A stretch of DNA of 64,000 nt from an uncultured Tolumonas sp. (GTDB lineage Bacteria > Pseudomonadota > Gammaproteobacteria > Enterobacterales > Aeromonadaceae). Below the pieces are notes generated by a model. That model did no database searches. It worked only from the letters and a program-made list of their open reading frames with translations, and was not told the origin of the DNA. Below, piece after piece: positions 1 to 64,000 of this stretch. A program made the translations under genes and the position numbers. Positions within the stretch are counted from its first letter, which is position 1. The number at the start of each line of letters is the position of its first letter. The DNA is taken from contig NZ_OY782757.1 of assembly GCF_963678185.1 (NCBI RefSeq), positions 806,001 through 870,000 of the forward strand, written 5' to 3'.

Positions 1-435
1 GTTGCATCGATTGCCGAGAGTTACAAACTGCTGGGCCCGTTAATGGGCCATAACGCGGGAAGTATCATTTTTGGCCTGACATTATTAGTTGCGGGTTTGT
101 CATCATCGATTGTCGGCACCTTAGCAGGTCAAGTTGTCATGCAAGGGTTTGTGCATTTCACCATTCCGTTGTGGCTGCGCCGTTTGATTACTATGGCACC
201 TGCCATTCTCGTGATCCTGATGGGGTTATCAGAACAAAAAGTGCTGGTATACAGTCAGGTCGTATTGAGTTTCGGGATCCCATTTGCGTTACTGCCATTG
301 TTATATTTCACGGCAAAACGCTCTCTTATGGGCAATTTGGTGAGTCGTAAATGGGTCACTGTCGCTGGTGCCATATCAGCCACTGTGATCATTATGCTTA
401 ATCTTTTTGTTATCTATTATGAATTTAACCATTAA
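1..435 (+). CDS. mntH: Nramp-family Mn2+/Fe2+ transporter MntH, C-terminal part (5' end outside window)
   Basis: The reading frame is open from base 1 and ends with TAA at 433-435, giving about 144 residues. They form the last four or so membrane helices of an Nramp-type proton-coupled divalent metal transporter of the inner membrane. The run SSSIVGTLAGQVVMQGF followed by a Pro/Trp/Arg segment and a TMAPAI helix is typical of the MntH C-terminal half. The DPGN motif and the rest of the N-terminal half lie upstream of the window. The gene is convergent with the MerR regulator on the other strand and their stop codons overlap (432-435). Manganese as substrate is inferred from the family. Confidence 0.85.
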   Translation, partial: VASIAESYKLLGPLMGHNAGSIIFGLTLLVAGLSSSIVGTLAGQVVMQGFVHFTIPLWLRRLITMAPAILVILMGLSEQKVLVYSQVVLSFGIPFALLPLLYFTAKRSLMGNLVSRKWVTVAGAISATVIIMLNLFVIYYEFNH

Positions 436-863
436 CCCAAATGGGTGTAGCGTTCCGTGTGCTGAGTTAACTCCAGATTAGTTAAGCCCTGCACAATGCC
501 ACACTCATCAATGCCTTGTTGCTGCTGGCATTGCTGCCGTAGCGTTTGTAACTGCCCTTTCAAACTCATCAATTCCTGAATACGATGTTCGATATGCAAA
601 ATATGCTCATCGAGCAGGATGTTAACTGTCTGGCAATCGTCAGCATGCGAGTCAACTTGCTGCAGTAATTGCCGGATCTCTTCATGCGACATATCAAACG
701 CCCGACAATTGCGGATAAACCGTAAGCGTTCCAAATGCGATTGCTGATATTCCCGATAATTGTTGTCGGTGCGCGCCGCTGGCGGTAACAACCCCTCTTT
801 CTCATAAAACCGGATCGTCTCAGCAGAACATTTCGCAATTTTAGCCAATTCACCAATTTTCAT
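432..863 (-). CDS. cadR: MerR-family heavy-metal regulator, CadR/ZntR/PbrR type
   Basis: A 143-residue protein with an N-terminal MerR winged helix-turn-helix (KIGELAKIA, then ETIRFYEKEGLLPP), a dimerisation coiled coil at about 80-110 and a C-terminal metal-binding end. Cysteines are at 12, 53, 77, 112 and 121. C77, C112 and a cysteine close to position 119-121 match the set used by CadR/PbrR proteins for Cd(II)/Pb(II) or by ZntR for Zn(II). It is divergent from the P1B ATPase gene at 1092, and a MerR-type operator lies between them, so it should repress that promoter and activate it when metal is bound. The exact metal cannot be read from sequence alone. Confidence 0.85.
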   Translation of the reverse strand: MKIGELAKIAKCSAETIRFYEKEGLLPPAARTDNNYREYQQSHLERLRFIRNCRAFDMSHEEIRQLLQQVDSHADDCQTVNILLDEHILHIEHRIQELMSLKGQLQTLRQQCQQQQGIDECGIVQGLTNLELTQHTERYTHLG

Positions 864-884
864 GATTCATCTCACTGGAAAGCA

Positions 885-915
885 TTGACCCTGAAGTTAC
901 TTCAGGGTGTTTAAT
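885..915 (+). promoter_or_regulatory. MerR-type promoter/operator for the P1B ATPase gene
   Basis: A perfect inverted repeat, arms ACCCTGAAGT and ACTTCAGGGT around a single central base (888-908), lies between TTGACC at 885-890 (-35) and TTTAAT at 910-915 (-10). The 19-bp spacer is longer than the usual 17. A long spacer filled by a dyad is the hallmark of MerR-family activated promoters such as those bound by ZntR and CadR. The site lies 22 bp from the start of the MerR gene and faces the ATPase. Confidence 0.85.
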
Positions 916-950
916 GATAAAAGATATCATTTTAATTGTACCCGGTGTTA

Positions 951-1072
951 ACCCAAAGTAATTGGAGTTGCAGCAAGGCAACAAGTGAGCGAATCCCCAT
1001 GAGCATAGATAAGCTATGTGATTGGGGTGAGTGAATGCCGTCAACGATGCTGCAATTTCAAGTACAAAGGGT
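951..1072. repeat. Palindromic intergenic repeat element (MITE-like), about 120 bp
   Basis: The ends form an imperfect inverted repeat. The left end begins ACCCAAAGTAATTGGAGTTG and continues CAGC. The right end, read on the other strand, begins ACCCTTTGTACTTGAAATTG and also continues CAGC. A second dyad lies inside, with AATCCCCA and TGGGGTGAG-like segments around a GCATAGATAAGCTATG core near 995-1027. No open frame fits it. It sits in the 5' leader of the P1B ATPase gene, between promoter and start codon, so it is transcribed with it. I infer a dispersed, non-coding repeat of the REP/MITE class; no second copy is in this window. Confidence 0.65.
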
Positions 1073-1091
1073 ATATCAAGAGGATCTTGTT

Positions 1092-3221
1092 ATGGGACAA
1101 CCCAGCATTAAGAAAATAACCAAGCTAACACCGGTGAATCCTGCACGGACCGGTGCTTTACGCCATAACAATCCACCACTCGAAACACAAAGAGATACAC
1201 CGAAAATCACACCTAAAATTACGCTGAGTTGCTGTGATGCTTGTGATACCGAAGAAAAACCAGTGGTGGTCAAACCCGCCGCACCTCAGCTGAGTTGTTG
1301 CGGTTCTTGCAGTACCGATGCTGCGACTACGACAGAACAAGAGAGTAAATCTCGCTTTTCCTTCAACTTCATCAGATCGAAACAACGCTTGGTCATCGCT
1401 GGTTTTCTGGCTGTGGCTGCCGAAGCATTAGACTGGTTTGCAGTGCCGTCATTGTTCCCCGCGTTATTGGCTTTGCTGGCAGTGGCGTTGAGTGGTGTGG
1501 CGACCTACAAAAAAGGCTGGCAAGCCTTACGTCGATTTGACCCGAACATGCATGCACTGATGAGTATTGCTGTAACCGGTGCTTGTCTGATTAGACAATG
1601 GCCGGAAGCCGCAATGGTGATGGTATTGTTCAACATTGCCGAATTTCTGGAAGGAAAATCGCTGGAGCGGGCGCGCAATGCTATTCAGGAACTGATGACG
1701 CTGACACCGGAACAAGCGTTGGTACAACAACCAGACGGAAACTGGAAAACACTGTATACAAATACAGTGAGCGTCAATCAGGTCATTCGCGTTAAACCGG
1801 GTGTGCGCATTCCACTTGATGGCATCGTTATTCGGGGTAATTCCAGTGTCGATCAGGCCCCGATCACTGGTGAAAGTCTACCGGTTGATAAAAATGCTGG
1901 CGATGTGGTGTATGCCGGCACGATCAATCAACAAGGATCATTCGATTATCGAGTCACTGCCACCACACAAAATACTCTGCTGGCGCGGATCATCCACTCG
2001 GTTGAACAAGCGCAAGGCAAACGGGCTCCAATACAGCGCTTAGTTGATCGTTTTGCCCGAGTTTATACCCCGATTATCCTGACCATTGCTGTGTTGGTGG
2101 CTTTGGTGCCGCCGCTGTTCTTCGCCGCATCATGGTATGTTTGGATCTATAAAGCATTAGTGTTGCTGGTGATTGGTTGCCCGTGTGCTCTGGTACTTTC
2201 CACCCCGGTCGCTATTGTCAGCGCTCTGTCGGTTGCTGCCAAACACGGTATTTTGATCAAAGGCGGCAGTTATCTGGAGTTGGGCCGTAAACTGCAAATT
2301 GTGGCGTTGGATAAAACCGGCACACTGACCACGGGTGCGCCACAACTCTGTGAGCAAGTCGCTTTGACAGAACGTTCCATGGAAAAGTGTCTGGAATTGG
2401 CTGCCGCATTAGCATCACACTCTGATCATCCAGTGTCACAAGCGATTGTCAGAGCACATCCTGCCGATACCAGCCGTTTTATTTTTGAAGACTTTACTGC
2501 ATTAACCGGTGCTGGTGTGCAGGCAATGCTCAATGGCAAACAGATCGCACTGACTAACCAGCAATACCTTTCATCGCGTAATAACCTCACTTCAGAGCTT
2601 GGTAAAACAATCACTAGCCTAGAACAACAAGGCAAGACAATCGTGATCTTAAGTGAAGCCGAACAACCGCTGGCGTTGTTTGCCGTCGCTGATACGATCA
2701 AAACCAGCAGCCAGCAAGCCATTGCCGAATTGCATCGCATGCATATCCACACCGTCATGTTAACCGGTGATAACGCGCATACGGCGGCACAAATTGCAGC
2801 ACAAGCCGGCATTGATCAGGTTTACAGTAACCAATTACCCGAAGATAAACTGAACCAGATCGAAACGCTGAGCAAACAGAAAGTAGTCGGCATGGTGGGC
2901 GATGGTATCAATGATGCGCCAGCCTTAGCGCGTGCCAGTCTCGGTTTTGCGATGGGCGGTTTGGGCAGCGACACCGCGATTGAAACAGCTGATATTGCCC
3001 TGATGGACGATGATCTACGTAAAATCCCGCTGTTTGTTCGTTTATCGCAGGCAACCTGGAATAAGATGCTACAAAACATTACCGCTGCATTAGGTATCAA
3101 ACTACTGTTTTTAGTAGCGACTCTGTTGGGTTTTGGCACTCTGTGGATGGCGGTTTTTGCCGATGTCGGCACCAGTTTGCTGGTAGTCGCGAATGCCATG
3201 CGGTTGCTGAAATTCAAGTAG
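1092..3221 (+). CDS. zntA: Zn2+/Cd2+/Pb2+-exporting P1B-type ATPase (ZntA/CadA-like)
   Basis: 709 residues from ATG 1092, chosen because AAGAGGA lies just upstream and because an earlier in-frame ATG at 1035 lies inside the palindromic repeat. Signatures: actuator TGES loop (APITGESLPVDK), CPC in the sixth helix (363-365), phosphorylation site DKTGTLT (D407), HP motif (SDHPVSQAI) and hinge GDGINDAPALA. CPC plus HP define the P1B class, and the MerR neighbour supports Zn/Cd/Pb efflux. The N-terminus is odd. There is no ferredoxin-like HMA domain with GxxCxxC. Instead a hydrophilic stretch carries two Cys-Cys-x-x-Cys motifs (47-51 and 69-73) that probably bind metal. Confidence 0.9.
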   Translation: MGQPSIKKITKLTPVNPARTGALRHNNPPLETQRDTPKITPKITLSCCDACDTEEKPVVVKPAAPQLSCCGSCSTDAATTTEQESKSRFSFNFIRSKQRLVIAGFLAVAAEALDWFAVPSLFPALLALLAVALSGVATYKKGWQALRRFDPNMHALMSIAVTGACLIRQWPEAAMVMVLFNIAEFLEGKSLERARNAIQELMTLTPEQALVQQPDGNWKTLYTNTVSVNQVIRVKPGVRIPLDGIVIRGNSSVDQAPITGESLPVDKNAGDVVYAGTINQQGSFDYRVTATTQNTLLARIIHSVEQAQGKRAPIQRLVDRFARVYTPIILTIAVLVALVPPLFFAASWYVWIYKALVLLVIGCPCALVLSTPVAIVSALSVAAKHGILIKGGSYLELGRKLQIVALDKTGTLTTGAPQLCEQVALTERSMEKCLELAAALASHSDHPVSQAIVRAHPADTSRFIFEDFTALTGAGVQAMLNGKQIALTNQQYLSSRNNLTSELGKTITSLEQQGKTIVILSEAEQPLALFAVADTIKTSSQQAIAELHRMHIHTVMLTGDNAHTAAQIAAQAGIDQVYSNQLPEDKLNQIETLSKQKVVGMVGDGINDAPALARASLGFAMGGLGSDTAIETADIALMDDDLRKIPLFVRLSQATWNKMLQNITAALGIKLLFLVATLLGFGTLWMAVFADVGTSLLVVANAMRLLKFK

Positions 3222-3250
3222 TGATAGATTAACGTTCATTTTGACCAGAG

Positions 3251-3293
3251 CTTATCGTTCAAGCTGATTATTTCGTTTATCCTGAACGATAAG
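3251..3293 (+). terminator. Possible hairpin after zntA
   Basis: Perfect 11-bp arms CTTATCGTTCA and TGAACGATAAG are separated by 21 bases, 30 bp after the ATPase stop. No T-run follows, so it may end transcription weakly or protect the 3' end. Confidence 0.4.
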
Positions 3294-3357
3294 CATCCGG
3301 TCTCGCCAAATATTCATGAGTCGGATCAATTTCTTATATTTAATTAATGAGAGAAAG

Positions 3358-4293
3358 ATGACTCATCCCAAAATTGCTGTGATCGGCTGTGGCGCCATAG
3401 GCACTACCCTCGCCTACACTTTGCTGCTGCGTCATCCACACCTTGAGATTTCGCTGGTAAACCGCAACCCACAGAAAGCCTGGGCGAAAGCTTTCGATAT
3501 GTCGCACTGCTCACCGGAGTTGCCCAACCATGCTATTCGCGCCGAAACGCCAGAAGAATGCGCCTATTCCGATATCATCATCATGACAGCAGGTGCATTA
3601 CCGCGTGAGAACGGCACCCGTGCGGATGTATTGAAAGACAACGTTGCCATCTTCCAAACGCTATTACCCACACTAGCCCGTAACAACCCAAATGCAGTGT
3701 TGATCAACATCACCAATCCGGTTGATGCCATGGCTTATGCAGCCGGGAGAATTACCGGTTATCCTCCAGAACGTGTGATCGGCAGCGGCACAGAGTTAGA
3801 CAGCATGCGGTTACGCCATTTCACCGCACAGGCATTAGCTCTCAACGCGGCAAAACTGGACATTCAAGTGATCGGTGAACATGGCGACTCGATGGTGCCA
3901 TTGTGGAGTCTGGCGACTTATCAGGGGAAATCGCTGACTGAAACCTATCCATTACTGAATGAAGATCTAAAAGCAACGTTACTGCATCAAACCAAACGGG
4001 CGGGATGGGACATTCGTCTGGCGGGAGAACACAGCTGTTATGGCATTGCATTTAGTGCAGCAAGAATTGTGGAAGCGATACTCGGCGAGTCAAATCAACC
4101 AATACGAGTTTCCGCTGAGCTACAAAGCGAATTCGGGCTACCGCACAGCTTCATTAGTTTACCGGCAACATTAAACCACACGGGCATTATTCAACGACAT
4201 TTACCCGATATTTCCGATGCCGAATACCAGTTAGTGATGCATTCAGCTAATTTAGTGCAACAACAACTCGATATGGTCAGGCAATTACTTTAG
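3358..4293 (+). CDS. Lactate/malate dehydrogenase family NAD-dependent 2-hydroxyacid oxidoreductase
   Basis: 311 residues from ATG 3358 (preceded by GAGAGAAAG). An upstream in-frame start at 3316 would add 14 unlikely residues. Rossmann motif VIGCGAIGTTLAYTLL at the N-terminus, ITNPVDAM in the middle, and the active-site histidine in GEHGDSMVPLWS. The substrate loop reads TAGALPRENGTRAD. Where lactate dehydrogenases have Gln and malate dehydrogenases Arg before KPG, this protein has Pro-Arg-Glu-Asn. The substrate is therefore not obvious, and lactate, malate or a branched 2-oxoacid are all possible. It is followed 18 bp later by an acetyltransferase gene, so the two may be co-transcribed. Confidence 0.75.
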   Translation: MTHPKIAVIGCGAIGTTLAYTLLLRHPHLEISLVNRNPQKAWAKAFDMSHCSPELPNHAIRAETPEECAYSDIIIMTAGALPRENGTRADVLKDNVAIFQTLLPTLARNNPNAVLINITNPVDAMAYAAGRITGYPPERVIGSGTELDSMRLRHFTAQALALNAAKLDIQVIGEHGDSMVPLWSLATYQGKSLTETYPLLNEDLKATLLHQTKRAGWDIRLAGEHSCYGIAFSAARIVEAILGESNQPIRVSAELQSEFGLPHSFISLPATLNHTGIIQRHLPDISDAEYQLVMHSANLVQQQLDMVRQLL

Positions 4294-4311
4294 CTCAGGG
4301 AGAGCCTTTTC

Positions 4312-4725
4312 ATGACGATCCGCTATGCCGTTAATCAGCACATCAGTGCCGAACAATTTATTGGCTTATTGAAAGAAACCACATTGGGTGGTCGCCGCCC
4401 CGTTGATGATTTAGATCGCATTCAAGGCATGCTGGATCATGCCAACCTAACCGTTACCGCTTGGCTGGAAGATAAGTTAGTCGGTATCGCCCGCTCAGTG
4501 ACCGACTTTAATTTTTGCTGTTATCTCTCTGATTTAGCAGTTTCTGAGAGCATTCAAGCCAGCGGCATCGGCAAAGAGCTAATTCGCCGCACCTTTTTGG
4601 AGTTAAAACCAGGTTGCACACTTAACCTGTTGGCTGCACCACAGGCGGTGAATTATTACCCTAAAATCGGTCTCACTAAACATGAAAGTGCTTGGATCTT
4701 ATCTGATATTGCTGCACTCAAATAA
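4312..4725 (+). CDS. GNAT-family N-acetyltransferase
   Basis: 137 residues with the GNAT fold: the YLSDLAVSESIQASGIGKEL segment is strand 4 plus the acetyl-CoA pyrophosphate loop (Q-A-S-G-I-G). The C-terminal NYYPKIGL corresponds to the usual FYxxxGF region. It sits 18 bp behind the dehydrogenase gene. The acceptor substrate is unknown. The start is supported by GGGAGAG about 12 bases upstream. Confidence 0.8.
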   Translation: MTIRYAVNQHISAEQFIGLLKETTLGGRRPVDDLDRIQGMLDHANLTVTAWLEDKLVGIARSVTDFNFCCYLSDLAVSESIQASGIGKELIRRTFLELKPGCTLNLLAAPQAVNYYPKIGLTKHESAWILSDIAALK

Positions 4726-4728
4726 GAA

Positions 4729-4760
4729 AAAAGCCAGTGATCTGAGAGCACTGGCTTTTC
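4729..4760. terminator. Bidirectional terminator between the GNAT gene and fumarase
   Basis: Stem AAGCCAGTG (4731-4739) pairs with CACTGGCTT (4749-4757), with an A-run before and a T-run after. It serves both convergent genes. Confidence 0.85.
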
Positions 4761-4778
4761 TTTAGTAAAGCTTAACGC

Positions 4779-6428
4779 TTATTTCTTCGGGCAACTTCCA
4801 CATTGCTGCTGGTGGATCTGCTGGAAGAAATCGTTGCCTTTATCATCGACCAGAATGAATGCCGGGAAGTTTTCTACTTCGATTTTGTAGATCGCTTCCA
4901 TGCCCAATTCTGGATATTCCACGCATTCCAGGCTCTTGATGCTCTGTTGTGCCAACACTGCAGCTGGGCCGCCGATACTACCCAGATAGAAACCGCCGTG
5001 TTTATGACAAGCATCGGTCACTTGCTGACTGCGGTTGCCTTTCGCCAGCATGATCATGCTACCACCGTTCGATTGCAGCAGATCAACATACGAGTCCATA
5101 CGACCGGCCGTGGTTGGGCCTAAAGAACCTGATGCATAACCTTCCGGCGTTTTAGCTGGGCCTGCGTAATAAATCGGGTGATCTTTCACGTATTGCGGCA
5201 AACCTTCGCCTTTATCCAGACGTTCTTTCAATTTCGCGTGGGCAATATCGCGCGCCACAATGATGGTGCCTGACAGCGACAAACGAGTCGAAACCGGATA
5301 TTGCGAGAGTTGAGCTAAGATCTCTTTCATTGGACGATTCAGATCAATCTGAACAGCTTCACCTTCTCCCTGCTGACGCAGTTCTTCCGGAATGTACTGA
5401 CCTGGGTTAGTTTCCAGTTTTTCGATCCAGATACCATCGCGGTTAATTTTTGCTTTGATATTACGGTCAGCTGAACAGGAAACACCCATCGCCAGTGGGC
5501 AAGATGCACCGTGACGCGGCAGACGGATCACGCGGATGTCATGCGCGAAATATTTACCACCAAACTGAGCACCTAAACCCAGATTTTGCGCTTCTTTCAG
5601 CAGCTCTTGTTCCAGCTGCACATCACGGAACGCCTGACCATGCGCATTGCCTTCGGTTGGCAAACCATCGTAATAACGGGCAGAAGCCAGTTTGACGGTT
5701 TTCAGTGCGTTGTCGGCAGAAGTGCCACCAATAACAAAGGCAATATGATATGGCGGGCATGCGGCGGTACCCAGTGAACGCATCTTCTCCACCAGGAAAT
5801 TTTTCAGTTTTTCCGGCGTCAACAGTGCTTTGGTTTCCTGATACAGATAGGTTTTGTTGGCTGAACCACCGCCTTTGGCGATACACAGGAATTTGTACTC
5901 ATCCCCATCTACGCTGTATAGGTCGATCTGAGCTGGCAGGTTGGTGCCGGTATTAATTTCTTCATACATATCCAGCGCAACGGTCTGCGAATAGCGCAGA
6001 TTTTGTTCGGTATAGGTATTGTAAACACCACGAGTCAGCGCGGCTTCATCGCCACCGCCAGTCCAGACGCGTTGGCCTTTTTTACCCATAATGATGGCGG
6101 TACCGGTGTCCTGACAGGTTGGCAGCACGCCCTTGGCTGCGATTTCTGAATTACGCAGGAACTGCAGTGCCACGTATTTGTCGTTTTCGCTGGCTTCTGG
6201 GTCCGCCAGAATCGAAGCGACTTGCTGCTTGTGGGAAGTGCGCAGCAAAAATGAAGCGTCGTAGAATGCTTGTTGCGCCAGTAACGTCAGACCTTCCGGT
6301 GCAACTTTCAGGATCTCCTGACCTTCAAACTCACTGACTGATACATGATCTTTCGTCAGCAGATAGTATTCTGTTTCGTCTTTCGCAAGTGGAAACGGAT
6401 TCTGGTAGTAAAATGGCTTCTTCGACAT
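4779..6428 (-). CDS. fumA: Class I (iron-sulfur) fumarate hydratase
   Basis: 549 residues, the length of E. coli FumA/FumB. It interconverts fumarate and malate in the cytosol with an oxygen-sensitive [4Fe-4S] cluster. Conserved segments seen: [54 protein letters not shown] and the C-terminal beta-type domain ([45 protein letters not shown]). Cysteines in the first three are the expected cluster ligands. It lies downstream of the DASS carrier on the same strand. With the carrier and the fumarate reductase it fits a malate-to-fumarate-to-succinate route under anaerobiosis. Confidence 0.95.
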
Positions 6429-6480
6429 TGCTCTACTCTCTCATTTTAAAATTTTTATGCTCATCATTTTTATGACCACC

Positions 6481-6544
6481 GCAGCAGGAGGGCTTATCCT
6501 GCTGCCAGTCAAATGCAGCAACAGCCGCCTCGTAAGGCGACTGT
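6481..6544. repeat. Two hairpins between the DASS carrier and fumarase genes
   Basis: GCAGCAGGA/TCCTGCTGC (6481-6505) and ACAGCCGCCT/AGGCGACTGT (6521-6544) are two strong dyads in the 123-bp gap. Neither is followed by a clear T-run on the minus strand, so they may be mRNA-stabilising or partly terminating structures that lower fumA expression relative to the carrier. Confidence 0.5.
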
Positions 6545-6551
6545 TTATTTA

Positions 6552-8063
6552 TCAGAACATCATTGCCATCCATGGATAGCCAATGAGTAACAAGGCCGCC
6601 AGGAAGATGGCACCGAATATAGTGCCAAGACGCCAGTAATCTTTCGTCGGCAGGTAACCACTTCCATAATAGATTGGGCTTGGGCCGGTGCCGTATGGCG
6701 TAATAATGCCCATCACACCCAGAGAAGTCACCATCAGCATACAGAACACTTGCATATTCATGCCCGGAATGGTTGAAGCAATGGTCAGCGCGGCAGGCAA
6801 CAACGCGGTGGTATGCGCAGTGGCACTGGCAAACAAGTAGTGCAGCAGATAAAACGCGACCACAATCAGAATGGTTGCCGCCGTCGGCGAAACGCCACTC
6901 ATCAAAATACCGCCTTCTTTACCTAACCACGCGATGAAGCCAGTAGTTGATAAACCATTCGCCAAGGCAACCAGAGTCGCAAACCAGAAGAACGTGTTCC
7001 AGGCTGGTTTATTACTGGTAATGTCATTCCATTCCAATACACCAGTCCACAGCATCAGACCGATGATGAGCAACGCAGCCAGCGCAGGTTCAATAACCGC
7101 TGCTGCAAAAATCCACATTGCCAACGCACAACATACAAAGACTAACAACAGAATTTCATTACGAGTCAGACGGCCCAGTTTTACCAGCTCCGCACTCGCC
7201 CAACGAGGCACTTCGTCGTTAAATTTCACTTCTGGCGGATAGAAGATATAAGCCAGCAGCGGCATGGTCAGAATCAGTAAAATACCGACTGGCAGGAAAC
7301 CGACGAACCAGTTGCCCCAAGAGATGTTGATACCGACGGTGCTTTTCACCAACGCCAACGCCAGCAGATTCGGTGCCAATGCCGACAGGAACATTGAGCT
7401 GGTGATACAGGCAGCAGTGATCGCCACCCACATCAAATAAGAACCAATTTTACGCGCGCTTGGGTCGTTTGGTTTAGAACCATACAACGGCGGCAAATTG
7501 GCAATAATGGGGAAAATAGTACCACCACTGCGTGCAGTATTTGATGGTGTGAACGGTGCCAACAACAGATCTGCAAAGGTGATTGCATAACCCAGTGTTA
7601 AGCTGCGACGCCCCAGATGTTTCACCAGAATCAGTGCTAAACGGCGGCCAAACTGGGTTTTGTCATAACCTGCGGCAAACATAAATGCACCAAAGATCAA
7701 CCAGACAGTCGAGTTACCAAACCCGCTCACCGCCCATTTGAATGATTCAGCTGCCAATTTAAATTTTGGCGCAGCCATGTCTGCCGGGCTGAACAACACC
7801 CACTGACTGGTCAAGGCAATGGCCACGACACCCGTCAGACCGATCACCGCACCAGGCATCGGCTCTAAAATCAAACCGACAATAACCCCTACGAAAATAG
7901 CAAAGTAATACCATGCGTAAGGTTGTAACCCTTCTGGAACAGGCACCAGCAATAACAGCAACGTCACCACGAATGGTGCAAGCATAAAGAACAGGCGGTT
8001 TTTCTTACCACCAGATGCTTTATCAACCGATGAAGCATCAATTGGAGCGGTCATTTCATTCAT
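6552..8063 (-). CDS. DASS-family dicarboxylate/tricarboxylate carrier (CitT/TtdT-like)
   Basis: 503 residues with 11 or more hydrophobic segments and a short hydrophilic N-terminus. DASS (SLC13-like) features include the PFTPSNTARSGGTIFP loop, with the SNT motif that binds sodium and the carboxylate, and the C-terminal counterpart in GIITPYGTGPSPIYYGSGYLP. The closest relatives I recognise are the CitT/TtdT antiporters, which exchange citrate or tartrate for succinate. Its place upstream of fumarase and divergent from a fumarate reductase suggests uptake of malate, fumarate or tartrate in exchange for succinate. No strong ribosome site is visible at the first ATG, and the ATG three codons in is an alternative. 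Confidence 0.85.
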   Translation of the reverse strand: MNEMTAPIDASSVDKASGGKKNRLFFMLAPFVVTLLLLLVPVPEGLQPYAWYYFAIFVGVIVGLILEPMPGAVIGLTGVVAIALTSQWVLFSPADMAAPKFKLAAESFKWAVSGFGNSTVWLIFGAFMFAAGYDKTQFGRRLALILVKHLGRRSLTLGYAITFADLLLAPFTPSNTARSGGTIFPIIANLPPLYGSKPNDPSARKIGSYLMWVAITAACITSSMFLSALAPNLLALALVKSTVGINISWGNWFVGFLPVGILLILTMPLLAYIFYPPEVKFNDEVPRWASAELVKLGRLTRNEILLLVFVCCALAMWIFAAAVIEPALAALLIIGLMLWTGVLEWNDITSNKPAWNTFFWFATLVALANGLSTTGFIAWLGKEGGILMSGVSPTAATILIVVAFYLLHYLFASATAHTTALLPAALTIASTIPGMNMQVFCMLMVTSLGVMGIITPYGTGPSPIYYGSGYLPTKDYWRLGTIFGAIFLAALLLIGYPWMAMMF

Positions 8064-8926
8064 AATGTTTATCTACAGTAGTTAAAAATCTTGTTGTTTC
8101 GGTACATGTCGGCGTCTTTCATGTCCCGGCGTTCCGGAACCACCAATTCGATCCGATCCCGGAAGGAATACAACTGGCAGAGCAAAACATGCTCAATTAA
8201 ATAAGCAAAAGTTAAATGCTGATTTTTTTAGTTTCTTTAATTACAAAATAGTGACAATTTGTTTTTATGATTAAGGCGTTTAATTAGCTAATAAACTAGA
8301 GCTTTTCTTTTTTATATATTCAGTATAATCATTTTTAAAAATTCAAACAGTTGATCTTGATCAAAAATAATAAACAACCAAGAAAAATAACAATATTAAA
8401 GAAAATATTCTCTTAGGCTTAAACTCACTTAAACTTATATAAAAATAATCAAACAAACAATAAAAACACAGCTAACCCTACTGTTCGCAAAAGAACCTCT
8501 TAGGTAGTTAAAAAATAAAAAACCTTTAATATCAATATATTAATATTGTTTTGCGCATAAAAACACTTAATTGATAATAAATTGTTAACAGATTATTCAA
8601 TTTTTAAAACAATGTTAAATAAAACAATCATAAAAACACATATTTAATAAATAGCCATTAATCAACAAAAAAAATAGTTTTGTAAATAAAGTAAGCAAGA
8701 TTAAATGTGAAAATGAAATATTATTAATCGCATGTGTTAATTAAATTTAACCAACACTATTAAGCTCTCAAAAAGTAATGAGAGAAAGCCAAGTTAAAAA
8801 TTAGTTTTTATTGCAATAAGAATTACCCCAATACCAGTCTGAAAATATAAAAACAATCTTCGGGAATCTATTTCTTAAATCTACTGTTTCTTAAATCTAT
8901 GAGTTTTTAGTTTGGAGTTGATACTT
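8064..8926. other. Long AT-rich divergent intergenic region
   Basis: 863 bp between the divergent DASS carrier and fumarate reductase genes. From about 8200 to 8900 it is strikingly AT-rich and contains no convincing reading frame. It holds a perfect FNR box (8351-8364) and many possible -10 hexamers. The composition suggests a nucleoid-protein (H-NS-like) silenced, anaerobically induced double promoter. Apart from the FNR site I see no defined element. Confidence 0.7.
8351..8364. promoter_or_regulatory. FNR binding site
   Basis: TTGATCTTGATCAA matches the FNR consensus TTGAT-N4-ATCAA at all ten defined positions. It lies 288 bp from the DASS start and 563 bp from the fumarate reductase start, both functions expected under oxygen limitation. 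Which promoter it controls cannot be told from position alone. Confidence 0.8.
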
Positions 8927-11719
8927 ATGCACTCTCACAATGAACTTCTGCACAATGAAATTCTGAGTCCATTTACCCTTCCTAATGGCATACAACTTAA
9001 AAACCGTATCCTGATGGCGCCAATGACCACGTGTACTGGTTATTTCGATGGCAGTGTGACCAATGAACTGGTTGATTACTATCGCGAACGCGCTGGCAGC
9101 ATTGGTACAGTGATCGTTGAGTGTGGTTTCATCGATGACCGTGGGCTTGCATTCCCCGGCGCGATCGGTGCTGATCACGACAACAAAATTGAAGGGCTGG
9201 CCAAAATTGCCGAAGCCATTCAATCTAAAGGTTCTAAGGCTGTTTTGCAGATCTATCACGGCGGCCGGATGGTCGAGCCTGAGTTGATTGGTGGCAGAAC
9301 ACCAGTCGGGCCAAGTGCGGTTGCCGCACCACGTGAAGGTGCAGCGACACCTGTTGCGCTGACTTCTGAAGAGGTCGACGACATGATCACCAAGTTTGGT
9401 GAAGGTATTCGTCGCGCGATTAAAGCCGGTTTTGATGGCGTCGAAATTCACGGTGCCAACACTTACTTGATCCAGCAATTCTTCTCACCGAACTCGAATC
9501 AACGTGATGATAAATGGGGTGGTTCTCGTGAAAATCGTGCCCGCTTCCCATTGGCAGTGCTGGAAATTACCCAGAAAATGGTGCGTCAGTATGCCGACTC
9601 TTCTTTCATTATTGGCTATCGTTTCTCGCCGGAAGAGTTAGAAGTCCCAGGCATTCGTTTCGATGACACCATGTATCTGCTGGAGCGACTCGCCGATCTC
9701 GGCTTGCATTACTTGCATTTCTCAATGGGCTATACCTTGCGCCCATCGATCGTCGATAAGCACGATCCAACTCCGTTGATTCAGAAATATACCGCACTGC
9801 GTTCTGAAAAACTGGCACAGCTCCCGATGGTCGGTGTTGGTGGTATCGTCAATAAGTCTGACGCAGAAGCCGCTATCGAACACGGTTATGACTTGGTTGC
9901 TGTAGGTAAAGTCTGCATTGCCTACCCTGACTGGACAGACCGTATTGCTCGTGGTGAAACGCTCGAACTGTTCATCAACAGCACCCAGCGTGAAGCGCTA
10001 ACTATTCCAGAACCGCTGTGGCGCTTCTCGCTGGTTGAAGCCATGATCCGCGATCTGAGCAGCATGCCAACCGGCAAATTCAAAAGCGGCGTGTTCCAGG
10101 AAAAAATTCAAGATGAAACACATGAGTTGATGCTCAACGTGAGTCTGGAAACTGATCGTATTGCCGATATTGAATTGGAAGCGGCGGACAATCTGGATGT
10201 TACTTTCACGACCAGTTTTGAAGAGATCCGTACCCGAATTCTGGATGCTAACACGCCTCACGTGGATGCTGTTTCTGGTGCCACCACACAAAGTGAAGCA
10301 GTGAAAAAAGCCGTAACCAAGGCCATGGCCAAATCTTGCAAAGCCATGGCATTGGAAGATGGTGGCAGCTTGGAACCGCCTTGCTACGACGTGGTCGTGA
10401 TCGGTAGCGGTGGCACTGGTTTAGCGGCAGCGATTCAAGCTAGCGACCGCGATAAAAGCGTACTGTTAGTTGAAAAAATGCCCACAATTGGTGGTAACAC
10501 TATTAAAGCCTCGGTTGGTATGAATGCCGCAGGCACCCGATTCCAAAAATTGAAAGGCATTGATGACTGCAAAGAAAAGTTCTATCAGGAAAGTCTCAAA
10601 GGTGGTCATGGAACCAATAACCCTGAGCTCCTGCGTAGCTTTGTCAATAACGCGCCAGAAGCGGTTGAATGGCTGGCCGATCGCGGTATCGAGCTGAATG
10701 ACATTACCATCACGGGTGGCATGAGCACCGACCGTACGCATCGCCCGGCTGACCGTTCTGCCGTGGGTGGTTTCTTGATCAGCGGTCTGCAACGCAATAT
10801 CACTCAACGTGATATTGATGTGATGTTAGATACTGATGTGCGTGAAATCTTGATGGAAAATGGGGCAGTTGGTGGCCTGCGCGTACAAAATGATGAGAAT
10901 GAAGAGCTTCTTATTCGCGCAAAAAGTATCGTCATGGCAACCGGTGGTTTCAGTGCGAATCAGGAGATGGTGACCAAATATCGCCCTGATCTGAAAGGGT
11001 ATGTCACCACCAACCATAAAGGTGCGACCGGTACCGGGATCGCGTTGCTGGAAAACATTGGTGCTGGCACTGTGGACATGGGTGAGATCCAGATCCATCC
11101 AACAGTAGAACAAAGCACCTCTTATCTGATCTCGGAAGCGATCCGTGGCGGTGGTGCGATTCTGGTGAGTCAGAAAGGCGAACGTTTCTTTAATGAAATG
11201 GAAACTCGCGACAAAGTCTCCGCTGCCATCATTGGGTTACCAGAACAATATGCTTATATCATTTTTGATGAGCAGGTGCGCCGTAACAACAAAGCCGCTG
11301 ATGAATACATCAGTAAAGGTTTTGTTGTTAGTGATGACAGCCCACGCAAACTGGCGGAAAAACTCGGCCTCGACATGCATGCGTTTCTGGCAACATTAGA
11401 ACGCTATAATGTTTTCGTTGAAAAACAGCATGATGAAGACTTTGGCCGCAAAACAGCGCTGCGCCACCCTATTCATGAAGGCCCGTTCTACGCGATCCGT
11501 ATTGCGCCGGGTGTGCATCACACTATGGGTGGTGTCACCATCAACGCGGATACAGAAGTGTTGGATGTAAACGGTAACGTTATTCCGGGTGTGTTTGCTG
11601 CGGGAGAAGTGGCTGGTGGGCTGCATGGCCGTAACCGTATCGGCGGTAATGCAGTCGCCGATATCATCGTTTTCGGCACCATGGCTGGGCGTCACGCAGC
11701 TAACTGGGCAAATCAGTAA
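8927..11719 (+). CDS. Cytoplasmic NADH:fumarate reductase-type flavoprotein (OYE + FMN-bind + FAD fumarate reductase domains)
   Basis: 930 residues from ATG 8927, which has GGAG nine bases upstream (an earlier in-frame TTG is less likely). Three domains. Residues about 1-360 are an Old Yellow Enzyme-type NAD(P)H:flavin oxidoreductase (ILMAPMTTCTGYF, QIYHGGRM, GFDGVEIHGAN). Residues about 380-475 are an FMN-bind domain ending in VDAVSGATTQS (450-456), where ApbE attaches FMN. From about 485 comes a fumarate reductase-type FAD domain (VVVIGSGGTGLAAA, SEAIRGGGAILVSQKGERFF, GVHHTMGGVTI, GLHGRNRIGGNA) with the histidines and arginines of soluble fumarate reductases. There is no signal peptide. Known three-domain enzymes of this type oxidise NADH and reduce fumarate in the cytosol. 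A related substrate such as an acrylate cannot be excluded. Confidence 0.85.
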   Translation: MHSHNELLHNEILSPFTLPNGIQLKNRILMAPMTTCTGYFDGSVTNELVDYYRERAGSIGTVIVECGFIDDRGLAFPGAIGADHDNKIEGLAKIAEAIQSKGSKAVLQIYHGGRMVEPELIGGRTPVGPSAVAAPREGAATPVALTSEEVDDMITKFGEGIRRAIKAGFDGVEIHGANTYLIQQFFSPNSNQRDDKWGGSRENRARFPLAVLEITQKMVRQYADSSFIIGYRFSPEELEVPGIRFDDTMYLLERLADLGLHYLHFSMGYTLRPSIVDKHDPTPLIQKYTALRSEKLAQLPMVGVGGIVNKSDAEAAIEHGYDLVAVGKVCIAYPDWTDRIARGETLELFINSTQREALTIPEPLWRFSLVEAMIRDLSSMPTGKFKSGVFQEKIQDETHELMLNVSLETDRIADIELEAADNLDVTFTTSFEEIRTRILDANTPHVDAVSGATTQSEAVKKAVTKAMAKSCKAMALEDGGSLEPPCYDVVVIGSGGTGLAAAIQASDRDKSVLLVEKMPTIGGNTIKASVGMNAAGTRFQKLKGIDDCKEKFYQESLKGGHGTNNPELLRSFVNNAPEAVEWLADRGIELNDITITGGMSTDRTHRPADRSAVGGFLISGLQRNITQRDIDVMLDTDVREILMENGAVGGLRVQNDENEELLIRAKSIVMATGGFSANQEMVTKYRPDLKGYVTTNHKGATGTGIALLENIGAGTVDMGEIQIHPTVEQSTSYLISEAIRGGGAILVSQKGERFFNEMETRDKVSAAIIGLPEQYAYIIFDEQVRRNNKAADEYISKGFVVSDDSPRKLAEKLGLDMHAFLATLERYNVFVEKQHDEDFGRKTALRHPIHEGPFYAIRIAPGVHHTMGGVTINADTEVLDVNGNVIPGVFAAGEVAGGLHGRNRIGGNAVADIIVFGTMAGRHAANWANQ

Positions 11720-11789
11720 TAACTTGAAGCCGGTGCGCTCCGTATAGTGCACTGGCTTTATTTCATCACCACCAAGCAGGGTGATCACT

Positions 11790-12752
11790 ATGTCACCAGA
11801 AGAGCGCATTTACTCCTATTCGGCAGTTCTGATGGGCTCCCCCATCCTGCTGAAACTCTTTGAAGATAACCAACAAATTGCCGCATCGGTATTTCGCCTG
11901 ATCAAGCAGCAGGAAGATTTGCTGACCGTTAACCGCGCACATTCTCAGCTTATGGCGGTAAACCATGCCGCGGGTAAACATCCTGTAGTAGTCAGTCAGC
12001 CGGTTTTTAACCTGATTGCGCAAGCTAAAGCAGTCAGCTTACAAAGCGGCAGCTGTTTCAATTTAACAATTGGCCCATTGGTTAAACGTTGGAAGATCGG
12101 CTTTCGCGGCAACACTGTGCCACCAGCATCAGATATTCAATCATTGCTACCTCTCACTCGGCCAGAGCATGTGATCCTTGATGCGCAAACTTGTTCTGTT
12201 TTTCTGCAACAACCCGGCATGGAGATCGATCTGGGTGCCATAGCCAAAGGCTATATTGCCGATTTGGTTCGTGATGAATTACAGCAGTTAGGAATTGAAC
12301 ACGCCTTGATTAATCTGGGTGGTAATGTGCTGACCATCGGAACGCCTTTATACGGCAAAAACCAATGGGCTATTGGATTGAAAAAACCATTTACCGAGCT
12401 TGATGAAACGATCGGGGTCATCGAGGTAAGTGGAAAATCGGTTGTCACCTCGGGTGTTTATGAACGTTACTTTGAGGTTGATGGCAAAATCTACCACCAT
12501 ATTCTCGACCCAAAGACCGGCTACCCACTGGATAACGAATTGCTTAGTGTCACAGTAATTTCCGACAACTCGATTGACGGCGATATTTACACCACATTGC
12601 TATACGGAATGGGTGTAGAGAAAGCACTTAAACATCTCTCTACAACTCCTCATATTGAGGCCATTTTTGTGACAAAAACCAGTCAGGTGATTCTTTCTTC
12701 ACAACGGCAGTTTCAGTTTACGTTGCAGGATGAAAGCTATTGTCTAACATAG
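11790..12752 (+). CDS. apbE: ApbE-family FAD:protein FMN transferase, cytoplasmic form
   Basis: 320 residues from ATG 11790, with AGGG about eight bases upstream (an in-frame GTG at 11781 leaves no room for a ribosome site). ApbE moves FMN from FAD onto a Thr/Ser of target proteins. Family motifs seen: EIDLGAIAKGYIADLV, ALINLGGNVLTIG, HHILDPKTGYP and the metal-site SIDGDIYTTLLYGMG. Most ApbE proteins are periplasmic lipoproteins, but this one has neither signal peptide nor lipobox, so it should act in the cytosol. It follows the FMN-bind-containing reductase by 70 bp, which is almost certainly its substrate. Confidence 0.92.
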   Translation: MSPEERIYSYSAVLMGSPILLKLFEDNQQIAASVFRLIKQQEDLLTVNRAHSQLMAVNHAAGKHPVVVSQPVFNLIAQAKAVSLQSGSCFNLTIGPLVKRWKIGFRGNTVPPASDIQSLLPLTRPEHVILDAQTCSVFLQQPGMEIDLGAIAKGYIADLVRDELQQLGIEHALINLGGNVLTIGTPLYGKNQWAIGLKKPFTELDETIGVIEVSGKSVVTSGVYERYFEVDGKIYHHILDPKTGYPLDNELLSVTVISDNSIDGDIYTTLLYGMGVEKALKHLSTTPHIEAIFVTKTSQVILSSQRQFQFTLQDESYCLT

Positions 12753-12763
12753 CGGATATTAAA

Positions 12764-12790
12764 AGACCGCCATATTGGCGGTCTGGTTCT
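12764..12790. terminator. Terminator after apbE
   Basis: AGACCGCC (12764-12771) pairs with GGCGGTCT (12777-12784), with an A-run before and a weak T-rich tail after. It lies between two convergent genes. Confidence 0.7.
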
Positions 12791-12805
12791 TGGCTTGGAT
12801 AAAGG

Positions 12806-13639
12806 CTATTTTGCTTTTCCTTCCAACGTTTCCTTCAAAAATGGGATTGTAGTTGCCCAGCCATCGGTCGCCGCTTTGAGATTGGCACCATTCATCCCAT
12901 TTTGCTGACGTAAAAATGCATGTCCGGCACCATCATATATTTTTACTTCATAACGTTTGGCCAGTCGTTTCATTTCTGCCTGTGTTGACGCTACAGTACT
13001 GGTTACGCGGGCATCAGCACCGCCATATAAACCCAATATTGGAGATTTTATGGCACTAAGCGCTTCTTGTTTCGGTGGAACACCATAATAAACAACGGCT
13101 GCACCCAGTTTGGGCTGTTTCGTTGCCCAGCTAAACGCAACACCACCACCCCAACAAAAACCAACTACACCGTACCTTTTGCTGCCCGCAGGTTGAGTTG
13201 CTGCCCAAACTGCTGCTCCGTTCAATCTGCGTTCTAATTCAGCAGGGGTAAGATTAGAGATAGCAGCTCGGACTTCATCTCCCTTAAACGATGCTGTGCC
13301 CGCCCCATCTTTTCCTTTGCCACTCAAAAAATCGGGGGCAATGACCAGAAACCCTTCCGCAGCCAGTTGATCGGCGGTGGCTCTAGCCCAGTCGGTCAGG
13401 CCAAATATTTCGTGGATCAGTATGACCACGGGCGCTTTATCGCTGCGTTCCGGATAAACCACCCATGCATCAACTTTATCGCCATGCCCTGCATCGTATT
13501 TCACCCATTCACCATGGCGCGGAGAGGCAGTCAACGCGTTCATTGCATCAGCTTCCATCGGTGGGAGCTTCAACGGTTGAGCATTCACCGATATCGCACA
13601 AAGAAATGTCAGGATCAGCGCTGATATGAACTGACGCAT
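12806..13639 (-). CDS. Exported dienelactone hydrolase family protein
   Basis: 277 residues with an N-terminal Sec signal peptide (MRQFISALILTFLCAISVNA, cleavage after NA). The alpha/beta hydrolase has the dienelactone hydrolase triad: nucleophile Cys in GFCWGG, Asp in YGGADARVT and His in DGAGHAFL. A Cys rather than a Ser nucleophile is diagnostic for the family. The substrate is unknown; periplasmic members are widespread and mostly uncharacterised. The gene stands alone between apbE and the moa genes, and a TATAAT about 55 bp upstream could be its own -10. Confidence 0.85.
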   Translation of the reverse strand: MRQFISALILTFLCAISVNAQPLKLPPMEADAMNALTASPRHGEWVKYDAGHGDKVDAWVVYPERSDKAPVVILIHEIFGLTDWARATADQLAAEGFLVIAPDFLSGKGKDGAGTASFKGDEVRAAISNLTPAELERRLNGAAVWAATQPAGSKRYGVVGFCWGGGVAFSWATKQPKLGAAVVYYGVPPKQEALSAIKSPILGLYGGADARVTSTVASTQAEMKRLAKRYEVKIYDGAGHAFLRQQNGMNGANLKAATDGWATTIPFLKETLEGKAK

Positions 13640-13724
13640 GTGAAACCTCGCAGAGTCTGAATGAGAATCAGCATTTATTATAGGTTATATCTGCAAGGAC
13701 GCTGGAGATGCCAAACAATGCGAG

Positions 13725-14150
13725 TTAATAAGCTGGTGCAACCCAGCGTAACGAACCATCCGTGAGCCGTTCTTTTTTCCAAAATGGCGCGCTGGTTTTC
13801 AGCTCATCGATCAGAAATTCACAAGCCGCGAAGGCCGCTTTACGGTGCGCACTGGCAACCAGAATCAAGACGATTTGATCGTTGATGGCAAGACTGCCAA
13901 CCCGATGGATCAACGTGCAACCTTGGATTGGCCAACGTGTGTGAGCTTCTACCACCAGCTTTTCCAGGCTTAACTGTGTCATGGCGGGGTAATGTTCGAG
14001 GTGTAATCCCGTCACATCGCTGTTCTGGTTAAAGTTACGCACCTTGCCGATAAAACTAACTATCGCGCCGGTTTCCGGATTGTCACTGAGACGGGCATAT
14101 TCCACCGCCACATCAAAATCTTCCTGCTGAACGAGAATGCAATCAGTCAT
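13725..14150 (-). CDS. moaE: Molybdopterin synthase catalytic subunit MoaE
   Basis: 141 residues, normal for MoaE, the large subunit that turns cyclic pyranopterin monophosphate into molybdopterin using sulfur carried by MoaD. Conserved parts: GAIVSFIGKVRNFN, HLEHYPAMTQ, HRVGSLAINDQIVLI, AHRKAAFAACEFLIDELK and the C-terminal WKKERLTDGSLRWV with the catalytic lysine. Last gene of the moaA-mobA-moaB-moaC-moaD-moaE run; it starts one base after the moaD stop. Confidence 0.95.
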   Translation of the reverse strand: MTDCILVQQEDFDVAVEYARLSDNPETGAIVSFIGKVRNFNQNSDVTGLHLEHYPAMTQLSLEKLVVEAHTRWPIQGCTLIHRVGSLAINDQIVLILVASAHRKAAFAACEFLIDELKTSAPFWKKERLTDGSLRWVAPAY

Positions 14151-14151
14151 T

Positions 14152-14394
14152 TCAGCCTCCCGTTACTGGTGGGAAAAAAGCGACTTCATCATCCGCAGAT
14201 AACAGCGTATGCCACGGTACCAGACATTGATTCACCGCCACTAGCAATGGGGATTCCTGTAACGCTAACTGCCATTTATCGCCACGGGTTGCCAGCTGCT
14301 CGCGTAAGGCTTGAGCAGTAACAAAAGGTTCGGTGATCGTTAGCTCATCGACCCCTACCAGCTCGCGGGTTTGTGCAAAAAATAAGACTTTCAT
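14152..14394 (-). CDS. moaD: Molybdopterin synthase sulfur carrier subunit MoaD
   Basis: 80 residues from ATG 14394, chosen because AGAGG lies upstream and the sequence then begins MKVLFFAQTREL as in MoaD. An upstream in-frame ATG would add six residues. Ubiquitin-like fold ending in FFPPVTGG. The terminal Gly-Gly is adenylated by MoeB and thiocarboxylated before donating sulfur within MoaE. It is packed between moaC and moaE. Confidence 0.93.
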   Translation of the reverse strand: MKVLFFAQTRELVGVDELTITEPFVTAQALREQLATRGDKWQLALQESPLLVAVNQCLVPWHTLLSADDEVAFFPPVTGG

Positions 14395-14439
14395 CCATGA
14401 CCTCTCTTTCACAAATTCAAATCGCTCAGTTTTTAGCGA

Positions 14440-14931
14440 TCAATTCTCAACTGAAAAATCACCAGATTTACCACCGGTTTTGGTCAGTAAACGCACCGAT
14501 TCAATCACCATGTCTTTTTGCAGTGCTTTACACATGTCATAGATGGTCAGCGCCGCAACGGATGCCGCCGTCAGCGCTTCCATTTCCACACCGGTTTTAC
14601 CGTTGAGTTTGCACAGCGTCTCGATACGCACCTGATTGCGCTGCGTATCAGCAGTGAGATCGACTTCCACCTTACTCAGTGCCAACGGATGACACAGCGG
14701 GATCAGATCGGATGTTTTTTTTGCGGCCATGATGCCGGCGATGCGGGCGGTGGCAAAAACATCGCCCTTATGGTGATCGCCCGCCATGACGATGCGCAAT
14801 GTTTCGGCTGACATGGATACGATCGCTTCTGCGCGCGCGGTGCGCGTGGTGATCTCTTTGTCGCTGACATCGACCATGTGCGCTTCGCCGCTGCTATTGA
14901 TATGTGTCAGTTGGTTTTCAATTAAACTCAT
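14440..14931 (-). CDS. moaC: Cyclic pyranopterin monophosphate synthase MoaC
   Basis: 163 residues. The start matches MoaC ([18 protein letters not shown]-like). MoaC converts the MoaA product (3',8-cyclo-GTP) to cPMP. Conserved segments [17 protein letters not shown] and [23 protein letters not shown] contain the active-site residues. It lies nine bases after moaB and 27 before moaD. Confidence 0.96.
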
Positions 14932-14940
14932 GACGTTTCC

Positions 14941-15453
14941 TTAGCGACGCAGGTGTGGCACAAAATTGCATGGTTTATGGCGCGAATCGAGTTGCGACTG
15001 AATGATGTGATCCCAGGCAGTCCGACAGGCATTCGTTGAGCCCGGCATGCAGAAAATCAGCGTCTTGTTGGCCATGCCCGCCAGTGCGCGACTTTGAATG
15101 GTGGAAGTACCGATTTCATTGAAGGATACCTGACGGAACAGCTCGCCAAAGCCTTCGATAGTTTTATCAAACAGCGGTGCAACGGCTTCAGGAGTAGTGT
15201 CGCGACCGGTAAAACCGGTGCCACCAGTGACTAACACCACCTGCACGTTTGTATCGGCGATCCAGCGCGAAAGAATGGCGCGGATATCATATTTGTCGTC
15301 AATGACGATCTGTTTTTCTACCAGCTTATGACCGGCTGATTGCAGATTATCAACCAATGAACGGCCCGAGGTGTCGGTCTCTTCGTTGCGGGTATCAGAC
15401 ACAGTTAACACTGCAATGTTTAATGGCACAAAATCGGTTGCCGCATGACTCAT
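14941..15453 (-). CDS. moaB: MoaB/MogA-family molybdopterin biosynthesis protein
   Basis: 170 residues of the MoaB/MogA adenylyltransferase fold: VLTVSDTRNEETDTSG, VVLVTGGTGFTGRDTTPEAV and CMPGSTNACRTAWD. E. coli MoaB is of uncertain activity while MogA adenylates molybdopterin. No separate mogA is seen here, so this protein may do that job together with MoeA. Its start overlaps the mobA stop by 4 bp (ATGA), which implies coupled translation. Confidence 0.93.
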   Translation of the reverse strand: MSHAATDFVPLNIAVLTVSDTRNEETDTSGRSLVDNLQSAGHKLVEKQIVIDDKYDIRAILSRWIADTNVQVVLVTGGTGFTGRDTTPEAVAPLFDKTIEGFGELFRQVSFNEIGTSTIQSRALAGMANKTLIFCMPGSTNACRTAWDHIIQSQLDSRHKPCNFVPHLRR

Positions 15454-16037
15454 AATAATTGTCCTTCATGATTAGTTTCGTTAAAACGGCGTTGGCAAAG
15501 CAGCCACTCTTCCGGTGTATTGGTGTTATCAAAACAATATTGATATTTCGGTGAAATCGGCAGCTCAATGATATGAGCCACACGGCAGAACTGGTGCATA
15601 CTACGTTGATTGGCGGGTATTTCCGGCGCTAATAATCCGGCCAGAATTTCACGGTTCACATCGTTATTCAGCAGCAGTAACGGGAATTGCGCATCGGCAT
15701 AACTGATGCCATTGCCAGCAAACGTAAAGCGCATCAATAGCTGTAACAGCTCGCTGGTCATATACGGCATATCGACCGGTAAAATCAGGAGTTTTTCGGT
15801 CTTACAGACTTCCAGCCCCGCGGTAATACCCGCTAATGGGCCAAGCTGGGCACGATCAGGCACGCTGCGTTGACCGTAATAATCGCCGCTGATGAACACC
15901 TCTTTGCAACCCGATAATTCCAATAAACGAACCGCGCGGTTCAATAGGGTTTCGCCATTAATTTCTAATAATGCTTTGTTGGTTCCCATTCGGCTGGAAC
16001 GACCACCGGCGAGCACTAATCCCGTTATTTTTTGCAT
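15450..16037 (-). CDS. mobA: Molybdenum cofactor guanylyltransferase MobA
   Basis: 195 residues from ATG 16037 (GGGGG five bases upstream); a longer frame would run into moaA. It transfers GMP from GTP to Mo-molybdopterin to give the MGD cofactor needed by nitrate reductase. The N-terminal nucleotide motif reads GLVLAGGRSSRMGTNKALLE, with Asn in place of the more usual Asp before Lys. LAGITAGLEVCK and LPVDMPYMT follow. It begins one base after moaA ends, an unusual place for mobA, which in E. coli sits apart with mobB. Confidence 0.9.
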   Translation of the reverse strand: MQKITGLVLAGGRSSRMGTNKALLEINGETLLNRAVRLLELSGCKEVFISGDYYGQRSVPDRAQLGPLAGITAGLEVCKTEKLLILPVDMPYMTSELLQLLMRFTFAGNGISYADAQFPLLLLNNDVNREILAGLLAPEIPANQRSMHQFCRVAHIIELPISPKYQYCFDNTNTPEEWLLCQRRFNETNHEGQLL

Positions 16038-16038
16038 G

Positions 16039-17016
16039 TTAGCCCCCGATAGATGCCAAATGTGGTGTGACACCGCTGTTCCCCTGATGCAGGAAATGGG
16101 TTTCACGCTTATGAGTTAAACCTTCCAGAATGCGCGTTTGTAATTCGGTGTGCTGGCTGTCATCTTGCAATAAATCACGTAACGCAACACCTTCTTCGCC
16201 AAACAGGCAAAGATGTAATTTACCGACCGCAGAGACACGCAGACGATTACAGCTGGCACAGAAATCTTTGCTATATGGCATGATGAGGCCGATCTGCCCC
16301 AGATAATCCGGGTGAGAAAACACTTCCGCCGGGCCGTCAGTTTGCCCTTTCGGCTGTTGTAACCAGCCTTCACGCAGCAAACGCATTTTGATCGGCAAAC
16401 CACTTTGATGATGTTTTTGGAAACGGGCATCCATCTCGCCAGTCTGCATTAATTCAATCAGGCGTAATTGAATAGGCTGGCCTTTGATCCAAAACAGGAA
16501 TTGCGAAAGTTCGTGATCATTGAGGTTTTTCAGCAGAACGGAATTAACTTTGATCCGGTGATAACCCGCCGCTTGCGCAGCTTCAATACCGTCCAAAATT
16601 TCCGCTAATTTGTTTTCACCGGTAATGAGCTGAAATTGACGCGGATCGAGACTGTCGATGCTGACATTTAGATCACGTAAACCGGCGTCATACCATTGTG
16701 ATGCGCGTTCTTTCAGACGATAGCCGTTAGTGGTCATTGCCACTTTCTCTATACCGGCAGTGTTGGCGACAGTTTCAATAATGGCGGGTAAATCGCGGCG
16801 CATCGACGGTTCACCACCGGTCAGGCGGATCTTTTTTACGCCCAATTCGGCAAAGCCGTGCACCACCCGTCGAATTTCATCGACAGTGAGGAATGATTTG
16901 CGTCCGTCGGGGCGATAGCCATCCGGCAGACAGTATGTGCAGCGAAAATTACATGCTTCGGTCAGCGACAGACGCAGGTAATGAAAGCGGCGGGAAAAAC
17001 CGTCTTCTAATATCAT
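16039..17016 (-). CDS. moaA: GTP 3',8-cyclase MoaA (radical SAM)
   Basis: 325 residues from ATG 17016, with AAAGGTG upstream; earlier in-frame ATGs would read into the upstream repeats. Radical SAM cluster motif C-NFR-C-TY-C near the N-terminus, then [16 protein letters not shown]. The second cluster is [18 protein letters not shown] near 250-270, and the protein ends in Gly-Gly as active MoaA requires. It catalyses the first step of molybdenum cofactor synthesis. First gene of the moa operon, separated from moeB by a 390-bp gap with palindromic repeats. Confidence 0.96.
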
Positions 17017-17170
17017 AAACACCTTTCCAAATTCGGGAGGCCAGTGCATTTCTTTACTGACCCTCGCAACATCGCTGCTGCTCGGCGGCATCGCCTTATC
17101 GGTGACTTAGGCGATGACGCTCGGTGTGTTTTTGTCTTCCGGAAGATCCAACTTTTATTCTGCGACCGAC

Positions 17171-17219
17171 ACGTCGTGAATCCGTCCCTGGAGACTTGGA
17201 CGCCGCATCCTTGCGGCGT
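17171..17219. repeat. Palindromic repeat copy 1
   Basis: A GTCGTGAATCCGTCCCTGGA lead is followed by a hairpin with stem ACGCCGCA/TGCGGCGT and TCCT loop (17200-17219). The lead and core resemble the reverse complement of copy 2 at 17288-17391, so they belong to one repeat family. Confidence 0.6.
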
Positions 17220-17287
17220 ACAGTCGTCTGCAGAACAAAAGCCGAATCTTCCTCCTTTTTGTTTTTTACTAACCGCAGTTTCAGAGT

Positions 17288-17391
17288 GGATGAACTCATA
17301 CTCTGAAGGCGATTGAGTGCCGCAAGGATGCGGCACTCAAGCCCCCATGGATGGGTTTACGGCGGGTCGATCTCAGAGTATGAGTTCGTCC
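17288..17391. repeat. Palindromic repeat copy 2 with terminal inverted repeats
   Basis: The ends GGATGAACTCATACTCTGA (17288-17306) and TCAGAGTATGAGTTCGTCC (17373-17391) are inverted repeats matching at 18 of 19 positions. Inside is a perfect hairpin, TTGAGTGCCGCA and TGCGGCACTCAA around AGGA (17313-17340). The structure is that of a small non-autonomous mobile repeat of about 104 bp. Confidence 0.7.
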
Positions 17392-17406
17392 GCTTTCCCC
17401 ATCCGC

Positions 17407-18177
17407 TTAATGACTATTCCCACAAATCGGGCAATCACTATTTTTTTGCAATTTCATCGACCGGAACTGCCCGCTTAAGCCATCGATCAACAACAACTGA
17501 CCGCTCAATGGTGTTCCGGCCTTCATCAGTAATTTCAAAGCCTCCATGGCTTGTAAACTACCGACCACGCCCACTATCGGCGCCAGTACGCCGGCTTCGA
17601 CGCAGCTTTGACCTTGATTTGTGGAAGATGGAGAAGAAAAAAACTGGCTGAAGCAGTGGTAGCAGGGTTCGTCTTGCAGCCAGCGAAAAACAGCAACCTG
17701 ACCTTCGAAGCGGATCGCAGCACCGGAAACCAGCGGGGTTTGCTGATGAAAGCAGGTCAGATTTAATAAATTTCGGGTATCCAGATTGTCACTACAGTCG
17801 AGCACCAGATCGTGTGCTGCCACCAGCGACAAAGCCGAGGATTCATCCAGATAACATGGGATCACTTCAAACTGACAATGCGGATTTAACACCGCTAAGG
17901 TCTGTCGTGCGGATTCCGCCTTGTTCATGCCAATACGGGCATCATGATGTAACACCTGCCGTTGCAGATTCGACACATCAACCGTATCGCCATCGACCAG
18001 CGTCAATTGCCCAACACCGGCGGTGGTTAGATATTGCGCGGCGGCACAGCCCAGACCTCCCAAGCCGACCACCAGCACACGTGCATTTTTCAGCGCCGTC
18101 TGGCCGTCAATATCCACACTACGCAGATTGATCTGTCGGTGATAACGCAGCAGTTCCTGATCAGTCAGCTCTTTCAT
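17407..18177 (-). CDS. moeB: Molybdopterin-synthase adenylyltransferase MoeB
   Basis: 256 residues of the E1-like superfamily. ATP-binding GLGGLGCAAAQYL and VDGDTVDVSNLQRQVLH are followed by DCSDNLDTRN, and the two zinc-binding pairs are CYHC and CPIC near the C-terminus. It adenylates the C-terminal glycine of MoaD before sulfur transfer. It lies eight bases downstream of moeA on the same strand, as in E. coli moeAB. Confidence 0.94.
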   Translation of the reverse strand: MKELTDQELLRYHRQINLRSVDIDGQTALKNARVLVVGLGGLGCAAAQYLTTAGVGQLTLVDGDTVDVSNLQRQVLHHDARIGMNKAESARQTLAVLNPHCQFEVIPCYLDESSALSLVAAHDLVLDCSDNLDTRNLLNLTCFHQQTPLVSGAAIRFEGQVAVFRWLQDEPCYHCFSQFFSSPSSTNQGQSCVEAGVLAPIVGVVGSLQAMEALKLLMKAGTPLSGQLLLIDGLSGQFRSMKLQKNSDCPICGNSH

Positions 18178-18185
18178 GCTCCACC

Positions 18186-19406
18186 TCAGCTCACGATCTC
18201 GTTAAACAACTCAACGGTAACGGATGTGCCCGCTAAAACATCTTTTTCCACGATAACGAAACAATTGGCGGCACATAGTGATGTGAACATGCCGGAACCT
18301 TGTGCACCGGTAGAGCGCACCGTGATCAGCCCATCAGCATTCACACTGATCACACCACGTTGGAAATCAACACGATTTTTCGCACTGCGGAAATTGTGTT
18401 CCGCAATGACAGGAATGCGTAATGGCGCAACAACAATTTCACCCGCCAGTTTGCGCAAGGCCGGTTGCACCAGTTGGTAAAAAGTAACGAATGCCGAAAC
18501 CGGATTTCCCGGCAAACCAAAGAAATATTTCTCTTTGATTTTGCCATAAGCAAAGGGTTTACCCGGTTTCATCGCCACCGACCAAAAACCGACTTCGCCC
18601 AACTCCAGCAGCAGATCTTTGGTGTAATCGGCTTCACCGACGGAAACACCACCCGAGGTAATAATGGCATCGGCAGATTGTGCTGCCTGCATAAAGGTAT
18701 CGCGCAGTTGCGCCGGATCATCAGGAATGATGCCCAGATTCAGACATTCAATGCCCATCCGGTTCAGCATGGCTTCGATGCCGTAACGGTTAGAGTCGTA
18801 GATTTCACCGGCTTGTAATGGCGTGCCCGGCAGTTTTAATTCATCACCGGTGCTGAAAATGGCAACTTTCAGACGGCGGCGCACTTTCACCTCCGGCAGC
18901 CCCAGTGTCGCCAGCAACGGTAATGCGCGGGCATGCAGACGCGAGCCTGCTTTTAGCACCACATCGCCGGTGCGAATTTCTTCGCCCAAATAACGAATGT
19001 TGGCTTTGGGTTTTGGTGGCTGAGTAAACAACACGCCTTCCGAAGTTTGCGCCGTGTGTTCCTGCATGATCACAGTGTCTAACCCCACAGGCACCTGCGC
19101 ACCGGTCATGATACGTAAACAAGCACCGGCAGGAATATCCCCCGTAAATGGTTGCCCCGCCAATGCGGTTCCGGCAATGGCTAATGCTTGCCCTTCTACC
19201 CATTCCGCAAAACGAAAGGCATAACCATCCATCGCGGAATTGTCGAATGGAGGCATATTCAGCGGAGAAAGCACGTCCTCCGCTAAGATATGCCTCTGTG
19301 AATTTGCCAGAGACACTGTGATGCACTCGCTGACTGGCGTGATTTGCGCCAGCATTGTGTTTAATGCTTCCTGAACACTCATTGCACCTGCATCACAGCA
19401 ACTCAT
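18186..19406 (-). CDS. moeA: Molybdopterin molybdenumtransferase MoeA
   Basis: 406 residues, the usual MoeA length. Domains: N-terminal MoeA-type (PPFDNSAMDGYAFR), the MoaB/MogA-like domain (FSTGDEL, IYDSN, IITSGGVSVGEADYTKD, KPGKPFAYG, GLPGNPVSAFVTFYQL) and the C-terminal beta barrel. It inserts molybdate into adenylated molybdopterin. It lies 10 bases downstream of nirD, so it may be read through from the nirB promoter and tied to nitrate assimilation. Confidence 0.95.
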   Translation of the reverse strand: MSCCDAGAMSVQEALNTMLAQITPVSECITVSLANSQRHILAEDVLSPLNMPPFDNSAMDGYAFRFAEWVEGQALAIAGTALAGQPFTGDIPAGACLRIMTGAQVPVGLDTVIMQEHTAQTSEGVLFTQPPKPKANIRYLGEEIRTGDVVLKAGSRLHARALPLLATLGLPEVKVRRRLKVAIFSTGDELKLPGTPLQAGEIYDSNRYGIEAMLNRMGIECLNLGIIPDDPAQLRDTFMQAAQSADAIITSGGVSVGEADYTKDLLLELGEVGFWSVAMKPGKPFAYGKIKEKYFFGLPGNPVSAFVTFYQLVQPALRKLAGEIVVAPLRIPVIAEHNFRSAKNRVDFQRGVISVNADGLITVRSTGAQGSGMFTSLCAANCFVIVEKDVLAGTSVTVELFNEIVS

Positions 19407-19416
19407 TTCAACTTCC

Positions 19417-19746
19417 TTATATCGCTTTTAACCAGATCTCTTCACCGCGCACTTCCACCGGCCAGCTTTTCACGGCAATGTCAGGGGTATCTAAACAACG
19501 CCCGTCTGTCAGTGCAAAATGCTGTTTATACAGGGGAGACGCGACACATAATTCACCCTGAATATCACCAACGATGCCACGGGATAACACAAACGCCTCA
19601 CCCAGCGGGTCCCAGTTATCCAGTGCATACACAGACGGTATTTCATTAGGGATATAGAACACCGCAACCTGTTTGCCGGCTACCAAAGCAGTACGGCCAG
19701 AATGTTCCACCAGATCGTTTACTTCACAGATTTTCTGCCAGCTCAT
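19417..19746 (-). CDS. nirD: Nitrite reductase (NADH) small subunit NirD
   Basis: 109 residues with the Rieske-like fold of NirD (EVNDLVEHSGRTALVAGKQVAVFY, CVASPLYKQHFALTDGRC). The Cys-x-His pairs of true Rieske proteins are absent, as is normal for NirD, so no cluster is expected. It completes the NADH-dependent cytoplasmic nitrite reductase. Its start overlaps the nirB stop by 4 bp. Confidence 0.94.
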   Translation of the reverse strand: MSWQKICEVNDLVEHSGRTALVAGKQVAVFYIPNEIPSVYALDNWDPLGEAFVLSRGIVGDIQGELCVASPLYKQHFALTDGRCLDTPDIAVKSWPVEVRGEEIWLKAI

Positions 19747-22262
19747 ACCAGCTCCTTAATCAAAATAAGTTCTTCATCTTGTTTCGGAATTGCCTGCTCA
19801 CGAACGATTTGACGCGGTGGCATATAGGCTTCATCACTGTTTACGAATGGAGCAAAACGCTTCATTTTTTCTGGGTCTTCCAGCGTGGTTTTCCATTCAC
19901 ACTGGTAGGTATTAATCAGGTGCTGCATCTGGTCTTCCAGTTCAGCGGTAATACCCAGTTTGTCGTCGATAATGACCGATTTCAGGTAGTCCAGACCGCC
20001 TTCCATGTTTTCCATCCACACGGAAGTACGTTGCAAACGGTCACCGGTGCGGATGTAGAACACCATCAGACGATCGATGTATTTGATTAAGTCTTCATCG
20101 CTTAAATCAGTGGCGAACAGATCGGCATGGCGTGGGCGCATCCCGCCGTTACCACAGACATACAAGTTCCAGCCTTTTTCAGTGGCAATCACACCAAAAT
20201 CTTTGCTTTGTGCTTCGGCGCATTCACGGGTGCAACCGGAAACCGCAAATTTGATTTTGTGTGGCGCACGAATGCCTTTGTAGCGATTCTCTAATGTGAC
20301 CGCCATACCAGCAGAATCTTTCACGCCGTAACGACACCAAGTCGAACCGACACACGATTTCACAGTACGCAGTGATTTGCCGTAGGCATGACCGGTTTCA
20401 AAACCCGCATCAACCAGTTCTTGCCAAATCACAGGCAGTTGATCGACACGGGCACCGAACAAATCAACACGCTGACCACCGGTGATCTTGGTGTAGAGGT
20501 TATATTTCTTCGCCACCTGACCCAGCACAATCAATTTGTCAGGGGTAATTTCACCACCGGCAATACGTGGCACGATGGAATAAGTGCCGTCTTTTTGCAG
20601 GTTACCGAGGAACGCATCATTGGTGTCCTGCAAAGGCTGGTGCTTTTTTTCCAGAATATGGTCATTCCACAGTGACGCCATGATGGAACCAATCATGGGT
20701 TTGCAGACATCACAACCGCGACCCTGACCGTGTTTGCTTAACACTTGCTCAAAACTTTTCAGCTCACCCACACGGATCTGGTGGAACAGTTCCTGACGGG
20801 TAAACGCGAAGTGTTCACAAACGTGATTGTTCGCTTCCATGCCCAACTCGGTCAGCGTTTGATCGACAACCTGTTTCAGCAGGTTTGAACAACCACCACA
20901 ACCAGTGCCCGCTTTAGTGCAAGATTTCACATCGGCAACGGTGTGATTACCGGCTTTAACGGCCGCCACCACATCACCCTTAGTGACGTTATGGCAAGAA
21001 CAGATGGTCGCCGTATCTGGCAGCGCCAGTGAAGTAGGTTTCGCACTACCACCTTCCGGTAACAGCAAAGACAGAGCTGGATCTGGCAGTTCCATCTTGT
21101 TCAGATAGAATTGCAGCAGTTGGTCGTAATCGCTGTTATCGCCAATCAGGATCGCACCGAGCAGAAATTTGCCAGTTTCATCAGTAACCAGCTTTTTGTA
21201 GATGCCAGACGGACGATCCAGCAGCAGTAATTCTTGTGAGCCGGCAGTGGCGGCATGGCTGTCACCGATAGCGCCCACATCAACACCCATCAGCTTCAGC
21301 TTGGTGCTCATATCCGCACCTTTGAAGCGGGTTTCACCACCCAACAGTGTGCTGACCGCAGAGCGGGCCATCTGATAGCCTGGTGCCACCAGACCAAAAA
21401 TCTTACCGGACCACAGCGCACACTCGCCGATAGCCAGAATATCCGGATGCGAAGTTACGCACTGTTCATCAATGGTGATACCACCGCGCTCACCCACCGT
21501 CAGGCCGGCCTGACGGGCCAGACGATCTTCTGGACGAATACCAGCAGAGAACAGGATCACATCGGTTTCGAGATGGGTACCGTCTTTAAACATCATGCGG
21601 TGCAGCGCGCCTTCCCCATCGACGATTTTGTCGGTGGCGGTATCGACGTGCACTTTAACGCCCAAGCTACCAATTTTGTTTTTCAGCAGATCACCGGCTA
21701 CCGGATCAAGCTGCACCGGCATCAGGCGTGGTGCGAATTCAATGACGTGCGTTTCCAGACCGAGCAGACGCAACGCGTTAGCCGCTTCCAGCCCCAGCAA
21801 ACCGCCACCAACAACCACACCGGTGCGGCCACCAGCACAGGCATCACGGATTTCATCCAGGTCAGCCAGCGTGCGATAGACATAGCAACCTTTACGCTCG
21901 TGACCAGGAATAGGTGGAACGAACGGATAAGAACCGGTTGCCAATACCATTTTGTCAAAAACATAAGATTCGCCCTGTTCGGAAGTAATAGTCTTGTTTG
22001 CCAGATCCAGCGACTCGGCTTTACAGCTCAGGATCAGTGACACGCCTTTTTCGGCATACCATTCCGGATCAGCCATCTGCAGCTCTTTCGGTGCACGACC
22101 GCCGAAAACTTCGGACAGATGTACCCGGTCATAGGCGCTATCAGGCTCTGCACCTAATACGGTGACTTCGAATTGTTCCAGACCACCCGCATTGACCAGT
22201 TGTTCAACAAAATGGTGGCCAACCATGCCGTTACCGACGACTAACAGACGTTGCTTGCTCAT
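19743..22262 (-). CDS. nirB: Assimilatory nitrite reductase (NADH) large subunit NirB
   Basis: 839 residues. Domains in order: FAD/NAD(H) pyridine nucleotide oxidoreductase (about 1-410, VVGNGMVGHHF, VVVGGGLLGLEAANAL), BFD-like [2Fe-2S] domain (about 420-475, CSCHNVTKGDV, GTGCGGC), then the ferredoxin-like and siroheme/[4Fe-4S] domains. Cluster cysteines are seen in SCVGSTWCRYG and SGCTRECAEAQ. It reduces nitrite to ammonium with NADH in the cytosol and needs siroheme, for which cobA lies upstream. RBS AAGGAAC. Transcription starts at a sigma-54-like site and passes a conditional terminator. Confidence 0.96.
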   Translation of the reverse strand: MSKQRLLVVGNGMVGHHFVEQLVNAGGLEQFEVTVLGAEPDSAYDRVHLSEVFGGRAPKELQMADPEWYAEKGVSLILSCKAESLDLANKTITSEQGESYVFDKMVLATGSYPFVPPIPGHERKGCYVYRTLADLDEIRDACAGGRTGVVVGGGLLGLEAANALRLLGLETHVIEFAPRLMPVQLDPVAGDLLKNKIGSLGVKVHVDTATDKIVDGEGALHRMMFKDGTHLETDVILFSAGIRPEDRLARQAGLTVGERGGITIDEQCVTSHPDILAIGECALWSGKIFGLVAPGYQMARSAVSTLLGGETRFKGADMSTKLKLMGVDVGAIGDSHAATAGSQELLLLDRPSGIYKKLVTDETGKFLLGAILIGDNSDYDQLLQFYLNKMELPDPALSLLLPEGGSAKPTSLALPDTATICSCHNVTKGDVVAAVKAGNHTVADVKSCTKAGTGCGGCSNLLKQVVDQTLTELGMEANNHVCEHFAFTRQELFHQIRVGELKSFEQVLSKHGQGRGCDVCKPMIGSIMASLWNDHILEKKHQPLQDTNDAFLGNLQKDGTYSIVPRIAGGEITPDKLIVLGQVAKKYNLYTKITGGQRVDLFGARVDQLPVIWQELVDAGFETGHAYGKSLRTVKSCVGSTWCRYGVKDSAGMAVTLENRYKGIRAPHKIKFAVSGCTRECAEAQSKDFGVIATEKGWNLYVCGNGGMRPRHADLFATDLSDEDLIKYIDRLMVFYIRTGDRLQRTSVWMENMEGGLDYLKSVIIDDKLGITAELEDQMQHLINTYQCEWKTTLEDPEKMKRFAPFVNSDEAYMPPRQIVREQAIPKQDEELILIKELV

Positions 22263-22383
22263 GTTTATGTTCCTTAAACTACGGCACTATTTTTGATTGG
22301 ATCGATTCCAATTAAATCCGTTTTAGTGGTTCTAGCACTCTTCACGCGGGTTACTGTGTCAGCACCTGCTGGACGTAATGCTC

Positions 22384-22476
22384 AAAAAAAACGCCTCACT
22401 GGAATTAACCAGTGAGGCGTCATTGCCTGAGTGACCAAATTGTTGGAAAGCCAAGTTCAGGGAAGACAGGTTGGCT
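22384..22476 (-). promoter_or_regulatory. ANTAR-type leader with conditional terminator upstream of nirB
   Basis: On the minus strand, stem AGGC/GCCT with hexaloop AATGAC (22415-22428) overlaps the left arm of a strong terminator. The terminator stem ACGCCTCACTGG/CCAGTGAGGCGT (22391-22420) is followed by eight Ts. Forming the hexaloop hairpin excludes the terminator, as in nitrate leaders controlled by ANTAR proteins. The upstream hairpin has stem AGCCAA/TTGGCT (22449-22476) with a 16-base loop instead of a hexaloop. The nasT product is the likely antiterminator. Confidence 0.8.
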
Positions 22477-22499
22477 AATCCGTTAACAATTTAGATACA

Positions 22500-22516
22500 T
22501 TCAGCTTTCATGCCAG
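22500..22516 (-). promoter_or_regulatory. Sigma-54-like promoter for nirB
   Basis: On the minus strand CTGGCATGAAAGCTGAA has GG and GA ten bases apart. It closely matches the nrtA copy and resembles the sigma-54 consensus TGGCACG-N4-TTGCA, with a weak -12 half. The position fits a start just before the ANTAR leader. Confidence 0.55.
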
Positions 22517-22605
22517 TTTTAAAATTCCTGTAAAACATAGCTTTTAGATGTATTTTTAAGGGTTTTAATGGTTTTTCATGATTCACGACGGTGCAATTGC
22601 ACCAG

Positions 22606-22637
22606 ATCAGTCAACCAGCATGGCGAAGATTCTGTGA
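22606..22637 (-). pseudogene. Fossil of the 3' end of nasT
   Basis: Just after the kinase/phosphatase stop, the minus strand reads codons for R-I-F-A-M-L-V-D-stop. The real nasT ends K-I-L-A-T-L-V-D-stop. The match continues past the stop through a GGTGC-N4-GCACC dyad, the sigma-54-like site and the ANTAR leader. The whole stretch 22263-22637 is therefore a diverged copy of the nasT-nrtA junction (29118-29360). Confidence 0.75.
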
Positions 22638-22638
22638 C

Positions 22639-24366
22639 CTAGCCTGCATTAAAAATGCGATAGAACATCTGGATCAGATTTCCCAGTAACAAAGCCAAGG
22701 CTGTCAGTTTCCAGAATAAAACCGGGTTTTGTTCCAATATAGGCCGATGCTGTAAATCGGCTTCCAGCGCCCGGTTCGGTGCCGAAATATCAGTAAAAAA
22801 CTCGGAAAATGCCTCATAACGATTTTCCGGATCTGGCTGCAGTGTTTTTTGTAATGCGGCATCAACCCAGACCGGCAGATCTTTGCGGAAGTATTTGCCC
22901 GGCGTATAGGTCAATTCGGCATAACTGTTTAATTTGCCCGCGCGCGGCGAGCGTTCTTTATAAGGCAGCTTGCCAACCAGCATCTCATAGACAATGACGC
23001 CTAACGAAAACAGATCAGAACGCATGGTGCCAGATAATCCCATCAGATATTCCGGTGCAATGTAATTCACACTCCCCTGCGGGATCGACTTATCCAGCGG
23101 GGAATTCATCTCCTGACTGCCCGCGATCAGCACGGTACCAAAATCGAGGATCTTGACCTTGCCCTCAGTGGTGAGCATGATATTTTCCGGTTTTAGATCC
23201 TGATGCACCATGTCGTTTCGCTGAAAGGCGCGTAATCCGGCGATGATCTGTTTGGTGATCTCTCTGACCTCGGTTAAGGCTGGCTCAGGGTGTTCATTGA
23301 TCCAGGTTCTTAAATCACAGCCAACAATGTATTCGCCCAGATAATACATAAACTGTTTCGGCCGCAACGGCTTATAGGTTTTCATCACGTTCGGATGATC
23401 AATCGTCAAGCCGACCCACTCTTCACGGATAAAACCATCCAGATACAGCAGATCTTCGGTGAAATATTCCGATGGCGCTTTGAGCACAAACAGCGCGTCG
23501 GTTTCTATGTCTCGGACTTTATACATATGGCTGCGCGTACCGCTGAAGATAATATCCAGCACTTCATAACCATCGATTTTATTCCCCACCTGCAACACCG
23601 GTGGAATCGGCAATTGGGTCAACCGCTGCTGGGTTTCATCCAGTGTTTCATTTGGCAGCGAATCGACGGCGAGAATCAGCACGGTGAGGTTATCGTCGCT
23701 GGCTTTGTATAACGCCAGATCCACCAGTGCTTTGGCTTGTGTATCCAGATCATGCTCACGAGCAAGAATATCGCGCATCACCTCCGGCGTCAGCACACCA
23801 TGCACGCCATCGGAGGTGAGAATGATGCGATCCCCTTCATTGAGCAGGCGCTTTAAATAATCCACTTCCAGATGGGAATCAGCCCCCAGCGCACGCGTCA
23901 GGTGCGTGCGTTTGCCGCTGGTCGCGACATGATCGGTAGTCAATTTTTCGAGTTGTTGATTGCTGTAAAGATAGATGCGGGTGTCGCCAACATGAAACGC
24001 ATGCAGCGTGGACGATTTAATCACAGCAGCGGTGAAGGTCGTCAGCATGCTGTCTTTGACGCCATGATTTTGCTGATTTTTCTGATACAGCCAACGGTTC
24101 AAGCTGGTAATTACTTTGGAAGCACTGGTGCTAACACTCCAGTTCGGTGAGGTGCTTAGATAATCATTGATGAAGCTGGTGACGGCAGTCTGGCTGGCAA
24201 TGTGCGAGTCTTCACAACTGCTGACGCCATCGGCAATCACGGCCACTACCCCTTTATAGTCCAGCTCATGATGCTCAGGGATCTTAACGGCAAACGCATC
24301 CTGATTGATGGCTTTTTGCCCAGCAATTGAATATCCACCAACCCGAACCTGAAGGGATTTTGCCAT
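22639..24366 (-). CDS. Fused PP2C-type phosphatase and Ser/Thr protein kinase, membrane-anchored
   Basis: 575 residues. Residues about 1-240 are a PP2C phosphatase (GQKAINQDAF, VIADGVSS, FHVGDTRIYLY, ILTSDGVHG, DNLTVLIL). About 255-525 are a Hanks-type kinase with ATP lysine in FVLKAP, catalytic loop VHQDLKPEN, DFG and APE. The glycine-rich loop is poor (FSGTRSHMYKV), and Gln replaces Arg before the catalytic Asp, so it is a non-RD kinase. A single helix at about 550-570 anchors it. Genes of this form recur beside assimilatory nitrate genes in other proteobacteria, but I know of no established function. It lies between the nitrate carrier and nirB, after a strong hairpin. Confidence 0.88.
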   Translation of the reverse strand: MAKSLQVRVGGYSIAGQKAINQDAFAVKIPEHHELDYKGVVAVIADGVSSCEDSHIASQTAVTSFINDYLSTSPNWSVSTSASKVITSLNRWLYQKNQQNHGVKDSMLTTFTAAVIKSSTLHAFHVGDTRIYLYSNQQLEKLTTDHVATSGKRTHLTRALGADSHLEVDYLKRLLNEGDRIILTSDGVHGVLTPEVMRDILAREHDLDTQAKALVDLALYKASDDNLTVLILAVDSLPNETLDETQQRLTQLPIPPVLQVGNKIDGYEVLDIIFSGTRSHMYKVRDIETDALFVLKAPSEYFTEDLLYLDGFIREEWVGLTIDHPNVMKTYKPLRPKQFMYYLGEYIVGCDLRTWINEHPEPALTEVREITKQIIAGLRAFQRNDMVHQDLKPENIMLTTEGKVKILDFGTVLIAGSQEMNSPLDKSIPQGSVNYIAPEYLMGLSGTMRSDLFSLGVIVYEMLVGKLPYKERSPRAGKLNSYAELTYTPGKYFRKDLPVWVDAALQKTLQPDPENRYEAFSEFFTDISAPNRALEADLQHRPILEQNPVLFWKLTALALLLGNLIQMFYRIFNAG

Positions 24367-24409
24367 GTGTTACATCCACAGTTACTGGAATCAAATTTTA
24401 GGAATAAAG

Positions 24410-24440
24410 AAACGGCTATTCATGAATAGCCGTTTGAATT
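24410..24440 (-). terminator. Hairpin terminator after the nitrate MFS gene
   Basis: A perfect 26-bp palindrome (arms AAACGGCTATTCA, 24410-24435) followed on the minus strand by TCTTTATT. It separates the nrtABC-carrier unit from the kinase/phosphatase gene, which must depend on read-through or its own promoter. Confidence 0.75.
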
Positions 24441-24449
24441 ACCTTAAGA

Positions 24450-25919
24450 TTAACTGACTTTGATAAGTTCTACCGTGCCATCATCGTTTATTTCCGCCAT
24501 ATGGCCGCGCGGTTCGTTCATAAACAAGATTGCCATGATCCCTAAAATTGCGGTCGCGGCTATCACCAGAAAGAATGTGGAATAATCAACGAATGAAAGC
24601 ACTGTCAGGAAGAACACACCGCCGGTATTACCATAAGCACCGGTCATGCCCGCGATTTGGCCGGTCAAACGACGTTTAATCAGTGGCACCACCGCAAATA
24701 CCGCACCACAGCCGGCCTGCACACAAAATGAACAGGTGATAACGACCAGCACCGCGAGCAATAACGGCCATGCACTCGTGATCATCGACATGGCGCAATA
24801 GCCTGTCGCCAGACCTGCAATCACAAACATTAAGGTTTTCTTACGGCCAAAATGGTCGCTCAACCAGCCACCGCAAGGGCGCGCTACCAGATTCATAAAG
24901 GCAAACAGTGAACCGACCAGACCGGCATACACCATATCCAGCTTAAACACGTCGGCGAAAAACAGCGGCAGCATAGACACCACCGCCAACTCAGAACCAA
25001 AGGTGGTGAAATACAGAATATTGACTGCCGCAACCTGTTTAAATTGGTAACGCTGAATTTCCGGTACCGGCGTATGAAAGATCTCTTTGTTAACTTTATA
25101 AACACAGAAACAGTCGTAAACCAAAATCGCCGCAAGGATGGCGTAAACGCCAGAAGCCATAGAGTTAGTTATCAACGCAACACCGTGCGGTGACAATTTC
25201 CAGGTTACTAGCACCAGTGCGATATACATGGGCAGTTTCATCAGCAGCAGGAAGAAGAAATCGCCTTTGCTGGTCACTTCCAAACCACCCATTTTTTTGG
25301 ATTTAAAATAGGTGGAACCTTTCGGTGAATCAGAAACGTTGAAATACCAGATAAAACTGAACACCAGACAAATCAGACCGGAAATGGCCACCGCATAACG
25401 CCAGCCATCAGCGCCACCAAAAAACAAGGCGATCGTGGGCAGCAAAATGGCTGCGGCAGCCGAGCCGAAATTCCCCCAGCCGCCGTAGATGCCTTCCGCG
25501 ATGCCCAGTTCATTGGCCGGAAACCATTCGCTGACCATGCGGATGCCGATAACAAAACCCGCCCCGACAAAACCGAGTAGTAATCGGGCCATCGCCAGCT
25601 GGGCAAAATCGGTGGCAAACGCAAACCAGAAGCAGGGAATGCTGCCTGCAAACAGTAAAAAACTGTAGGTCAGACGCGGGCCGAATTTATCGGTCAGCAT
25701 CCCGATAATGATACGAGCCGGAATGGTTAATGCCACGTTCAGGATCAACAGCGTTTTTACTTCCGCCATGCTGATATTGAGGGATTTAGCGATCAAACCC
25801 AGTAACGGCGCATGGTTAAACCACACCACAAAGGTGATAAAAAAGGCCATCCAACTCAGATGAAGAATCTTCATTTTGCCGGTAAATGACAGCATATTAA
25901 ATTTATTATCTTGTTTCAT
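24450..25919 (-). CDS. NarK/NasA-type nitrate/nitrite MFS transporter
   Basis: 489 residues with 12 predicted membrane helices. Nitrate/nitrite porter signs: the FNHAPLLGLIAKSL N-terminal helix, two glycine-rich nitrate signatures (GGWGNFGSAAAAILLP and GAYGNTGGVFFLTVL) and paired arginines in helices 2 and 8. It moves nitrate, or exchanges it for nitrite, across the inner membrane. It follows the nrtABC genes by nine bases, so this cell has both a high-affinity ABC importer and a secondary carrier in one operon. Confidence 0.9.
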   Translation of the reverse strand: MKQDNKFNMLSFTGKMKILHLSWMAFFITFVVWFNHAPLLGLIAKSLNISMAEVKTLLILNVALTIPARIIIGMLTDKFGPRLTYSFLLFAGSIPCFWFAFATDFAQLAMARLLLGFVGAGFVIGIRMVSEWFPANELGIAEGIYGGWGNFGSAAAAILLPTIALFFGGADGWRYAVAISGLICLVFSFIWYFNVSDSPKGSTYFKSKKMGGLEVTSKGDFFFLLLMKLPMYIALVLVTWKLSPHGVALITNSMASGVYAILAAILVYDCFCVYKVNKEIFHTPVPEIQRYQFKQVAAVNILYFTTFGSELAVVSMLPLFFADVFKLDMVYAGLVGSLFAFMNLVARPCGGWLSDHFGRKKTLMFVIAGLATGYCAMSMITSAWPLLLAVLVVITCSFCVQAGCGAVFAVVPLIKRRLTGQIAGMTGAYGNTGGVFFLTVLSFVDYSTFFLVIAATAILGIMAILFMNEPRGHMAEINDDGTVELIKVS

Positions 25920-25928
25920 AATGGTTCC

Positions 25929-26759
25929 CTAAGCGACCGCACTGCTTTTTGTCGTTTTAGCCGTTTTCAAACGGGTTACTTTGCTGTGTTTTTCATACAG
26001 GAAACTCAGCACTTGTTGGCGTAAATGGTGGTAATGCGGGTTATCGGCTAATTCAACCCGATCACGCGGACGCGGCAGATCGATATTCAGGATCTCACCC
26101 ACCGTGGCCGATGGGCCATTGGTCATCATCACGATGCGATCAGACAACAGCACCGCTTCATCCACGTCATGCGTGATCATGATGACGGTGTTGTTCAGCT
26201 CGGCTTGAATTTCCATCACTGAATCTTGCAAATGCGCACGGGTCAGTGCATCCAGTGCACCAAAGGGTTCATCCATCAGCAGCACTTTTGGTGACATTGA
26301 CAACGCACGGGCAATACCGACACGTTGTTTCATACCGCCAGAGATCTCATGCGGTTTCTTATCCAGCGCGTGATCCATCTGCACCAGTGACAGGTAGTAA
26401 CGCACTTTCTCTTCAATCTCTTTTTTGCTGGCCTCTTTCATTACCTGACGCACCGCCAGTTCGACGTTCTGGTAGACCGATAACCATGGCAGCAGCGCGT
26501 GGTTTTGGAACACGACTGAACGTTCCGGGCCGGGGCCATCGACCTCACGGCCATCGAGAATGATGCCGCCAGCGGTTGCTTCAGTCAGACCAGCGACCAG
26601 ATTCAGCACGGTACTCTTACCGCAACCGGAGTGGCCGATCAGGGAGATAAACTCGCCTTTGGCGATTTTCAGGTTCACATCAACCAGTGCTTCAAAAAAG
26701 CCTTTGTCGGTTTTAAAACGCATGCCCACGGCACTTAAATCGAGATAGGTTTTGCTCAT
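25929..26759 (-). CDS. nrtC: Nitrate ABC transporter ATP-binding protein
   Basis: 276 residues from ATG 26759 (AGGGATA upstream; the longer TTG start is less likely). Walker A GHSGCGKST, signature ISGGMKQRVGIARAL, Walker B VLLMDEPFGALD and H-loop THDVDEAV. It belongs to the nitrate/taurine/sulfonate subfamily. It is a single-domain ATPase without the extra NrtA-like domain of cyanobacterial NrtC, so it is closer to NrtD/NasD. It drives the NrtB permease. Confidence 0.9.
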   Translation of the reverse strand: MSKTYLDLSAVGMRFKTDKGFFEALVDVNLKIAKGEFISLIGHSGCGKSTVLNLVAGLTEATAGGIILDGREVDGPGPERSVVFQNHALLPWLSVYQNVELAVRQVMKEASKKEIEEKVRYYLSLVQMDHALDKKPHEISGGMKQRVGIARALSMSPKVLLMDEPFGALDALTRAHLQDSVMEIQAELNNTVIMITHDVDEAVLLSDRIVMMTNGPSATVGEILNIDLPRPRDRVELADNPHYHHLRQQVLSFLYEKHSKVTRLKTAKTTKSSAVA

Positions 26760-26777
26760 TTTCAATATCCCTATTAA

Positions 26778-27716
26778 TTAGCGCAGTTCACTGCGTTTAT
26801 CCCAAGAGAACCATTTCTGCAGTTGCAGCATGCTGCGATCCAGCATGAACCCGATGACACCAATCGTAACCACAGCAACCATAATGCGCGCCAGTGACTG
26901 TGCGCTGCCGTTCTGGAATTCATCCCATACGAACTTGCCCAAGCCTGGGTTTTGCGCCAGCATTTCAGCCGCAATCAGCACCATCCACGCTACGCCCAGC
27001 GACAGGCGCAGACCGGTGAAAATCATCGGGATCGCGGATGGCAGTACAATTTTGCGCACATGTGTCAGCGGGTCGAGTTTCAATACACGGCTAACGTTTT
27101 TCAGGTCAGGATCGATGTTGGCAACACCCACAGTGGTGTTCAGCAGTGTTGGCCACAGGCTACACAGGGTTACAGTGAATGCGGAGTTGATGAATGACTT
27201 CGCCACCATCGGGTTATCACTGGAATAGACCGCACTCACCACCATGGTCACCAGCGGCAACCAAGCCAGAGGTGAGATCGGTTTCAGGATCTGGATCACC
27301 GGATTCAGCGCCTGATACATCCATTGATTCAGACCCAGAATGATGCCCATCGGAATGGCGATCAGACTGGCAACCAAGAAGCCGGTCGCGACTGTGATCA
27401 AGCTGGTGGTGATCTGATCAAAGAAGGTTGGACGCCCGGTATACGGGCGCACCGTTACTTTGAAAGCAGGGTCGGCTTTTAACTTGTCAGCATTACGTTG
27501 CTCCTGACGTTGATAAAAGGCGGTTTTCTTTTGTTGTTCTGCTTCATGCTCATCGACCAAACCCATAAATTGCTGGGCGGTTGCTACGGGGCCCGGTAAA
27601 GAGCCCAGCGTGGTTGTGACCTGACTGGCGGCAATTTGCCAAAAGAACAGGAATACAAGCAGACCCACGAATGGAAACGCCATATTTTGCCATTTGATAT
27701 TCAGTAATGCTGACAT
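26778..27716 (-). CDS. nrtB: Nitrate ABC transporter permease NrtB
   Basis: 312 residues. One N-terminal helix (FVGLLVFLFFWQIAA) is followed by a polar stretch of about 60 residues and then a five-helix BPD_transp_1 domain. The EAA loop reads VLPSAIPMIFTGLRLSLGVAWMV-like. It forms the membrane channel for NrtA-delivered nitrate. It starts 36 bp after nrtA and ends 18 bp before the ATPase gene. Confidence 0.9.
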   Translation of the reverse strand: MSALLNIKWQNMAFPFVGLLVFLFFWQIAASQVTTTLGSLPGPVATAQQFMGLVDEHEAEQQKKTAFYQRQEQRNADKLKADPAFKVTVRPYTGRPTFFDQITTSLITVATGFLVASLIAIPMGIILGLNQWMYQALNPVIQILKPISPLAWLPLVTMVVSAVYSSDNPMVAKSFINSAFTVTLCSLWPTLLNTTVGVANIDPDLKNVSRVLKLDPLTHVRKIVLPSAIPMIFTGLRLSLGVAWMVLIAAEMLAQNPGLGKFVWDEFQNGSAQSLARIMVAVVTIGVIGFMLDRSMLQLQKWFSWDKRSELR

Positions 27717-27752
27717 GGTTAATTCTCCTTACTTCAGCCTTAACCTAAAAAT

Positions 27753-29117
27753 TTACAGCTTCTGATCGCCTTTTAAGCCAATCGGGAATTGCTTCAGATA
27801 ATCGTTAGGTTTGTGACCATCGTAGGTAATACCGTCGATGAACTTATTGTCGGGTGCTTTGTAGCCGGTTTCTTTGGCAAAATCCGGGAAATCGCTGGCC
27901 TTCATTTTGCCTTCTGCAACCAACTCTTCTGCTGCCTGACGATACACTTCCGGCTGATAGACTTTCTTCGCGATATCGGCATACCAGTTGTCTGATTTCG
28001 CTTCTGGCAACTGACCCCAACGACGCATTTGTGTCAGATACCAAATCGCATCGGAGTAATACGGGTAGGTCGCGTTATGACGGAAGAAGATGTTGAAATC
28101 AGCAGCCGGACGCTTATCACCTTTTTCGAATTCAAAGGTGCCCGTCATGGAATTTGCGATCACTTTGGCATCAGCGCCCACGTATTCAGGTTTGGCCAGC
28201 ATGCTGACTGCTTCCTGACGATTGCCGTTGTTGTTTTGATCCAGCCAGTAAGCAGCGCGGATCAACGCTTTCACTAAATGAATGTGAGTATTGGGATATT
28301 TGTCTGCCCAGGCTTTCGACACGCCGAACACTTTCTCGGGGTTGTTGTGCCAGACATCATCATCAGTCACGACCGGCACACCGATACCTTTCGCGACCGC
28401 AGCCTGGTTCCAGGGTTCACCGACGCTGTAACCTAAGATGGTGCCCGCTTCTAACGTGGCTGGCATTTGTGGCGGTGGTGTCACTGACAGCAACACATCG
28501 GCTTGTTGTTGTCCGGTGTTATCGCCTTTCAACGGTGCATAAAAGCCAGGGTTCAGACCGCCCGCAGCCAGCCAATAACGTAACTCATAGTTATGGGTGG
28601 AAACCGGGAACACCATACCCATGTTGAAGGCTTTACCTTGGTCTTTGTAAGATTTAACGACTGGTTTCAAAGCATCGGCTTTGATTGGATGCACCGGTTT
28701 ACCATCTGCACTCTTTGGTACGTTGGCTTTCATCGCTTCCCAGATTTTGTTGGAAACGGTGGTGGCATTACCGTTCAGATCCATGCTGAACGCCGTCACA
28801 ACATCCGCTTTGGTGCCGATACCCACAGTGGCGCCCAGCGGTTGGCCGGCCAGCATGTGTGCACCGTCTAATTCACCGGTGATCACGCGATCGAGCAACA
28901 CCTTCCAGTTGGCTTGCGCTTCCAGCGTGACATACAGCCCTTCATCTTCGAAATAACCTTTTTCATAGGCCACGGCCAGTGGCGCCATGTCGGTTAACTT
29001 GATGAAACCTAATTTCAGCTCTTCCTTCTCAGGGGCGCCAACCTGCGCCTGCACCGCAGTTGAAACTAATACTGCACTTACCATCAGAGCCACTGCATTG
29101 CGTTTTAATGTGATCAT
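27753..29117 (-). CDS. nrtA: Nitrate-binding periplasmic protein NrtA
   Basis: 454 residues with a Sec signal peptide (about 1-24, ending VQAQ). NrtA/NasF fold: [59 protein letters not shown] and [18 protein letters not shown]. It captures nitrate or nitrite for the NrtB-ATPase complex. No TAT or lipobox motif. It could be confused with NasS, the cytosolic nitrate sensor of the same fold, but the signal peptide and the permease neighbours argue for the transport role. RBS TTGGAG right behind the leader terminator. Confidence 0.93.
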
Positions 29118-29128
29118 TCCATTGCTCC

Positions 29129-29207
29129 AAAAAAAAACGCCTCACTGGTTAATTCCAGTGAGGCGTCATTGCCTGAGTTACCAAATTGTAGGAAGCCGTC
29201 GTTGGCT
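29129..29207 (-). promoter_or_regulatory. Two-hexaloop ANTAR leader with conditional terminator upstream of nrtA
   Basis: On the minus strand the RNA contains AGCC-AACGAC-GGCT (29194-29207) and AGGC-AATGAC-GCCT (29161-29174). These are two short stems with six-base loops carrying A at position 1 and G at position 4, which is the known ANTAR recognition motif. The second stem shares its 3' half with the terminator stem ACGCCTCACTGG/CCAGTGAGGCGT (29137-29166), followed by nine Ts. The arrangement predicts antitermination by an ANTAR protein. nasT is the gene immediately upstream. Confidence 0.9.
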
Positions 29208-29230
29208 GATCCGTTTACAAATTTGATACA

Positions 29231-29247
29231 TTCAGCTTTCGTGCCAA
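29231..29247 (-). promoter_or_regulatory. Sigma-54-like promoter for nrtA
   Basis: Minus strand TTGGCACGAAAGCTGAA. The -24 part TTGGCACG is a perfect sigma-54 match; the -12 part is CTGAA instead of TTGCA. It lies about 25 bases upstream of the first hexaloop stem and matches the nirB and nasA copies in spacing. Confidence 0.6.
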
Positions 29248-29335
29248 TCTGAAAAGCCCTTAAAAGATGGCTTTTTTATGCATTTTTAACAATTTTATAA
29301 GAAGTTATGTCTCAAATCGGTGCATTCGCACCGGA

Positions 29336-29896
29336 TCAGTCAACCAGCGTGGCGAGAATTTTGCGAGCAAGATCACCCATAGTCTGGTGATTCTTCATTG
29401 CGGTAGAACGCATTACTTTATAAGCGGTCTCTTCATCTAAGCCCTGCACTTTCATTAAACGCGCTTTAGCTTGCTGCACCAGCTTGTTCTCTTCCAACCG
29501 TTTGGAGAGATCATCGACCGCCAGTTGCTGCTTGCGCATCACGTCTTGTTGCAGACGCGCTTGTTTCAGCCAGCTTTCTACCGGCTCTTTCTCTTCGACC
29601 CGATGCGGCACCAGCGTGACGCCCGATTCCAGTAATACTTGTTGTTGGTTTTCAGGCAAATTTTCCATAAACACCACCACTGGCAGCCCTTGGCTGGCCA
29701 AGGCCGATGCCACTAAGCGCCATTCGGCAGGTAAACGCCGGCAATCAATCATCACCCCATGAATACCACCCGGCGGGTGCATAGGGTCGATTTGCCGGAC
29801 TAAATAAGGCTCATGACCATAACGACTTAATAACAAACCCAGGCGGTTTGCCTGGGCTATATCGTCGCTATAAATCAGGATCTTCGAATAACTCAT
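29336..29896 (-). CDS. nasT: NasT-like ANTAR-domain antitermination regulator
   Basis: 186 residues. The N-terminal receiver-like domain (about 1-120) has a conserved acidic pair (YSDD) and an Asp at the phospho-acceptor position (VMIDCRR). A coiled coil lies at about 110-140. The C-terminal ANTAR domain (KRLEENKLVQQAKARLMKVQGLDEETAYKVMRSTAM) binds RNA. It should stabilise the hexaloop hairpins in the nasA, nrtA and nirB leaders when nitrate is present. In other bacteria NasT is held inactive by NasS, which is not encoded in this window. Transcribed after cobA. Confidence 0.9.
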   Translation of the reverse strand: MSYSKILIYSDDIAQANRLGLLLSRYGHEPYLVRQIDPMHPPGGIHGVMIDCRRLPAEWRLVASALASQGLPVVVFMENLPENQQQVLLESGVTLVPHRVEEKEPVESWLKQARLQQDVMRKQQLAVDDLSKRLEENKLVQQAKARLMKVQGLDEETAYKVMRSTAMKNHQTMGDLARKILATLVD

Positions 29897-29917
29897 CCAT
29901 GATTCCTAATAGAAGAT

Positions 29918-30679
29918 CTAGGCGACCGATTGCAGTAAGGTTTCTGCCATATCACCTAACTCGGCTCGTAACTGAACCACCTCACCCATGATCATCAAAA
30001 CTGGCGTTAACCCAGTTAAAGTATGTGCGGTTTGCTCCAGACACGCCAATGTCGTGACCTCAACGCGCTGCTGACGCGTGGTACCAGCCACGACTAAGGC
30101 AATCGGCAGATCAGCCGGTGCACCCGCTTGCAACAGCCCGCGGCGCAATTCCGTTGCGCGCTCGAGCCCCATATAAAACACCAACGTGCCACCTGCTTTG
30201 ACTAAACCACTCCAGCCATGAAATTCACTGCCATCTTGCACATGACCCGTTACCAGCGTCACCGAACGAGATAACCCGCGATGCGTTAGCGGAATACCGG
30301 TTGCTGCCGCACAACCAATGGCAGCGGTAATTCCTGGCACGACTTCAAACGGCACGCCATTCGCCACCAGCAAGAGTGCTTCTTCACCACCACGGCCAAA
30401 CACATACGGATCACCGCCCTTGAGGCGAACAATTCGTTTGTATTTTCCTGCCAGTGTCACCAGTAATTCTGAAATATCTTCCTGCTTCAGGCTGGGCTGC
30501 CCACAACGTTTACCAACATCGTAACGTGCCGCTGACACAGGGATCAGTTGCAGAATGTCATCACTGACCAAACGATCAAACACCACCACATCCGCTTGCT
30601 GAATAGAGCGCAGCGCTTTTACCGTCAACAGGTCTGGATCACCGGGGCCGGCCCCAACTAACGAAACAAATCCTTTCAT
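29918..30679 (-). CDS. cobA: Uroporphyrinogen-III C-methyltransferase (siroheme branch)
   Basis: 253 residues, the single-domain SUMT form. Motifs: GFVSLVGAGPGDPDLLTVKAL, VVFDRLVS, RLKGGDPYVFGRGGEE, VVPGITAAIGCAA and GIPLTHRG. It uses two S-adenosylmethionines to make precorrin-2, which leads to the siroheme of NirB. The oxidase and ferrochelatase domains of CysG are absent and must be supplied elsewhere. It sits between nasA and nasT with gaps of about 20 bp. Confidence 0.94.
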   Translation of the reverse strand: MKGFVSLVGAGPGDPDLLTVKALRSIQQADVVVFDRLVSDDILQLIPVSAARYDVGKRCGQPSLKQEDISELLVTLAGKYKRIVRLKGGDPYVFGRGGEEALLLVANGVPFEVVPGITAAIGCAAATGIPLTHRGLSRSVTLVTGHVQDGSEFHGWSGLVKAGGTLVFYMGLERATELRRGLLQAGAPADLPIALVVAGTTRQQRVEVTTLACLEQTAHTLTGLTPVLMIMGEVVQLRAELGDMAETLLQSVA

Positions 30680-30702
30680 TTTCTGGCCCTCATCTCTGGC
30701 GA

Positions 30703-33321
30703 CTAAACTTCACTAACGCTGGTGTGTTTATGCAGCAATTTCTTCAATTCCACGACACAGGTGCCGCAATTCGTACCGCAACGCAGCAAACTTTGCAGGC
30801 CACTTAATTCAGAAATACCCTGCTCGCCAATTGCATCGACGATCTGTTTCTCACTGACGCGGAAACAAGAGCAAATCATGCGGCTATCGCCCGCCAGCGC
30901 TTGTTCCAACGTGGTAGACAGCGCTGTGCTGTTCATCGGCAGACCGAGTAAGCCCGCCAGCAGATCGATATTTACCTGCTGATGTGTGGTGCTCACCAGC
31001 AATAAACCAATGATACGGCCTTGATTCAGTTTTACCGCCAGCCAGCCGCCTTTCAGCGGTAAGCGTAACCACCGGCCTTGTTGCGCCAGCTGGAACCAGA
31101 CTTGTTCAGCTGTACGTGTTTCATCAGTCAGGCGGCGACATTCCCCCGCATCGAGCGGACGACGCGCCCACCAGCTTACTTCTAATTCCGGTTCATGCTG
31201 CCCGACCCAGAGGCCATGCCATTTCACATCAACTGCTTCAGCTACCACTTCAGTTTGCTTAAATTGCGGTTGACCAGAAACCGCATCGGTAACTGGCGCC
31301 ACCAAGCGATTGACCCCCGAGCAGGATGAAAAATCATCTGACCAGTGCATCGGCATAAACGCTTCACCATCGCGCAGGCCATCATCACGCCCCAGTAAGG
31401 TCATCACCGAACCTTGCAGAGAATTAATGCGGATCAGTGCGCCTTCGGTAAACCCACTGTTCAGAATGGTTTGATGGTTTACATACACTTTTGGCAGCGG
31501 TTCTGTTTCCATTAAACGCGGCAGATGACCGGTACGCGTCATGGTGTGCCATTGATCACGCAGACGACCGGTATTTAACAACCAGCTGCCTTCCTGACGT
31601 TCTGCTTTACGTTTGAGTATTGGCTCTTGCGGGGTTACCGGCACCAGATTGGCGCAGCCATTGAAGGTCGAGAACGCACCATCGGTAAATAGGCGGCGGC
31701 TTTCTACTGTCTTGCCCGCAGGCAACGGCCACTGGCGCGGTGTGAATTGTTCATACTCATCATCGGTCATCGTTGCCAACGCCGAGATATCAAACTGACG
31801 ATCGCTATTTTCAAAACCAGACAACTCAGCATGTTCACGGAAAATATCGGCAGTGTTGTCGTAATTGAATGCATCGGCAAAACCCAGACGTTTACCTAAT
31901 TGGGTTAACGCCCACCAATCTGGTTTTGCCTCGCCCGGCGCTTGCGTAAACGCACGCTGACGTGTCATGCAGCGTTCAGAATTGGTGACTGTGCCGGAAC
32001 GTTCGCCCCAGCCAGCCGCAGGTAATAACAGATGTGCAAACTGCGCGGTATCAGTTTTCGGTGTCATTTCAGACACCACCAGAAATTCACATTTCGCCAG
32101 CGCTTCGCGCACCTGAACCGAGTCGGGCAGCGACACCGCCGGGTTCGTCGCAATGACCCACAATGCGCGGATCTTGCCCTCACCCAGCGCTTTAAACATA
32201 TCCACGGCTTTTAAGCCCGGTTTACGGGCAATGTTTGGCGCATTCCAGAAACGAGCCACGCGATCGCAGTTTTCATCGTTGAACGTCATGTGTGAGGCTA
32301 ACTGCGTTGCCAGCCCGCCCACTTCACGGCCACCCATAGCGTTTGGCTGTCCGGTCATCGAAAATGGTGATGCACCCGGCTTGCCGATACGCCCCGTCAA
32401 CAGATGCGGGTTAATAATGCTATTGCCTTTGTCAGTGCCCTGATTCGATTGATTGATGCCCTGACAAAACAGCGTCACTGCTTTTTCATTCTCACCAAAC
32501 CAACGGTAGAAGGTCTGCAATTCGCTGATGGTTAATCCGCATTTTTCCGCGACCTTTGCCAGCTCATATTCTGGCGCCATAACCAGTGCATGCAGTTCAC
32601 TAAAGCCATTCACATGATTTTCGATATAAACGTTATCAACCAGATCGTGTTCCAGCAGATAACGACTTAATCCGTTAAATAACCAAACATCGCTACCGGG
32701 GCGCACCGCTAAATGTAAATCGGCCTGCTCGGCGGTCATGGTTTTACGCGGGTCAATCACCACCATTTTCATTTCCGGACGACGTGCTCGCGCTTGCTGG
32801 ATACGGCGGAAGATCACCGGATGTGTCCACGCGGTATTCGCACCGGCAATGACCAGCAGATCCGCCAGTTCCAGATCGTCATAACAACCCGGCACCACGT
32901 CTTCACCAAACGCACGGCTGTGCGCCATCACCGCCGAAGACATACAAAGGCGGGAATTGGTATCAATATTTGCAGCCCCGATGAAGCCTTTCATCAGCTT
33001 GTTAGCCACATAATAATCTTCAGTGAGCAGCTGACCGGACACATAAAAAGCGACCGATTCCGGCCCGGTTTCCGCAATGATCTGGCTAAAACGTGTTGCC
33101 ATTTCATCGAGTGCAGTATCCCAATCTACCTGTTGACCATGTAATCGCGGGTATAACAGACGATTAGGAAACGCCAGCGTTTCCAGCAAACTACCGCCTT
33201 TGACACACAACGCCCCGCTGTTTGCAGGATGCTCTGTATCACCTGTTAATGTTTTGGCATCATCTACCGTGATCCCACAACCGACGCCACAATAAGTGCA
33301 ACTGGTATGAACACGACTCAT
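30703..33321 (-). CDS. nasA: Assimilatory nitrate reductase catalytic subunit
   Basis: 872 residues. The N-terminal [4Fe-4S] motif uses C8, C11, C15 and C39. The Mo-bisMGD domain follows (MSSAVMAHSRAFGEDVVPGCYDD-type region, GINQSNQGTDKGN, GQPNAMGGREVGG), then the molydopterin dinucleotide-binding domain from about 560. A C-terminal BFD-like [2Fe-2S] domain is near 810-865 (CSCFRVSEKQIV, CGTNCGTC). It reduces nitrate to nitrite in the cytosol. No flavin electron-transfer subunit (NasB/NasC of Klebsiella) is nearby, so the C-terminal cluster may receive electrons from another donor. Confidence 0.94.
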   Translation of the reverse strand: MSRVHTSCTYCGVGCGITVDDAKTLTGDTEHPANSGALCVKGGSLLETLAFPNRLLYPRLHGQQVDWDTALDEMATRFSQIIAETGPESVAFYVSGQLLTEDYYVANKLMKGFIGAANIDTNSRLCMSSAVMAHSRAFGEDVVPGCYDDLELADLLVIAGANTAWTHPVIFRRIQQARARRPEMKMVVIDPRKTMTAEQADLHLAVRPGSDVWLFNGLSRYLLEHDLVDNVYIENHVNGFSELHALVMAPEYELAKVAEKCGLTISELQTFYRWFGENEKAVTLFCQGINQSNQGTDKGNSIINPHLLTGRIGKPGASPFSMTGQPNAMGGREVGGLATQLASHMTFNDENCDRVARFWNAPNIARKPGLKAVDMFKALGEGKIRALWVIATNPAVSLPDSVQVREALAKCEFLVVSEMTPKTDTAQFAHLLLPAAGWGERSGTVTNSERCMTRQRAFTQAPGEAKPDWWALTQLGKRLGFADAFNYDNTADIFREHAELSGFENSDRQFDISALATMTDDEYEQFTPRQWPLPAGKTVESRRLFTDGAFSTFNGCANLVPVTPQEPILKRKAERQEGSWLLNTGRLRDQWHTMTRTGHLPRLMETEPLPKVYVNHQTILNSGFTEGALIRINSLQGSVMTLLGRDDGLRDGEAFMPMHWSDDFSSCSGVNRLVAPVTDAVSGQPQFKQTEVVAEAVDVKWHGLWVGQHEPELEVSWWARRPLDAGECRRLTDETRTAEQVWFQLAQQGRWLRLPLKGGWLAVKLNQGRIIGLLLVSTTHQQVNIDLLAGLLGLPMNSTALSTTLEQALAGDSRMICSCFRVSEKQIVDAIGEQGISELSGLQSLLRCGTNCGTCVVELKKLLHKHTSVSEV

Positions 33322-33335
33322 CCTTGCCTCTCAAA

Positions 33336-33381
33336 AATAAAAAACGTCCGGCCCTTCAAGAGAGCGCGGACGTCGATGTCC
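33336..33381 (-). promoter_or_regulatory. ANTAR-type leader with one hexaloop and terminator upstream of nasA
   Basis: Minus strand GGAC-ATCGAC-GTCC (33368-33381) is a hexaloop stem with A1 and G4. Its 3' half belongs to the terminator stem ACGTCCG/CGGACGT (33344-33373), followed by a run of Ts. Only one canonical hexaloop is visible, because the distance to the sigma-54-like start is too short for a clear second one. Confidence 0.78.
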
Positions 33382-33404
33382 CAAATCTAATTTAATATTT
33401 TTAA

Positions 33405-33420
33405 TACAAGTTTCATGCCG
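33405..33420 (-). promoter_or_regulatory. Sigma-54-like promoter for nasA
   Basis: Minus strand CGGCATGAAACTTGTA resembles TGGCACG-N4-TTGCA more fully than the nrtA and nirB copies (GGCA at -24, TTG at -12). A GGTGCA half-site lies about 40 bp upstream, but no clear paired NtrC site is visible. Confidence 0.6.
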
Positions 33421-33586
33421 TTTTAAACAACTTGATAACAAAGGCTTTTCTTGGGAATAGTCAACAAAATGCACCACAATTGAACAATAATGAAAATGGG
33501 ACGCCCTAATAGCGCACAATTTTGGATATCGCTAAACGGGGATATTGCGCAATACTTCAACTTAATCAGCAGCGAGAGACGCCGAC

Positions 33587-33855
33587 ATGTCCACGATCGA
33601 ATCACTACTCACTGATGTTCGTGCCTGTTGGTCATCGGTCGTTATGCGCAGGCCTATCACCTGCCCAATGAGACCGGAACGTTAACTGAAACCGTTCAAG
33701 CCTGGCCAAAATATTGGCCCAATGTAGTTCCGCTGCCGCATCCAAGCCCGCGTAACAATCTCTGGCTTAAACGTAATCCGTGGTTTGAGAAAGAACTGTT
33801 ACCGCTGCTTCAAAGCCGGGTAGCAGCAGCCCTTGATAGCGACAATACACTTTAA
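33587..33855 (+). pseudogene. Uracil-DNA glycosylase family protein, internally deleted
   Basis: ATG 33587 opens a frame reading STIESLLTDVRAC, the usual N-terminus of a small UDG-superfamily protein. From 33628 a different frame reads LVIGRYAQAYHLP and then PLPHPSPRNNLWLKRNPWF to the stop at 33853. That is the C-terminal third of the same family, with the HPSPRN motif. The middle of about 100 residues, including the [Fe-S]/catalytic part, is missing and the junction near 33624-33628 is out of frame. It is a dead gene with clear footprints. Confidence 0.8.
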
Positions 33856-33929
33856 CTCCAGTGATGTTGGAAGAGTCACTCGTCCGCTGCTATCTTTAAA
33901 AGAGGATCCATCAGTTCATAGAGGTGATT

Positions 33930-34151
33930 ATGAACAGTCGAGAAAAGGTTCTCGAATATCTAACCTCCGATTACCATGTGGCTGGCGTTACCGCGGGTGA
34001 GGTTTTGACCAAAATAACGCCTGCTATGGCTTCGTTTTTGACTCAGAACGATAAGCATTTCTTCCAACTCCATGGCAATGACCCTTGTCATGAAGTTGCC
34101 AAGGCGTGTAATGCCGGTCATGTATGGCACGGTGACGAGAACATAAAATAG
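33930..34151 (+). CDS. Small protein of unknown function
   Basis: 73 residues from ATG 33930, with an excellent ribosome site GAGGTG seven bases away. The sequence is soluble, with His and Cys near the C-terminus (CHEVAKACNAGHVWHGDE). I do not recognise the family. It stands alone between the glycosylase pseudogene and the SnoaL-like gene on the same strand. Confidence 0.6.
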   Translation: MNSREKVLEYLTSDYHVAGVTAGEVLTKITPAMASFLTQNDKHFFQLHGNDPCHEVAKACNAGHVWHGDENIK

Positions 34152-34226
34152 CGTTGTAATGCAAACACGCGTTAATGAGCACATGCAAACGGGCAGTATG
34201 TTCCAGGCCGTCGGAGGATCATCGCC

Positions 34227-34646
34227 ATGTCAGTAGAAATCACAGAAGCCAGACAGGTCGTCGAGTCTTTCGCCGAATGCTGGAACAGACACGATATGAA
34301 CGCATTTGCGGAGTTGTTCTCAGAAGACGCCGAATTCGTGAATGTTGTTGGCCTGTGGTGGAAAGGTCGGGCAGAGATCAAGGCTGCTCACGAATTTACA
34401 CACCAAACCATCTTTAAGAACAGTCGGTTGACTATCGAGGAAGTATTCATCCGATTTCCAGCGCCACAAATCGCGATCACACGGTGTCATTGGAAGCTCG
34501 AAGGCCACGTCACGCCTGACGGAACACCGCTACCAGAGCGCAATGGCATCCTGCTGAACATATTACACAGAGAAGCCGGCAGGTGGTTCATTATTGATTC
34601 GCAGAACACTGACATCATTGAAGGCGTCGTGTCCAGACCACAATAG
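34227..34646 (+). CDS. SnoaL/NTF2-like (SgcJ/EcaC, DUF4440) protein
   Basis: 139 residues with the cone-shaped NTF2-like fold: VVESFAECWNRHDMNAFAELFSEDAEFVNVVGLWWKGRAEI at the N-terminus and a C-terminal beta sheet (GILLNILHREAGRWFIIDSQNTD). Members bind small hydrophobic ligands or act on them; no specific function can be assigned. RBS GGAGGA lies about ten bases upstream. Confidence 0.75.
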   Translation: MSVEITEARQVVESFAECWNRHDMNAFAELFSEDAEFVNVVGLWWKGRAEIKAAHEFTHQTIFKNSRLTIEEVFIRFPAPQIAITRCHWKLEGHVTPDGTPLPERNGILLNILHREAGRWFIIDSQNTDIIEGVVSRPQ

Positions 34647-34698
34647 TGGTTATCGTTATGCAACGACATCACATTCAATATTCCAGCAAAATATCATT

Positions 34699-34729
34699 GA
34701 TCTATGAGCGGTAATTCCTCTCATAGATC
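34699..34729. terminator. Hairpin between convergent genes
   Basis: Perfect 10-bp arms GATCTATGAG and CTCATAGATC with an 11-base loop, between the SnoaL-like gene and the CDF gene. No long T-run. Confidence 0.6.
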
Positions 34730-34754
34730 ATCCATACAACAGTAAGTCGAGAAA

Positions 34755-35675
34755 CTAACCTACTGATTTCAATGATACTGGATCTACATGTGTCATCACA
34801 TTTAAAACTGGATAACTGTCCAATACCGCTTTTCTGGCTGCAACAGCGATGTCATGACCTTCCTTGACAGATAAAGTACCGTCTATTTCTAAATGCACAT
34901 CGACGACCACTAAATCTGCCATTTTACGGGTTTTTAAATCATGAATGCCTGATACCCCAGAGGTGCTCAAGAGAGTGGCTTTTATCTTTTCTTCTGTTTC
35001 TGCATCCGCTGCACGATCCATCAGGTCATGCAATGAATCCCACATGAATGAATAACCCATCTTCGCGACCATCACGCCGACAATCAATGCCGCTAATGGA
35101 TCAAATATTGCGTATCCGAGTAAATTACCGCCTATACCAATCGCCACCACTAACGATGAGGCCGCATCAGAACGTGCATGCCAGGCATTCGCCACCAGCA
35201 TGCTGGATCTAACTCTTTTAGCAACAGCCAGCATGTAACGGAAGAGTAATTCTTTGAATGTTAGCGCTGCAAGCGCGACCCAAAGTGCAATAATTTGAAC
35301 GTGTGGAATGGATTCCGGATGCTGGATTTTATGAATTGCTGACCAGAGCATGCCAACACCAACAGCCAGCAAGAGAGCGCCTAATACCAGCGATGCCGCA
35401 TTTTCATAACGATGATGACCGTATGGATGATCTTCATCCGCTGCTTTTTTACTTTTGTAGTTAGCCAGCAGAACCACAAAATCAGCAACCAGATCAGATA
35501 ACGAATGAATACCATCAGCGATCAGACCCTGTGAGCCAGAAATGATACCCACAAAGACCTGCCCGACCGTCAACAGGCAATTGACGAAAACACTGACCCA
35601 AGTACTTTTTTTTGCCGCTTTATAACGCGCAGATTGCTCGTTATCGTGTTCATCAAACAGGATGTCTTGTTCCAT
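34755..35675 (-). CDS. Cation diffusion facilitator, zinc-type
   Basis: 306 residues from ATG 35675, preceded by GGAAATCGAG; the longer start at 35693 lacks a ribosome site. Six membrane helices followed by a cytosolic C-terminal domain of about 80 residues. Metal-site motifs are HSLSD in helix 2 and HARSD in helix 5, both of HxxxD form as in Zn2+-exporting ZitB/CzcD rather than the DxxxD of FieF. It exports divalent metal, most likely Zn2+, by proton antiport. No regulator is adjacent. Confidence 0.85.
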   Translation of the reverse strand: MEQDILFDEHDNEQSARYKAAKKSTWVSVFVNCLLTVGQVFVGIISGSQGLIADGIHSLSDLVADFVVLLANYKSKKAADEDHPYGHHRYENAASLVLGALLLAVGVGMLWSAIHKIQHPESIPHVQIIALWVALAALTFKELLFRYMLAVAKRVRSSMLVANAWHARSDAASSLVVAIGIGGNLLGYAIFDPLAALIVGVMVAKMGYSFMWDSLHDLMDRAADAETEEKIKATLLSTSGVSGIHDLKTRKMADLVVVDVHLEIDGTLSVKEGHDIAVAARKAVLDSYPVLNVMTHVDPVSLKSVG

Positions 35676-35693
35676 ACTCGATTTCCAAACCAT

Positions 35694-36006
35694 TAATATA
35701 ACAATGACAGATAGTTATTAACTTTGGATTTCATTTTCGGTATGGCTATAGGATCAGTTCACACCGCGAATCAGAACCAACGGTGCGCTGTGGAAGACAA
35801 GGCAAGGTGGCTACGACTCTGAATGATAATCCAGTTTTAGGACTGGGATTTCTGTCCAAAGTAATAACCAGGTGCTTTAAAGCGATGCTATTTTCTTAAT
35901 TTATTCGCCATCTGTAAACTAAATTTCTTATAACTTGTACTCCCAATGGCGCAGGTGTAATAACAGTCATACGCGGTTTTTTCTTGATTATATGAGTGAG
36001 CTATTT
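35694..36006. other. Gap upstream of ghrB
   Basis: 313 bp between divergent genes. It contains an imperfect hairpin (AATCCAGT/ACTGGGATT, 35828-35850) and otherwise no recognisable element. Confidence 0.4.
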
Positions 36007-36972
36007 ATGAAACCCAAGGTTGTGCTTTACCGCAAAATTCCTGATGACCTGTTCGCTCGATTGCAGGAACAGTGTCAGGTTACTTTTTTTGATGGCATCA
36101 ATGCAGATAACCGTGCTGCTTTTATCAAAGCGTTAGCTGAGGCAGAAGGTGTTATCGGCACTGGTGTAAAATTCACCGATGAATTAATGGCTGCCGCACC
36201 AAAACTCATAGCTGCATCCACCATTACTGTGGGCTATGACGATTTTGATGTGGCGAAATTGTCAGAACGCGGGGTTGCGTTGATGCATACACCTGGTGTT
36301 CTGACCGAAACCACCGCTGACACTATTTTCACCTTGGTATTATGTACCGCGCGCCGTATCACTGAGCTGGCGGAAAAAGTGAGAAACGGAGAATGGCAAA
36401 GTAGCGTCGGGCCCGATTGGTATGGCGCAAATGTACATGGTAAAACAATTGGCATTCTGGGCATGGGCCGTATTGGTTATGCCGTGGCTAAACGAGCACA
36501 CTTTGGTTTTGATATGAACGTGATTTACTATAATCGTTCAGCCAAACCGGAAGCCGAACAACAATTAAACGCCCGCCGTTGTTCACTGGATGAAGTGCTG
36601 AAGGAAGCCGATTTTGTCTGCAACGTCTTACCGCTCACGCCAGAAACCCATCACATCATAAATCACGATACCTTGGCAAAAATGAAGCCTTCTGCATTTT
36701 TCATTAATGGTGGTCGCGGCGCGTCCGTTGATGAGACTGCGTTAGTTGAAGCATTAAAATCCGGCGTCATTAAAGGTGCTGGTTTAGATGTGTTTGAAAA
36801 AGAACCATTACCCGTAAATTCGGAATTACTGACGTTACCGAATGTGGTCGCCCTGCCGCATATCGGCTCTGCTACGCACGAAACCCGCTATGACATGTCG
36901 AAACTGGCAGTAGAGAACCTATTGGCGGCTCTGAATGGTGATCTGACAAAGAATTGTGTGAATTTTCAATGA
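36007..36972 (+). CDS. ghrB: GhrB-type D-2-hydroxyacid dehydrogenase (glyoxylate/2-ketoaldonate reductase)
   Basis: 321 residues from ATG 36007, where the sequence aligns with E. coli GhrB ([14 protein letters not shown]). NAD(P) motif [16 protein letters not shown], then the Arg of [11 protein letters not shown], the Glu of DVFEKEPLP and the His of [12 protein letters not shown] form the catalytic triad region. It reduces glyoxylate, hydroxypyruvate or 2-ketogluconate. A close paralogue (48636-49613) sits in the kgu operon, and the two share a 31-bp identical stretch. This copy is a single-gene unit with its own terminator. Confidence 0.88.
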
Positions 36973-36991
36973 ATAGTGTTTATCTGACGCT

Positions 36992-37020
36992 AAAACCCCG
37001 AAACATGTTCGGGGTTTTAA
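36992..37020. terminator. Bidirectional terminator after ghrB
   Basis: AAAACCCCGAA (36992-37002) pairs with TTCGGGGTTTT (37008-37018), followed by AATTATATTTTT. It serves ghrB and the convergent lipoprotein operon. Confidence 0.9.
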
Positions 37021-37028
37021 TTATATTT

Positions 37029-37679
37029 TTAATCTTTACCATATGCAGGTGATTTAGGCCCAAACAATATCCCGTTTGGATGACCAGCAGACAATAAGCG
37101 TACGCTCGTGATCCCTGCTATTTCATGGCCTTTATCTGTAATTGTATGAGCAATTTGATTCACCACAGCTTGAACCATCATGCCAACTAAACTACTAGAA
37201 CTCGTATCTTGTTCTCCGCTAGACGCTGTTGCTGTACCACTCCAAAGTAGTTGGCCTGTTTTTAAATCAACTAACTTAGCATCAGCAGTAACAACCGTAT
37301 TGCTGCTCAGCACCATATATGATGTGCCATAATCTTTGATATCAATGTAAAGAGCTGCATCAGCACCAAAAATCTGGCGTAATTTCGCCGGAGCAACCGC
37401 GTGAATGTCCGCTGGTTCCGTTAAGCCATTTTGGCGGAAAGTTTCATCCACCACTGCAACCGGAAAAACATAGTAGCCAGACTCAGCAAGTGGAAAGGTG
37501 ACTTGCGATAGCATGCTGTAGGTCGCTTTCACATCGGGTGAATGATTTTGCGGTGGCAATACCAGAATAGATTTAGGTCTGCTCTGCTTATAAGCAGTGT
37601 AATCATATGATTTTGGTGTTGCACAACCAGTCATTACTAATGCAATTAATAAGGCAAATATTCCTGCGAAACGGTTCAT
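37029..37679 (-). CDS. DUF799-family lipoprotein
   Basis: 216 residues. Lipoprotein signal with lipobox VMTGC (acylated Cys at about 19), then PKSILVLPPQNHSPDVKATYSMLSQVTFPLAESGYYVFP. This region resembles the peptidoglycan-synthase activator/CsgG-like fold and marks DUF799 (GNA1162-like) proteins. It is probably an outer-membrane lipoprotein. Its ATG overlaps the stop of the DUF4810 gene (TAATG). Third gene of a CsgG-DUF4810-DUF799 operon. Function not established. Confidence 0.8.
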   Translation of the reverse strand: MNRFAGIFALLIALVMTGCATPKSYDYTAYKQSRPKSILVLPPQNHSPDVKATYSMLSQVTFPLAESGYYVFPVAVVDETFRQNGLTEPADIHAVAPAKLRQIFGADAALYIDIKDYGTSYMVLSSNTVVTADAKLVDLKTGQLLWSGTATASSGEQDTSSSSLVGMMVQAVVNQIAHTITDKGHEIAGITSVRLLSAGHPNGILFGPKSPAYGKD

Positions 37680-38044
37680 TATTTTAATGCTCCTTTATTT
37701 TTAGTCAGCAGGAAATCCATGAAAGATGCAGACTCTGGAAACAATTGTTTTTCAATACCAAATTGTTCCTGTGCTTGCCCTTGACGTCCGGCTTTCGCAT
37801 AAAGAAGACCGAGATGAGCATGCATACCCGGTGGTACCGCTGTTGATTTGGCCGCTGCTTCCTGAATATTCACTTCCAAAGCATGTATTTGTTCGTCAGT
37901 AGATGAACCATCTGTTCGGAAATAATCATAAACATTAGGCTGATATGCCTGCCAATTATAGAGCGGTTTAGGTCCAGAAGAACAAGCGCTCATTAATATT
38001 ATGCCGGATACAATAACGGCTTTTTTTAAACCTGAAAAATTCAT
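37679..38044 (-). CDS. DUF4810-family lipoprotein
   Basis: 121 residues with a lipoprotein signal peptide (lipobox LMSAC, Cys at about 21), then PLYNWQAYQPNVYDYFR and a TPR-like helical pair (MHAHLGLLYAKAGRQGQAQEQFGIEKQLFPES). It is the middle gene of the three-lipoprotein operon and starts 18 bp after the CsgG-like gene ends. Function unknown; complex formation with its neighbours is inferred from conserved order and coupling. Confidence 0.8.
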   Translation of the reverse strand: MNFSGLKKAVIVSGIILMSACSSGPKPLYNWQAYQPNVYDYFRTDGSSTDEQIHALEVNIQEAAAKSTAVPPGMHAHLGLLYAKAGRQGQAQEQFGIEKQLFPESASFMDFLLTKNKGALK

Positions 38045-38062
38045 GCATTAGTTCCTATTTTA

Positions 38063-38734
38063 TTAATTTTCAGGTTTCCAAGCGCCTGACTCTACACCAG
38101 CAACTAGATTGTTTACTGCTTCACGAATGGCTAAATCAAGTACCTTCCCTGTCAAAGTTGCGTCATAACTTGCCGTTCCACCAAAACCAATAATTTCACG
38201 ATTTGACAAGCTATATTCCCCAGCGCCCTGAGATGAATATACAACCTCAGATGTAGTCACATTAACGATGTTAAGGTTCACTTTTGCATAAGCAATTTGT
38301 GATTTACCTCGGCCAAGAATACCAAACAGTTCATGGTCACCCACTTCTTTACGGCCAAATTCGGTTACATCACCAGTGACCACATAAGTAGCGCCTTTCA
38401 GAGCCTGAGCTTGCTTCTTGATTGCTGCTTCTTCCTGCAATTCTTTCATGTTGTCGCGATCCAGAACGTTAAAGCGTCCGGTTTGCTGCAAATGCGTGAT
38501 TAATATTGTTTTTGCCTGGCTACCAATACGATCAACGCCATCAGAAAAAATTCCTCGCATATAATCTGAACGATTATCAAATTTTCCGACGGAAATTGGG
38601 CTGCGCACACCATGATATTGCACTGCATATGAAGCAACTTTGGGTACGTCTAGAGACCGAGATGATTCTGTGGCACAGCCATTTAGAAGTGTGGTTGCCA
38701 TTACAGCAGAACAAAATAAAACCAGTTTTTTCAT
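38063..38734 (-). CDS. CsgG/HfaB-family lipoprotein
   Basis: 223 residues with lipobox LLNGC (Cys at about 20) and the CsgG-type core. ISVGKFDNRSDYMRG, LQQTGRFNVLDRDNMKELQEEAAI, GATYVVTGDVTEFGR and the C-terminal AIREAVNNLVAGVESG are seen. CsgG forms the curli secretion pore, but no curli genes lie nearby and this protein is shorter than CsgG. A pore for another export substrate or an envelope sensor role are both possible. First gene of the operon. Confidence 0.82.
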   Translation of the reverse strand: MKKLVLFCSAVMATTLLNGCATESSRSLDVPKVASYAVQYHGVRSPISVGKFDNRSDYMRGIFSDGVDRIGSQAKTILITHLQQTGRFNVLDRDNMKELQEEAAIKKQAQALKGATYVVTGDVTEFGRKEVGDHELFGILGRGKSQIAYAKVNLNIVNVTTSEVVYSSQGAGEYSLSNREIIGFGGTASYDATLTGKVLDLAIREAVNNLVAGVESGAWKPEN

Positions 38735-38990
38735 GCTATTACTCTAATTTTTAGAATTAAATGAAACTGTAAAATACAACAGGATCAAAGGCATAAACAA
38801 GAAAAGACCTTTCTTTTATTAAAGATTTATAACTATTTCTTACTATTAGTGATACGTAACTCACACGGATACTATTCGATGGCTAAATTCCCTATATATT
38901 TCTTTATCTATTAACTTTTAAGATTTTATGTCCCATGTGCCATGATTAAGGAGGATACTAATCCGGCGTACATTGCACATGGAGCGCACG
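38735..38990. other. Divergent gap between lipoprotein operon and cation ATPase
   Basis: 256 bp, AT-rich for the first 170 bp. A strong Shine-Dalgarno-like AAGGAGGA at 38948-38955 has no start codon at proper distance, so it looks like a relic or part of a short leader. The real ATPase start at 38991 uses GGAGC at 38981. Confidence 0.4.
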
Positions 38991-41726
38991 ATGACTGATC
39001 CCGCATTCTCGTCTTCTCAGTTTCACACCCGCACCGCAGACCAGGTTTTAAAAGCGGTTAACTCTCAGGCTGATGGTCTTAGCAGTGAACAAGTTCAGCA
39101 ACGACAACAGCAATTCGGTGCTAACCGCCTTACCCCTCCTGCCGGTGAAAGTAGTTGGTTAAAACTGTTCCGCCAATTTAATAACGTATTGATTTATGTA
39201 TTAATTGTAGCCGCCATCATGAGTTGGTTACTTGGCCGCTGGACAGATGGCGCCGTCATTTTTGCTGTTGTACTCATCAATGGTATTTTCGGATTCATTC
39301 AGGAAGGCAAAGCTGAGCAGGCATTAGCGTCGATTCGCAATATGCTGCGTGTACATACCCATGTGTTACGTGACGGCGTACGACAGCAGGTCGACTCCGA
39401 GGTATTAGTTCCTGGCGATATTGTATTGCTGGAATCGGGTGACCGTGTGCCAGCAGACTTGCGATTAATTGACGGCATTAATTTAGCGGTTCAGGAAAGT
39501 GCACTCACTGGCGAATCATTCAGTGTGCAAAAACAAGCCGATCCCGTTGCTCTGGAAACACCATTAGCAGAACGCTTATGTATGCTTTATGCCGGAACCT
39601 TAGTCACGCAAGGTCGGGCACGCGGTGTTGTTATCGCGATTGGTGATAATACCGAGATCGGTAAAATTGGCGATATGTTACGTTCTGTCGAGCCGCTGAC
39701 GACACCGCTGATGAAGCAACTTGGTGAGTTAGGGCATGTTCTGACTAAAGCAATTTTAGTGCTTTCGGCAATCACCTTTGTCTTTGGCTGGTTCTTTCGT
39801 CATTATCCAATTGATGAGCTTTTTATGGCTGTCGTGGGGCTGGCAGTTGCTGCAATTCCAGAGGGTTTACCGGCTGTTATTACCATTACCTTGGCTATTG
39901 GTGTGCAACGAATGGCCAGCCATAAAGCCATTATTCGCCGTTTACCCGCAGTGGAAACACTGGGTTCAGTTTCGGTGATCTGCACCGATAAAACCGGCAC
40001 ACTCACCCGTAATGAAATGAGCGCACAATCGGTTCAACTTAGTAATGGTGAATTAGCGATCGATGGAGTTGGTTATCTTCCGCAAGGTGATATTACTGCG
40101 GAACAACAGCAACTTAATTCAGCACAAAAAGTGACTTTACAACGACTAGCAACGGCGGCAATCCTCTGCAATGATGCACGTTTTGATCAAAACACCTCGC
40201 CATGGCAATTGCATGGTGATCCGACTGAAGGCGCATTGCTTATTCTGGCGGCAAAAGCCGGCTTAGACCCGGCAGCAGTTCAGCAAGCGACACCTCGATT
40301 GGCGGAAATACCGTTTGAATCGAGCCATGGTTATATGGCAACGCTGCATAATGCGCCCGAAGGCTCAGAAACCCCATTTCAGTTATTACTGAAAGGTGCG
40401 CCAGAGCGCGTACTCTCTTTTTGCTCTCACATCTGGACACCCGCCGGACCACTGCCTTTGCATTCCGATGAATGGCAAGTCGCCATTGATAGCTTCGCCT
40501 CACGAGGGCAACGGGTATTGGCACTGGCAGAAGCTGACAGCAATACTAATTTGCTGCCATTACCAGGAAACGAAGCATCAAGCCCCGATCTTTCCAGTTA
40601 CCAATTCAAGTTATTAGGTCTGGTTGGCATTATGGACCCCCCTCGCGAAGAGGCAAGACAAGCCATTGCACAATGTCAGCAAGCTGGGATCCACGTCATT
40701 ATGGTGACTGGCGATCATGCCAGTACCGCCGCCGCAATCGGTGCGCAGTTAGGTTTAAGTGCGCCATTACAAATTCTAACGGGTACGGAATTGGAGCAAT
40801 TACCTGAACACGAATTACAAACCCGAGCCGCAGCAATCGATATCGTCGCCCGCGCAACGCCAGCCCATAAATTGCGCCTTGTGGCTGCTTTACAAGCAGG
40901 AAAACAAGTTGTCGCCATGACTGGCGACGGTGTCAACGATGCACCGGCACTGAAACGAGCTGATATTGGCGTAGCAATGGGTATGAAAGGTACCGAAGCA
41001 GCCAAGGAAGCCGCCGGAATGGTGCTGGCAGATGATAACTTTGCGACCTTGCGCACCGCAGTGCTGGAAGGGCGTACCGTTTACGATAATCTGCGCAAAG
41101 CACTGGTTTTCTTATTACCAACAAATGGCGGACAAGCTCTGGTTATGGTTGCCGCCATTCTATTGGGGATCACCCTGCCGATCACGCCAGTGCAAATTTT
41201 GTGGATCAACATGGTTAGCGCCATCACGCTTTCTTTGCCGTTGGTATTTGATAAAGCCGCAGCAAATCTGATGCAACGCGCCCCCCGACAAAATGATGAA
41301 GCCTTACTCAGCAATATCTTATTATTCCGTATCGCATTTGTTTCTGTCTTACTGATGGGGTTAACGCTGATGCTTTATAACTGGAGTACCCTGCATCAGG
41401 CTGATTTGGCCCGTGCCAGAACCGTCGCCATCAACAGTCTAGTCGGTGCTGAAATGGTCTATTTGATCAGCTGTCGCTCATTACTAAATTCAACGCTGTC
41501 GCTGACCAGTTGGCTGGATAATGGTTACGCACTTCTGGCGATATTTTTGCTGTCACTCATGCAACTGGCGCTCACCTACTTCCCCTTTATGCACACATTA
41601 TTTGGCACGGCAGCCCTCGATCTCCATGACTGGTTAGTCATTGTGGCTAGTTGTTTACTGCTGTATCTGTTGATGGAAATAGAAAAACAGCTGACGCCTC
41701 GTTTACTGTTCAGGAATGAAAAATAA
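38991..41726 (+). CDS. P2-type cation-transporting ATPase (Ca2+-ATPase-like)
   Basis: 911 residues from ATG 38991 (GGAGC six bases upstream). N-terminal cation ATPase domain, actuator SALTGESFSVQK, PEGLP in the fourth helix (AAIPEGLPAVITITLAIGVQRMA), DKTGTLTRNEM, nucleotide-domain KGAPERVL and hinge MTGDGVNDAPALKRADIGVAMG, with about ten helices. PEGLP and the overall length place it with bacterial Ca2+ or Na+-type P2 ATPases. The exported ion is not determined. The next gene, an MFS carrier, starts within its stop codon. Confidence 0.85.
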   Translation: MTDPAFSSSQFHTRTADQVLKAVNSQADGLSSEQVQQRQQQFGANRLTPPAGESSWLKLFRQFNNVLIYVLIVAAIMSWLLGRWTDGAVIFAVVLINGIFGFIQEGKAEQALASIRNMLRVHTHVLRDGVRQQVDSEVLVPGDIVLLESGDRVPADLRLIDGINLAVQESALTGESFSVQKQADPVALETPLAERLCMLYAGTLVTQGRARGVVIAIGDNTEIGKIGDMLRSVEPLTTPLMKQLGELGHVLTKAILVLSAITFVFGWFFRHYPIDELFMAVVGLAVAAIPEGLPAVITITLAIGVQRMASHKAIIRRLPAVETLGSVSVICTDKTGTLTRNEMSAQSVQLSNGELAIDGVGYLPQGDITAEQQQLNSAQKVTLQRLATAAILCNDARFDQNTSPWQLHGDPTEGALLILAAKAGLDPAAVQQATPRLAEIPFESSHGYMATLHNAPEGSETPFQLLLKGAPERVLSFCSHIWTPAGPLPLHSDEWQVAIDSFASRGQRVLALAEADSNTNLLPLPGNEASSPDLSSYQFKLLGLVGIMDPPREEARQAIAQCQQAGIHVIMVTGDHASTAAAIGAQLGLSAPLQILTGTELEQLPEHELQTRAAAIDIVARATPAHKLRLVAALQAGKQVVAMTGDGVNDAPALKRADIGVAMGMKGTEAAKEAAGMVLADDNFATLRTAVLEGRTVYDNLRKALVFLLPTNGGQALVMVAAILLGITLPITPVQILWINMVSAITLSLPLVFDKAAANLMQRAPRQNDEALLSNILLFRIAFVSVLLMGLTLMLYNWSTLHQADLARARTVAINSLVGAEMVYLISCRSLLNSTLSLTSWLDNGYALLAIFLLSLMQLALTYFPFMHTLFGTAALDLHDWLVIVASCLLLYLLMEIEKQLTPRLLFRNEK

Positions 41727-42922
41727 TGAAATTAGAGATGAAATACCTTTCATTACGAAAAATTCCAACCGCGATTTGGGTCTTGGGTTTTGTCAGCATG
41801 TTGATGGACGTATCGTCGGAACTGATCCACAGTTTATTACCCTTGTTCATGGTAACGACACTCGGCGCCAGTACCTTAATAGTTGGCCTTATTGAAGGGT
41901 TAGCCGAAGCAACCGCACTGATCGTTAAAGTATTCTCTGGTGTTATTAGTGATTATTTTGGCAAACGCAAATGGTTGGCCGTTACCGGTTATGCACTGGG
42001 TGCATTCACGAAACCGGTCTTTGCACTCTCAGGCAGTATCGGTTGGGTGCTCACGGCCCGTTTGACTGATCGCGTCGGTAAAGGCATTCGGGGCGCACCG
42101 CGTGATGCGCTGGTCGCCGACATTACGCCGCCGGAATTACGCGGGGCTGCTTTTGGTTTACGTCAATCGTTAGATACCGTTGGCGCCTTTGTCGGGCCAT
42201 TATTAGCCGTCGGGTTAATGCTATTGTGGGCCAATGATTTTCGGGCCGTGTTCTGGGTGGCGGTGATCCCAGGCTTTTTGGCTGTATTACTGCTGATTTT
42301 CGGTATCTCTGAACCAGAAGTGCATGCTACTGCACACCGGACTAATCCGTTAGTTATGGCTAACCTGCAACGATTGGATAGCCGTTATTGGTGGATAGTC
42401 GGTATTGGCAGTATTTTTACTCTCGCCCGATTCAGCGAAGCGTTTTTAGTATTACGCGCTCAAGATAGTGGTGTTCCGATTGCCTATATCCCACTGGTTA
42501 TGGTGCTGATGAATATCGTTTATGCCCTCTCGGCTTATCCGTTTGGTCATCTGTCTGACCATGTCAGCCGTTATAAATTACTGGGTTATGGTTTGGTAAT
42601 GTTACTCGCGGCAGATCTGGCATTGGCGGTAGATGGACACTGGAGCATCTTATTACTCGGCATTGTGCTCTGGGGTCTGCATATGGGCTTAACTCAAGGC
42701 ATTCTGGCTGCGCTGGTGGCTGATACCGCGCCCGCCGATCTTCGGGGAACGGCATTTGGCTTTTTTAACCTAGCCAGCGGAGTCGCCTTATTAATTGCCA
42801 GTGTCATCGCCGGTTGGTTGTGGGATAGCTTCGGCGCTTCAGCCACCTTTCTAGCTGGCGCCGGCTTTTGTGGAATGACCTTACTGCTGGTGACGCTAAA
42901 TAGCAGATTAAGCCAGCGCTGA
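41726..42922 (+). CDS. MFS transporter coupled to the P2 ATPase
   Basis: 398 residues with 12 predicted helices. MFS signatures are DYFGKRKWLAVTGYALGAFTKP, DRVGKGIRGAPRDALVAD and a second-half GHLSDHVSRYKLLGYG. The family of this form (LIEGLAEATALIVKVFSG near helix 2) is widespread and uncharacterised. The start codon overlaps the ATPase stop (TAATG), so the two are made together, hinting at a shared role in ion or drug export. Substrate unknown. Confidence 0.82.
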   Translation: MKLEMKYLSLRKIPTAIWVLGFVSMLMDVSSELIHSLLPLFMVTTLGASTLIVGLIEGLAEATALIVKVFSGVISDYFGKRKWLAVTGYALGAFTKPVFALSGSIGWVLTARLTDRVGKGIRGAPRDALVADITPPELRGAAFGLRQSLDTVGAFVGPLLAVGLMLLWANDFRAVFWVAVIPGFLAVLLLIFGISEPEVHATAHRTNPLVMANLQRLDSRYWWIVGIGSIFTLARFSEAFLVLRAQDSGVPIAYIPLVMVLMNIVYALSAYPFGHLSDHVSRYKLLGYGLVMLLAADLALAVDGHWSILLLGIVLWGLHMGLTQGILAALVADTAPADLRGTAFGFFNLASGVALLIASVIAGWLWDSFGASATFLAGAGFCGMTLLLVTLNSRLSQR

Positions 42923-42924
42923 AA

Positions 42925-43446
42925 TTATTTTTTTAGTTGAGATATAAATGGCATGTTCCGGTATTTATCATTCCAAGGTAATCCGTAACCTACCAGTAAA
43001 TCATCGTTTTCCATTTCATAGGCAAAATGCTGCTCGACAGGAATAGTTACCCGGCTCGGTTTAACAAATAGCGTTGCAACCGAGATAGATTTCACGTTGA
43101 AATTTTGTGCTATAAATTCAACAAGTCGTTTCATGGTGCCGCCCGATTCGATCGCATCGTCAACCAAGACTACGTGTCGATTAGCTATGTTGATATTTTG
43201 ATGATAGACGATGGCTGAGGCATTGTTTCTCTCTCCCGGTGTATGCGGGCAAGAAATGTAATCCATGGAGACATCAAAATTTAACTGTCTGACCAGATCA
43301 GCAGTGAACAATATGCCACCCGGTACAACCGTGATGATCACGACATCATCATTACCAAATTTCATATTTAGTTGATCGGCAACCTGGCTCACACCGGCTT
43401 TAATTTGATCCGTATTGAAAACTGTTTTACCAATATGCTTATTCAT
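42925..43446 (-). CDS. Hypoxanthine-guanine phosphoribosyltransferase-like protein
   Basis: 173 residues with the type I PRTase fold. The PRPP loop is VVLVDDAIESGGTMKRLVEF and a PPi-loop-like stretch is VVPGGILFTADLVRQL; an Hpt-type C-terminus ends it (LVGYGLPWNDKYRNMPFI). It should convert a purine base to its nucleotide with PRPP. The sequence is closer to Hpt than to Apt, but it lies in a deoR-PHP operon rather than alone. That suggests a specialised salvage role or another base. Confidence 0.8.
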   Translation of the reverse strand: MNKHIGKTVFNTDQIKAGVSQVADQLNMKFGNDDVVIITVVPGGILFTADLVRQLNFDVSMDYISCPHTPGERNNASAIVYHQNINIANRHVVLVDDAIESGGTMKRLVEFIAQNFNVKSISVATLFVKPSRVTIPVEQHFAYEMENDDLLVGYGLPWNDKYRNMPFISQLKK

Positions 43447-43491
43447 AATTTAATTCTCTGTGGTTAATTCATCTGTAATTTGAATACGAAA

Positions 43492-44382
43492 TCAGGCCAG
43501 TGCTGATTCCAGAAACTGTCTGATTGTTTTTTCAGATATTGAATCATAATTACAGGTGCCGACTTCTATTTTAGGTTTGTTTTTACCATGGAAATCACTG
43601 CCGCAGGTTACAAACAAATCATTTTCAAATGCATAGCCATAAAGCTTATTCGCTAATTCTGTATTATGGTAACTGGAGAATACCTCCACCCCCATTACAC
43701 CAACTGCTTTCATTTCATCTAAGACTTTTAAATGCTCAGTTTTCACGTTGGCACCAATATGAGCAATAACAGGAATACCGTGATTACTCTTAATCAATGA
43801 CACCATGTCGGTTAATGCTGGATAAGCCACCGGCGTATGGCACGGTTTGCCTGCACCAAAGAAATCCCAGTAGAAATTGATCAGTGGCATATCTGCTCTG
43901 GCACCATCACCGCGATAAATTGACAATAGTGGATGAGAAATATTCCTTTCATCTTCAAGGATTAACTCAGCCATTTGTTCTTCTTGCGGAATATTACCTT
44001 TTGCCAACTGATAGAGATGATCTTCATCTAACCAGAAACCAAGATCTTTTAGTTTTTGCAATTTTACGGGAACAACATCGGCCTGCAACTTAGTGATCAG
44101 CTTTTCAAGATCATAAAAATCAGTCAGTTCGCCGTTAAAGCCATAACCTAATAAATGATAATTACCACCCTGAAATGAACAGTCAATTTCAATACCCGAT
44201 AAAACAGTGACATTTTTATCCTGCGTATATTCTCTAGCAACATTAACAGAATAAACCGAGTTATGATCAGTGATAGCCAAGGTTGAGACCTGATTAGCTA
44301 AACATCTATCGATCAATGTTTCCACTGGTAAATCTGCATCCAAACTAAACGCAGAGTGCATGTGTAAATCAATTTTAGACAT
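43492..44382 (-). CDS. PHP-domain phosphoesterase
   Basis: 296 residues. PHP metal motifs in order: DLHMHSAFS, AITDHNS, GIEIDCSF, VIAHIGA and CGSDFHGKNKP. These make a trinuclear metal site as in YciV/RNase AM-type nucleases and in histidinol-phosphate or nucleotide phosphatases. The insert of about 80 residues between 90 and 170 is helical. It lies between deoR and the phosphoribosyltransferase gene with gaps of about 40 bp. The substrate is likely a nucleotide or sugar phosphate, by context only. Confidence 0.82.
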   Translation of the reverse strand: MSKIDLHMHSAFSLDADLPVETLIDRCLANQVSTLAITDHNSVYSVNVAREYTQDKNVTVLSGIEIDCSFQGGNYHLLGYGFNGELTDFYDLEKLITKLQADVVPVKLQKLKDLGFWLDEDHLYQLAKGNIPQEEQMAELILEDERNISHPLLSIYRGDGARADMPLINFYWDFFGAGKPCHTPVAYPALTDMVSLIKSNHGIPVIAHIGANVKTEHLKVLDEMKAVGVMGVEVFSSYHNTELANKLYGYAFENDLFVTCGSDFHGKNKPKIEVGTCNYDSISEKTIRQFLESALA

Positions 44383-44421
44383 GATTAATCCTCTAGCTAA
44401 AAATAGTTTTTATAATGAACT

Positions 44422-45228
44422 CTATTTTGTAGAAATATTATTAACTGTCGCAGCTCTATAAATTACAACTTCCGGCTTGCACAATAATTTTAATAAATTT
44501 TCATCGGCATCGACTTCCACTACGAGTGCTGTCAAAATATCAGTGCTGGCAATTCGAAATGGTGCTGTTGTTTCAAATTTATCGTTTGTGATCGCCGTTA
44601 CTACCAACTTGGCCTGCGAGGCAACCAGACGTTTAAATTCTGCATCTTCCAGATCAAACGCCGTCAATCCCATCTCAGCATCTAGCGCACAGACACCGAG
44701 AATGTAGAGATCAGCGCGTATATTGCTGGCATCGCGCAACGATTGCGCACCGAGTGCAGCACCCGTATTCCGGTTTATAGTGCCGCCAATCAGGATCAAA
44801 TTAATGTTTTCCCGCTCGGCCAATACCGCGGCAATGGATGGTGCATTGGTGACAACTGTAATTTTCAAGTCATCCGGTAAAGCATGGGCAACTGCCAGAT
44901 TCGTGGAACCTGCATCAATAAAAACGACCTGCCCCGGTTTAATGAGATTAATTAAACATACCGCCAGAGCCTGTTTACGTTCCGGGTTTTGTGTTGCACG
45001 TTCAGTCAGCGACCCCGATGCTGGTGAAACCGGTAAGGCACCACCATAAACCCGCTTGCATAAGCCTGCGGCGGCCAGTTCACGCAAATCACGGCGGATG
45101 GTGTCTTCCGAGGTATTAAATTTACGGGCCAGTTCAGACGCGACAACCCGCCCCTGCTCTGTCAGTAACGCTAGAATGGAACGCTGCCGTTCTTCCGGTA
45201 AGCAATCATTCACATCGCTGGAATTCAT
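44422..45228 (-). CDS. DeoR-family transcriptional regulator
   Basis: 268 residues. N-terminal HTH (RQRSILALLTEQGRVVASELARKFNTSEDTIRRDLRELAAAGLCKRVYGGA) with the family signature, then a DeoRC sugar-phosphate sensor domain (VFIDAGSTNLAVAHAL, VVTNAPSIAAVL, LIGGTINRNTGA, DLYILGVCALD). It is the first gene of a deoR-PHP-PRTase operon and divergent from kguE. It could act on its own operon, on kgu, or on both. Confidence 0.88.
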   Translation of the reverse strand: MNSSDVNDCLPEERQRSILALLTEQGRVVASELARKFNTSEDTIRRDLRELAAAGLCKRVYGGALPVSPASGSLTERATQNPERKQALAVCLINLIKPGQVVFIDAGSTNLAVAHALPDDLKITVVTNAPSIAAVLAERENINLILIGGTINRNTGAALGAQSLRDASNIRADLYILGVCALDAEMGLTAFDLEDAEFKRLVASQAKLVVTAITNDKFETTAPFRIASTDILTALVVEVDADENLLKLLCKPEVVIYRAATVNNISTK

Positions 45229-45567
45229 AAATCTCTTATTTCTGCCTATTCACTCTGGATGAATCATAACCAAAGACGTACAAACATGCAAAAACAAACT
45301 AAAACGTGCAGATAAATTACGTTTAACAAAATCATCTCATCGATAAATCTCATTTCCGGGCTCATTGGTTACGAGTAACCCGCCTAAAGGCCTATTTTTT
45401 CCATGGAATAGTGACCCGCCTCATATTTTTAAAAACCGGAAATGGATCTTTTACTGGGACCGGTCCCATAATCATCTCATCGAACAGAATATCTTCGTCA
45501 AATATCTTTTACTGGTATTCACACCCTAAAGATATTGATTGTATACACCTGATTAATAAGGATTTAT
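45229..45567. other. Divergent regulatory region deoR/kguE
   Basis: 339 bp. It contains a perfect 14-bp palindrome (45455-45468) and a perfect 14-bp direct repeat AATCATCTCATCGA at 45330-45343 and 45470-45483. It also holds A-rich, DeoR-operator-like sequence near the deoR start. No gene is seen. Confidence 0.7.
45455..45468. promoter_or_regulatory. PtxS/LacI-type operator upstream of kguE
   Basis: TGGGACCGGTCCCA is a perfect palindrome of the same pattern as the Pseudomonas PtxS box TGAAACCGGTTTCA (central ACCGGT conserved). It lies 100 bp before kguE. The LacI-family gene at 52163-53194 ends the locus and is the obvious ligand. Confidence 0.75.
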
Positions 45568-46317
45568 ATGAGTAATGAAATTGTCGTCGTCACTTCAGCC
45601 TATGGGGCGAATACGGTTAGAGAGCTTGGCGGACAAGCAGCACTGCTGCCGATGATTAAAGCCAGCGGCGCTGACGGAGTTGAGATCCGTCATGAATTGC
45701 TAAATTCAACCGACCAACTGGATGAACTGGCTTCGCAAATCAGTGCCTATGGCCTGTTTGCCGTTTATTCCGTGCCGGAATCACTGCTGACAGAAGATGG
45801 TCAGCCAGAACTGGAACGACTGGCACTGCACCTGAAAAATGCGGCTCGCCTGAAAGCCCGCACACTTAAATTACCACTGGGCACACTAACCAACGCTACC
45901 GATTTAACCGGTATTAGCGCAGTGCTCAAAGCACAGCCAGTTAAGTTGTTGATTGAAAACGATCAAACCCAAGAAGGCGGTCGCATCTGCCCGTTGATCA
46001 CGTTCTTCGGTATGGTGGTTTCGCAGAAATTACCGGTAGCCATGACTTTTGATATGGCGAACTGGAACTGGTTAAACGAAGACGCTTTTGTCGCTGCCAG
46101 AGCACTGGCTGCTCAAGTTGCCTATGTGCATGTCAAAGCCAGCCATACCGACCAAGGCAAAATAAAAGCGATTGCACTGGATAACAGCGATGGCAGTTGG
46201 AAAGACCTGCTGGCAATGCTGCCGACCAATGTTCCGCGTGGTATCGAATTTCCACTGGAAGGCGCAGATCTGACTGAAGTAACCCGTTATTACGTGGCTA
46301 AATTGAAAGAGGTGTAA
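45568..46317 (+). CDS. kguE: Sugar-phosphate isomerase/epimerase family protein KguE
   Basis: 249 residues, a xylose-isomerase-like TIM barrel (GADGVEIRHELL, KLLIENDQTQEGGR, VAMTFDMANWNW, YVHVKASH). The order E-K-T-D with kinase, transporter and reductase is that of the Pseudomonas kgu operon. KguE's exact reaction in 2-ketogluconate use is not settled. RBS AAGGA. It ends six bases before kguK. Confidence 0.88.
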   Translation: MSNEIVVVTSAYGANTVRELGGQAALLPMIKASGADGVEIRHELLNSTDQLDELASQISAYGLFAVYSVPESLLTEDGQPELERLALHLKNAARLKARTLKLPLGTLTNATDLTGISAVLKAQPVKLLIENDQTQEGGRICPLITFFGMVVSQKLPVAMTFDMANWNWLNEDAFVAARALAAQVAYVHVKASHTDQGKIKAIALDNSDGSWKDLLAMLPTNVPRGIEFPLEGADLTEVTRYYVAKLKEV

Positions 46318-46323
46318 TAATAA

Positions 46324-47322
46324 ATGACAACACAAGCTCACACTAAATCTACCGAACTCGATGTCGTCACCTTCGGTGAAGCCATGATGATGTTTGTCGC
46401 CACACAAACCGGTGATTTACATCGCGTGGAACAATTTGTACGCCGTGCCGCTGGTGCAGAATTGAATGTCGCCATTGGTCTGGCGCGTCTTGAATTGAAA
46501 TGTGGCTGGGTAAGCCGCTTGGGTCATGACTCTTTTGGCCGCTTTATTCAAGACACATTAGATAAAGAACATGTTGATCGCCGGGCGGTTACCATCGATA
46601 ACGCCTACCCGACCGGCTTTCAGCTTAAATCTAAAGCCGAAAATGGGACCGATCCCATTGTGGAGTATTTCCGCAAAGGGTCGGCCGCCAGCCACCTCTC
46701 GTTAGCTGATTTTAACGAAGCCTATTTTGGCAGTGCTCGTCATCTGCATTTAAGTGGTGTCGCGGCAGCGTTGTCACCGACGTCATACGAATTATCCGCT
46801 TATGCCGCGCAGTGGATGCGCGCACATGACAAAACCGTTTCGTTTGATCCGAACCTGCGCCCTGTGCTGTGGCGTTCTGAAAAAGAGATGGTGACACAGT
46901 TAAACAAGCTGGCTTTTGCCGCCGACTGGGTGCTGCCTGGCATGAAAGAAGGTCGCATTCTGACCGGATTTACCACACCAGAAGCCGTTGCTGATTTCTA
47001 TCTCGATGGTGGTGTGAAAGCCGTCGTCATTAAAACCGGCGAAGAAGGTGCTTATTACAAAACAGCAACGGGTGAAAAAGGAGTTGTCTCTGCTGTGTTC
47101 GTGAAAAACGTCGTGGATACCGTAGGTGCTGGTGATGGGTTCGCTGTTGGCGTTATCAGCGCATTACTGGAAGGAAAAACAATAAAAAATGCGGTCGCTC
47201 GCGGTAACTTTATTGGTGCCCGGGCAATTCAGGTAATTGGTGATAGTGAAGGTCTTCCAACAAGAAAAGCTCTGATTGCAGAGATGACGATGAATGAAGA
47301 AACCGACATGGTTTCTGCATAA
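46324..47322 (+). CDS. kguK: 2-ketogluconate kinase KguK (PfkB family)
   Basis: 332 residues of the ribokinase/PfkB family. N-terminal TFGEAMMMFVA, GAELNVAIGLARLE and the C-terminal ATP/anion-hole signature DTVGAGDGFAVGVISALLEG with catalytic Asp. It phosphorylates 2-ketogluconate to 2-keto-6-phosphogluconate. It resembles 2-keto-3-deoxygluconate kinase; the kguT and kguD neighbours favour 2-ketogluconate. The gene contains a near copy of the upstream operator at 46644-46657. Confidence 0.88.
   Translation: MTTQAHTKSTELDVVTFGEAMMMFVATQTGDLHRVEQFVRRAAGAELNVAIGLARLELKCGWVSRLGHDSFGRFIQDTLDKEHVDRRAVTIDNAYPTGFQLKSKAENGTDPIVEYFRKGSAASHLSLADFNEAYFGSARHLHLSGVAAALSPTSYELSAYAAQWMRAHDKTVSFDPNLRPVLWRSEKEMVTQLNKLAFAADWVLPGMKEGRILTGFTTPEAVADFYLDGGVKAVVIKTGEEGAYYKTATGEKGVVSAVFVKNVVDTVGAGDGFAVGVISALLEGKTIKNAVARGNFIGARAIQVIGDSEGLPTRKALIAEMTMNEETDMVSA
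46644..46657. promoter_or_regulatory. Possible auxiliary operator inside kguK
   Basis: TGGGACCGATCCCA differs from the kguE operator at a single central base and lies 1189 bp downstream of it. LacI-family repressors often use such a second site for looping. It also encodes G-T-D-P, so the match could partly reflect protein constraint. Confidence 0.4.
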
Positions 47323-47342
47323 CAATTTAAAGAGGAACCAGT

Positions 47343-48623
47343 ATGAATACTAAGCTCCCTGCCCCATCCAGATGGTGGCACATCATGCCGATTGTGTTTA
47401 TTACCTACAGTCTGGCTTATCTCGACCGGGCCAATTACAGTTTTGCTGCCGCTGCCGGTATTAACCAAGATTTGGGCATCACCAAAGGGATGTCATCCCT
47501 GCTCGGTTCACTGTTTTTCCTGGGATATTTTTTCTTTCAGATCCCGGGAGCGATTTACGCAGAAAAACGCAGCGTGCGGAAACTGATTTTCCTCTGCGTA
47601 TTATTATGGGGTGCTTGTGCTGCCTTAACTGGCTTAGTCAGTAATATTCCGATGCTGATCATCATCCGCTTTACGCTCGGCGTGGTGGAAGCGGCGGTCA
47701 TGCCGGCGATGCTGATTTATATCAGTAACTGGTTTACTAAATCTGAACGCTCACGCGCTAATACCTTTCTGATCCTGGGTAACCCCGTCACAGTGCTGTG
47801 GATGTCGGTGCTTTCCGGTTATCTGATCCAGGCTTTGGGCTGGCGTGAAATGTTTATTCTGGAAGGTTTACCTGCCGTATTGTGGGCTTTCTACTGGTGG
47901 AAAACCGCACGTGACAAACCGCAACAGGTTAACTGGCTGACGCAGCAAGAAAAAGATGATCTGAGCGAAATCATGGCTGATGAGCAGAAGAACATCAAAC
48001 CAGTTCGTAACTATGCAGAAGCGTTTAAATCCAAGAATGTGATCCTGTTATGCGCGCAATATTTCTGCTGGAGTATTGGTGTGTATGGTTTCGTGCTCTG
48101 GTTGCCATCCATTATTCGTGGTGCTTCCAATATGGGGATGGTGCAAACCGGTTGGTTATCTTCCGTTCCGTATCTGGCCGCTACCATTGCGATGATCACC
48201 GTGTCCTGGCTGTCTGACCGCATGCAAAACCGCAAACTGTTTGTATGGCCAATGCTGCTGATCGGTGCGATCTGTTTCCTCGGTTCCTTCTTATTGGGTG
48301 CGGATAATTTCTGGTTGTCATACACACTGCTGGTGATTGCAGGTGCCTCCATGTATGCCCCATATGGTCCGTTCTTCGCCATCATTCCGGAAATGCTGCC
48401 GAAAAACGTTGCCGGCGGCGCGATGGCACTGATCAACAGCATGGGTGCATTAGGTTCCTTCATCGGTTCATGGGTTGTGGGTTATCTAAATGGTGCAACA
48501 GGCAGCCCCGGTGCGTCTTACATCTTCATGGGCAGTGCACTGTTTGTATCAGTCATCTTGACGCTGATCGTAAAACCAAACGCTGACGAGCAATCAGCCC
48601 ACTCATTACCACAAGCGGCTTAA
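47343..48623 (+). CDS. kguT: 2-ketogluconate MFS transporter KguT
   Basis: 426 residues, 12 helices, anion:cation symporter branch of the MFS (YLDRANYSFAAAAGINQDLG, RFTLGVVEAAVMPAMLIYISNWFTKSERSRAN). This branch carries hexuronates, phthalate and sugar acids. The operon context gives 2-ketogluconate as substrate. RBS GAGGAAC about nine bases upstream. Confidence 0.88.
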   Translation: MNTKLPAPSRWWHIMPIVFITYSLAYLDRANYSFAAAAGINQDLGITKGMSSLLGSLFFLGYFFFQIPGAIYAEKRSVRKLIFLCVLLWGACAALTGLVSNIPMLIIIRFTLGVVEAAVMPAMLIYISNWFTKSERSRANTFLILGNPVTVLWMSVLSGYLIQALGWREMFILEGLPAVLWAFYWWKTARDKPQQVNWLTQQEKDDLSEIMADEQKNIKPVRNYAEAFKSKNVILLCAQYFCWSIGVYGFVLWLPSIIRGASNMGMVQTGWLSSVPYLAATIAMITVSWLSDRMQNRKLFVWPMLLIGAICFLGSFLLGADNFWLSYTLLVIAGASMYAPYGPFFAIIPEMLPKNVAGGAMALINSMGALGSFIGSWVVGYLNGATGSPGASYIFMGSALFVSVILTLIVKPNADEQSAHSLPQAA

Positions 48624-48635
48624 GAGGGAATTAGC

Positions 48636-49613
48636 ATGAAACCGAATGTTGTACTGTACAAAAAAATCCCTGCTGACCAGCTGGAACGTCTGCAAAGCCA
48701 CTTCAACGTGGCTTTCTTTGAGGGCATTACCGACGCGAATCGCGCTGATTTTATTGGCGCACTCAGTAACGCAGAAGGACTGATTGGGGCTAGTTGCCCC
48801 ATCACTGCCGACTATCTGAATGCAGCCCCGGCTCTGCGTGCTATTTCCACCATATCAGTCGGTGTTGACCAGTTTAATGTGCCTGATTTAACGGAACGGA
48901 AAATCAACCTGATGCATACCCCGAGTGTACTGACTGAAACCACCGCTGATACCATTTTCACGCTGGTGTTAAACAGCGCCCGCCGGGTGATTGAAATGGC
49001 AGAAATGGTAAAGGAAGGCCGCTGGACCCGCAGCATCGGCGTCGATTGTTACGGCACCGATGTAAACGGTAAAACTATCGGCATTCTTGGTATGGGGCGT
49101 ATTGGTTATGCCGTCGCCAAGCGTGCCTATGCCGGTTTTGGTATGTCGGTGCTGTATTACAACGATGTAGCAAACCCGATGGCAGAACAGGATTTCAACG
49201 CCCGCCGCTGCGAGTTAGACGACCTGCTGGCACAGTCTGATTTTGTCTGTGTGGTGCTGCCGCTGTTGCCGGAAACCGAAAAATTCATCGGCAAAGCACA
49301 GCTGCAGAAAATGAAACCCAGCGCCTTTTTGATCAACGGTTCGCGCGGCAAAATTGTCGATGAAGCCGCCTTGATTGAAGCCTTACAACAAGGGGTGATC
49401 CGTGGTGCAGGTCTGGACGTGTTTGAGAAAGAACCACTGCCAGCCGATTCACCATTGTTGTCATTATCGAATGTGGTCGCCCTGCCGCATATCGGCTCAG
49501 CAACACATGAAACCCGCTATGCGATGGTGCGTTGTGCCGTCGACAACTTGATTGCCGCACTCAACAACGATGTGTCGGCGAACTGTGTTAATCCGAAAGC
49601 CCGTCAACGCTGA
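48636..49613 (+). CDS. kguD: 2-keto-6-phosphogluconate reductase KguD (GhrB-like)
   Basis: 325 residues of the D-2-hydroxyacid dehydrogenase family. NAD(P) motif [16 protein letters not shown], Arg in [10 protein letters not shown], Glu in DVFEKEPLP and His in [12 protein letters not shown]. It should reduce 2-keto-6-phosphogluconate to 6-phosphogluconate, the substrate of Edd encoded next. It is a paralogue of the gene at 36007, with many identical blocks and a 31-bp identical stretch (49468-49498). RBS AGAGGGAA. Confidence 0.9.
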
Positions 49614-49637
49614 TATTTATCTGAAAGGAGCTGAAGT

Positions 49638-51446
49638 ATGCATCCTGTAATCCGGCAGGTAACTGAGCGCATTCGTCATCGCAGTGAACAAACCCGCCAG
49701 CAATATATTGCGCTGATGCAGCAACAAGCGGCAAATGGCAGACCGCGGGCACAACTGGCCTGCGGTAATCTGGCGCACGTAGTTGCCGCCTGCCCGCAGG
49801 CACAGAAATCCACATTGATGGATATGACACGTTGCAATATTGGGATCATCACGGCGTATAACGATATGCTGAGTGCCCACCAGCCCTATGCTGACTATCC
49901 GGCACAAATCAAAGCGGTGGTTAGCGCGCTCGGCCATTCAGCACAAGTGGCCGGTGGTGTACCCGCCATGTGTGATGGCGTCACGCAAGGTCAGGCTGGC
50001 ATGGATCTGTCGCTGTTTTCCCGAGATGTCATCGCGCAGGCCACTGCGGTGTCATTGAGTCACAACGCCTTTGACGCCACCTTGCTGCTGGGGATCTGCG
50101 ATAAAATCGCTCCCGGTCAACTGATGGGGGCGCTGGCCTTTGGTCATCTGCCGACGGCGTGTATCCCTGCTGGCCCAATGAGCACCGGTATCAGCAACGA
50201 GGATAAAATAAACATCCGCCAACAGTATGCTGCCGGAAAACTGGGCCGCGACGCCTTACAGGAGATGGAAAATCAGGCCTATCACAGCCACGGCACCTGT
50301 ACGTTTTATGGCACGGCTAATACCAATCAGCTGGTATTTGAAGCGATGGGATTGATGCTACCGGGCTCGGCGTTTGTGCATCCGGATGACCCGCTGCGTC
50401 AGGCATTAACGGAAAAAGCGGCAACTCTGATCACCTCACAAGTGGCTGGCGGCTCACAATATCATCCGCTGTGGCAGATCGTCGATGAACGTTCTCTGGT
50501 TAACGGGTTGGTCGCACTCTTGTCTTCCGGCGGCAGCACCAATCATACCCTGCATATGGTGGCGGTGGCCCGCGCCGCGGGTTTACTGCTGACATGGGAT
50601 GACTTCAGTGATCTTTCCGATGTGGTGCCGTTGCTGGCTCGGGTTTATCCAAACGGCCCTGCGGATATTAACGCCTTCCATCAGGCCGGTGGTGTGCCGT
50701 TACTGCTGAAACAACTGGCTGGCCGTGGGCTGCTGAATACCGATGCACAAACATTCAGCGGCGATTTCAGTGCTCATTACCACCAGCCATTTTTGGATAA
50801 CGGCAAGCTCTACTGGCAGGAAGTGGCCGAGTCAAAACAGCTCGATGTGATTGCCGCAAAAGATCAGGTATTTCATGTTTCCGGCGGTTTAAAACTGCTA
50901 TCGGGCAATCTCGGGCGCGCGGTCATTAAAGTCAGTGCCGTAGCGCCTGAACACCAGATCGTGGAAGCGGATGCGCTGATTTTTGATTCACAGCACGACG
51001 TCGAAACTGCCTATAAAGCTGGCCAACTGAACCGTGATGCTATCGTTGTCGTACGCTTTAGTGGCCCTGCCGCGAATGGTATGCCGGAACTGCACAAGTT
51101 AATGCCAATCCTCGGTAATGTGCAAAAAGCCGGATACAAAGTCGCACTAGTGACTGATGGCCGTCTATCCGGCGCCTCCGGAAAAATTCCAGCTGCCATT
51201 CATGTCACCCCGGAAGCCGCCAAAGGCGGTCCGTTGGCGCATCTGAAAACTGGTGATCGCATCTTGCTGGATGCCACCGAAGGCCGACTGGAAGTGTTGA
51301 CCGATATCAGCCAACGCGCCACCGCAAAACCCGATTTGCACAACCAACACCGTGGCATGGGACGCGAATATTTTTCACTATTCCGCCAAAACGTCTCGAG
51401 TGCCGAACAAGGTGCCTGCGTGTTGTTTGCTGACTCTACTGATTAA
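49638..51446 (+). CDS. edd: Phosphogluconate dehydratase Edd
   Basis: 602 residues, the usual length. [4Fe-4S] enzyme of the Entner-Doudoroff pathway that turns 6-phosphogluconate into KDPG. Conserved parts: [68 protein letters not shown] and [14 protein letters not shown]. The cysteines of the second, third and fourth are expected cluster ligands. It continues the kgu operon 24 bp after kguD. Confidence 0.96.
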
Positions 51447-51461
51447 TTGAAAGGAAAAAAG

Positions 51462-52109
51462 ATGAATTGGAATTTATCTCCGGCCGCGATTTTTGCTGCT
51501 TCTCCGCTAGTTCCGGTCATGGTGATTGACGATCAGGATCAGGCCGTACCGATGACTCAAGCCCTAGCTGCGGGAGGCATTACTGTGTATGAAGTAACAC
51601 TGCGCACGCCTGCTGCGCTGCAAGCCATCAAAGTGATCAGAAAGGCGTTGCCCGATGCGCTAGTCGGTGCGGGCACCGTGCTGAATCCACAACAATATGA
51701 TGCCGCCGTGGAAGCCGGCGCGCAGTTTGTGATCTCCCCCGGCTGTACCGCTGAATTACTGCAACATGCCCGTAAGCATGCAGTACCGCTCATTCCGGGT
51801 GTTGCCACGCCGAGTGAAATTATGACCGCCTACAGTTTGGGTTATGATCATCTGAAGTTTTTTCCGGCAGAAGCCAACGGCGGCGCACCAGCTTTAAAAG
51901 CTATTTCTGCACCACTGCCACAAATTCGGTTTTGCCCGACTGGCGGCATCAGCCCGAAAAACGTGCATGACTATCTAGCACTTTCTTGTGTGGGTACAGT
52001 GGGTGGATCGTGGATGTTACCAGCCGATGCGCTGAAACAAGGTGACTGGCAACGCGTAACACAATTATCCAAAGATGCGGTTGAGTTGGTTAAATCACTA
52101 CGCGGTTAA
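51462..52109 (+). CDS. eda: KDPG aldolase Eda
   Basis: 215 residues from ATG 51462 (AAGGA six bases upstream); the TTG at 51447 is rejected. It cleaves KDPG to pyruvate and glyceraldehyde-3-phosphate. Motifs: the Glu in YEVTLRTPAAL, GAGTVLNP, the SPGCTAEL loop and the Schiff-base lysine in HLKFFPAEANGG, then FCPTGGIS. It ends the operon, which carries 2-ketogluconate all the way to central metabolism. Confidence 0.96.
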   Translation: MNWNLSPAAIFAASPLVPVMVIDDQDQAVPMTQALAAGGITVYEVTLRTPAALQAIKVIRKALPDALVGAGTVLNPQQYDAAVEAGAQFVISPGCTAELLQHARKHAVPLIPGVATPSEIMTAYSLGYDHLKFFPAEANGGAPALKAISAPLPQIRFCPTGGISPKNVHDYLALSCVGTVGGSWMLPADALKQGDWQRVTQLSKDAVELVKSLRG

Positions 52110-52124
52110 TCATTTCTGCTATCA

Positions 52125-52149
52125 ATCTCCGGCTGCATTAGCCGGAGAT
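52125..52149. terminator. Terminator between eda and the LacI-family gene
   Basis: ATCTCCGGCT pairs with AGCCGGAGAT around GCATT, followed by ATTTAAA. It lies between convergent genes. Confidence 0.8.
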
Positions 52150-52162
52150 ATTTAAAGCCAAT

Positions 52163-53194
52163 CTATAGCGTCGTCGAACCGCGAATAATCAACTCACCAT
52201 TAAACAGGTATTGTGCTGGCGGATGATCCGGCTTATCGAGTTTATCTAACAGACAAGTCACTGCTTTTCGGCCCATTTCCGAGGTTGGTTGCGAAACTGA
52301 GGTGATGCCTTTACCGGCCAAAGCCGCCCATTCCAGATTATCGAAACTTAAAAAACCGATATCAGAACCCCAGTTCAACCCTAAACGGCTAAGAGCCTGG
52401 GCTACTTGTAAGGTCAGCACACCATTGGCTGCGATCACCGCTTTACGCATACCGCGGTGATTCGCACAAAACTCTGCTATCAATTGTTCAATTTCATCGG
52501 GTGCCGGCAATACCACTTCATGGCCTTCCCCTTTGATATGCGGATGTTGTTCCAACATGTGCTGGAATGTTTGCAGGCGTTCCTGCCGTGCGCTGATGTA
52601 ACGCACCGGTTCTGTCAGGAATAATAACGCTTCAAAGCCCTGCTCAATCAAATGATTGGTGGCTAATCGTGCCGCTTGAGGGTTATCCAGCCCCACCATG
52701 TCACAGGGGAAATCATCAATTTTTCGGTCGAGTAAGACGAAAGGCAATGTGGTAGCTTTCAGCGCTTGCAGAAAATGCGCATTGATACCGGCGGAATTGA
52801 TGATCAGGCCATCGACCCGATAACCATTCAGCAAATTCAGGAATTCACATTCCAACTCGATACTGTTACGGGCGTTACAAACTACCGTCATAAAACCCTG
52901 TTTGATCGATTCGGCTTCAACACCTTTTAAAACCTCGACCGAAAACGGGTTACTGATATCCGCTATGATCAGGCCTATCAACCGCGTACGACCATATTTC
53001 AGGCTGCGGGCCATCTGATTAGGGCGGTATTCCAGCTCTTGTATGGCACTTTCAATCCGCTGACGCAGATCATCGGATAAAAGATGAAATTCGCCATTCA
53101 GATAACGCGAAATACTGGTTTTACCTGCCTTTGCTTTGGCGGCAACATCCCGAATGGTGGCATAAGAACGTTTACGGTTGGTTAGATCGCTCAC
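52163..53194 (-). CDS. ptxS: LacI-family repressor, PtxS-like
   Basis: 343 residues from GTG 53194 (GGGAG six bases upstream). N-terminal LacI HTH (TIRDVAAKAKAGKTSISRYLNGE) with hinge helix (YRPNQMARSLKYGR), then a periplasmic-binding-like effector domain (IGLIIADISNPFS, GLIINSAGI, VGLDNPQAA). It is convergent with the kgu-edd-eda operon and most likely represses it in response to 2-ketogluconate, as PtxS does. The assignment rests on context and HTH resemblance. Confidence 0.85.
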   Translation of the reverse strand: MSDLTNRKRSYATIRDVAAKAKAGKTSISRYLNGEFHLLSDDLRQRIESAIQELEYRPNQMARSLKYGRTRLIGLIIADISNPFSVEVLKGVEAESIKQGFMTVVCNARNSIELECEFLNLLNGYRVDGLIINSAGINAHFLQALKATTLPFVLLDRKIDDFPCDMVGLDNPQAARLATNHLIEQGFEALLFLTEPVRYISARQERLQTFQHMLEQHPHIKGEGHEVVLPAPDEIEQLIAEFCANHRGMRKAVIAANGVLTLQVAQALSRLGLNWGSDIGFLSFDNLEWAALAGKGITSVSQPTSEMGRKAVTCLLDKLDKPDHPPAQYLFNGELIIRGSTTL

Positions 53195-53209
53195 TCACGA
53201 CTCCCGGTC

Positions 53210-53228
53210 TTAACATCAATGATGTCAA
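53210..53228. promoter_or_regulatory. Dyad upstream of ptxS
   Basis: TTAACATCA and TGATGTCAA flank one base, an inverted repeat with one mismatch. It overlaps the stop of the PepSY gene and lies 16 bp before the GTG start. It differs from the kgu operator, so its ligand is unclear. Confidence 0.45.
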
Positions 53229-54769
53229 CATCGGGCTATATTACCTGAAAAATCCATAACATAACGAGTCGCTCGTTGCGCCAGTCGCCAAAACACCAAT
53301 GCATAGAGAAGTGCAGCCAGATCTACCCAAAGGAACGCCGTTTTCAAGGTGACAAACCCGGCAAATAGCTGACTATGGTTAACCCATAAATCCACCAGTG
53401 GTATCAAGAACGTGATACCCGCACAGCCATAAAGCAGCTCGCTGCGACCTTGCGCAATCGGGCGAATAAAGCTGTAGAGCATAGTGATGCCCCAGACGAT
53501 AAAAAATGCTTTCGTCTGTAACGTGGCAATATTCGGGTGCTCAGCCATCACGGTGGAAAAGACAAACAACGACGAGATGGCAATACAACAACCAATGCAG
53601 AAACCATTGGTCAGTTTAGCCATCGTGATGCCCTGCCGCTGGATCTTTAGTTGTCGATTTTTCAGTTGCGCGTTGATCCAAAGCTGGTTGCCGGAATAAA
53701 ACAGAAAACAGCCGCCAATCCCCAACATGGCATACAACAGTCGAATGGCTATGCCGCCAAAATCACCAAAATGCAGGGAATAAAGCCCCATCATCATGCC
53801 GTGGTTTAACGATTCATTATCGCCGGTTTGATCTTGCAGTAACTGGCCCGTAATTGCGTTCAGTACCACCAACTTATTTTGGCTTAATTGTTTTTCCTGC
53901 TGTGCGACAATCTCAACTTGTGTCGAACTATCACCATAATTTTTGTAATGCAGCCATTTGGGTGTAAATTCCGCGGCCTCAGGCAACTTCCGCAATAAAA
54001 GATCGGCAGGAATAGGCACTTGCACTACACCCGTTCGCTGCGCACTGCTCATTGGCATAAAAGTTTGCCCGGTTGCCGAGTAAAGTTGCTGATCAAAAAT
54101 AGCGCTATTAAACAGACCATACAGCAGTGCTGACAGCCCCCAGATCGCACCGGTCCAGGCAAATATCAGATGAAAAGGCAGACTGATCACACCAATCAAA
54201 TTATGCAGATCAAGCCAATGCCGGCGCTCGCCTTGTTGCTTGCGTAATAACCAAAAATCTTTCGTTAATCGCGGCAAATGAATCACAATACCAGTCACCA
54301 GTGCCAAGGCGTAAAGCAGACTGACCACACCTAAAAATGTCCGGCCCGTCATACCGGGGATCGCCAGCGAGAAATGCACTTGATTGATTAAATGCGCCAG
54401 ATCGCCTGTTTCTATTTTTTCCTCTTCCGCTGATTGCAACCCAGCTTGAGTTACCATCTGCCGTTCCGGCTTGCCTGTTTCCATCCACATAAAACGTAAT
54501 TGTGCTTCATGTTCGCCCGGCAATATCATCCAAAACTCATCACTGGCTTGCGGGTGTAACGCGATAAAACGATCCAACCATGCTTGATATTCTGCGGGTG
54601 ATGCTGTGGCTTGGGCTCTTAATTCTGGCTGCTGCCACTGCGTGACTTCTCCTCGAAATAAGGTGATCACGCCAGCATAAAAAGCCACAAACAACACCAT
54701 ACCAGCAATCAAACCAACCCAGGTATGCAAACGACGAAAAACAGAAATATCAGAAGATGGCATCGCCAT
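53225..54769 (-). CDS. PepSY-associated membrane (ferric reductase-like) protein
   Basis: 514 residues from ATG 54769, two bases after the preceding small gene's stop. Helices near the start (HTWVGLIAGMVLFVAFYAGVITLF), PepSY-type periplasmic segments, then three to six more helices with LHNLIGVISLPFHLIFAWTGAIWGLS and LHFGDFGGIAIRLLYAMLGIGG. Histidines in the first and later helices fit a haem-binding PepSY_TM protein as found beside siderophore uptake genes. With tonB-exbBD upstream, a role in periplasmic or inner-membrane ferric-siderophore reduction is likely but unproven. Confidence 0.82.
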   Translation of the reverse strand: MAMPSSDISVFRRLHTWVGLIAGMVLFVAFYAGVITLFRGEVTQWQQPELRAQATASPAEYQAWLDRFIALHPQASDEFWMILPGEHEAQLRFMWMETGKPERQMVTQAGLQSAEEEKIETGDLAHLINQVHFSLAIPGMTGRTFLGVVSLLYALALVTGIVIHLPRLTKDFWLLRKQQGERRHWLDLHNLIGVISLPFHLIFAWTGAIWGLSALLYGLFNSAIFDQQLYSATGQTFMPMSSAQRTGVVQVPIPADLLLRKLPEAAEFTPKWLHYKNYGDSSTQVEIVAQQEKQLSQNKLVVLNAITGQLLQDQTGDNESLNHGMMMGLYSLHFGDFGGIAIRLLYAMLGIGGCFLFYSGNQLWINAQLKNRQLKIQRQGITMAKLTNGFCIGCCIAISSLFVFSTVMAEHPNIATLQTKAFFIVWGITMLYSFIRPIAQGRSELLYGCAGITFLIPLVDLWVNHSQLFAGFVTLKTAFLWVDLAALLYALVFWRLAQRATRYVMDFSGNIARC

Positions 54770-54771
54770 GA

Positions 54772-55032
54772 TTAACCAACCAGATGAAAATGCTTCAATG
54801 AAAGAAAGAGTGGAATCAGGATCGCATTGGCTGAACCCAGCCAAATGAATGTTTTTTTAGGTTTTTGCGCCAAAGCCCAGCCCGTCAGAACAATCCAGCA
54901 TGGGAAAAACAGCAACAAAGCTGGCACCCAAAGCGATTGCCAGTTACCCGGTGGAATATAGGCCAGCAACCCGCACAACGCGGCAGATAACGGAAACCCC
55001 AGCACTGCGCCAGATAATAATCGAGACCACAT
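54772..55032 (-). CDS. Small membrane protein of the TonB operon (1)
   Basis: 86 residues, three hydrophobic segments (LLSGAVLGFPLSAALCGLLAYI, WVPALLLFFPCWIVLTGWALA, SANAILIPLFLSLKHFHL). Its start overlaps the preceding stop (TGATG) and the PepSY gene follows two bases after its stop, so it is certainly part of the operon. Similar small proteins accompany PepSY proteins in iron-uptake loci; no function known. Confidence 0.75.
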   Translation of the reverse strand: MWSRLLSGAVLGFPLSAALCGLLAYIPPGNWQSLWVPALLLFFPCWIVLTGWALAQKPKKTFIWLGSANAILIPLFLSLKHFHLVG

Positions 55033-55292
55033 CAGCGCAACCCCGGCTTATGCTTTATATGTGTAAACAAAAACGGGATCACAATGGCCGCAAACATAAG
55101 CATGACGCTCAGAGAAAAAACCCCAGCCCAAAAACCAAAACGGAAAATACAAACCAGTAACGCCAGACCAAATGCCATGCGAGCCGTCGATTTAGCTGCC
55201 TGTCTCTGCAGCGGCCACGCCAGTAATTTGTGCTTTAAGGCATAAAGACAAGTAACAACGATGGCAGTACAAACCAAACTGAATATCACCAT
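55032..55292 (-). CDS. Small membrane protein of the TonB operon (2)
   Basis: 86 residues with two or three helices (IFSLVCTAIVVTCLYAL, MAFGLALLVCIFRFGFWAGVF, LSVMLMFAAIVIPFLF) and a basic C-terminus. It starts two bases after exbD ends. It resembles DUF3325/DUF3649-type partners of PepSY proteins in layout, but I cannot fix the family by eye. Confidence 0.72.
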   Translation of the reverse strand: MVIFSLVCTAIVVTCLYALKHKLLAWPLQRQAAKSTARMAFGLALLVCIFRFGFWAGVFSLSVMLMFAAIVIPFLFTHIKHKPGLR

Positions 55293-55294
55293 GG

Positions 55295-55714
55295 TTACTC
55301 TCCTGTTGGTTCACTGACAAATGCAATCTTGCTCACCCCTGAGCGGGAGGAAAGCGCCATAATGTCGGCCACTTTGCCATAATCCAGATTACGATCAGCA
55401 TGAATATGTAATTCAGGTACGGGTTGTTGCTTCGCCGCATTCTGCAGACGTAGTTCCAACGTTTCCCGGCTAATCGCCTCGCCACTCCAGAACAATTCGC
55501 CGCTGGCTTTCAGTGCCAGCTTAATATCATCATTTTTGATATCTTCCGGTGAACTGCTTGCTTGCGGTAAATCGACCTTTACAGCATTACTGAGTAAAGG
55601 GGCTGTGATCATAAATACGATCAGTAGCACGAGCATGACGTCGATTAGAGGGATCATGTTGATCTCGCTTTGTGGCTGCCCACCGCCTTCGTCAGATAAT
55701 TTACCAAACGCCAT
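55295..55714 (-). CDS. exbD: Biopolymer transport protein ExbD
   Basis: 139 residues. Single N-terminal helix with the essential Asp (INMIPLIDVMLVLLIVFMITAPLL) followed by a periplasmic domain. It couples proton flow to TonB movement together with ExbB. Its ATG overlaps the exbB stop (TAATG). Confidence 0.94.
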   Translation of the reverse strand: MAFGKLSDEGGGQPQSEINMIPLIDVMLVLLIVFMITAPLLSNAVKVDLPQASSSPEDIKNDDIKLALKASGELFWSGEAISRETLELRLQNAAKQQPVPELHIHADRNLDYGKVADIMALSSRSGVSKIAFVSEPTGE

Positions 55715-56472
55715 TACGCTTCCCCTGCCTGTAATTCAGTCACGACAGAACGAGACATTTTAGCTTGTGGCGGGGATGCAGCTTTCGCGTGCCCCGTGGT
55801 CAGCAAAGCAAATACGTCATGCGCAAAACCATCGAGCTCCGCCAGATAAACCCGATTTACGCGCACAAAAGCGTTGTAAGCCAGCACCGCCGGCAAGGCA
55901 ACCGCCAGACCAAATGCGGTCATGATCAACGCTTCACCGACGGGGCCAGCCACTTTGTCTAATGTGCTCTGGCCGGAAATACTGATCCCCAGCAAAGCGT
56001 TATAAATACCCCACACCGTGCCAAACAAACCAACGAATGGCGCAGCGGAACCCACGGAAGCTAACAAGGTTAATCCGGCTTCCAGACGCAGCGTGCTACG
56101 AGTTACTGAGCGGCGCAGCGCACGTAACACAAACTCCTCTCGAGACCCCATTTCAACCAAACCCTGCTCCAGATTTTGCACATGACGTGCAGCCTGCAAC
56201 CCGCTGATTATCAGTTCTGCACAAGGTTCTGGCTTAACTTGTTTTAATACCTGTTCTTCGACCTGTTTCAGATTTCGGCAACCCCAGAAAGCGTCAAGAA
56301 AAGCTTTACTATTCCGGCGTAATATCCAACTCTGATAAATCTTTAAAACAATCCAATACCAGGTCGCAATAGACATGAGAAGCAGTAAAACAACCGGAAT
56401 TAAACCCATCCCTGTCGTGTGGGCTAATACATGGGCTAACCCCATTTGTGTTATTTCTTGCTGTGTTTCCAT
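55714..56472 (-). CDS. exbB: MotA/TolQ/ExbB family proton channel ExbB
   Basis: 252 residues with three helices: TGMGLIPVVLLLLMSIATWYWIV, then LEAGLTLLASVGSAAPFVGLFGTVWGIYNAL and GEALIMTAFGLAVALPAVLAYNAFV, the last two lining the channel. The GLFGTVWGI and T-x-x-G-L-A-V-A-L-P signatures are standard. It starts six bases after tonB ends. Confidence 0.94.
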   Translation of the reverse strand: METQQEITQMGLAHVLAHTTGMGLIPVVLLLLMSIATWYWIVLKIYQSWILRRNSKAFLDAFWGCRNLKQVEEQVLKQVKPEPCAELIISGLQAARHVQNLEQGLVEMGSREEFVLRALRRSVTRSTLRLEAGLTLLASVGSAAPFVGLFGTVWGIYNALLGISISGQSTLDKVAGPVGEALIMTAFGLAVALPAVLAYNAFVRVNRVYLAELDGFAHDVFALLTTGHAKAASPPQAKMSRSVVTELQAGEA

Positions 56473-56478
56473 CTTTTA

Positions 56479-57177
56479 TCAGCTCCTTAATTTGAACGAA
56501 ACGGGCACAATCACCCAGCCTTCGATGGATTGGTCGCCCCGTTTTGCCGGCACAAAACGCCAGCGTTTTACGGCATTTAATGCCGCATCATCTAAACGGG
56601 GAAAACCACTACTTTTAAACAGTTGCACACCTAATGCATTACCTTCCTCGGAAACATGCACCTGCAATTTTACGATTCCTTCCTCTTCCAGCATCCGGGA
56701 ACGACGTGGATAAACCGGTGCCGGATTCGATAAATAAGCAGCATTAAATTTTGGCGCTTCAACCGGTGCCGGTGCGATTGCTGCTTTTACTGGCGCAGGT
56801 TTCCGTTGTTGCATCGGAGCAGAAACTGGCGGTTCTGTTTTCGGTTTGCTCTCGGGCTTAACCGGCTTCACCACCGGCTTTGGTTTTTTAAGTGGCTTAG
56901 GTTTCACTTTCACCGGCGAAGGCTTTTTTATTTCCGGTGGCGGCAATGGTTCAGGCTCTACCACCGGTTGCGGCTCAACGGCAGGCTCAGGTTTTAGCTC
57001 TTCTGCCGGTGTCACCCAACGCACCGTTAATGGTGTCGCAGCCGCCATTTCAGGTTTCGCTGCCGCTGATTGATAATTCAGCATGCCTGCCAGCGCGAGC
57101 AGATGCAGAAGAACAACCCCACCGAACACCGGCAACCCAGAGCGAGTTTGTGAATAAGAAACAGCGTCAGAAATCAT
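56479..57177 (-). CDS. tonB: Energy transducer TonB
   Basis: 232 residues from ATG 57177. A GTG 45 bases earlier lies inside the operator palindrome and is rejected, though no strong ribosome site favours either. One N-terminal helix (LPVFGGVVLLHLLALAGML) contains the conserved His. A Pro/Lys/Glu-rich periplasmic spacer runs from about 50 to 145, and the C-terminal TonB domain contains NPAPVYPRRSRMLEEEGIVKL and ALNAVKRWRFVPA. It energises outer-membrane siderophore receptors, none of which is in the window. Confidence 0.93.
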   Translation of the reverse strand: MISDAVSYSQTRSGLPVFGGVVLLHLLALAGMLNYQSAAAKPEMAAATPLTVRWVTPAEELKPEPAVEPQPVVEPEPLPPPEIKKPSPVKVKPKPLKKPKPVVKPVKPESKPKTEPPVSAPMQQRKPAPVKAAIAPAPVEAPKFNAAYLSNPAPVYPRRSRMLEEEGIVKLQVHVSEEGNALGVQLFKSSGFPRLDDAALNAVKRWRFVPAKRGDQSIEGWVIVPVSFKLRS

Positions 57178-57218
57178 CGCTATTGCATCGAATCGGATAA
57201 AAACAATAGGATTATCAT

Positions 57219-57271
57219 ACACCGAACAAATCTAAATGATAACCATTATTATTTAGATTTGTTCGGTGTAA
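57219..57271. promoter_or_regulatory. Fur-like box inside a 53-bp perfect inverted repeat
   Basis: Arms TACACCGAACAAATCTAAAT (57219-57238) and ATTTAGATTTGTTCGGTGTA (57252-57271) are perfectly complementary around GATAACCATTATT. The centre with flanking bases, AATGATAACCATTATTATT, resembles the 19-bp Fur consensus. It lies 42 bp upstream of tonB and 108 bp upstream of the divergent gene. Confidence 0.8.
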
Positions 57272-57379
57272 CTTTCATTCATAATTTCAAATGAATTAAA
57301 GTCATAAAAAATCGCTGTCAGAAAACGTCAGAGGCGTATCATCTGCAGTGAGAAATTTTGTTGTGGAAGAACATCGAGA

Positions 57380-58462
57380 ATGGGTAAATTCCAGCCTGAA
57401 AAGATGCATTTCATGTTGCAATGGCTGTGTCTGATACTAATTTCAGCGCTTTTTGCTTTTGTAATGGAACTCATCAACCTGCCCGGCGCTTTGTTACTTG
57501 GCCCCATGCTCGCCGGTATTGTCTGGAGTTTACAAGGCGGTTCATTACAAATTCATCGCAATCTGTTTGTCGGCGCACAAGCTATTATCGGCTGCCTGGT
57601 TGCCCAGTCGATCTCATCCGGCATGCTTCCCACCTTTGCGCAGCACTGGTCTTTATTTCTATTTATCGTGTTATCAACCATTGCCGCCAGCAGTTTAATG
57701 GGCTGGGTGATCAGTAAATTACACGTATTACCTGGTACAACCGCCATTTGGGGCTCCTCCCCCGGCGCCGCAGCGGCGATGGTGTTAATGGCCGAAGAAT
57801 TTGGTGCTGACGCTCGTCTGGTTGCCTTTATGCAATATTTACGGGTCATCGTGGTCGCCAGTGCCGCTTCTATTATTGCGCGCTTTTGGGTGGATACCTC
57901 TGCCGCAACGGCAATACCGATCATCTGGTTTCCACCTTTACAATGGGCCACCGCCGAAACAGTATTACTGGCCTTGGCAGGTATAGGCATTGCGCGTCTG
58001 GCGCGCATTCCTTCGGGTGCCATGCTGGTGCCAATGCTGCTCGGCATGGCATTACAAAGTGGTCATTTATTGAAAATAGACTTGCCGGAATGGTTACTCA
58101 GCATGGCTTATGCGGTAATGGGCTGGCGTATTGGTCTTGGATTCACTCGCCAAGTTTTGAAACATGCAATACGGGCTCTGCCACAAATCGTCTTCTCGAT
58201 TGTCTTATTGGTTGGTTTTTGTGGTGCCTTAGCATGGTGGTTAGTACAACACTTCCATCTTGATCCTTTGACTGCTTATCTCGCCACTAGCCCCGGTGGT
58301 ATGGATTCTATCGCCGTCATTGCCGCCAGTAGCCATAACGTTGATTTGGAATTTGTCATGGCGCTGCAGACCGTTCGTCTGTTTCTGGTGATATTCCTTG
58401 GCCCAGCCCTTGCCCGAATCATCGCGCGCAAAACCATTACAGAATCATCTATTGCCGGTTAA
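57380..58462 (+). CDS. AbrB-family membrane protein (putative transporter)
   Basis: 360 residues with about ten helices in two similar halves. The first holds LPGALLLGPMLAGIVWSL, the second IPSGAMLVPMLLGMALQSG, the AbrB duplication. The conserved WGSSPGAAAAMVLMAEEFGAD and TSPGGMDSIAVIAASSHNVD loops pair with these halves. The family is named after a cyanobacterial protein and is an uncharacterised inner-membrane transporter group. The start could be 57380 or 57404. Confidence 0.82.
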   Translation: MGKFQPEKMHFMLQWLCLILISALFAFVMELINLPGALLLGPMLAGIVWSLQGGSLQIHRNLFVGAQAIIGCLVAQSISSGMLPTFAQHWSLFLFIVLSTIAASSLMGWVISKLHVLPGTTAIWGSSPGAAAAMVLMAEEFGADARLVAFMQYLRVIVVASAASIIARFWVDTSAATAIPIIWFPPLQWATAETVLLALAGIGIARLARIPSGAMLVPMLLGMALQSGHLLKIDLPEWLLSMAYAVMGWRIGLGFTRQVLKHAIRALPQIVFSIVLLVGFCGALAWWLVQHFHLDPLTAYLATSPGGMDSIAVIAASSHNVDLEFVMALQTVRLFLVIFLGPALARIIARKTITESSIAG

Positions 58463-58547
58463 GCGTTGTCGGTTACGCGATTGTTTCTGGTGATAGCCGA
58501 AAGGTTGTGGTAATTTCGCCGGCCGCGATAAACGAGGAAGATCTGCT

Positions 58548-59837
58548 ATGTACGCTGGCCTAGACTTTGGAACATCAAACTCAGCATTAGGTATCTGGGA
58601 AGACAACCAGCCTAAACTGCTAACACTGGATAATGGCAGCCGCTTTATTTCCTCGACGGTTTATATCGGTAAATCGCAACAATTCATGCAATTGCGCCCA
58701 CAAGATCAAACGCTGGCCCACGCCATGAGTGGTGACGGTGAAAAGATCTTCGGTAACGATGCGATCAGCAAATTTCTGGAATCGCCGGAAGATGGTTTCT
58801 TCGTAAAATCGCCAAAATCATTCTTAGGTGCGCGTCTCAAACCACAACAGCTGCTGACTTATGAAAAAATTGTTCGTCTGATGATGAGCAATATCAAACG
58901 TCTGGGCGAAGCACAAACAGCGCAACCTATTGAATCGATCGTGATTGGTAAACCGGTTAAATTTCATGGCACGCAGGGCGAACAAGGTAATCAGCAAGCA
59001 GTGCAAGTGCTGACTTCTGCCGCCACCGATGCCGGTTTCAAACGCATCGAATTTCAGTTTGAACCAATTGCAGCAGCACTGGATTACGAACGATCACTGA
59101 ATGAAAACCTGACTGCGCTGATTGTCGACATCGGCGGTGGTACGACTGACTGCTCCATGATCAAAGTGGGTCCGGCTTATCGTGAGCTGACCGACCGCAA
59201 CGAATCGATCTTAGGTTATTCCGGCGACCGTATCGGTGGTCTGGATCTGGATATCAAGCTCGCATTCCGCCAATTAGCACCGTTGTTTGGCAAAGATGAG
59301 CTGCTGAAAACCGGTTTACCAACCCCGGCGAATATCTTCTGGAATGCAGTTTGTATTAACAACGTTGATGCACAAACCACTTTCTACTCTGCTGTAAATG
59401 GCCGTGAAATTCATAAGCTATTACGCGACGCCCGCCCTGATACGGTGCTCGATCGTTTACTGCATATTTATGAAAGCATGCTCAGTTACCACATCAGCCA
59501 AAGCGCGGAAGGGGCAAAAATTGCCTTATCATCCACGGAAGTGACTTCCGTTGATATGGCTTATCTCGAAGCAGGTTTACGTACTGACATTAACCGCGAG
59601 CAACTACAAACTGCGATCAGTAATGAGCTGAATAAATTCATCAGTCTGATGAAGGAAGTTGAGCAGCAAGCCCAGGTTGCACCCGATGTCATTTACGTAA
59701 CCGGCGGTACTGCGCGCTCACCTATCGTTGATGCGTATATTCGTGCTGCCTACCCTGATGCACGCATCATTTTCGGTGATCTGTTTGGTAGTGTGGCCTC
59801 GGGTTTAACGACTTGGGCACACCGTATATTCAGTTAA
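58548..59837 (+). CDS. yegD: Hsp70-family molecular chaperone-like protein YegD
   Basis: 429 residues, close to E. coli YegD. Only the actin-like ATPase part of Hsp70 is present. Phosphate 1 motif GLDFGTSNSALGIW, then PIAAALDYER, IVDIGGGTTDCSMI and the adenosine motif VTGGTARSPIVDAYI. There is no canonical substrate-binding domain. Its cellular partner is unknown. RBS GAGGAAGA. Confidence 0.9.
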   Translation: MYAGLDFGTSNSALGIWEDNQPKLLTLDNGSRFISSTVYIGKSQQFMQLRPQDQTLAHAMSGDGEKIFGNDAISKFLESPEDGFFVKSPKSFLGARLKPQQLLTYEKIVRLMMSNIKRLGEAQTAQPIESIVIGKPVKFHGTQGEQGNQQAVQVLTSAATDAGFKRIEFQFEPIAAALDYERSLNENLTALIVDIGGGTTDCSMIKVGPAYRELTDRNESILGYSGDRIGGLDLDIKLAFRQLAPLFGKDELLKTGLPTPANIFWNAVCINNVDAQTTFYSAVNGREIHKLLRDARPDTVLDRLLHIYESMLSYHISQSAEGAKIALSSTEVTSVDMAYLEAGLRTDINREQLQTAISNELNKFISLMKEVEQQAQVAPDVIYVTGGTARSPIVDAYIRAAYPDARIIFGDLFGSVASGLTTWAHRIFS

Positions 59838-59870
59838 TACACACGGATGATATCGGTCACAGCACCGATA

Positions 59871-60194
59871 TCATCGAATAATTGCAACACCCACCACGAT
59901 AACGACACACAGCAACCCAAACGCAAGTGCCCCGATTTTTTTCTGTTCTTCCAGCGTAAAAGTTTGCGCCTGTTTTTGCTCTTTCACCCAGTTCAGTAAT
60001 TCATTGTTTTGAATACGGACTTGTCTTTTTATGACCAGATAATAGCCAGAATCTAACGGCGGTTTTTTAATGATGTGATAACGGATCGATTTGATAAACC
60101 GGATCGCCTCTTTTTTACTGTTGGTTTCAAAAACCTGATACGCCCCAGTGATCACATGACGATAAATTACATATTTGCTGTTTGATTGCTGCAT
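59871..60194 (-). CDS. Hypothetical tail-anchored membrane protein
   Basis: 107 residues. The soluble basic N-terminal part (YVIYRHVITGAYQVFETNSKKEAIRFIKS) resembles a small alpha/beta domain. A C-terminal helix at about 87-105 (GALAFGLLCVVIVVGVAII) would anchor it in the membrane. Family not recognised. It lies 11 bases downstream of the SDR gene and is probably co-transcribed. Confidence 0.65.
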   Translation of the reverse strand: MQQSNSKYVIYRHVITGAYQVFETNSKKEAIRFIKSIRYHIIKKPPLDSGYYLVIKRQVRIQNNELLNWVKEQKQAQTFTLEEQKKIGALAFGLLCVVIVVGVAIIR

Positions 60195-60205
60195 GGCCCA
60201 TTAAC

Positions 60206-60916
60206 TCAGCTAAATACGGCAATGCGCGTGCCGCTCGTTGCATCAGAATGTAATATTTTTACCACACCAATAGCAACCTGATCAGGCGTTCTCAACTCAC
60301 CCGATTCTTTACGATGGATGAAATAATCCACCGCCGGAAAATCATTTTTATGTGAACTGCGGATCAGCGACTGCATGTCGGTATCCATCACACCGGGGTC
60401 AACATTCAACATCACAAACGGTGATGTCTCACTCTCCTGCTCTACAGCCACTGTGCGCACATAACTTTCCAGCCCCGCTTTAGCGGAACAATACAGCGAC
60501 CATCCGGAATAGGCTTTTAAGGCTGCACCGGATGAAATACTTGCAACGATTTTCCGGCATGGATGTGACTGGAAATGTTTGACCACTTCACTCATGAACA
60601 AAATGGCACTGGTGAAATTGATATTAATATTAGCTAAAACCGCCATCGAATTTTTCTTCGACGTTGGCCCAATAGGGCTCAGTGATGCGGCATTGCTGAC
60701 CACGACAATTTCATCCCACTGTTTTGTCGCCAAGGCTTCCAGATTTGCAGACAGTGCCGGCAACATGAGTTCTGGCGCGGAAAAATCCAGTTTGATGGAA
60801 TACGCATGCGGTGCGCTACGTGAAAACTCCACCACCTGATAGCCAGCCACAAGAAGCTTTTCGGCTATCGCATGCCCTAGACCCTTAGACCCGCCGCTGA
60901 TGATGGCTAATTTCAT
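60206..60916 (-). CDS. Short-chain dehydrogenase/reductase
   Basis: 236 residues. NAD(P) motif SGGSKGLGHAIAEKL, the NAAS motif in VVVSNAASLSPIG, catalytic Ser in ASISSGAAL and Tyr/Lys in SLYCSAKAG. The layout resembles sepiapterin/benzil reductase-type SDRs. Ser-Arg-Ser after strand 2 suggests NADPH preference. Substrate unknown. Confidence 0.85.
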   Translation of the reverse strand: MKLAIISGGSKGLGHAIAEKLLVAGYQVVEFSRSAPHAYSIKLDFSAPELMLPALSANLEALATKQWDEIVVVSNAASLSPIGPTSKKNSMAVLANININFTSAILFMSEVVKHFQSHPCRKIVASISSGAALKAYSGWSLYCSAKAGLESYVRTVAVEQESETSPFVMLNVDPGVMDTDMQSLIRSSHKNDFPAVDYFIHRKESGELRTPDQVAIGVVKILHSDATSGTRIAVFS

Positions 60917-61019
60917 GGTAATTCCTTATTACAGAGATAATGAATCTCGACCGAATTCGGTAAATTGTATATCACGATAGACAACCTGCAGAATAAGAAT
61001 TACTCACCAATATTTATGT

Positions 61020-61754
61020 TTATAAACGCTCGTGGAAATCAGACAAGCCTTGTTTCCAGTAACTGCCAACACTCAAATCTTTCGATGAATGATTTTTATC
61101 CGTTAATAATATCTGTTTTACTGTCGCCATCGAACTGGCTTCGCCGGCACACCAGATAAACCCGTCACCAGCAGCTAAATTCAACGACTTAACCGCTGCA
61201 ATTAAGGCATCAGAATCCGTCATCCAGGTTGCAACTACTTCTGTTTGCGTTTGGAATTGCCGGCTATCGTCAAGATCAACAACCTGCACAATGACAGTCG
61301 TACGAGCATGTTGTGGTAACTCTTCAATTCGACGATGAATGGCGGGCAGTGCCGTCGCATCACCGATCAATACATACCAATCATAATCCATTGGAATAAT
61401 CATTGATCCTCTTGGTCCGCCAATGCTCACGCGTTGCCCAACCGTTGCCTGCTGAGCCCATGCTGATGCATCACCACCATCATGCAAGGCAAACTCGATG
61501 GTCAATTCTCGTTTTTCAACGTTAAATTCTCTCGGTGTGTAATCGCGACGAACAGCCTCGCCTTTGGCGTTGGTGAACATAAATTTGATGTGATCATCAA
61601 ATGATAAAGAAGTGAAATCAGCCAGCGCCTCACCGGCAAAAGTAACACTGATAAAGTTTTTACTAAGCGGTAGCACACGAACAACTTCAACTTCCCGCAT
61701 CCGTAGCTCATGACGAACACGTTTAATTTGATGTGTTGTTGGATTGAAATTCAT
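61020..61754 (-). CDS. Siderophore-interacting protein (NADPH-type ferric-siderophore reductase)
   Basis: 244 residues from ATG 61754 (AGGAATAGGT upstream). FAD-binding domain (REFNVEKRELTIEFALHDGGDASAWA, VGQRVSIGGPRGSMI) and a SIP-type NAD(P)H domain with the C-terminal GSYWKQGLSDFHERL, typical of the ViuB/YqjH family. It reduces ferric siderophores in the cytosol to release iron. It is divergent from a MarR gene 64 bp away, so its control may not be by Fur alone. Confidence 0.9.
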   Translation of the reverse strand: MNFNPTTHQIKRVRHELRMREVEVVRVLPLSKNFISVTFAGEALADFTSLSFDDHIKFMFTNAKGEAVRRDYTPREFNVEKRELTIEFALHDGGDASAWAQQATVGQRVSIGGPRGSMIIPMDYDWYVLIGDATALPAIHRRIEELPQHARTTVIVQVVDLDDSRQFQTQTEVVATWMTDSDALIAAVKSLNLAAGDGFIWCAGEASSMATVKQILLTDKNHSSKDLSVGSYWKQGLSDFHERL

Positions 61755-61764
61755 ACCTATTCCT

Positions 61765-61805
61765 GTTTGAGTTAAACTACAACTTATAATTAACAAGTTA
61801 GTTGA
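61765..61805. promoter_or_regulatory. Divergent operator region between the SIP and MarR genes
   Basis: The 64-bp gap contains AACTACAACTT and AAGTTAGTTG around an AT-rich centre, an imperfect inverted repeat of the size bound by MarR proteins. It would let the regulator control itself and the reductase. Confidence 0.5.
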
Positions 61806-61818
61806 TATTGTCAATCAT

Positions 61819-62283
61819 ATGTCTCGCAAAATAGATCAGGACGTTTTCGAATCCATACATTCATTAATGCATCTTTATCGCGCAAAGATGTATCAGGTAT
61901 TGCGTAATACCACGCTTGATCTTTCTCATATGGAACATAAAGTGCTCGGATTTTTTGCCCGCAATCCTGGCGCAACGCTGAGCGATTTAGCCGAGCATTC
62001 TGGACGTGACAAAGCACAACTAACACGTTTGATTCGCGTCTTGAAAGACAAAGGTTTAATCGAGGAAAACACCGACTCAAAAGATCGACGGAAAGTGTTA
62101 TTAAACCTCTCTGCTGATGGCAAAACGGTTCATGAAATATTACAAAAAGAGAATGTCGCTGTCTGCCAAGATGCGGTATCAACGCTAAGTGATGAAGAAT
62201 GCACAACCCTCATATCACTACTCGATAAAGTGAAAAACAACCTTGCGATTAACACTACGTCCAAAGATCTTTCTGATAGCTAA
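61819..62283 (+). CDS. MarR-family transcriptional regulator
   Basis: 154 residues with the winged HTH (MEHKVLGFFARNPGATLSDLAEHSGRDKAQLTRLIRVLKDKGLIEENTDSKDRRKVLLNLSADG). The DxRxxx wing sequence is present. It is divergent from the siderophore reductase gene and probably represses it. The ligand is unknown. It is followed 59 bp later by bluB. Confidence 0.88.
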   Translation: MSRKIDQDVFESIHSLMHLYRAKMYQVLRNTTLDLSHMEHKVLGFFARNPGATLSDLAEHSGRDKAQLTRLIRVLKDKGLIEENTDSKDRRKVLLNLSADGKTVHEILQKENVAVCQDAVSTLSDEECTTLISLLDKVKNNLAINTTSKDLSDS

Positions 62284-62342
62284 GTGTTCGGCCAATGTAT
62301 TTCCATTACGTTCAATCTAATTTTTTAGCACACGAGTAATTT

Positions 62343-63011
62343 ATGGATCATCGTTTTAGTCAGGAAAAGATTGATGGTGTTTATCAGGCCATCTATGAAC
62401 GTCGGGATATCCGTGAATTCACACAAGAAAAACTACCCGAAGGTTTAATGGATCGCCTGTTCCATGCTGCACATTTTGCCCCGTCTGTGGGTTATATGCA
62501 GCCATGGCGCATGATCCATATCAAGAGCCCGGAGATTCGGCAACAAGTTGCAGATTTAGTAGAAACGGAACGCCAATCAACCGCCAGTCAACTACCCAGC
62601 CGTCAGCAAGAGTTTTTGAAACTAAAAATTGAAGGCCTTGCCAGTTGTCAGGAAGTCGTGGTGATCGCGTTAATGCAAGGTCGTGAAGCGCATATTTTTG
62701 GCCGCCGAACTATGCCCGAGATGGATCTGGCTTCTGCGGCTTGTGCAATCCAGAACATGTGGTTAGCGGCACGCGCCGAGGGTGCAGGCTTAGGTTGGGT
62801 CTCTTTTTTTGAACCCGAGAAATTGGCAAAACTATTAAAAATGCCGGAAGGTGCAACACCCATTGCGATTCTCTGTATTGGTTCCGTGGCTCAATTTCCG
62901 GAAAAACCACTCTTGGATAGTCTTGGCTGGGGTAAACGCTTACCCATGGAGCAGGTCGTTTTTACTGACCTTTGGCCAGAGGATGCCCCAAGTACGCCAC
63001 CCGCTTATTAG
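62343..63011 (+). CDS. bluB: 5,6-dimethylbenzimidazole synthase BluB
   Basis: 222 residues of the nitroreductase fold. RRDIREFTQEKLPE, HFAPSVGYMQPWRMI and GRRTMPEMDLASAACAIQNMWLAARAEGAGLGWVSFFEP match BluB. BluB fragments reduced FMN with oxygen to form the lower ligand of vitamin B12. The MQPWR and GLGWVSFF parts separate it from ordinary nitroreductases. No other cobalamin gene is in the window, since cobA here serves siroheme. Confidence 0.9.
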   Translation: MDHRFSQEKIDGVYQAIYERRDIREFTQEKLPEGLMDRLFHAAHFAPSVGYMQPWRMIHIKSPEIRQQVADLVETERQSTASQLPSRQQEFLKLKIEGLASCQEVVVIALMQGREAHIFGRRTMPEMDLASAACAIQNMWLAARAEGAGLGWVSFFEPEKLAKLLKMPEGATPIAILCIGSVAQFPEKPLLDSLGWGKRLPMEQVVFTDLWPEDAPSTPPAY

Positions 63012-63054
63012 TCAGTAAGAACTGATATTTACCTACTAAAACCGGAAAGCGCTA

Positions 63055-63153
63055 ATGACAATCAGACTAATGATCCAAGAAGAATTTCTGCTGTTCTGGC
63101 TAAATGGTTACGTTGTCCCCCATGCGATGAATCAATGGCTGATTGCTGAATGA
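63055..63153 (+). CDS. Micro-ORF translationally coupled to yqaA
   Basis: 32 codons (starts MTIRLMIQEEFLLFWLNGY, ends LIAE). GGAAAG lies seven bases upstream, and its stop overlaps the next start codon (ATGA, 63150-63153). The peptide is amphipathic to hydrophobic. It could be a real small protein or a leader that controls translation of yqaA. Confidence 0.5.
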   Translation: MTIRLMIQEEFLLFWLNGYVVPHAMNQWLIAE

Positions 63154-63581
63154 TTGAAGTGTCGGTTTATGGCGGGTTATTTCTGGTTGCCCTGCTGTCT
63201 GCTTCTATTTTGCCGTTACAGTCAGAAGCGGTTTTAGTGGGTTTGTTATTGAGCAATAACTACCCGGTCTGGTTATTACTGGCGGTTGCTAGCATCGGGA
63301 ATGTGCTCGGCTCATTACTGAACTGGTATTTAGGTAAATATCTGCAGCATTTTCAGCAACGACGTTGGTTTCCGGTTAAACCAGAACAGCTGGACAAAGC
63401 CAGCCGCTGGTATCTTAAATATGGTAAGTGGTCGCTGTTATTAAGCTGGGTGCCCATTATTGGCGATCCGCTGACGGTCATTGCGGGCGTATTACGCGAA
63501 CCATTCCTGCCATTTTTGCTGTTAGTGACTATCGCGAAAGTCTCGCGCTACTTAGTGCTGGCTGGGATCACATTGCTTTAA
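63150..63581 (+). CDS. yqaA: YqaA/DedA-superfamily membrane protein
   Basis: 143 residues with four or so helices. The SNARE-associated/DedA core is seen (LPLQSEAVLVGLLLSN, GNVLGSLLNWYLGKYL, KYGKWSLLLSWVPIIGDPLTVIAGVLREPFLPFL). YqaA proteins are small members of the DedA group, linked to lipid flipping or membrane homeostasis in better-known relatives. Start at 63150, coupled to the micro-ORF. Confidence 0.85.
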   Translation: MIEVSVYGGLFLVALLSASILPLQSEAVLVGLLLSNNYPVWLLLAVASIGNVLGSLLNWYLGKYLQHFQQRRWFPVKPEQLDKASRWYLKYGKWSLLLSWVPIIGDPLTVIAGVLREPFLPFLLLVTIAKVSRYLVLAGITLL

Positions 63582-63703
63582 CAGCGACTTGATGCGTTTC
63601 GCATATCAAATATGCATTAGAAATATCTATTTTCTGTGCTAAGCACGCCGCAGCGCCACCAGTTGTGATATATTCTGAATGTTAACGCTGATGAGCAAAT
63701 GAG

Positions 63704-64000
63704 ATGAAACTAACCACTTATACCGATTATGGTCTGCGAACCCTGATGTTTATGGCCTGCCTGCCGCCCGGTGCGCGGAGTAGCGTGGTTGAGATCAGCA
63801 ACTACTACGATATCTCGCGTAACCATATGGTGAAGGTTGTGGTGCAGTTAGTGAGTCTGGGTTATCTCAGTTCGACTCGTGGAAAAAACGGCGGTATTAC
63901 GCTGGCGCGATTGCCGCGTGATATTCGTATCGGGCAGGTGATCCGGGATTTAGAAAATAATCTGAATGGTGTGGACTGTGGCTCGCCAGGCTGTAAATTG
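63704..64000 (+). CDS. nsrR: Rrf2-family nitric oxide-sensing repressor NsrR, N-terminal part (3' end outside window)
   Basis: 99 residues are visible. Rrf2 winged HTH (KLTTYTDYGLRTLMFMACL, SVVEISNYYDISRNHMVKVVVQL, GYLSSTRGKNGGITLAR) and the beginning of the Fe-S ligand region with C92 and C97. E. coli NsrR uses cysteines near 91, 96 and 102; the third lies beyond the window. NsrR controls nitric oxide defence genes. The VDCGSPGCKL spacing and TYTDYGLR start fit NsrR better than IscR. Confidence 0.88.
   Translation, partial: MKLTTYTDYGLRTLMFMACLPPGARSSVVEISNYYDISRNHMVKVVVQLVSLGYLSSTRGKNGGITLARLPRDIRIGQVIRDLENNLNGVDCGSPGCKL

Follow-up and report, generated by a model that had tools for sequence, protein, structure and literature searches.

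An old copy of the nasT-nrtA control region, with the end of nasT attached, as a likely second promoter and attenuator before nirB in Tolumonas

We found that in the nitrate assimilation cluster of Tolumonas the segment that begins in the last codons of nasT and ends at the nrtA leader terminator occurs a second time, in front of nirB. Judging from sequence comparisons, the copy (22379-22637 of the window, by which we mean the whole stretch of 64,000 nucleotides analysed) is old and was made in the Tolumonas lineage, in the direction from nasT/nrtA to nirB; these comparisons show that a duplication took place, in which direction, how old it is in relation to the species, and which parts were kept or lost. 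Taken as a whole, the segment probably equips nirBD with a second promoter and attenuator. The window was placed in Tolumonas by its nasT, which matches named Tolumonas records including T. osonensis DSM 22975, and ten genus mates were compared with it (G001-G010, T. osonensis being G004). The cluster lies on the minus strand in the order nasA, cobA, nasT, leader, nrtA, nrtB, nrtC, narK, PP2C/kinase gene, second leader, nirB, nirD, in which cobA, nrtB, nrtC and nirD are what we take these genes to be from their context. The name nasT was given from the ANTAR domain and the gene context. It is the sole ANTAR match in the genome, and a NasT with ANTAR domain (PF03861) beside nas genes is the arrangement of a NasS-NasT system. 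A NasS sensor, expected to be NrtA-like and cytoplasmic, was not recognised in the genome by a PF13379 (NMT1_2) search: the two matches are NrtA and a 358-aa protein resembling an ABC transporter binding protein, and both begin signal-peptide-like as judged by eye. Elsewhere in the window a Molybdenum cofactor riboswitch (RF01055, 88.2 bits) was detected at 17004-17138 on the minus strand, overlapping the 5' end of a moaA-like reading frame. Coordinates of the features are collected in Table 1.

Table 1. Features of the nirB-side copy and of the nasT-nrtA parent region (window positions)
Feature	Position	Strand	Basis or remark
nasA	30703-33321	-	
nasT (ANTAR), donor of the copied tail	29336-29896	-	PF03861
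Parent dyad GGTGCGAATGCACC	29319-29332	-	
Parent promoter-like box TGGCACGAAAGCTGAA	29231-29246	-	
Parent P1 hairpin, hexaloop AACGAC at 29198-29203	29181-29225	-	
Parent P2 hairpin AGGC-AATGAC-GCCT	29161-29174	-	
Parent terminator with T run	29129-29167	-	fold
PP2C/protein kinase fusion, gene 5' of the copy	22639-24366	-	stop codon 22639-22641
nasT 3'-end remnant (RIFAMLVD-stop), directly after the PP2C/kinase stop codon	22607-22637	-	alignment and tail matches
Candidate upstream element: dyad GGTGCAATTGCACC 22590-22603, NtrC-like TTGACTGATCTGGTGCA 22598-22614	22590-22614	-	~89 bp before the TGGCA box
Promoter-like box TGGCATGAAAGCTGAA of the copy	22500-22515	-	sigma-54-like -24; -12 non-canonical
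P1 stem of the copy; loop region 22453-22472 enlarged, without A1/G4 hexaloop	22435-22494	-	fold
P2 hairpin of the copy, AGGC-AATGAC-GCCT, A1/G4 hexaloop, overlaps terminator 5' arm	22415-22428	-	
Intrinsic terminator of the copy with T run	22384-22421	-	fold and separate detection
nirB-side spacer, 116 bases, no part of the copy	22263-22378	-	beyond the alignment edge
nirB, gene 3' of the copy	19743-22262	-	TIGR02374

The minus strand of 22263-22760 was aligned with that of 29118-29480. The best local alignment joins 22379-22637 to 29123-29366 with a score of 213, while 500 dinucleotide shuffles averaged 20 and never exceeded 33. The part made up of the nasT tail and the dyad by itself scored 58 against a maximum of 29 in 2000 shuffles, so the similarity 5' of the terminator, for which the first-pass annotation had proposed this alignment as a check, is above chance. 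That annotation had taken all of 22263-22637 as copied; this is right for 22379-22637, and the nirB-proximal remainder falls outside the alignment. A match was present in 11 of 11 Tolumonas genomes. A search for further copies yielded no third one in the window genome, its third row being the terminator palindrome read on the other strand. From the eleven genomes we recovered nine nrtA leaders (parents) and twelve daughters, namely nine nirB leaders and three leaders lying 5' of narK (G001, G006 and G007); owing to fragmented contigs the nrtA leader is missing for G006 and G010 and the nirB leader for G001.

The end of nasT can be read directly behind the kinase stop codon, as had been noticed at first sight: positions 22633-22607 on the minus strand give AGA ATC TTC GCC ATG CTG GTT GAC TGA (RIFAMLVD-stop), and nasT itself ends in AAA ATT CTC GCC ACG CTG GTT GAC TGA (KILATLVD-stop). 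The core of this tail, CTGGTTGACTGA, is exact in 17 of the 21 copies and shows one or two changes in the remaining four. In the window copy the 18 nt 5' of the core agree with the nasT tails of four genomes at 12-14 of 18 positions. The corresponding 18 nt in the nirB copies of eight genomes match the G000 nasT tail at 13-14 of 18, and against the tails from three further genomes the figure is 10-14 of 18 (binomial probability, uncorrected, 8e-5 for 13 matches and 1e-5 for 14). The remnant is longer in G004, where 21 of 30 nt match the G000 nasT tail and the frame is kept (DLTHKNFAMLVD-stop against DLARKILATLVD-stop). This longer fossil was seen in 8 of the 12 daughter copies, which are related and therefore non-independent cases. 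The core without the longer fossil is found in the three narK copies (4-7 of 18) and in the G008 nirB copy (4-6 of 18). As no nasT fossil extends beyond the core in G008, it is the leader tree that points to a common origin of this copy, which sits there on a very long branch.

Why the end of a regulator gene should travel with a promoter is suggested by the DNA next to it. A (T/C)GGTGC element lies about 89 bp 5' of the promoter-like box, and in Tolumonas it begins three bases past the nasT stop codon, so that copying the whole promoter had to take nasT codons along. Counted from the TGGCA box, the element stands at -86 to -90 in 19 of the 21 Tolumonas copies and in 8 of the 13 loci of the outgroup genus g4. 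Exceptions in Tolumonas are the nirB copy of G002 at 98, which has a 10-nt insertion, and the nrtA copy of G004, whose box was missed by the search pattern; in four other g4 loci the distance is 102-125, L085 is without a box match, and in the two g5 loci TGGTGC stands at 92 and 111 (L083) and at 111 (L138). The innermost part of the fossil, CTGGTTGACTGAT, is 97% conserved in the daughters vs 78% for the 20 nt before it. Together with the near-fixed distance of the adjoining element to the box, this suggests, on grounds of conservation, that part of the nasT remnant is a working DNA site, and the innermost fossil may not be a passive relic.

As to the protein that might bind there, the NtrC enhancer consensus is TGCACY-N5-GGTGCA, and TTGACTGATCTGGTGCA agrees with it at 10 of 12 positions, a score equalled by 2 of 200 shuffles. 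The same score is reached at one site in eight of the nine nirB copies (0-2 of 200 shuffles as good), and both G008 copies reach it as well but at a different site. The nrtA copies attain only 9 of 12 in seven of eight scored, which 14-19 of 200 shuffles do likewise, so NtrC is to be taken as a candidate. Genes for ntrC and rpoN are present in the genome. Promoters of the sigma-54 type have TGGCAC at -24 and TTGC at -12; the box TGGCAYGAAAGCTGAA matches at -24, with TGGCAY conserved, and is incomplete at -12, having TGAA where TTGC is canonical. No sigma-70-type promoter was found in 22200-22700, where shuffled sequences gave a mean of 1.0.

Both leaders of the window fold as P1 plus terminator, and as P1 plus P2 if the 3' arm of the terminator is omitted. 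In all nine nrtA leaders and all twelve nirB and narK copies (21/21), P2 has an A1/G4 hexaloop and overlaps an intrinsic terminator. It is at P1 that parents and daughters part: an A1/G4 hexaloop (AACGAC or AACGGC) is found in 9 of 9 nrtA leaders vs 0 of 12 daughters at this position, a figure that stands for one or few events, since the daughters share ancestry. The idea that the whole control module had been copied thus holds for the nasT 3' end, the upstream element, the box, the P1 stem, P2 and the terminator, and fails for the P1 hexaloop. The P1 helices of the daughters are paired in 96-97% of cells; covariation is slight, with both-side changes at two pairs in the parents and at one pair in the daughters. 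A weak, A-U-closed A1/G4 hexaloop (e.g. GTTA-ACGGAT-TAGC) can form 43-60 nt 5' of P2 in ten of the twelve daughters and in one of the nine parents. Four of the twelve daughters have another hexaloop hairpin, located about 150 nt 5' of P2 and ahead of the predicted start. As predicted structures, these weak alternatives would count against reading the change at P1 as a simple loss.

Some further details of these hairpins may be added. The enlarged P1 loop looks, by eye, like the P1 3' arm repeated in tandem and since decayed, and is common to six genomes, an example being CTTCCCAACAACTTGG beside CTTTCCAACAATTTGG in G005 and G010. The terminator loops of the two window leaders are reverse-complementary (TTAATT at 22403-22408 in the nirB copy vs AATTAA at 29149-29154 in the nrtA copy), and the loop looks as if flipped inside its stem.

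Leaders of genus g4 help to judge what the change at P1 could mean. All 13 g4 leaders are without an A1/G4 hexaloop at the P1 position, and each is the only leader seen in its cluster; upstream, hexaloop matches amounted to one three-pair hit each in L087 and L089. Loss of the P1 hexaloop therefore need not weaken control, and a P2-only leader may be workable. A different hairpin stands out in the nasT-nrtA gaps of g4 (L081, L084-L095), namely a C:G-closed A1/G4 hexaloop, e.g. CTGC-AACGAG-GCAG, 3' of the terminator; it lies 14-33 nt past the T run in 13 of 13 loci, which are related, vs 196 of 3900 shuffles. A hairpin of this kind was considered as a stand-in for P1 in the nirB copies and rejected, as none of the nine has a C:G-closed one; it is found in 3 of 3 narK copies.

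The lengths and sequences of the P1 loops vary among the daughters (4 or 5 nt, or about 16 in the six genomes with the enlarged loop), and G003 manages without the copy. Both observations would fit a mere passenger, that is, a neutral duplicate drifting to loss, with nirB read through from upstream genes and the loss at P1 being decay. We regard this as unlikely: in the daughters the upstream element, the promoter box, the P1 stems, P2 and the terminator are conserved at 95-98%, above the spacer (87.5%) and the upstream flank (78%). The 5' arm AGGC of P2 and the loop positions A1 and G4 are even invariant in 12 of 12. Strong terminators, moreover, persist, which would be costly under mere readthrough.

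With the copy read as a second promoter and attenuator, the following working can be proposed, in which the promoter type, the activator, the binding of NasT and a differing response are predictions. The segment from the last nasT codons through the terminator of the nrtA leader was set before nirB. When nitrogen is limiting, an activator bound at the upstream element would drive initiation at each sigma-54-like box, and the RNA would terminate before nrtA or nirB unless NasT stabilises P2. NasT would grip P1 and P2 at nrtA and P2 alone at nirB, and from the loss of the P1 hexaloop its control at nirB may be expected to be weaker than at nrtA, or different. Going further, copying followed by loss of the P1 hexaloop could yield ANTAR switches that work through P2 alone and have a higher threshold for NasT, and hence graded expression, uptake first and nitrite reductase later; this is a tentative idea, possible but rather doubtful.

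For the direction of copying we turned to the family. A relative of NasT is found in 28 of 75 family genomes (9 Tolumonas, 17 of genus g4 and 2 of g5), and the outgroup clusters examined comprise 13 of the 17 g4 genomes (G045, G047, G057 and G068 were left out) and both g5 genomes, 15 loci altogether. In every one of them nrtA, nrtB, nrtC and nirB follow in that order with a P2-plus-terminator leader 5' of nrtA, and no leader was seen before nirB, the region of related genomes which the first-pass annotation had singled out for comparison. A T-run terminator occurs in 0 of the 14 outgroup nrtC-nirB gaps scanned, the 15th gap being just 58 nt long; 7 of the 14 hold a weak three-pair hexaloop match. 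A covariance model trained on the genus was run under strict filters on the 75 genomes of the family. Outside Tolumonas it hit 10 genomes, each at a single place, before nrtA. In Tolumonas it gave no match outside this cluster, rows on the opposite strand being the same leaders.

A nasT remnant before nirB would look identical if the ancestral order had been nasT-leader-nirB and if nrtABC, narK and the kinase gene had been inserted later, the remnant marking the old site of nasT with no copying involved. Such a history is very improbable given the outgroup loci, in all 15 of which the leader stands at nrtA, nirB follows nrtC and no second leader was seen, and given that parent and daughters sort by position. 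In the leader tree, from which the P1 loop columns were left out and which was rooted at the midpoint, every nrtA copy falls on one side of a branch with support 92/97, which is below the starred level of the tool. Copies group by position, not by genome, with the reservation that the nine nirB copies alone do not form one clade (3 changes) and that the G002 nirB copy stands weakly on the nrtA side. Identity between nrtA and nirB copies is 0.63-0.83 within a genome and 0.65-0.84 across genomes; as the former does not exceed the latter, there is no sign of recent conversion. Recurrent gene conversion, which would keep both regions alike so that their resemblance neither dated nor placed the duplication, could account for how closely the copies agree in terminator and P2, but it is largely refuted by these identities, by the nrtA copies lying on one side of the branch and by a P1 difference that is genus-wide, and we give it hardly any credence. 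Loci of rpoB were gathered for a species tree and left unused, G003 having none and G008 three matches.

The duplication from nasT/nrtA to nirB was apparently followed by another. The narK copies have a median identity of 0.93 to the nirB copies vs 0.79 to the nrtA copies and share their 3' flank with the nirB copy, and we infer from this that the third copy was derived from the nirB copy. In the simplest history there would have been one leader at first, then a copy before nirB, then the arrival of narK and the kinase gene upstream of it, and finally a third copy before narK. Two genomes bear on the early steps. G003 is without the second leader and has about 14 nt between nrtC and nirB; it may have kept the first state or lost the rest, the gene trees (cobA-nasT, nrtABC, nirB, narK-kinase) disagreeing as to whether it is ancestral or a case of loss. 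In G008 narK and kinase are absent and a leader separates nrtC from nirB; a terminator-like hairpin after nrtC makes this leader and nirB look like a unit of their own. Two contigs of G008, which is a metagenome bin, carry three rpoB-family matches between them (C129 and C34), which may point to a mixed bin or to one with errors. The pair of narK and kinase, which in this window sits within the nas cluster, is a recurrent one: narK lies directly before the PP2C/kinase gene in 11 of 11 loci inspected in the order (L140-L150), the kinase being present in 54 other genomes. Nothing in these loci showed the leader as part of a narK-kinase cassette, nirB being absent from the flank of about 1.5 kb in 11 of 11.

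Several smaller observations concern the surroundings of narK. In G007 (L037, 9616-12308) LysR-type, SnoaL-like and OYE-like genes, named by eye, are inserted between nrtC and the third leader. A GAGC-AAAGGC-GCTC hexaloop lies just 5' of narK in the nrtC-narK gap of G005, G009 and G010 (L034 6335-6510, L036 6098-6260, L045 1839-2000), and the same hexaloop occurs 3' of the narK leader in G001, G006 and G007 (GTTC in G007). In G005 and G009 a long terminator-like hairpin overlaps the hexaloop before narK with its 5' arm, and the two perhaps form a leader of narK's own.

The first-pass annotation had seen here a regulon growing by duplication of its control module. The further copy at narK agrees with this, with the restriction that unrelated genes were not recruited: the target genes already belonged to this cluster, and what took place is a re-equipping of operon segments. 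We see in it a directional case, within a single genus, of one antitermination regulator gaining several operon segments, in which promoter, upstream element and leader were duplicated as one piece and took the last part of the regulator gene with them, as the upstream element adjoins that gene. A limited search of the open-access literature gave nothing direct on duplicated ANTAR leaders, on propagation or duplication of promoters or on nitrate assimilation in Tolumonas.

Repeated ANTAR leaders within one cluster are already known from the eut genes of Enterococcus faecalis, where, like here, several ANTAR-controlled (EutV) terminators are spread across one gene cluster; unlike the nirB copy, the eut leaders are said to have both hexaloops, and the accessible part of that report does not mention a regulator-gene remnant (PMC3369931). 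The NasS-NasT system of Paracoccus denitrificans shares with ours a NasT-family ANTAR protein, nas genes and leader hairpins, and its NtrC input at nasT would be a further likeness, NtrC being a candidate here, but it has a NasS sensor, of which none was recognised here, and the available text describes one leader, at nasA (PMC5424462). The nasF/NasR system of Klebsiella oxytoca likewise serves nitrate assimilation genes and has P1, P2 and a terminator overlapping P2; it differs in that NasR has a NIT domain and in that one leader is described in the portions consulted (PMC3369936, PMC7496416). Its A1/G4 hexaloops are shared by the parent copy at nrtA, while the nirB copy is without the P1 hexaloop that nasF needs, A1 and G4 of the P1 loop being reported there as essential (PMC3369936). 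In eutP a change of either loop is stated to lower induction (PMC3369931), and NasR is given as binding a single P2 hairpin RNA at about 12 uM vs about 1 uM for P1P2 (PMC7496416). Set beside these systems, the parent and daughter pairs of Tolumonas, with the P1 loop present in one and lost in the other, offer a natural test of whether ANTAR proteins require both hairpins.
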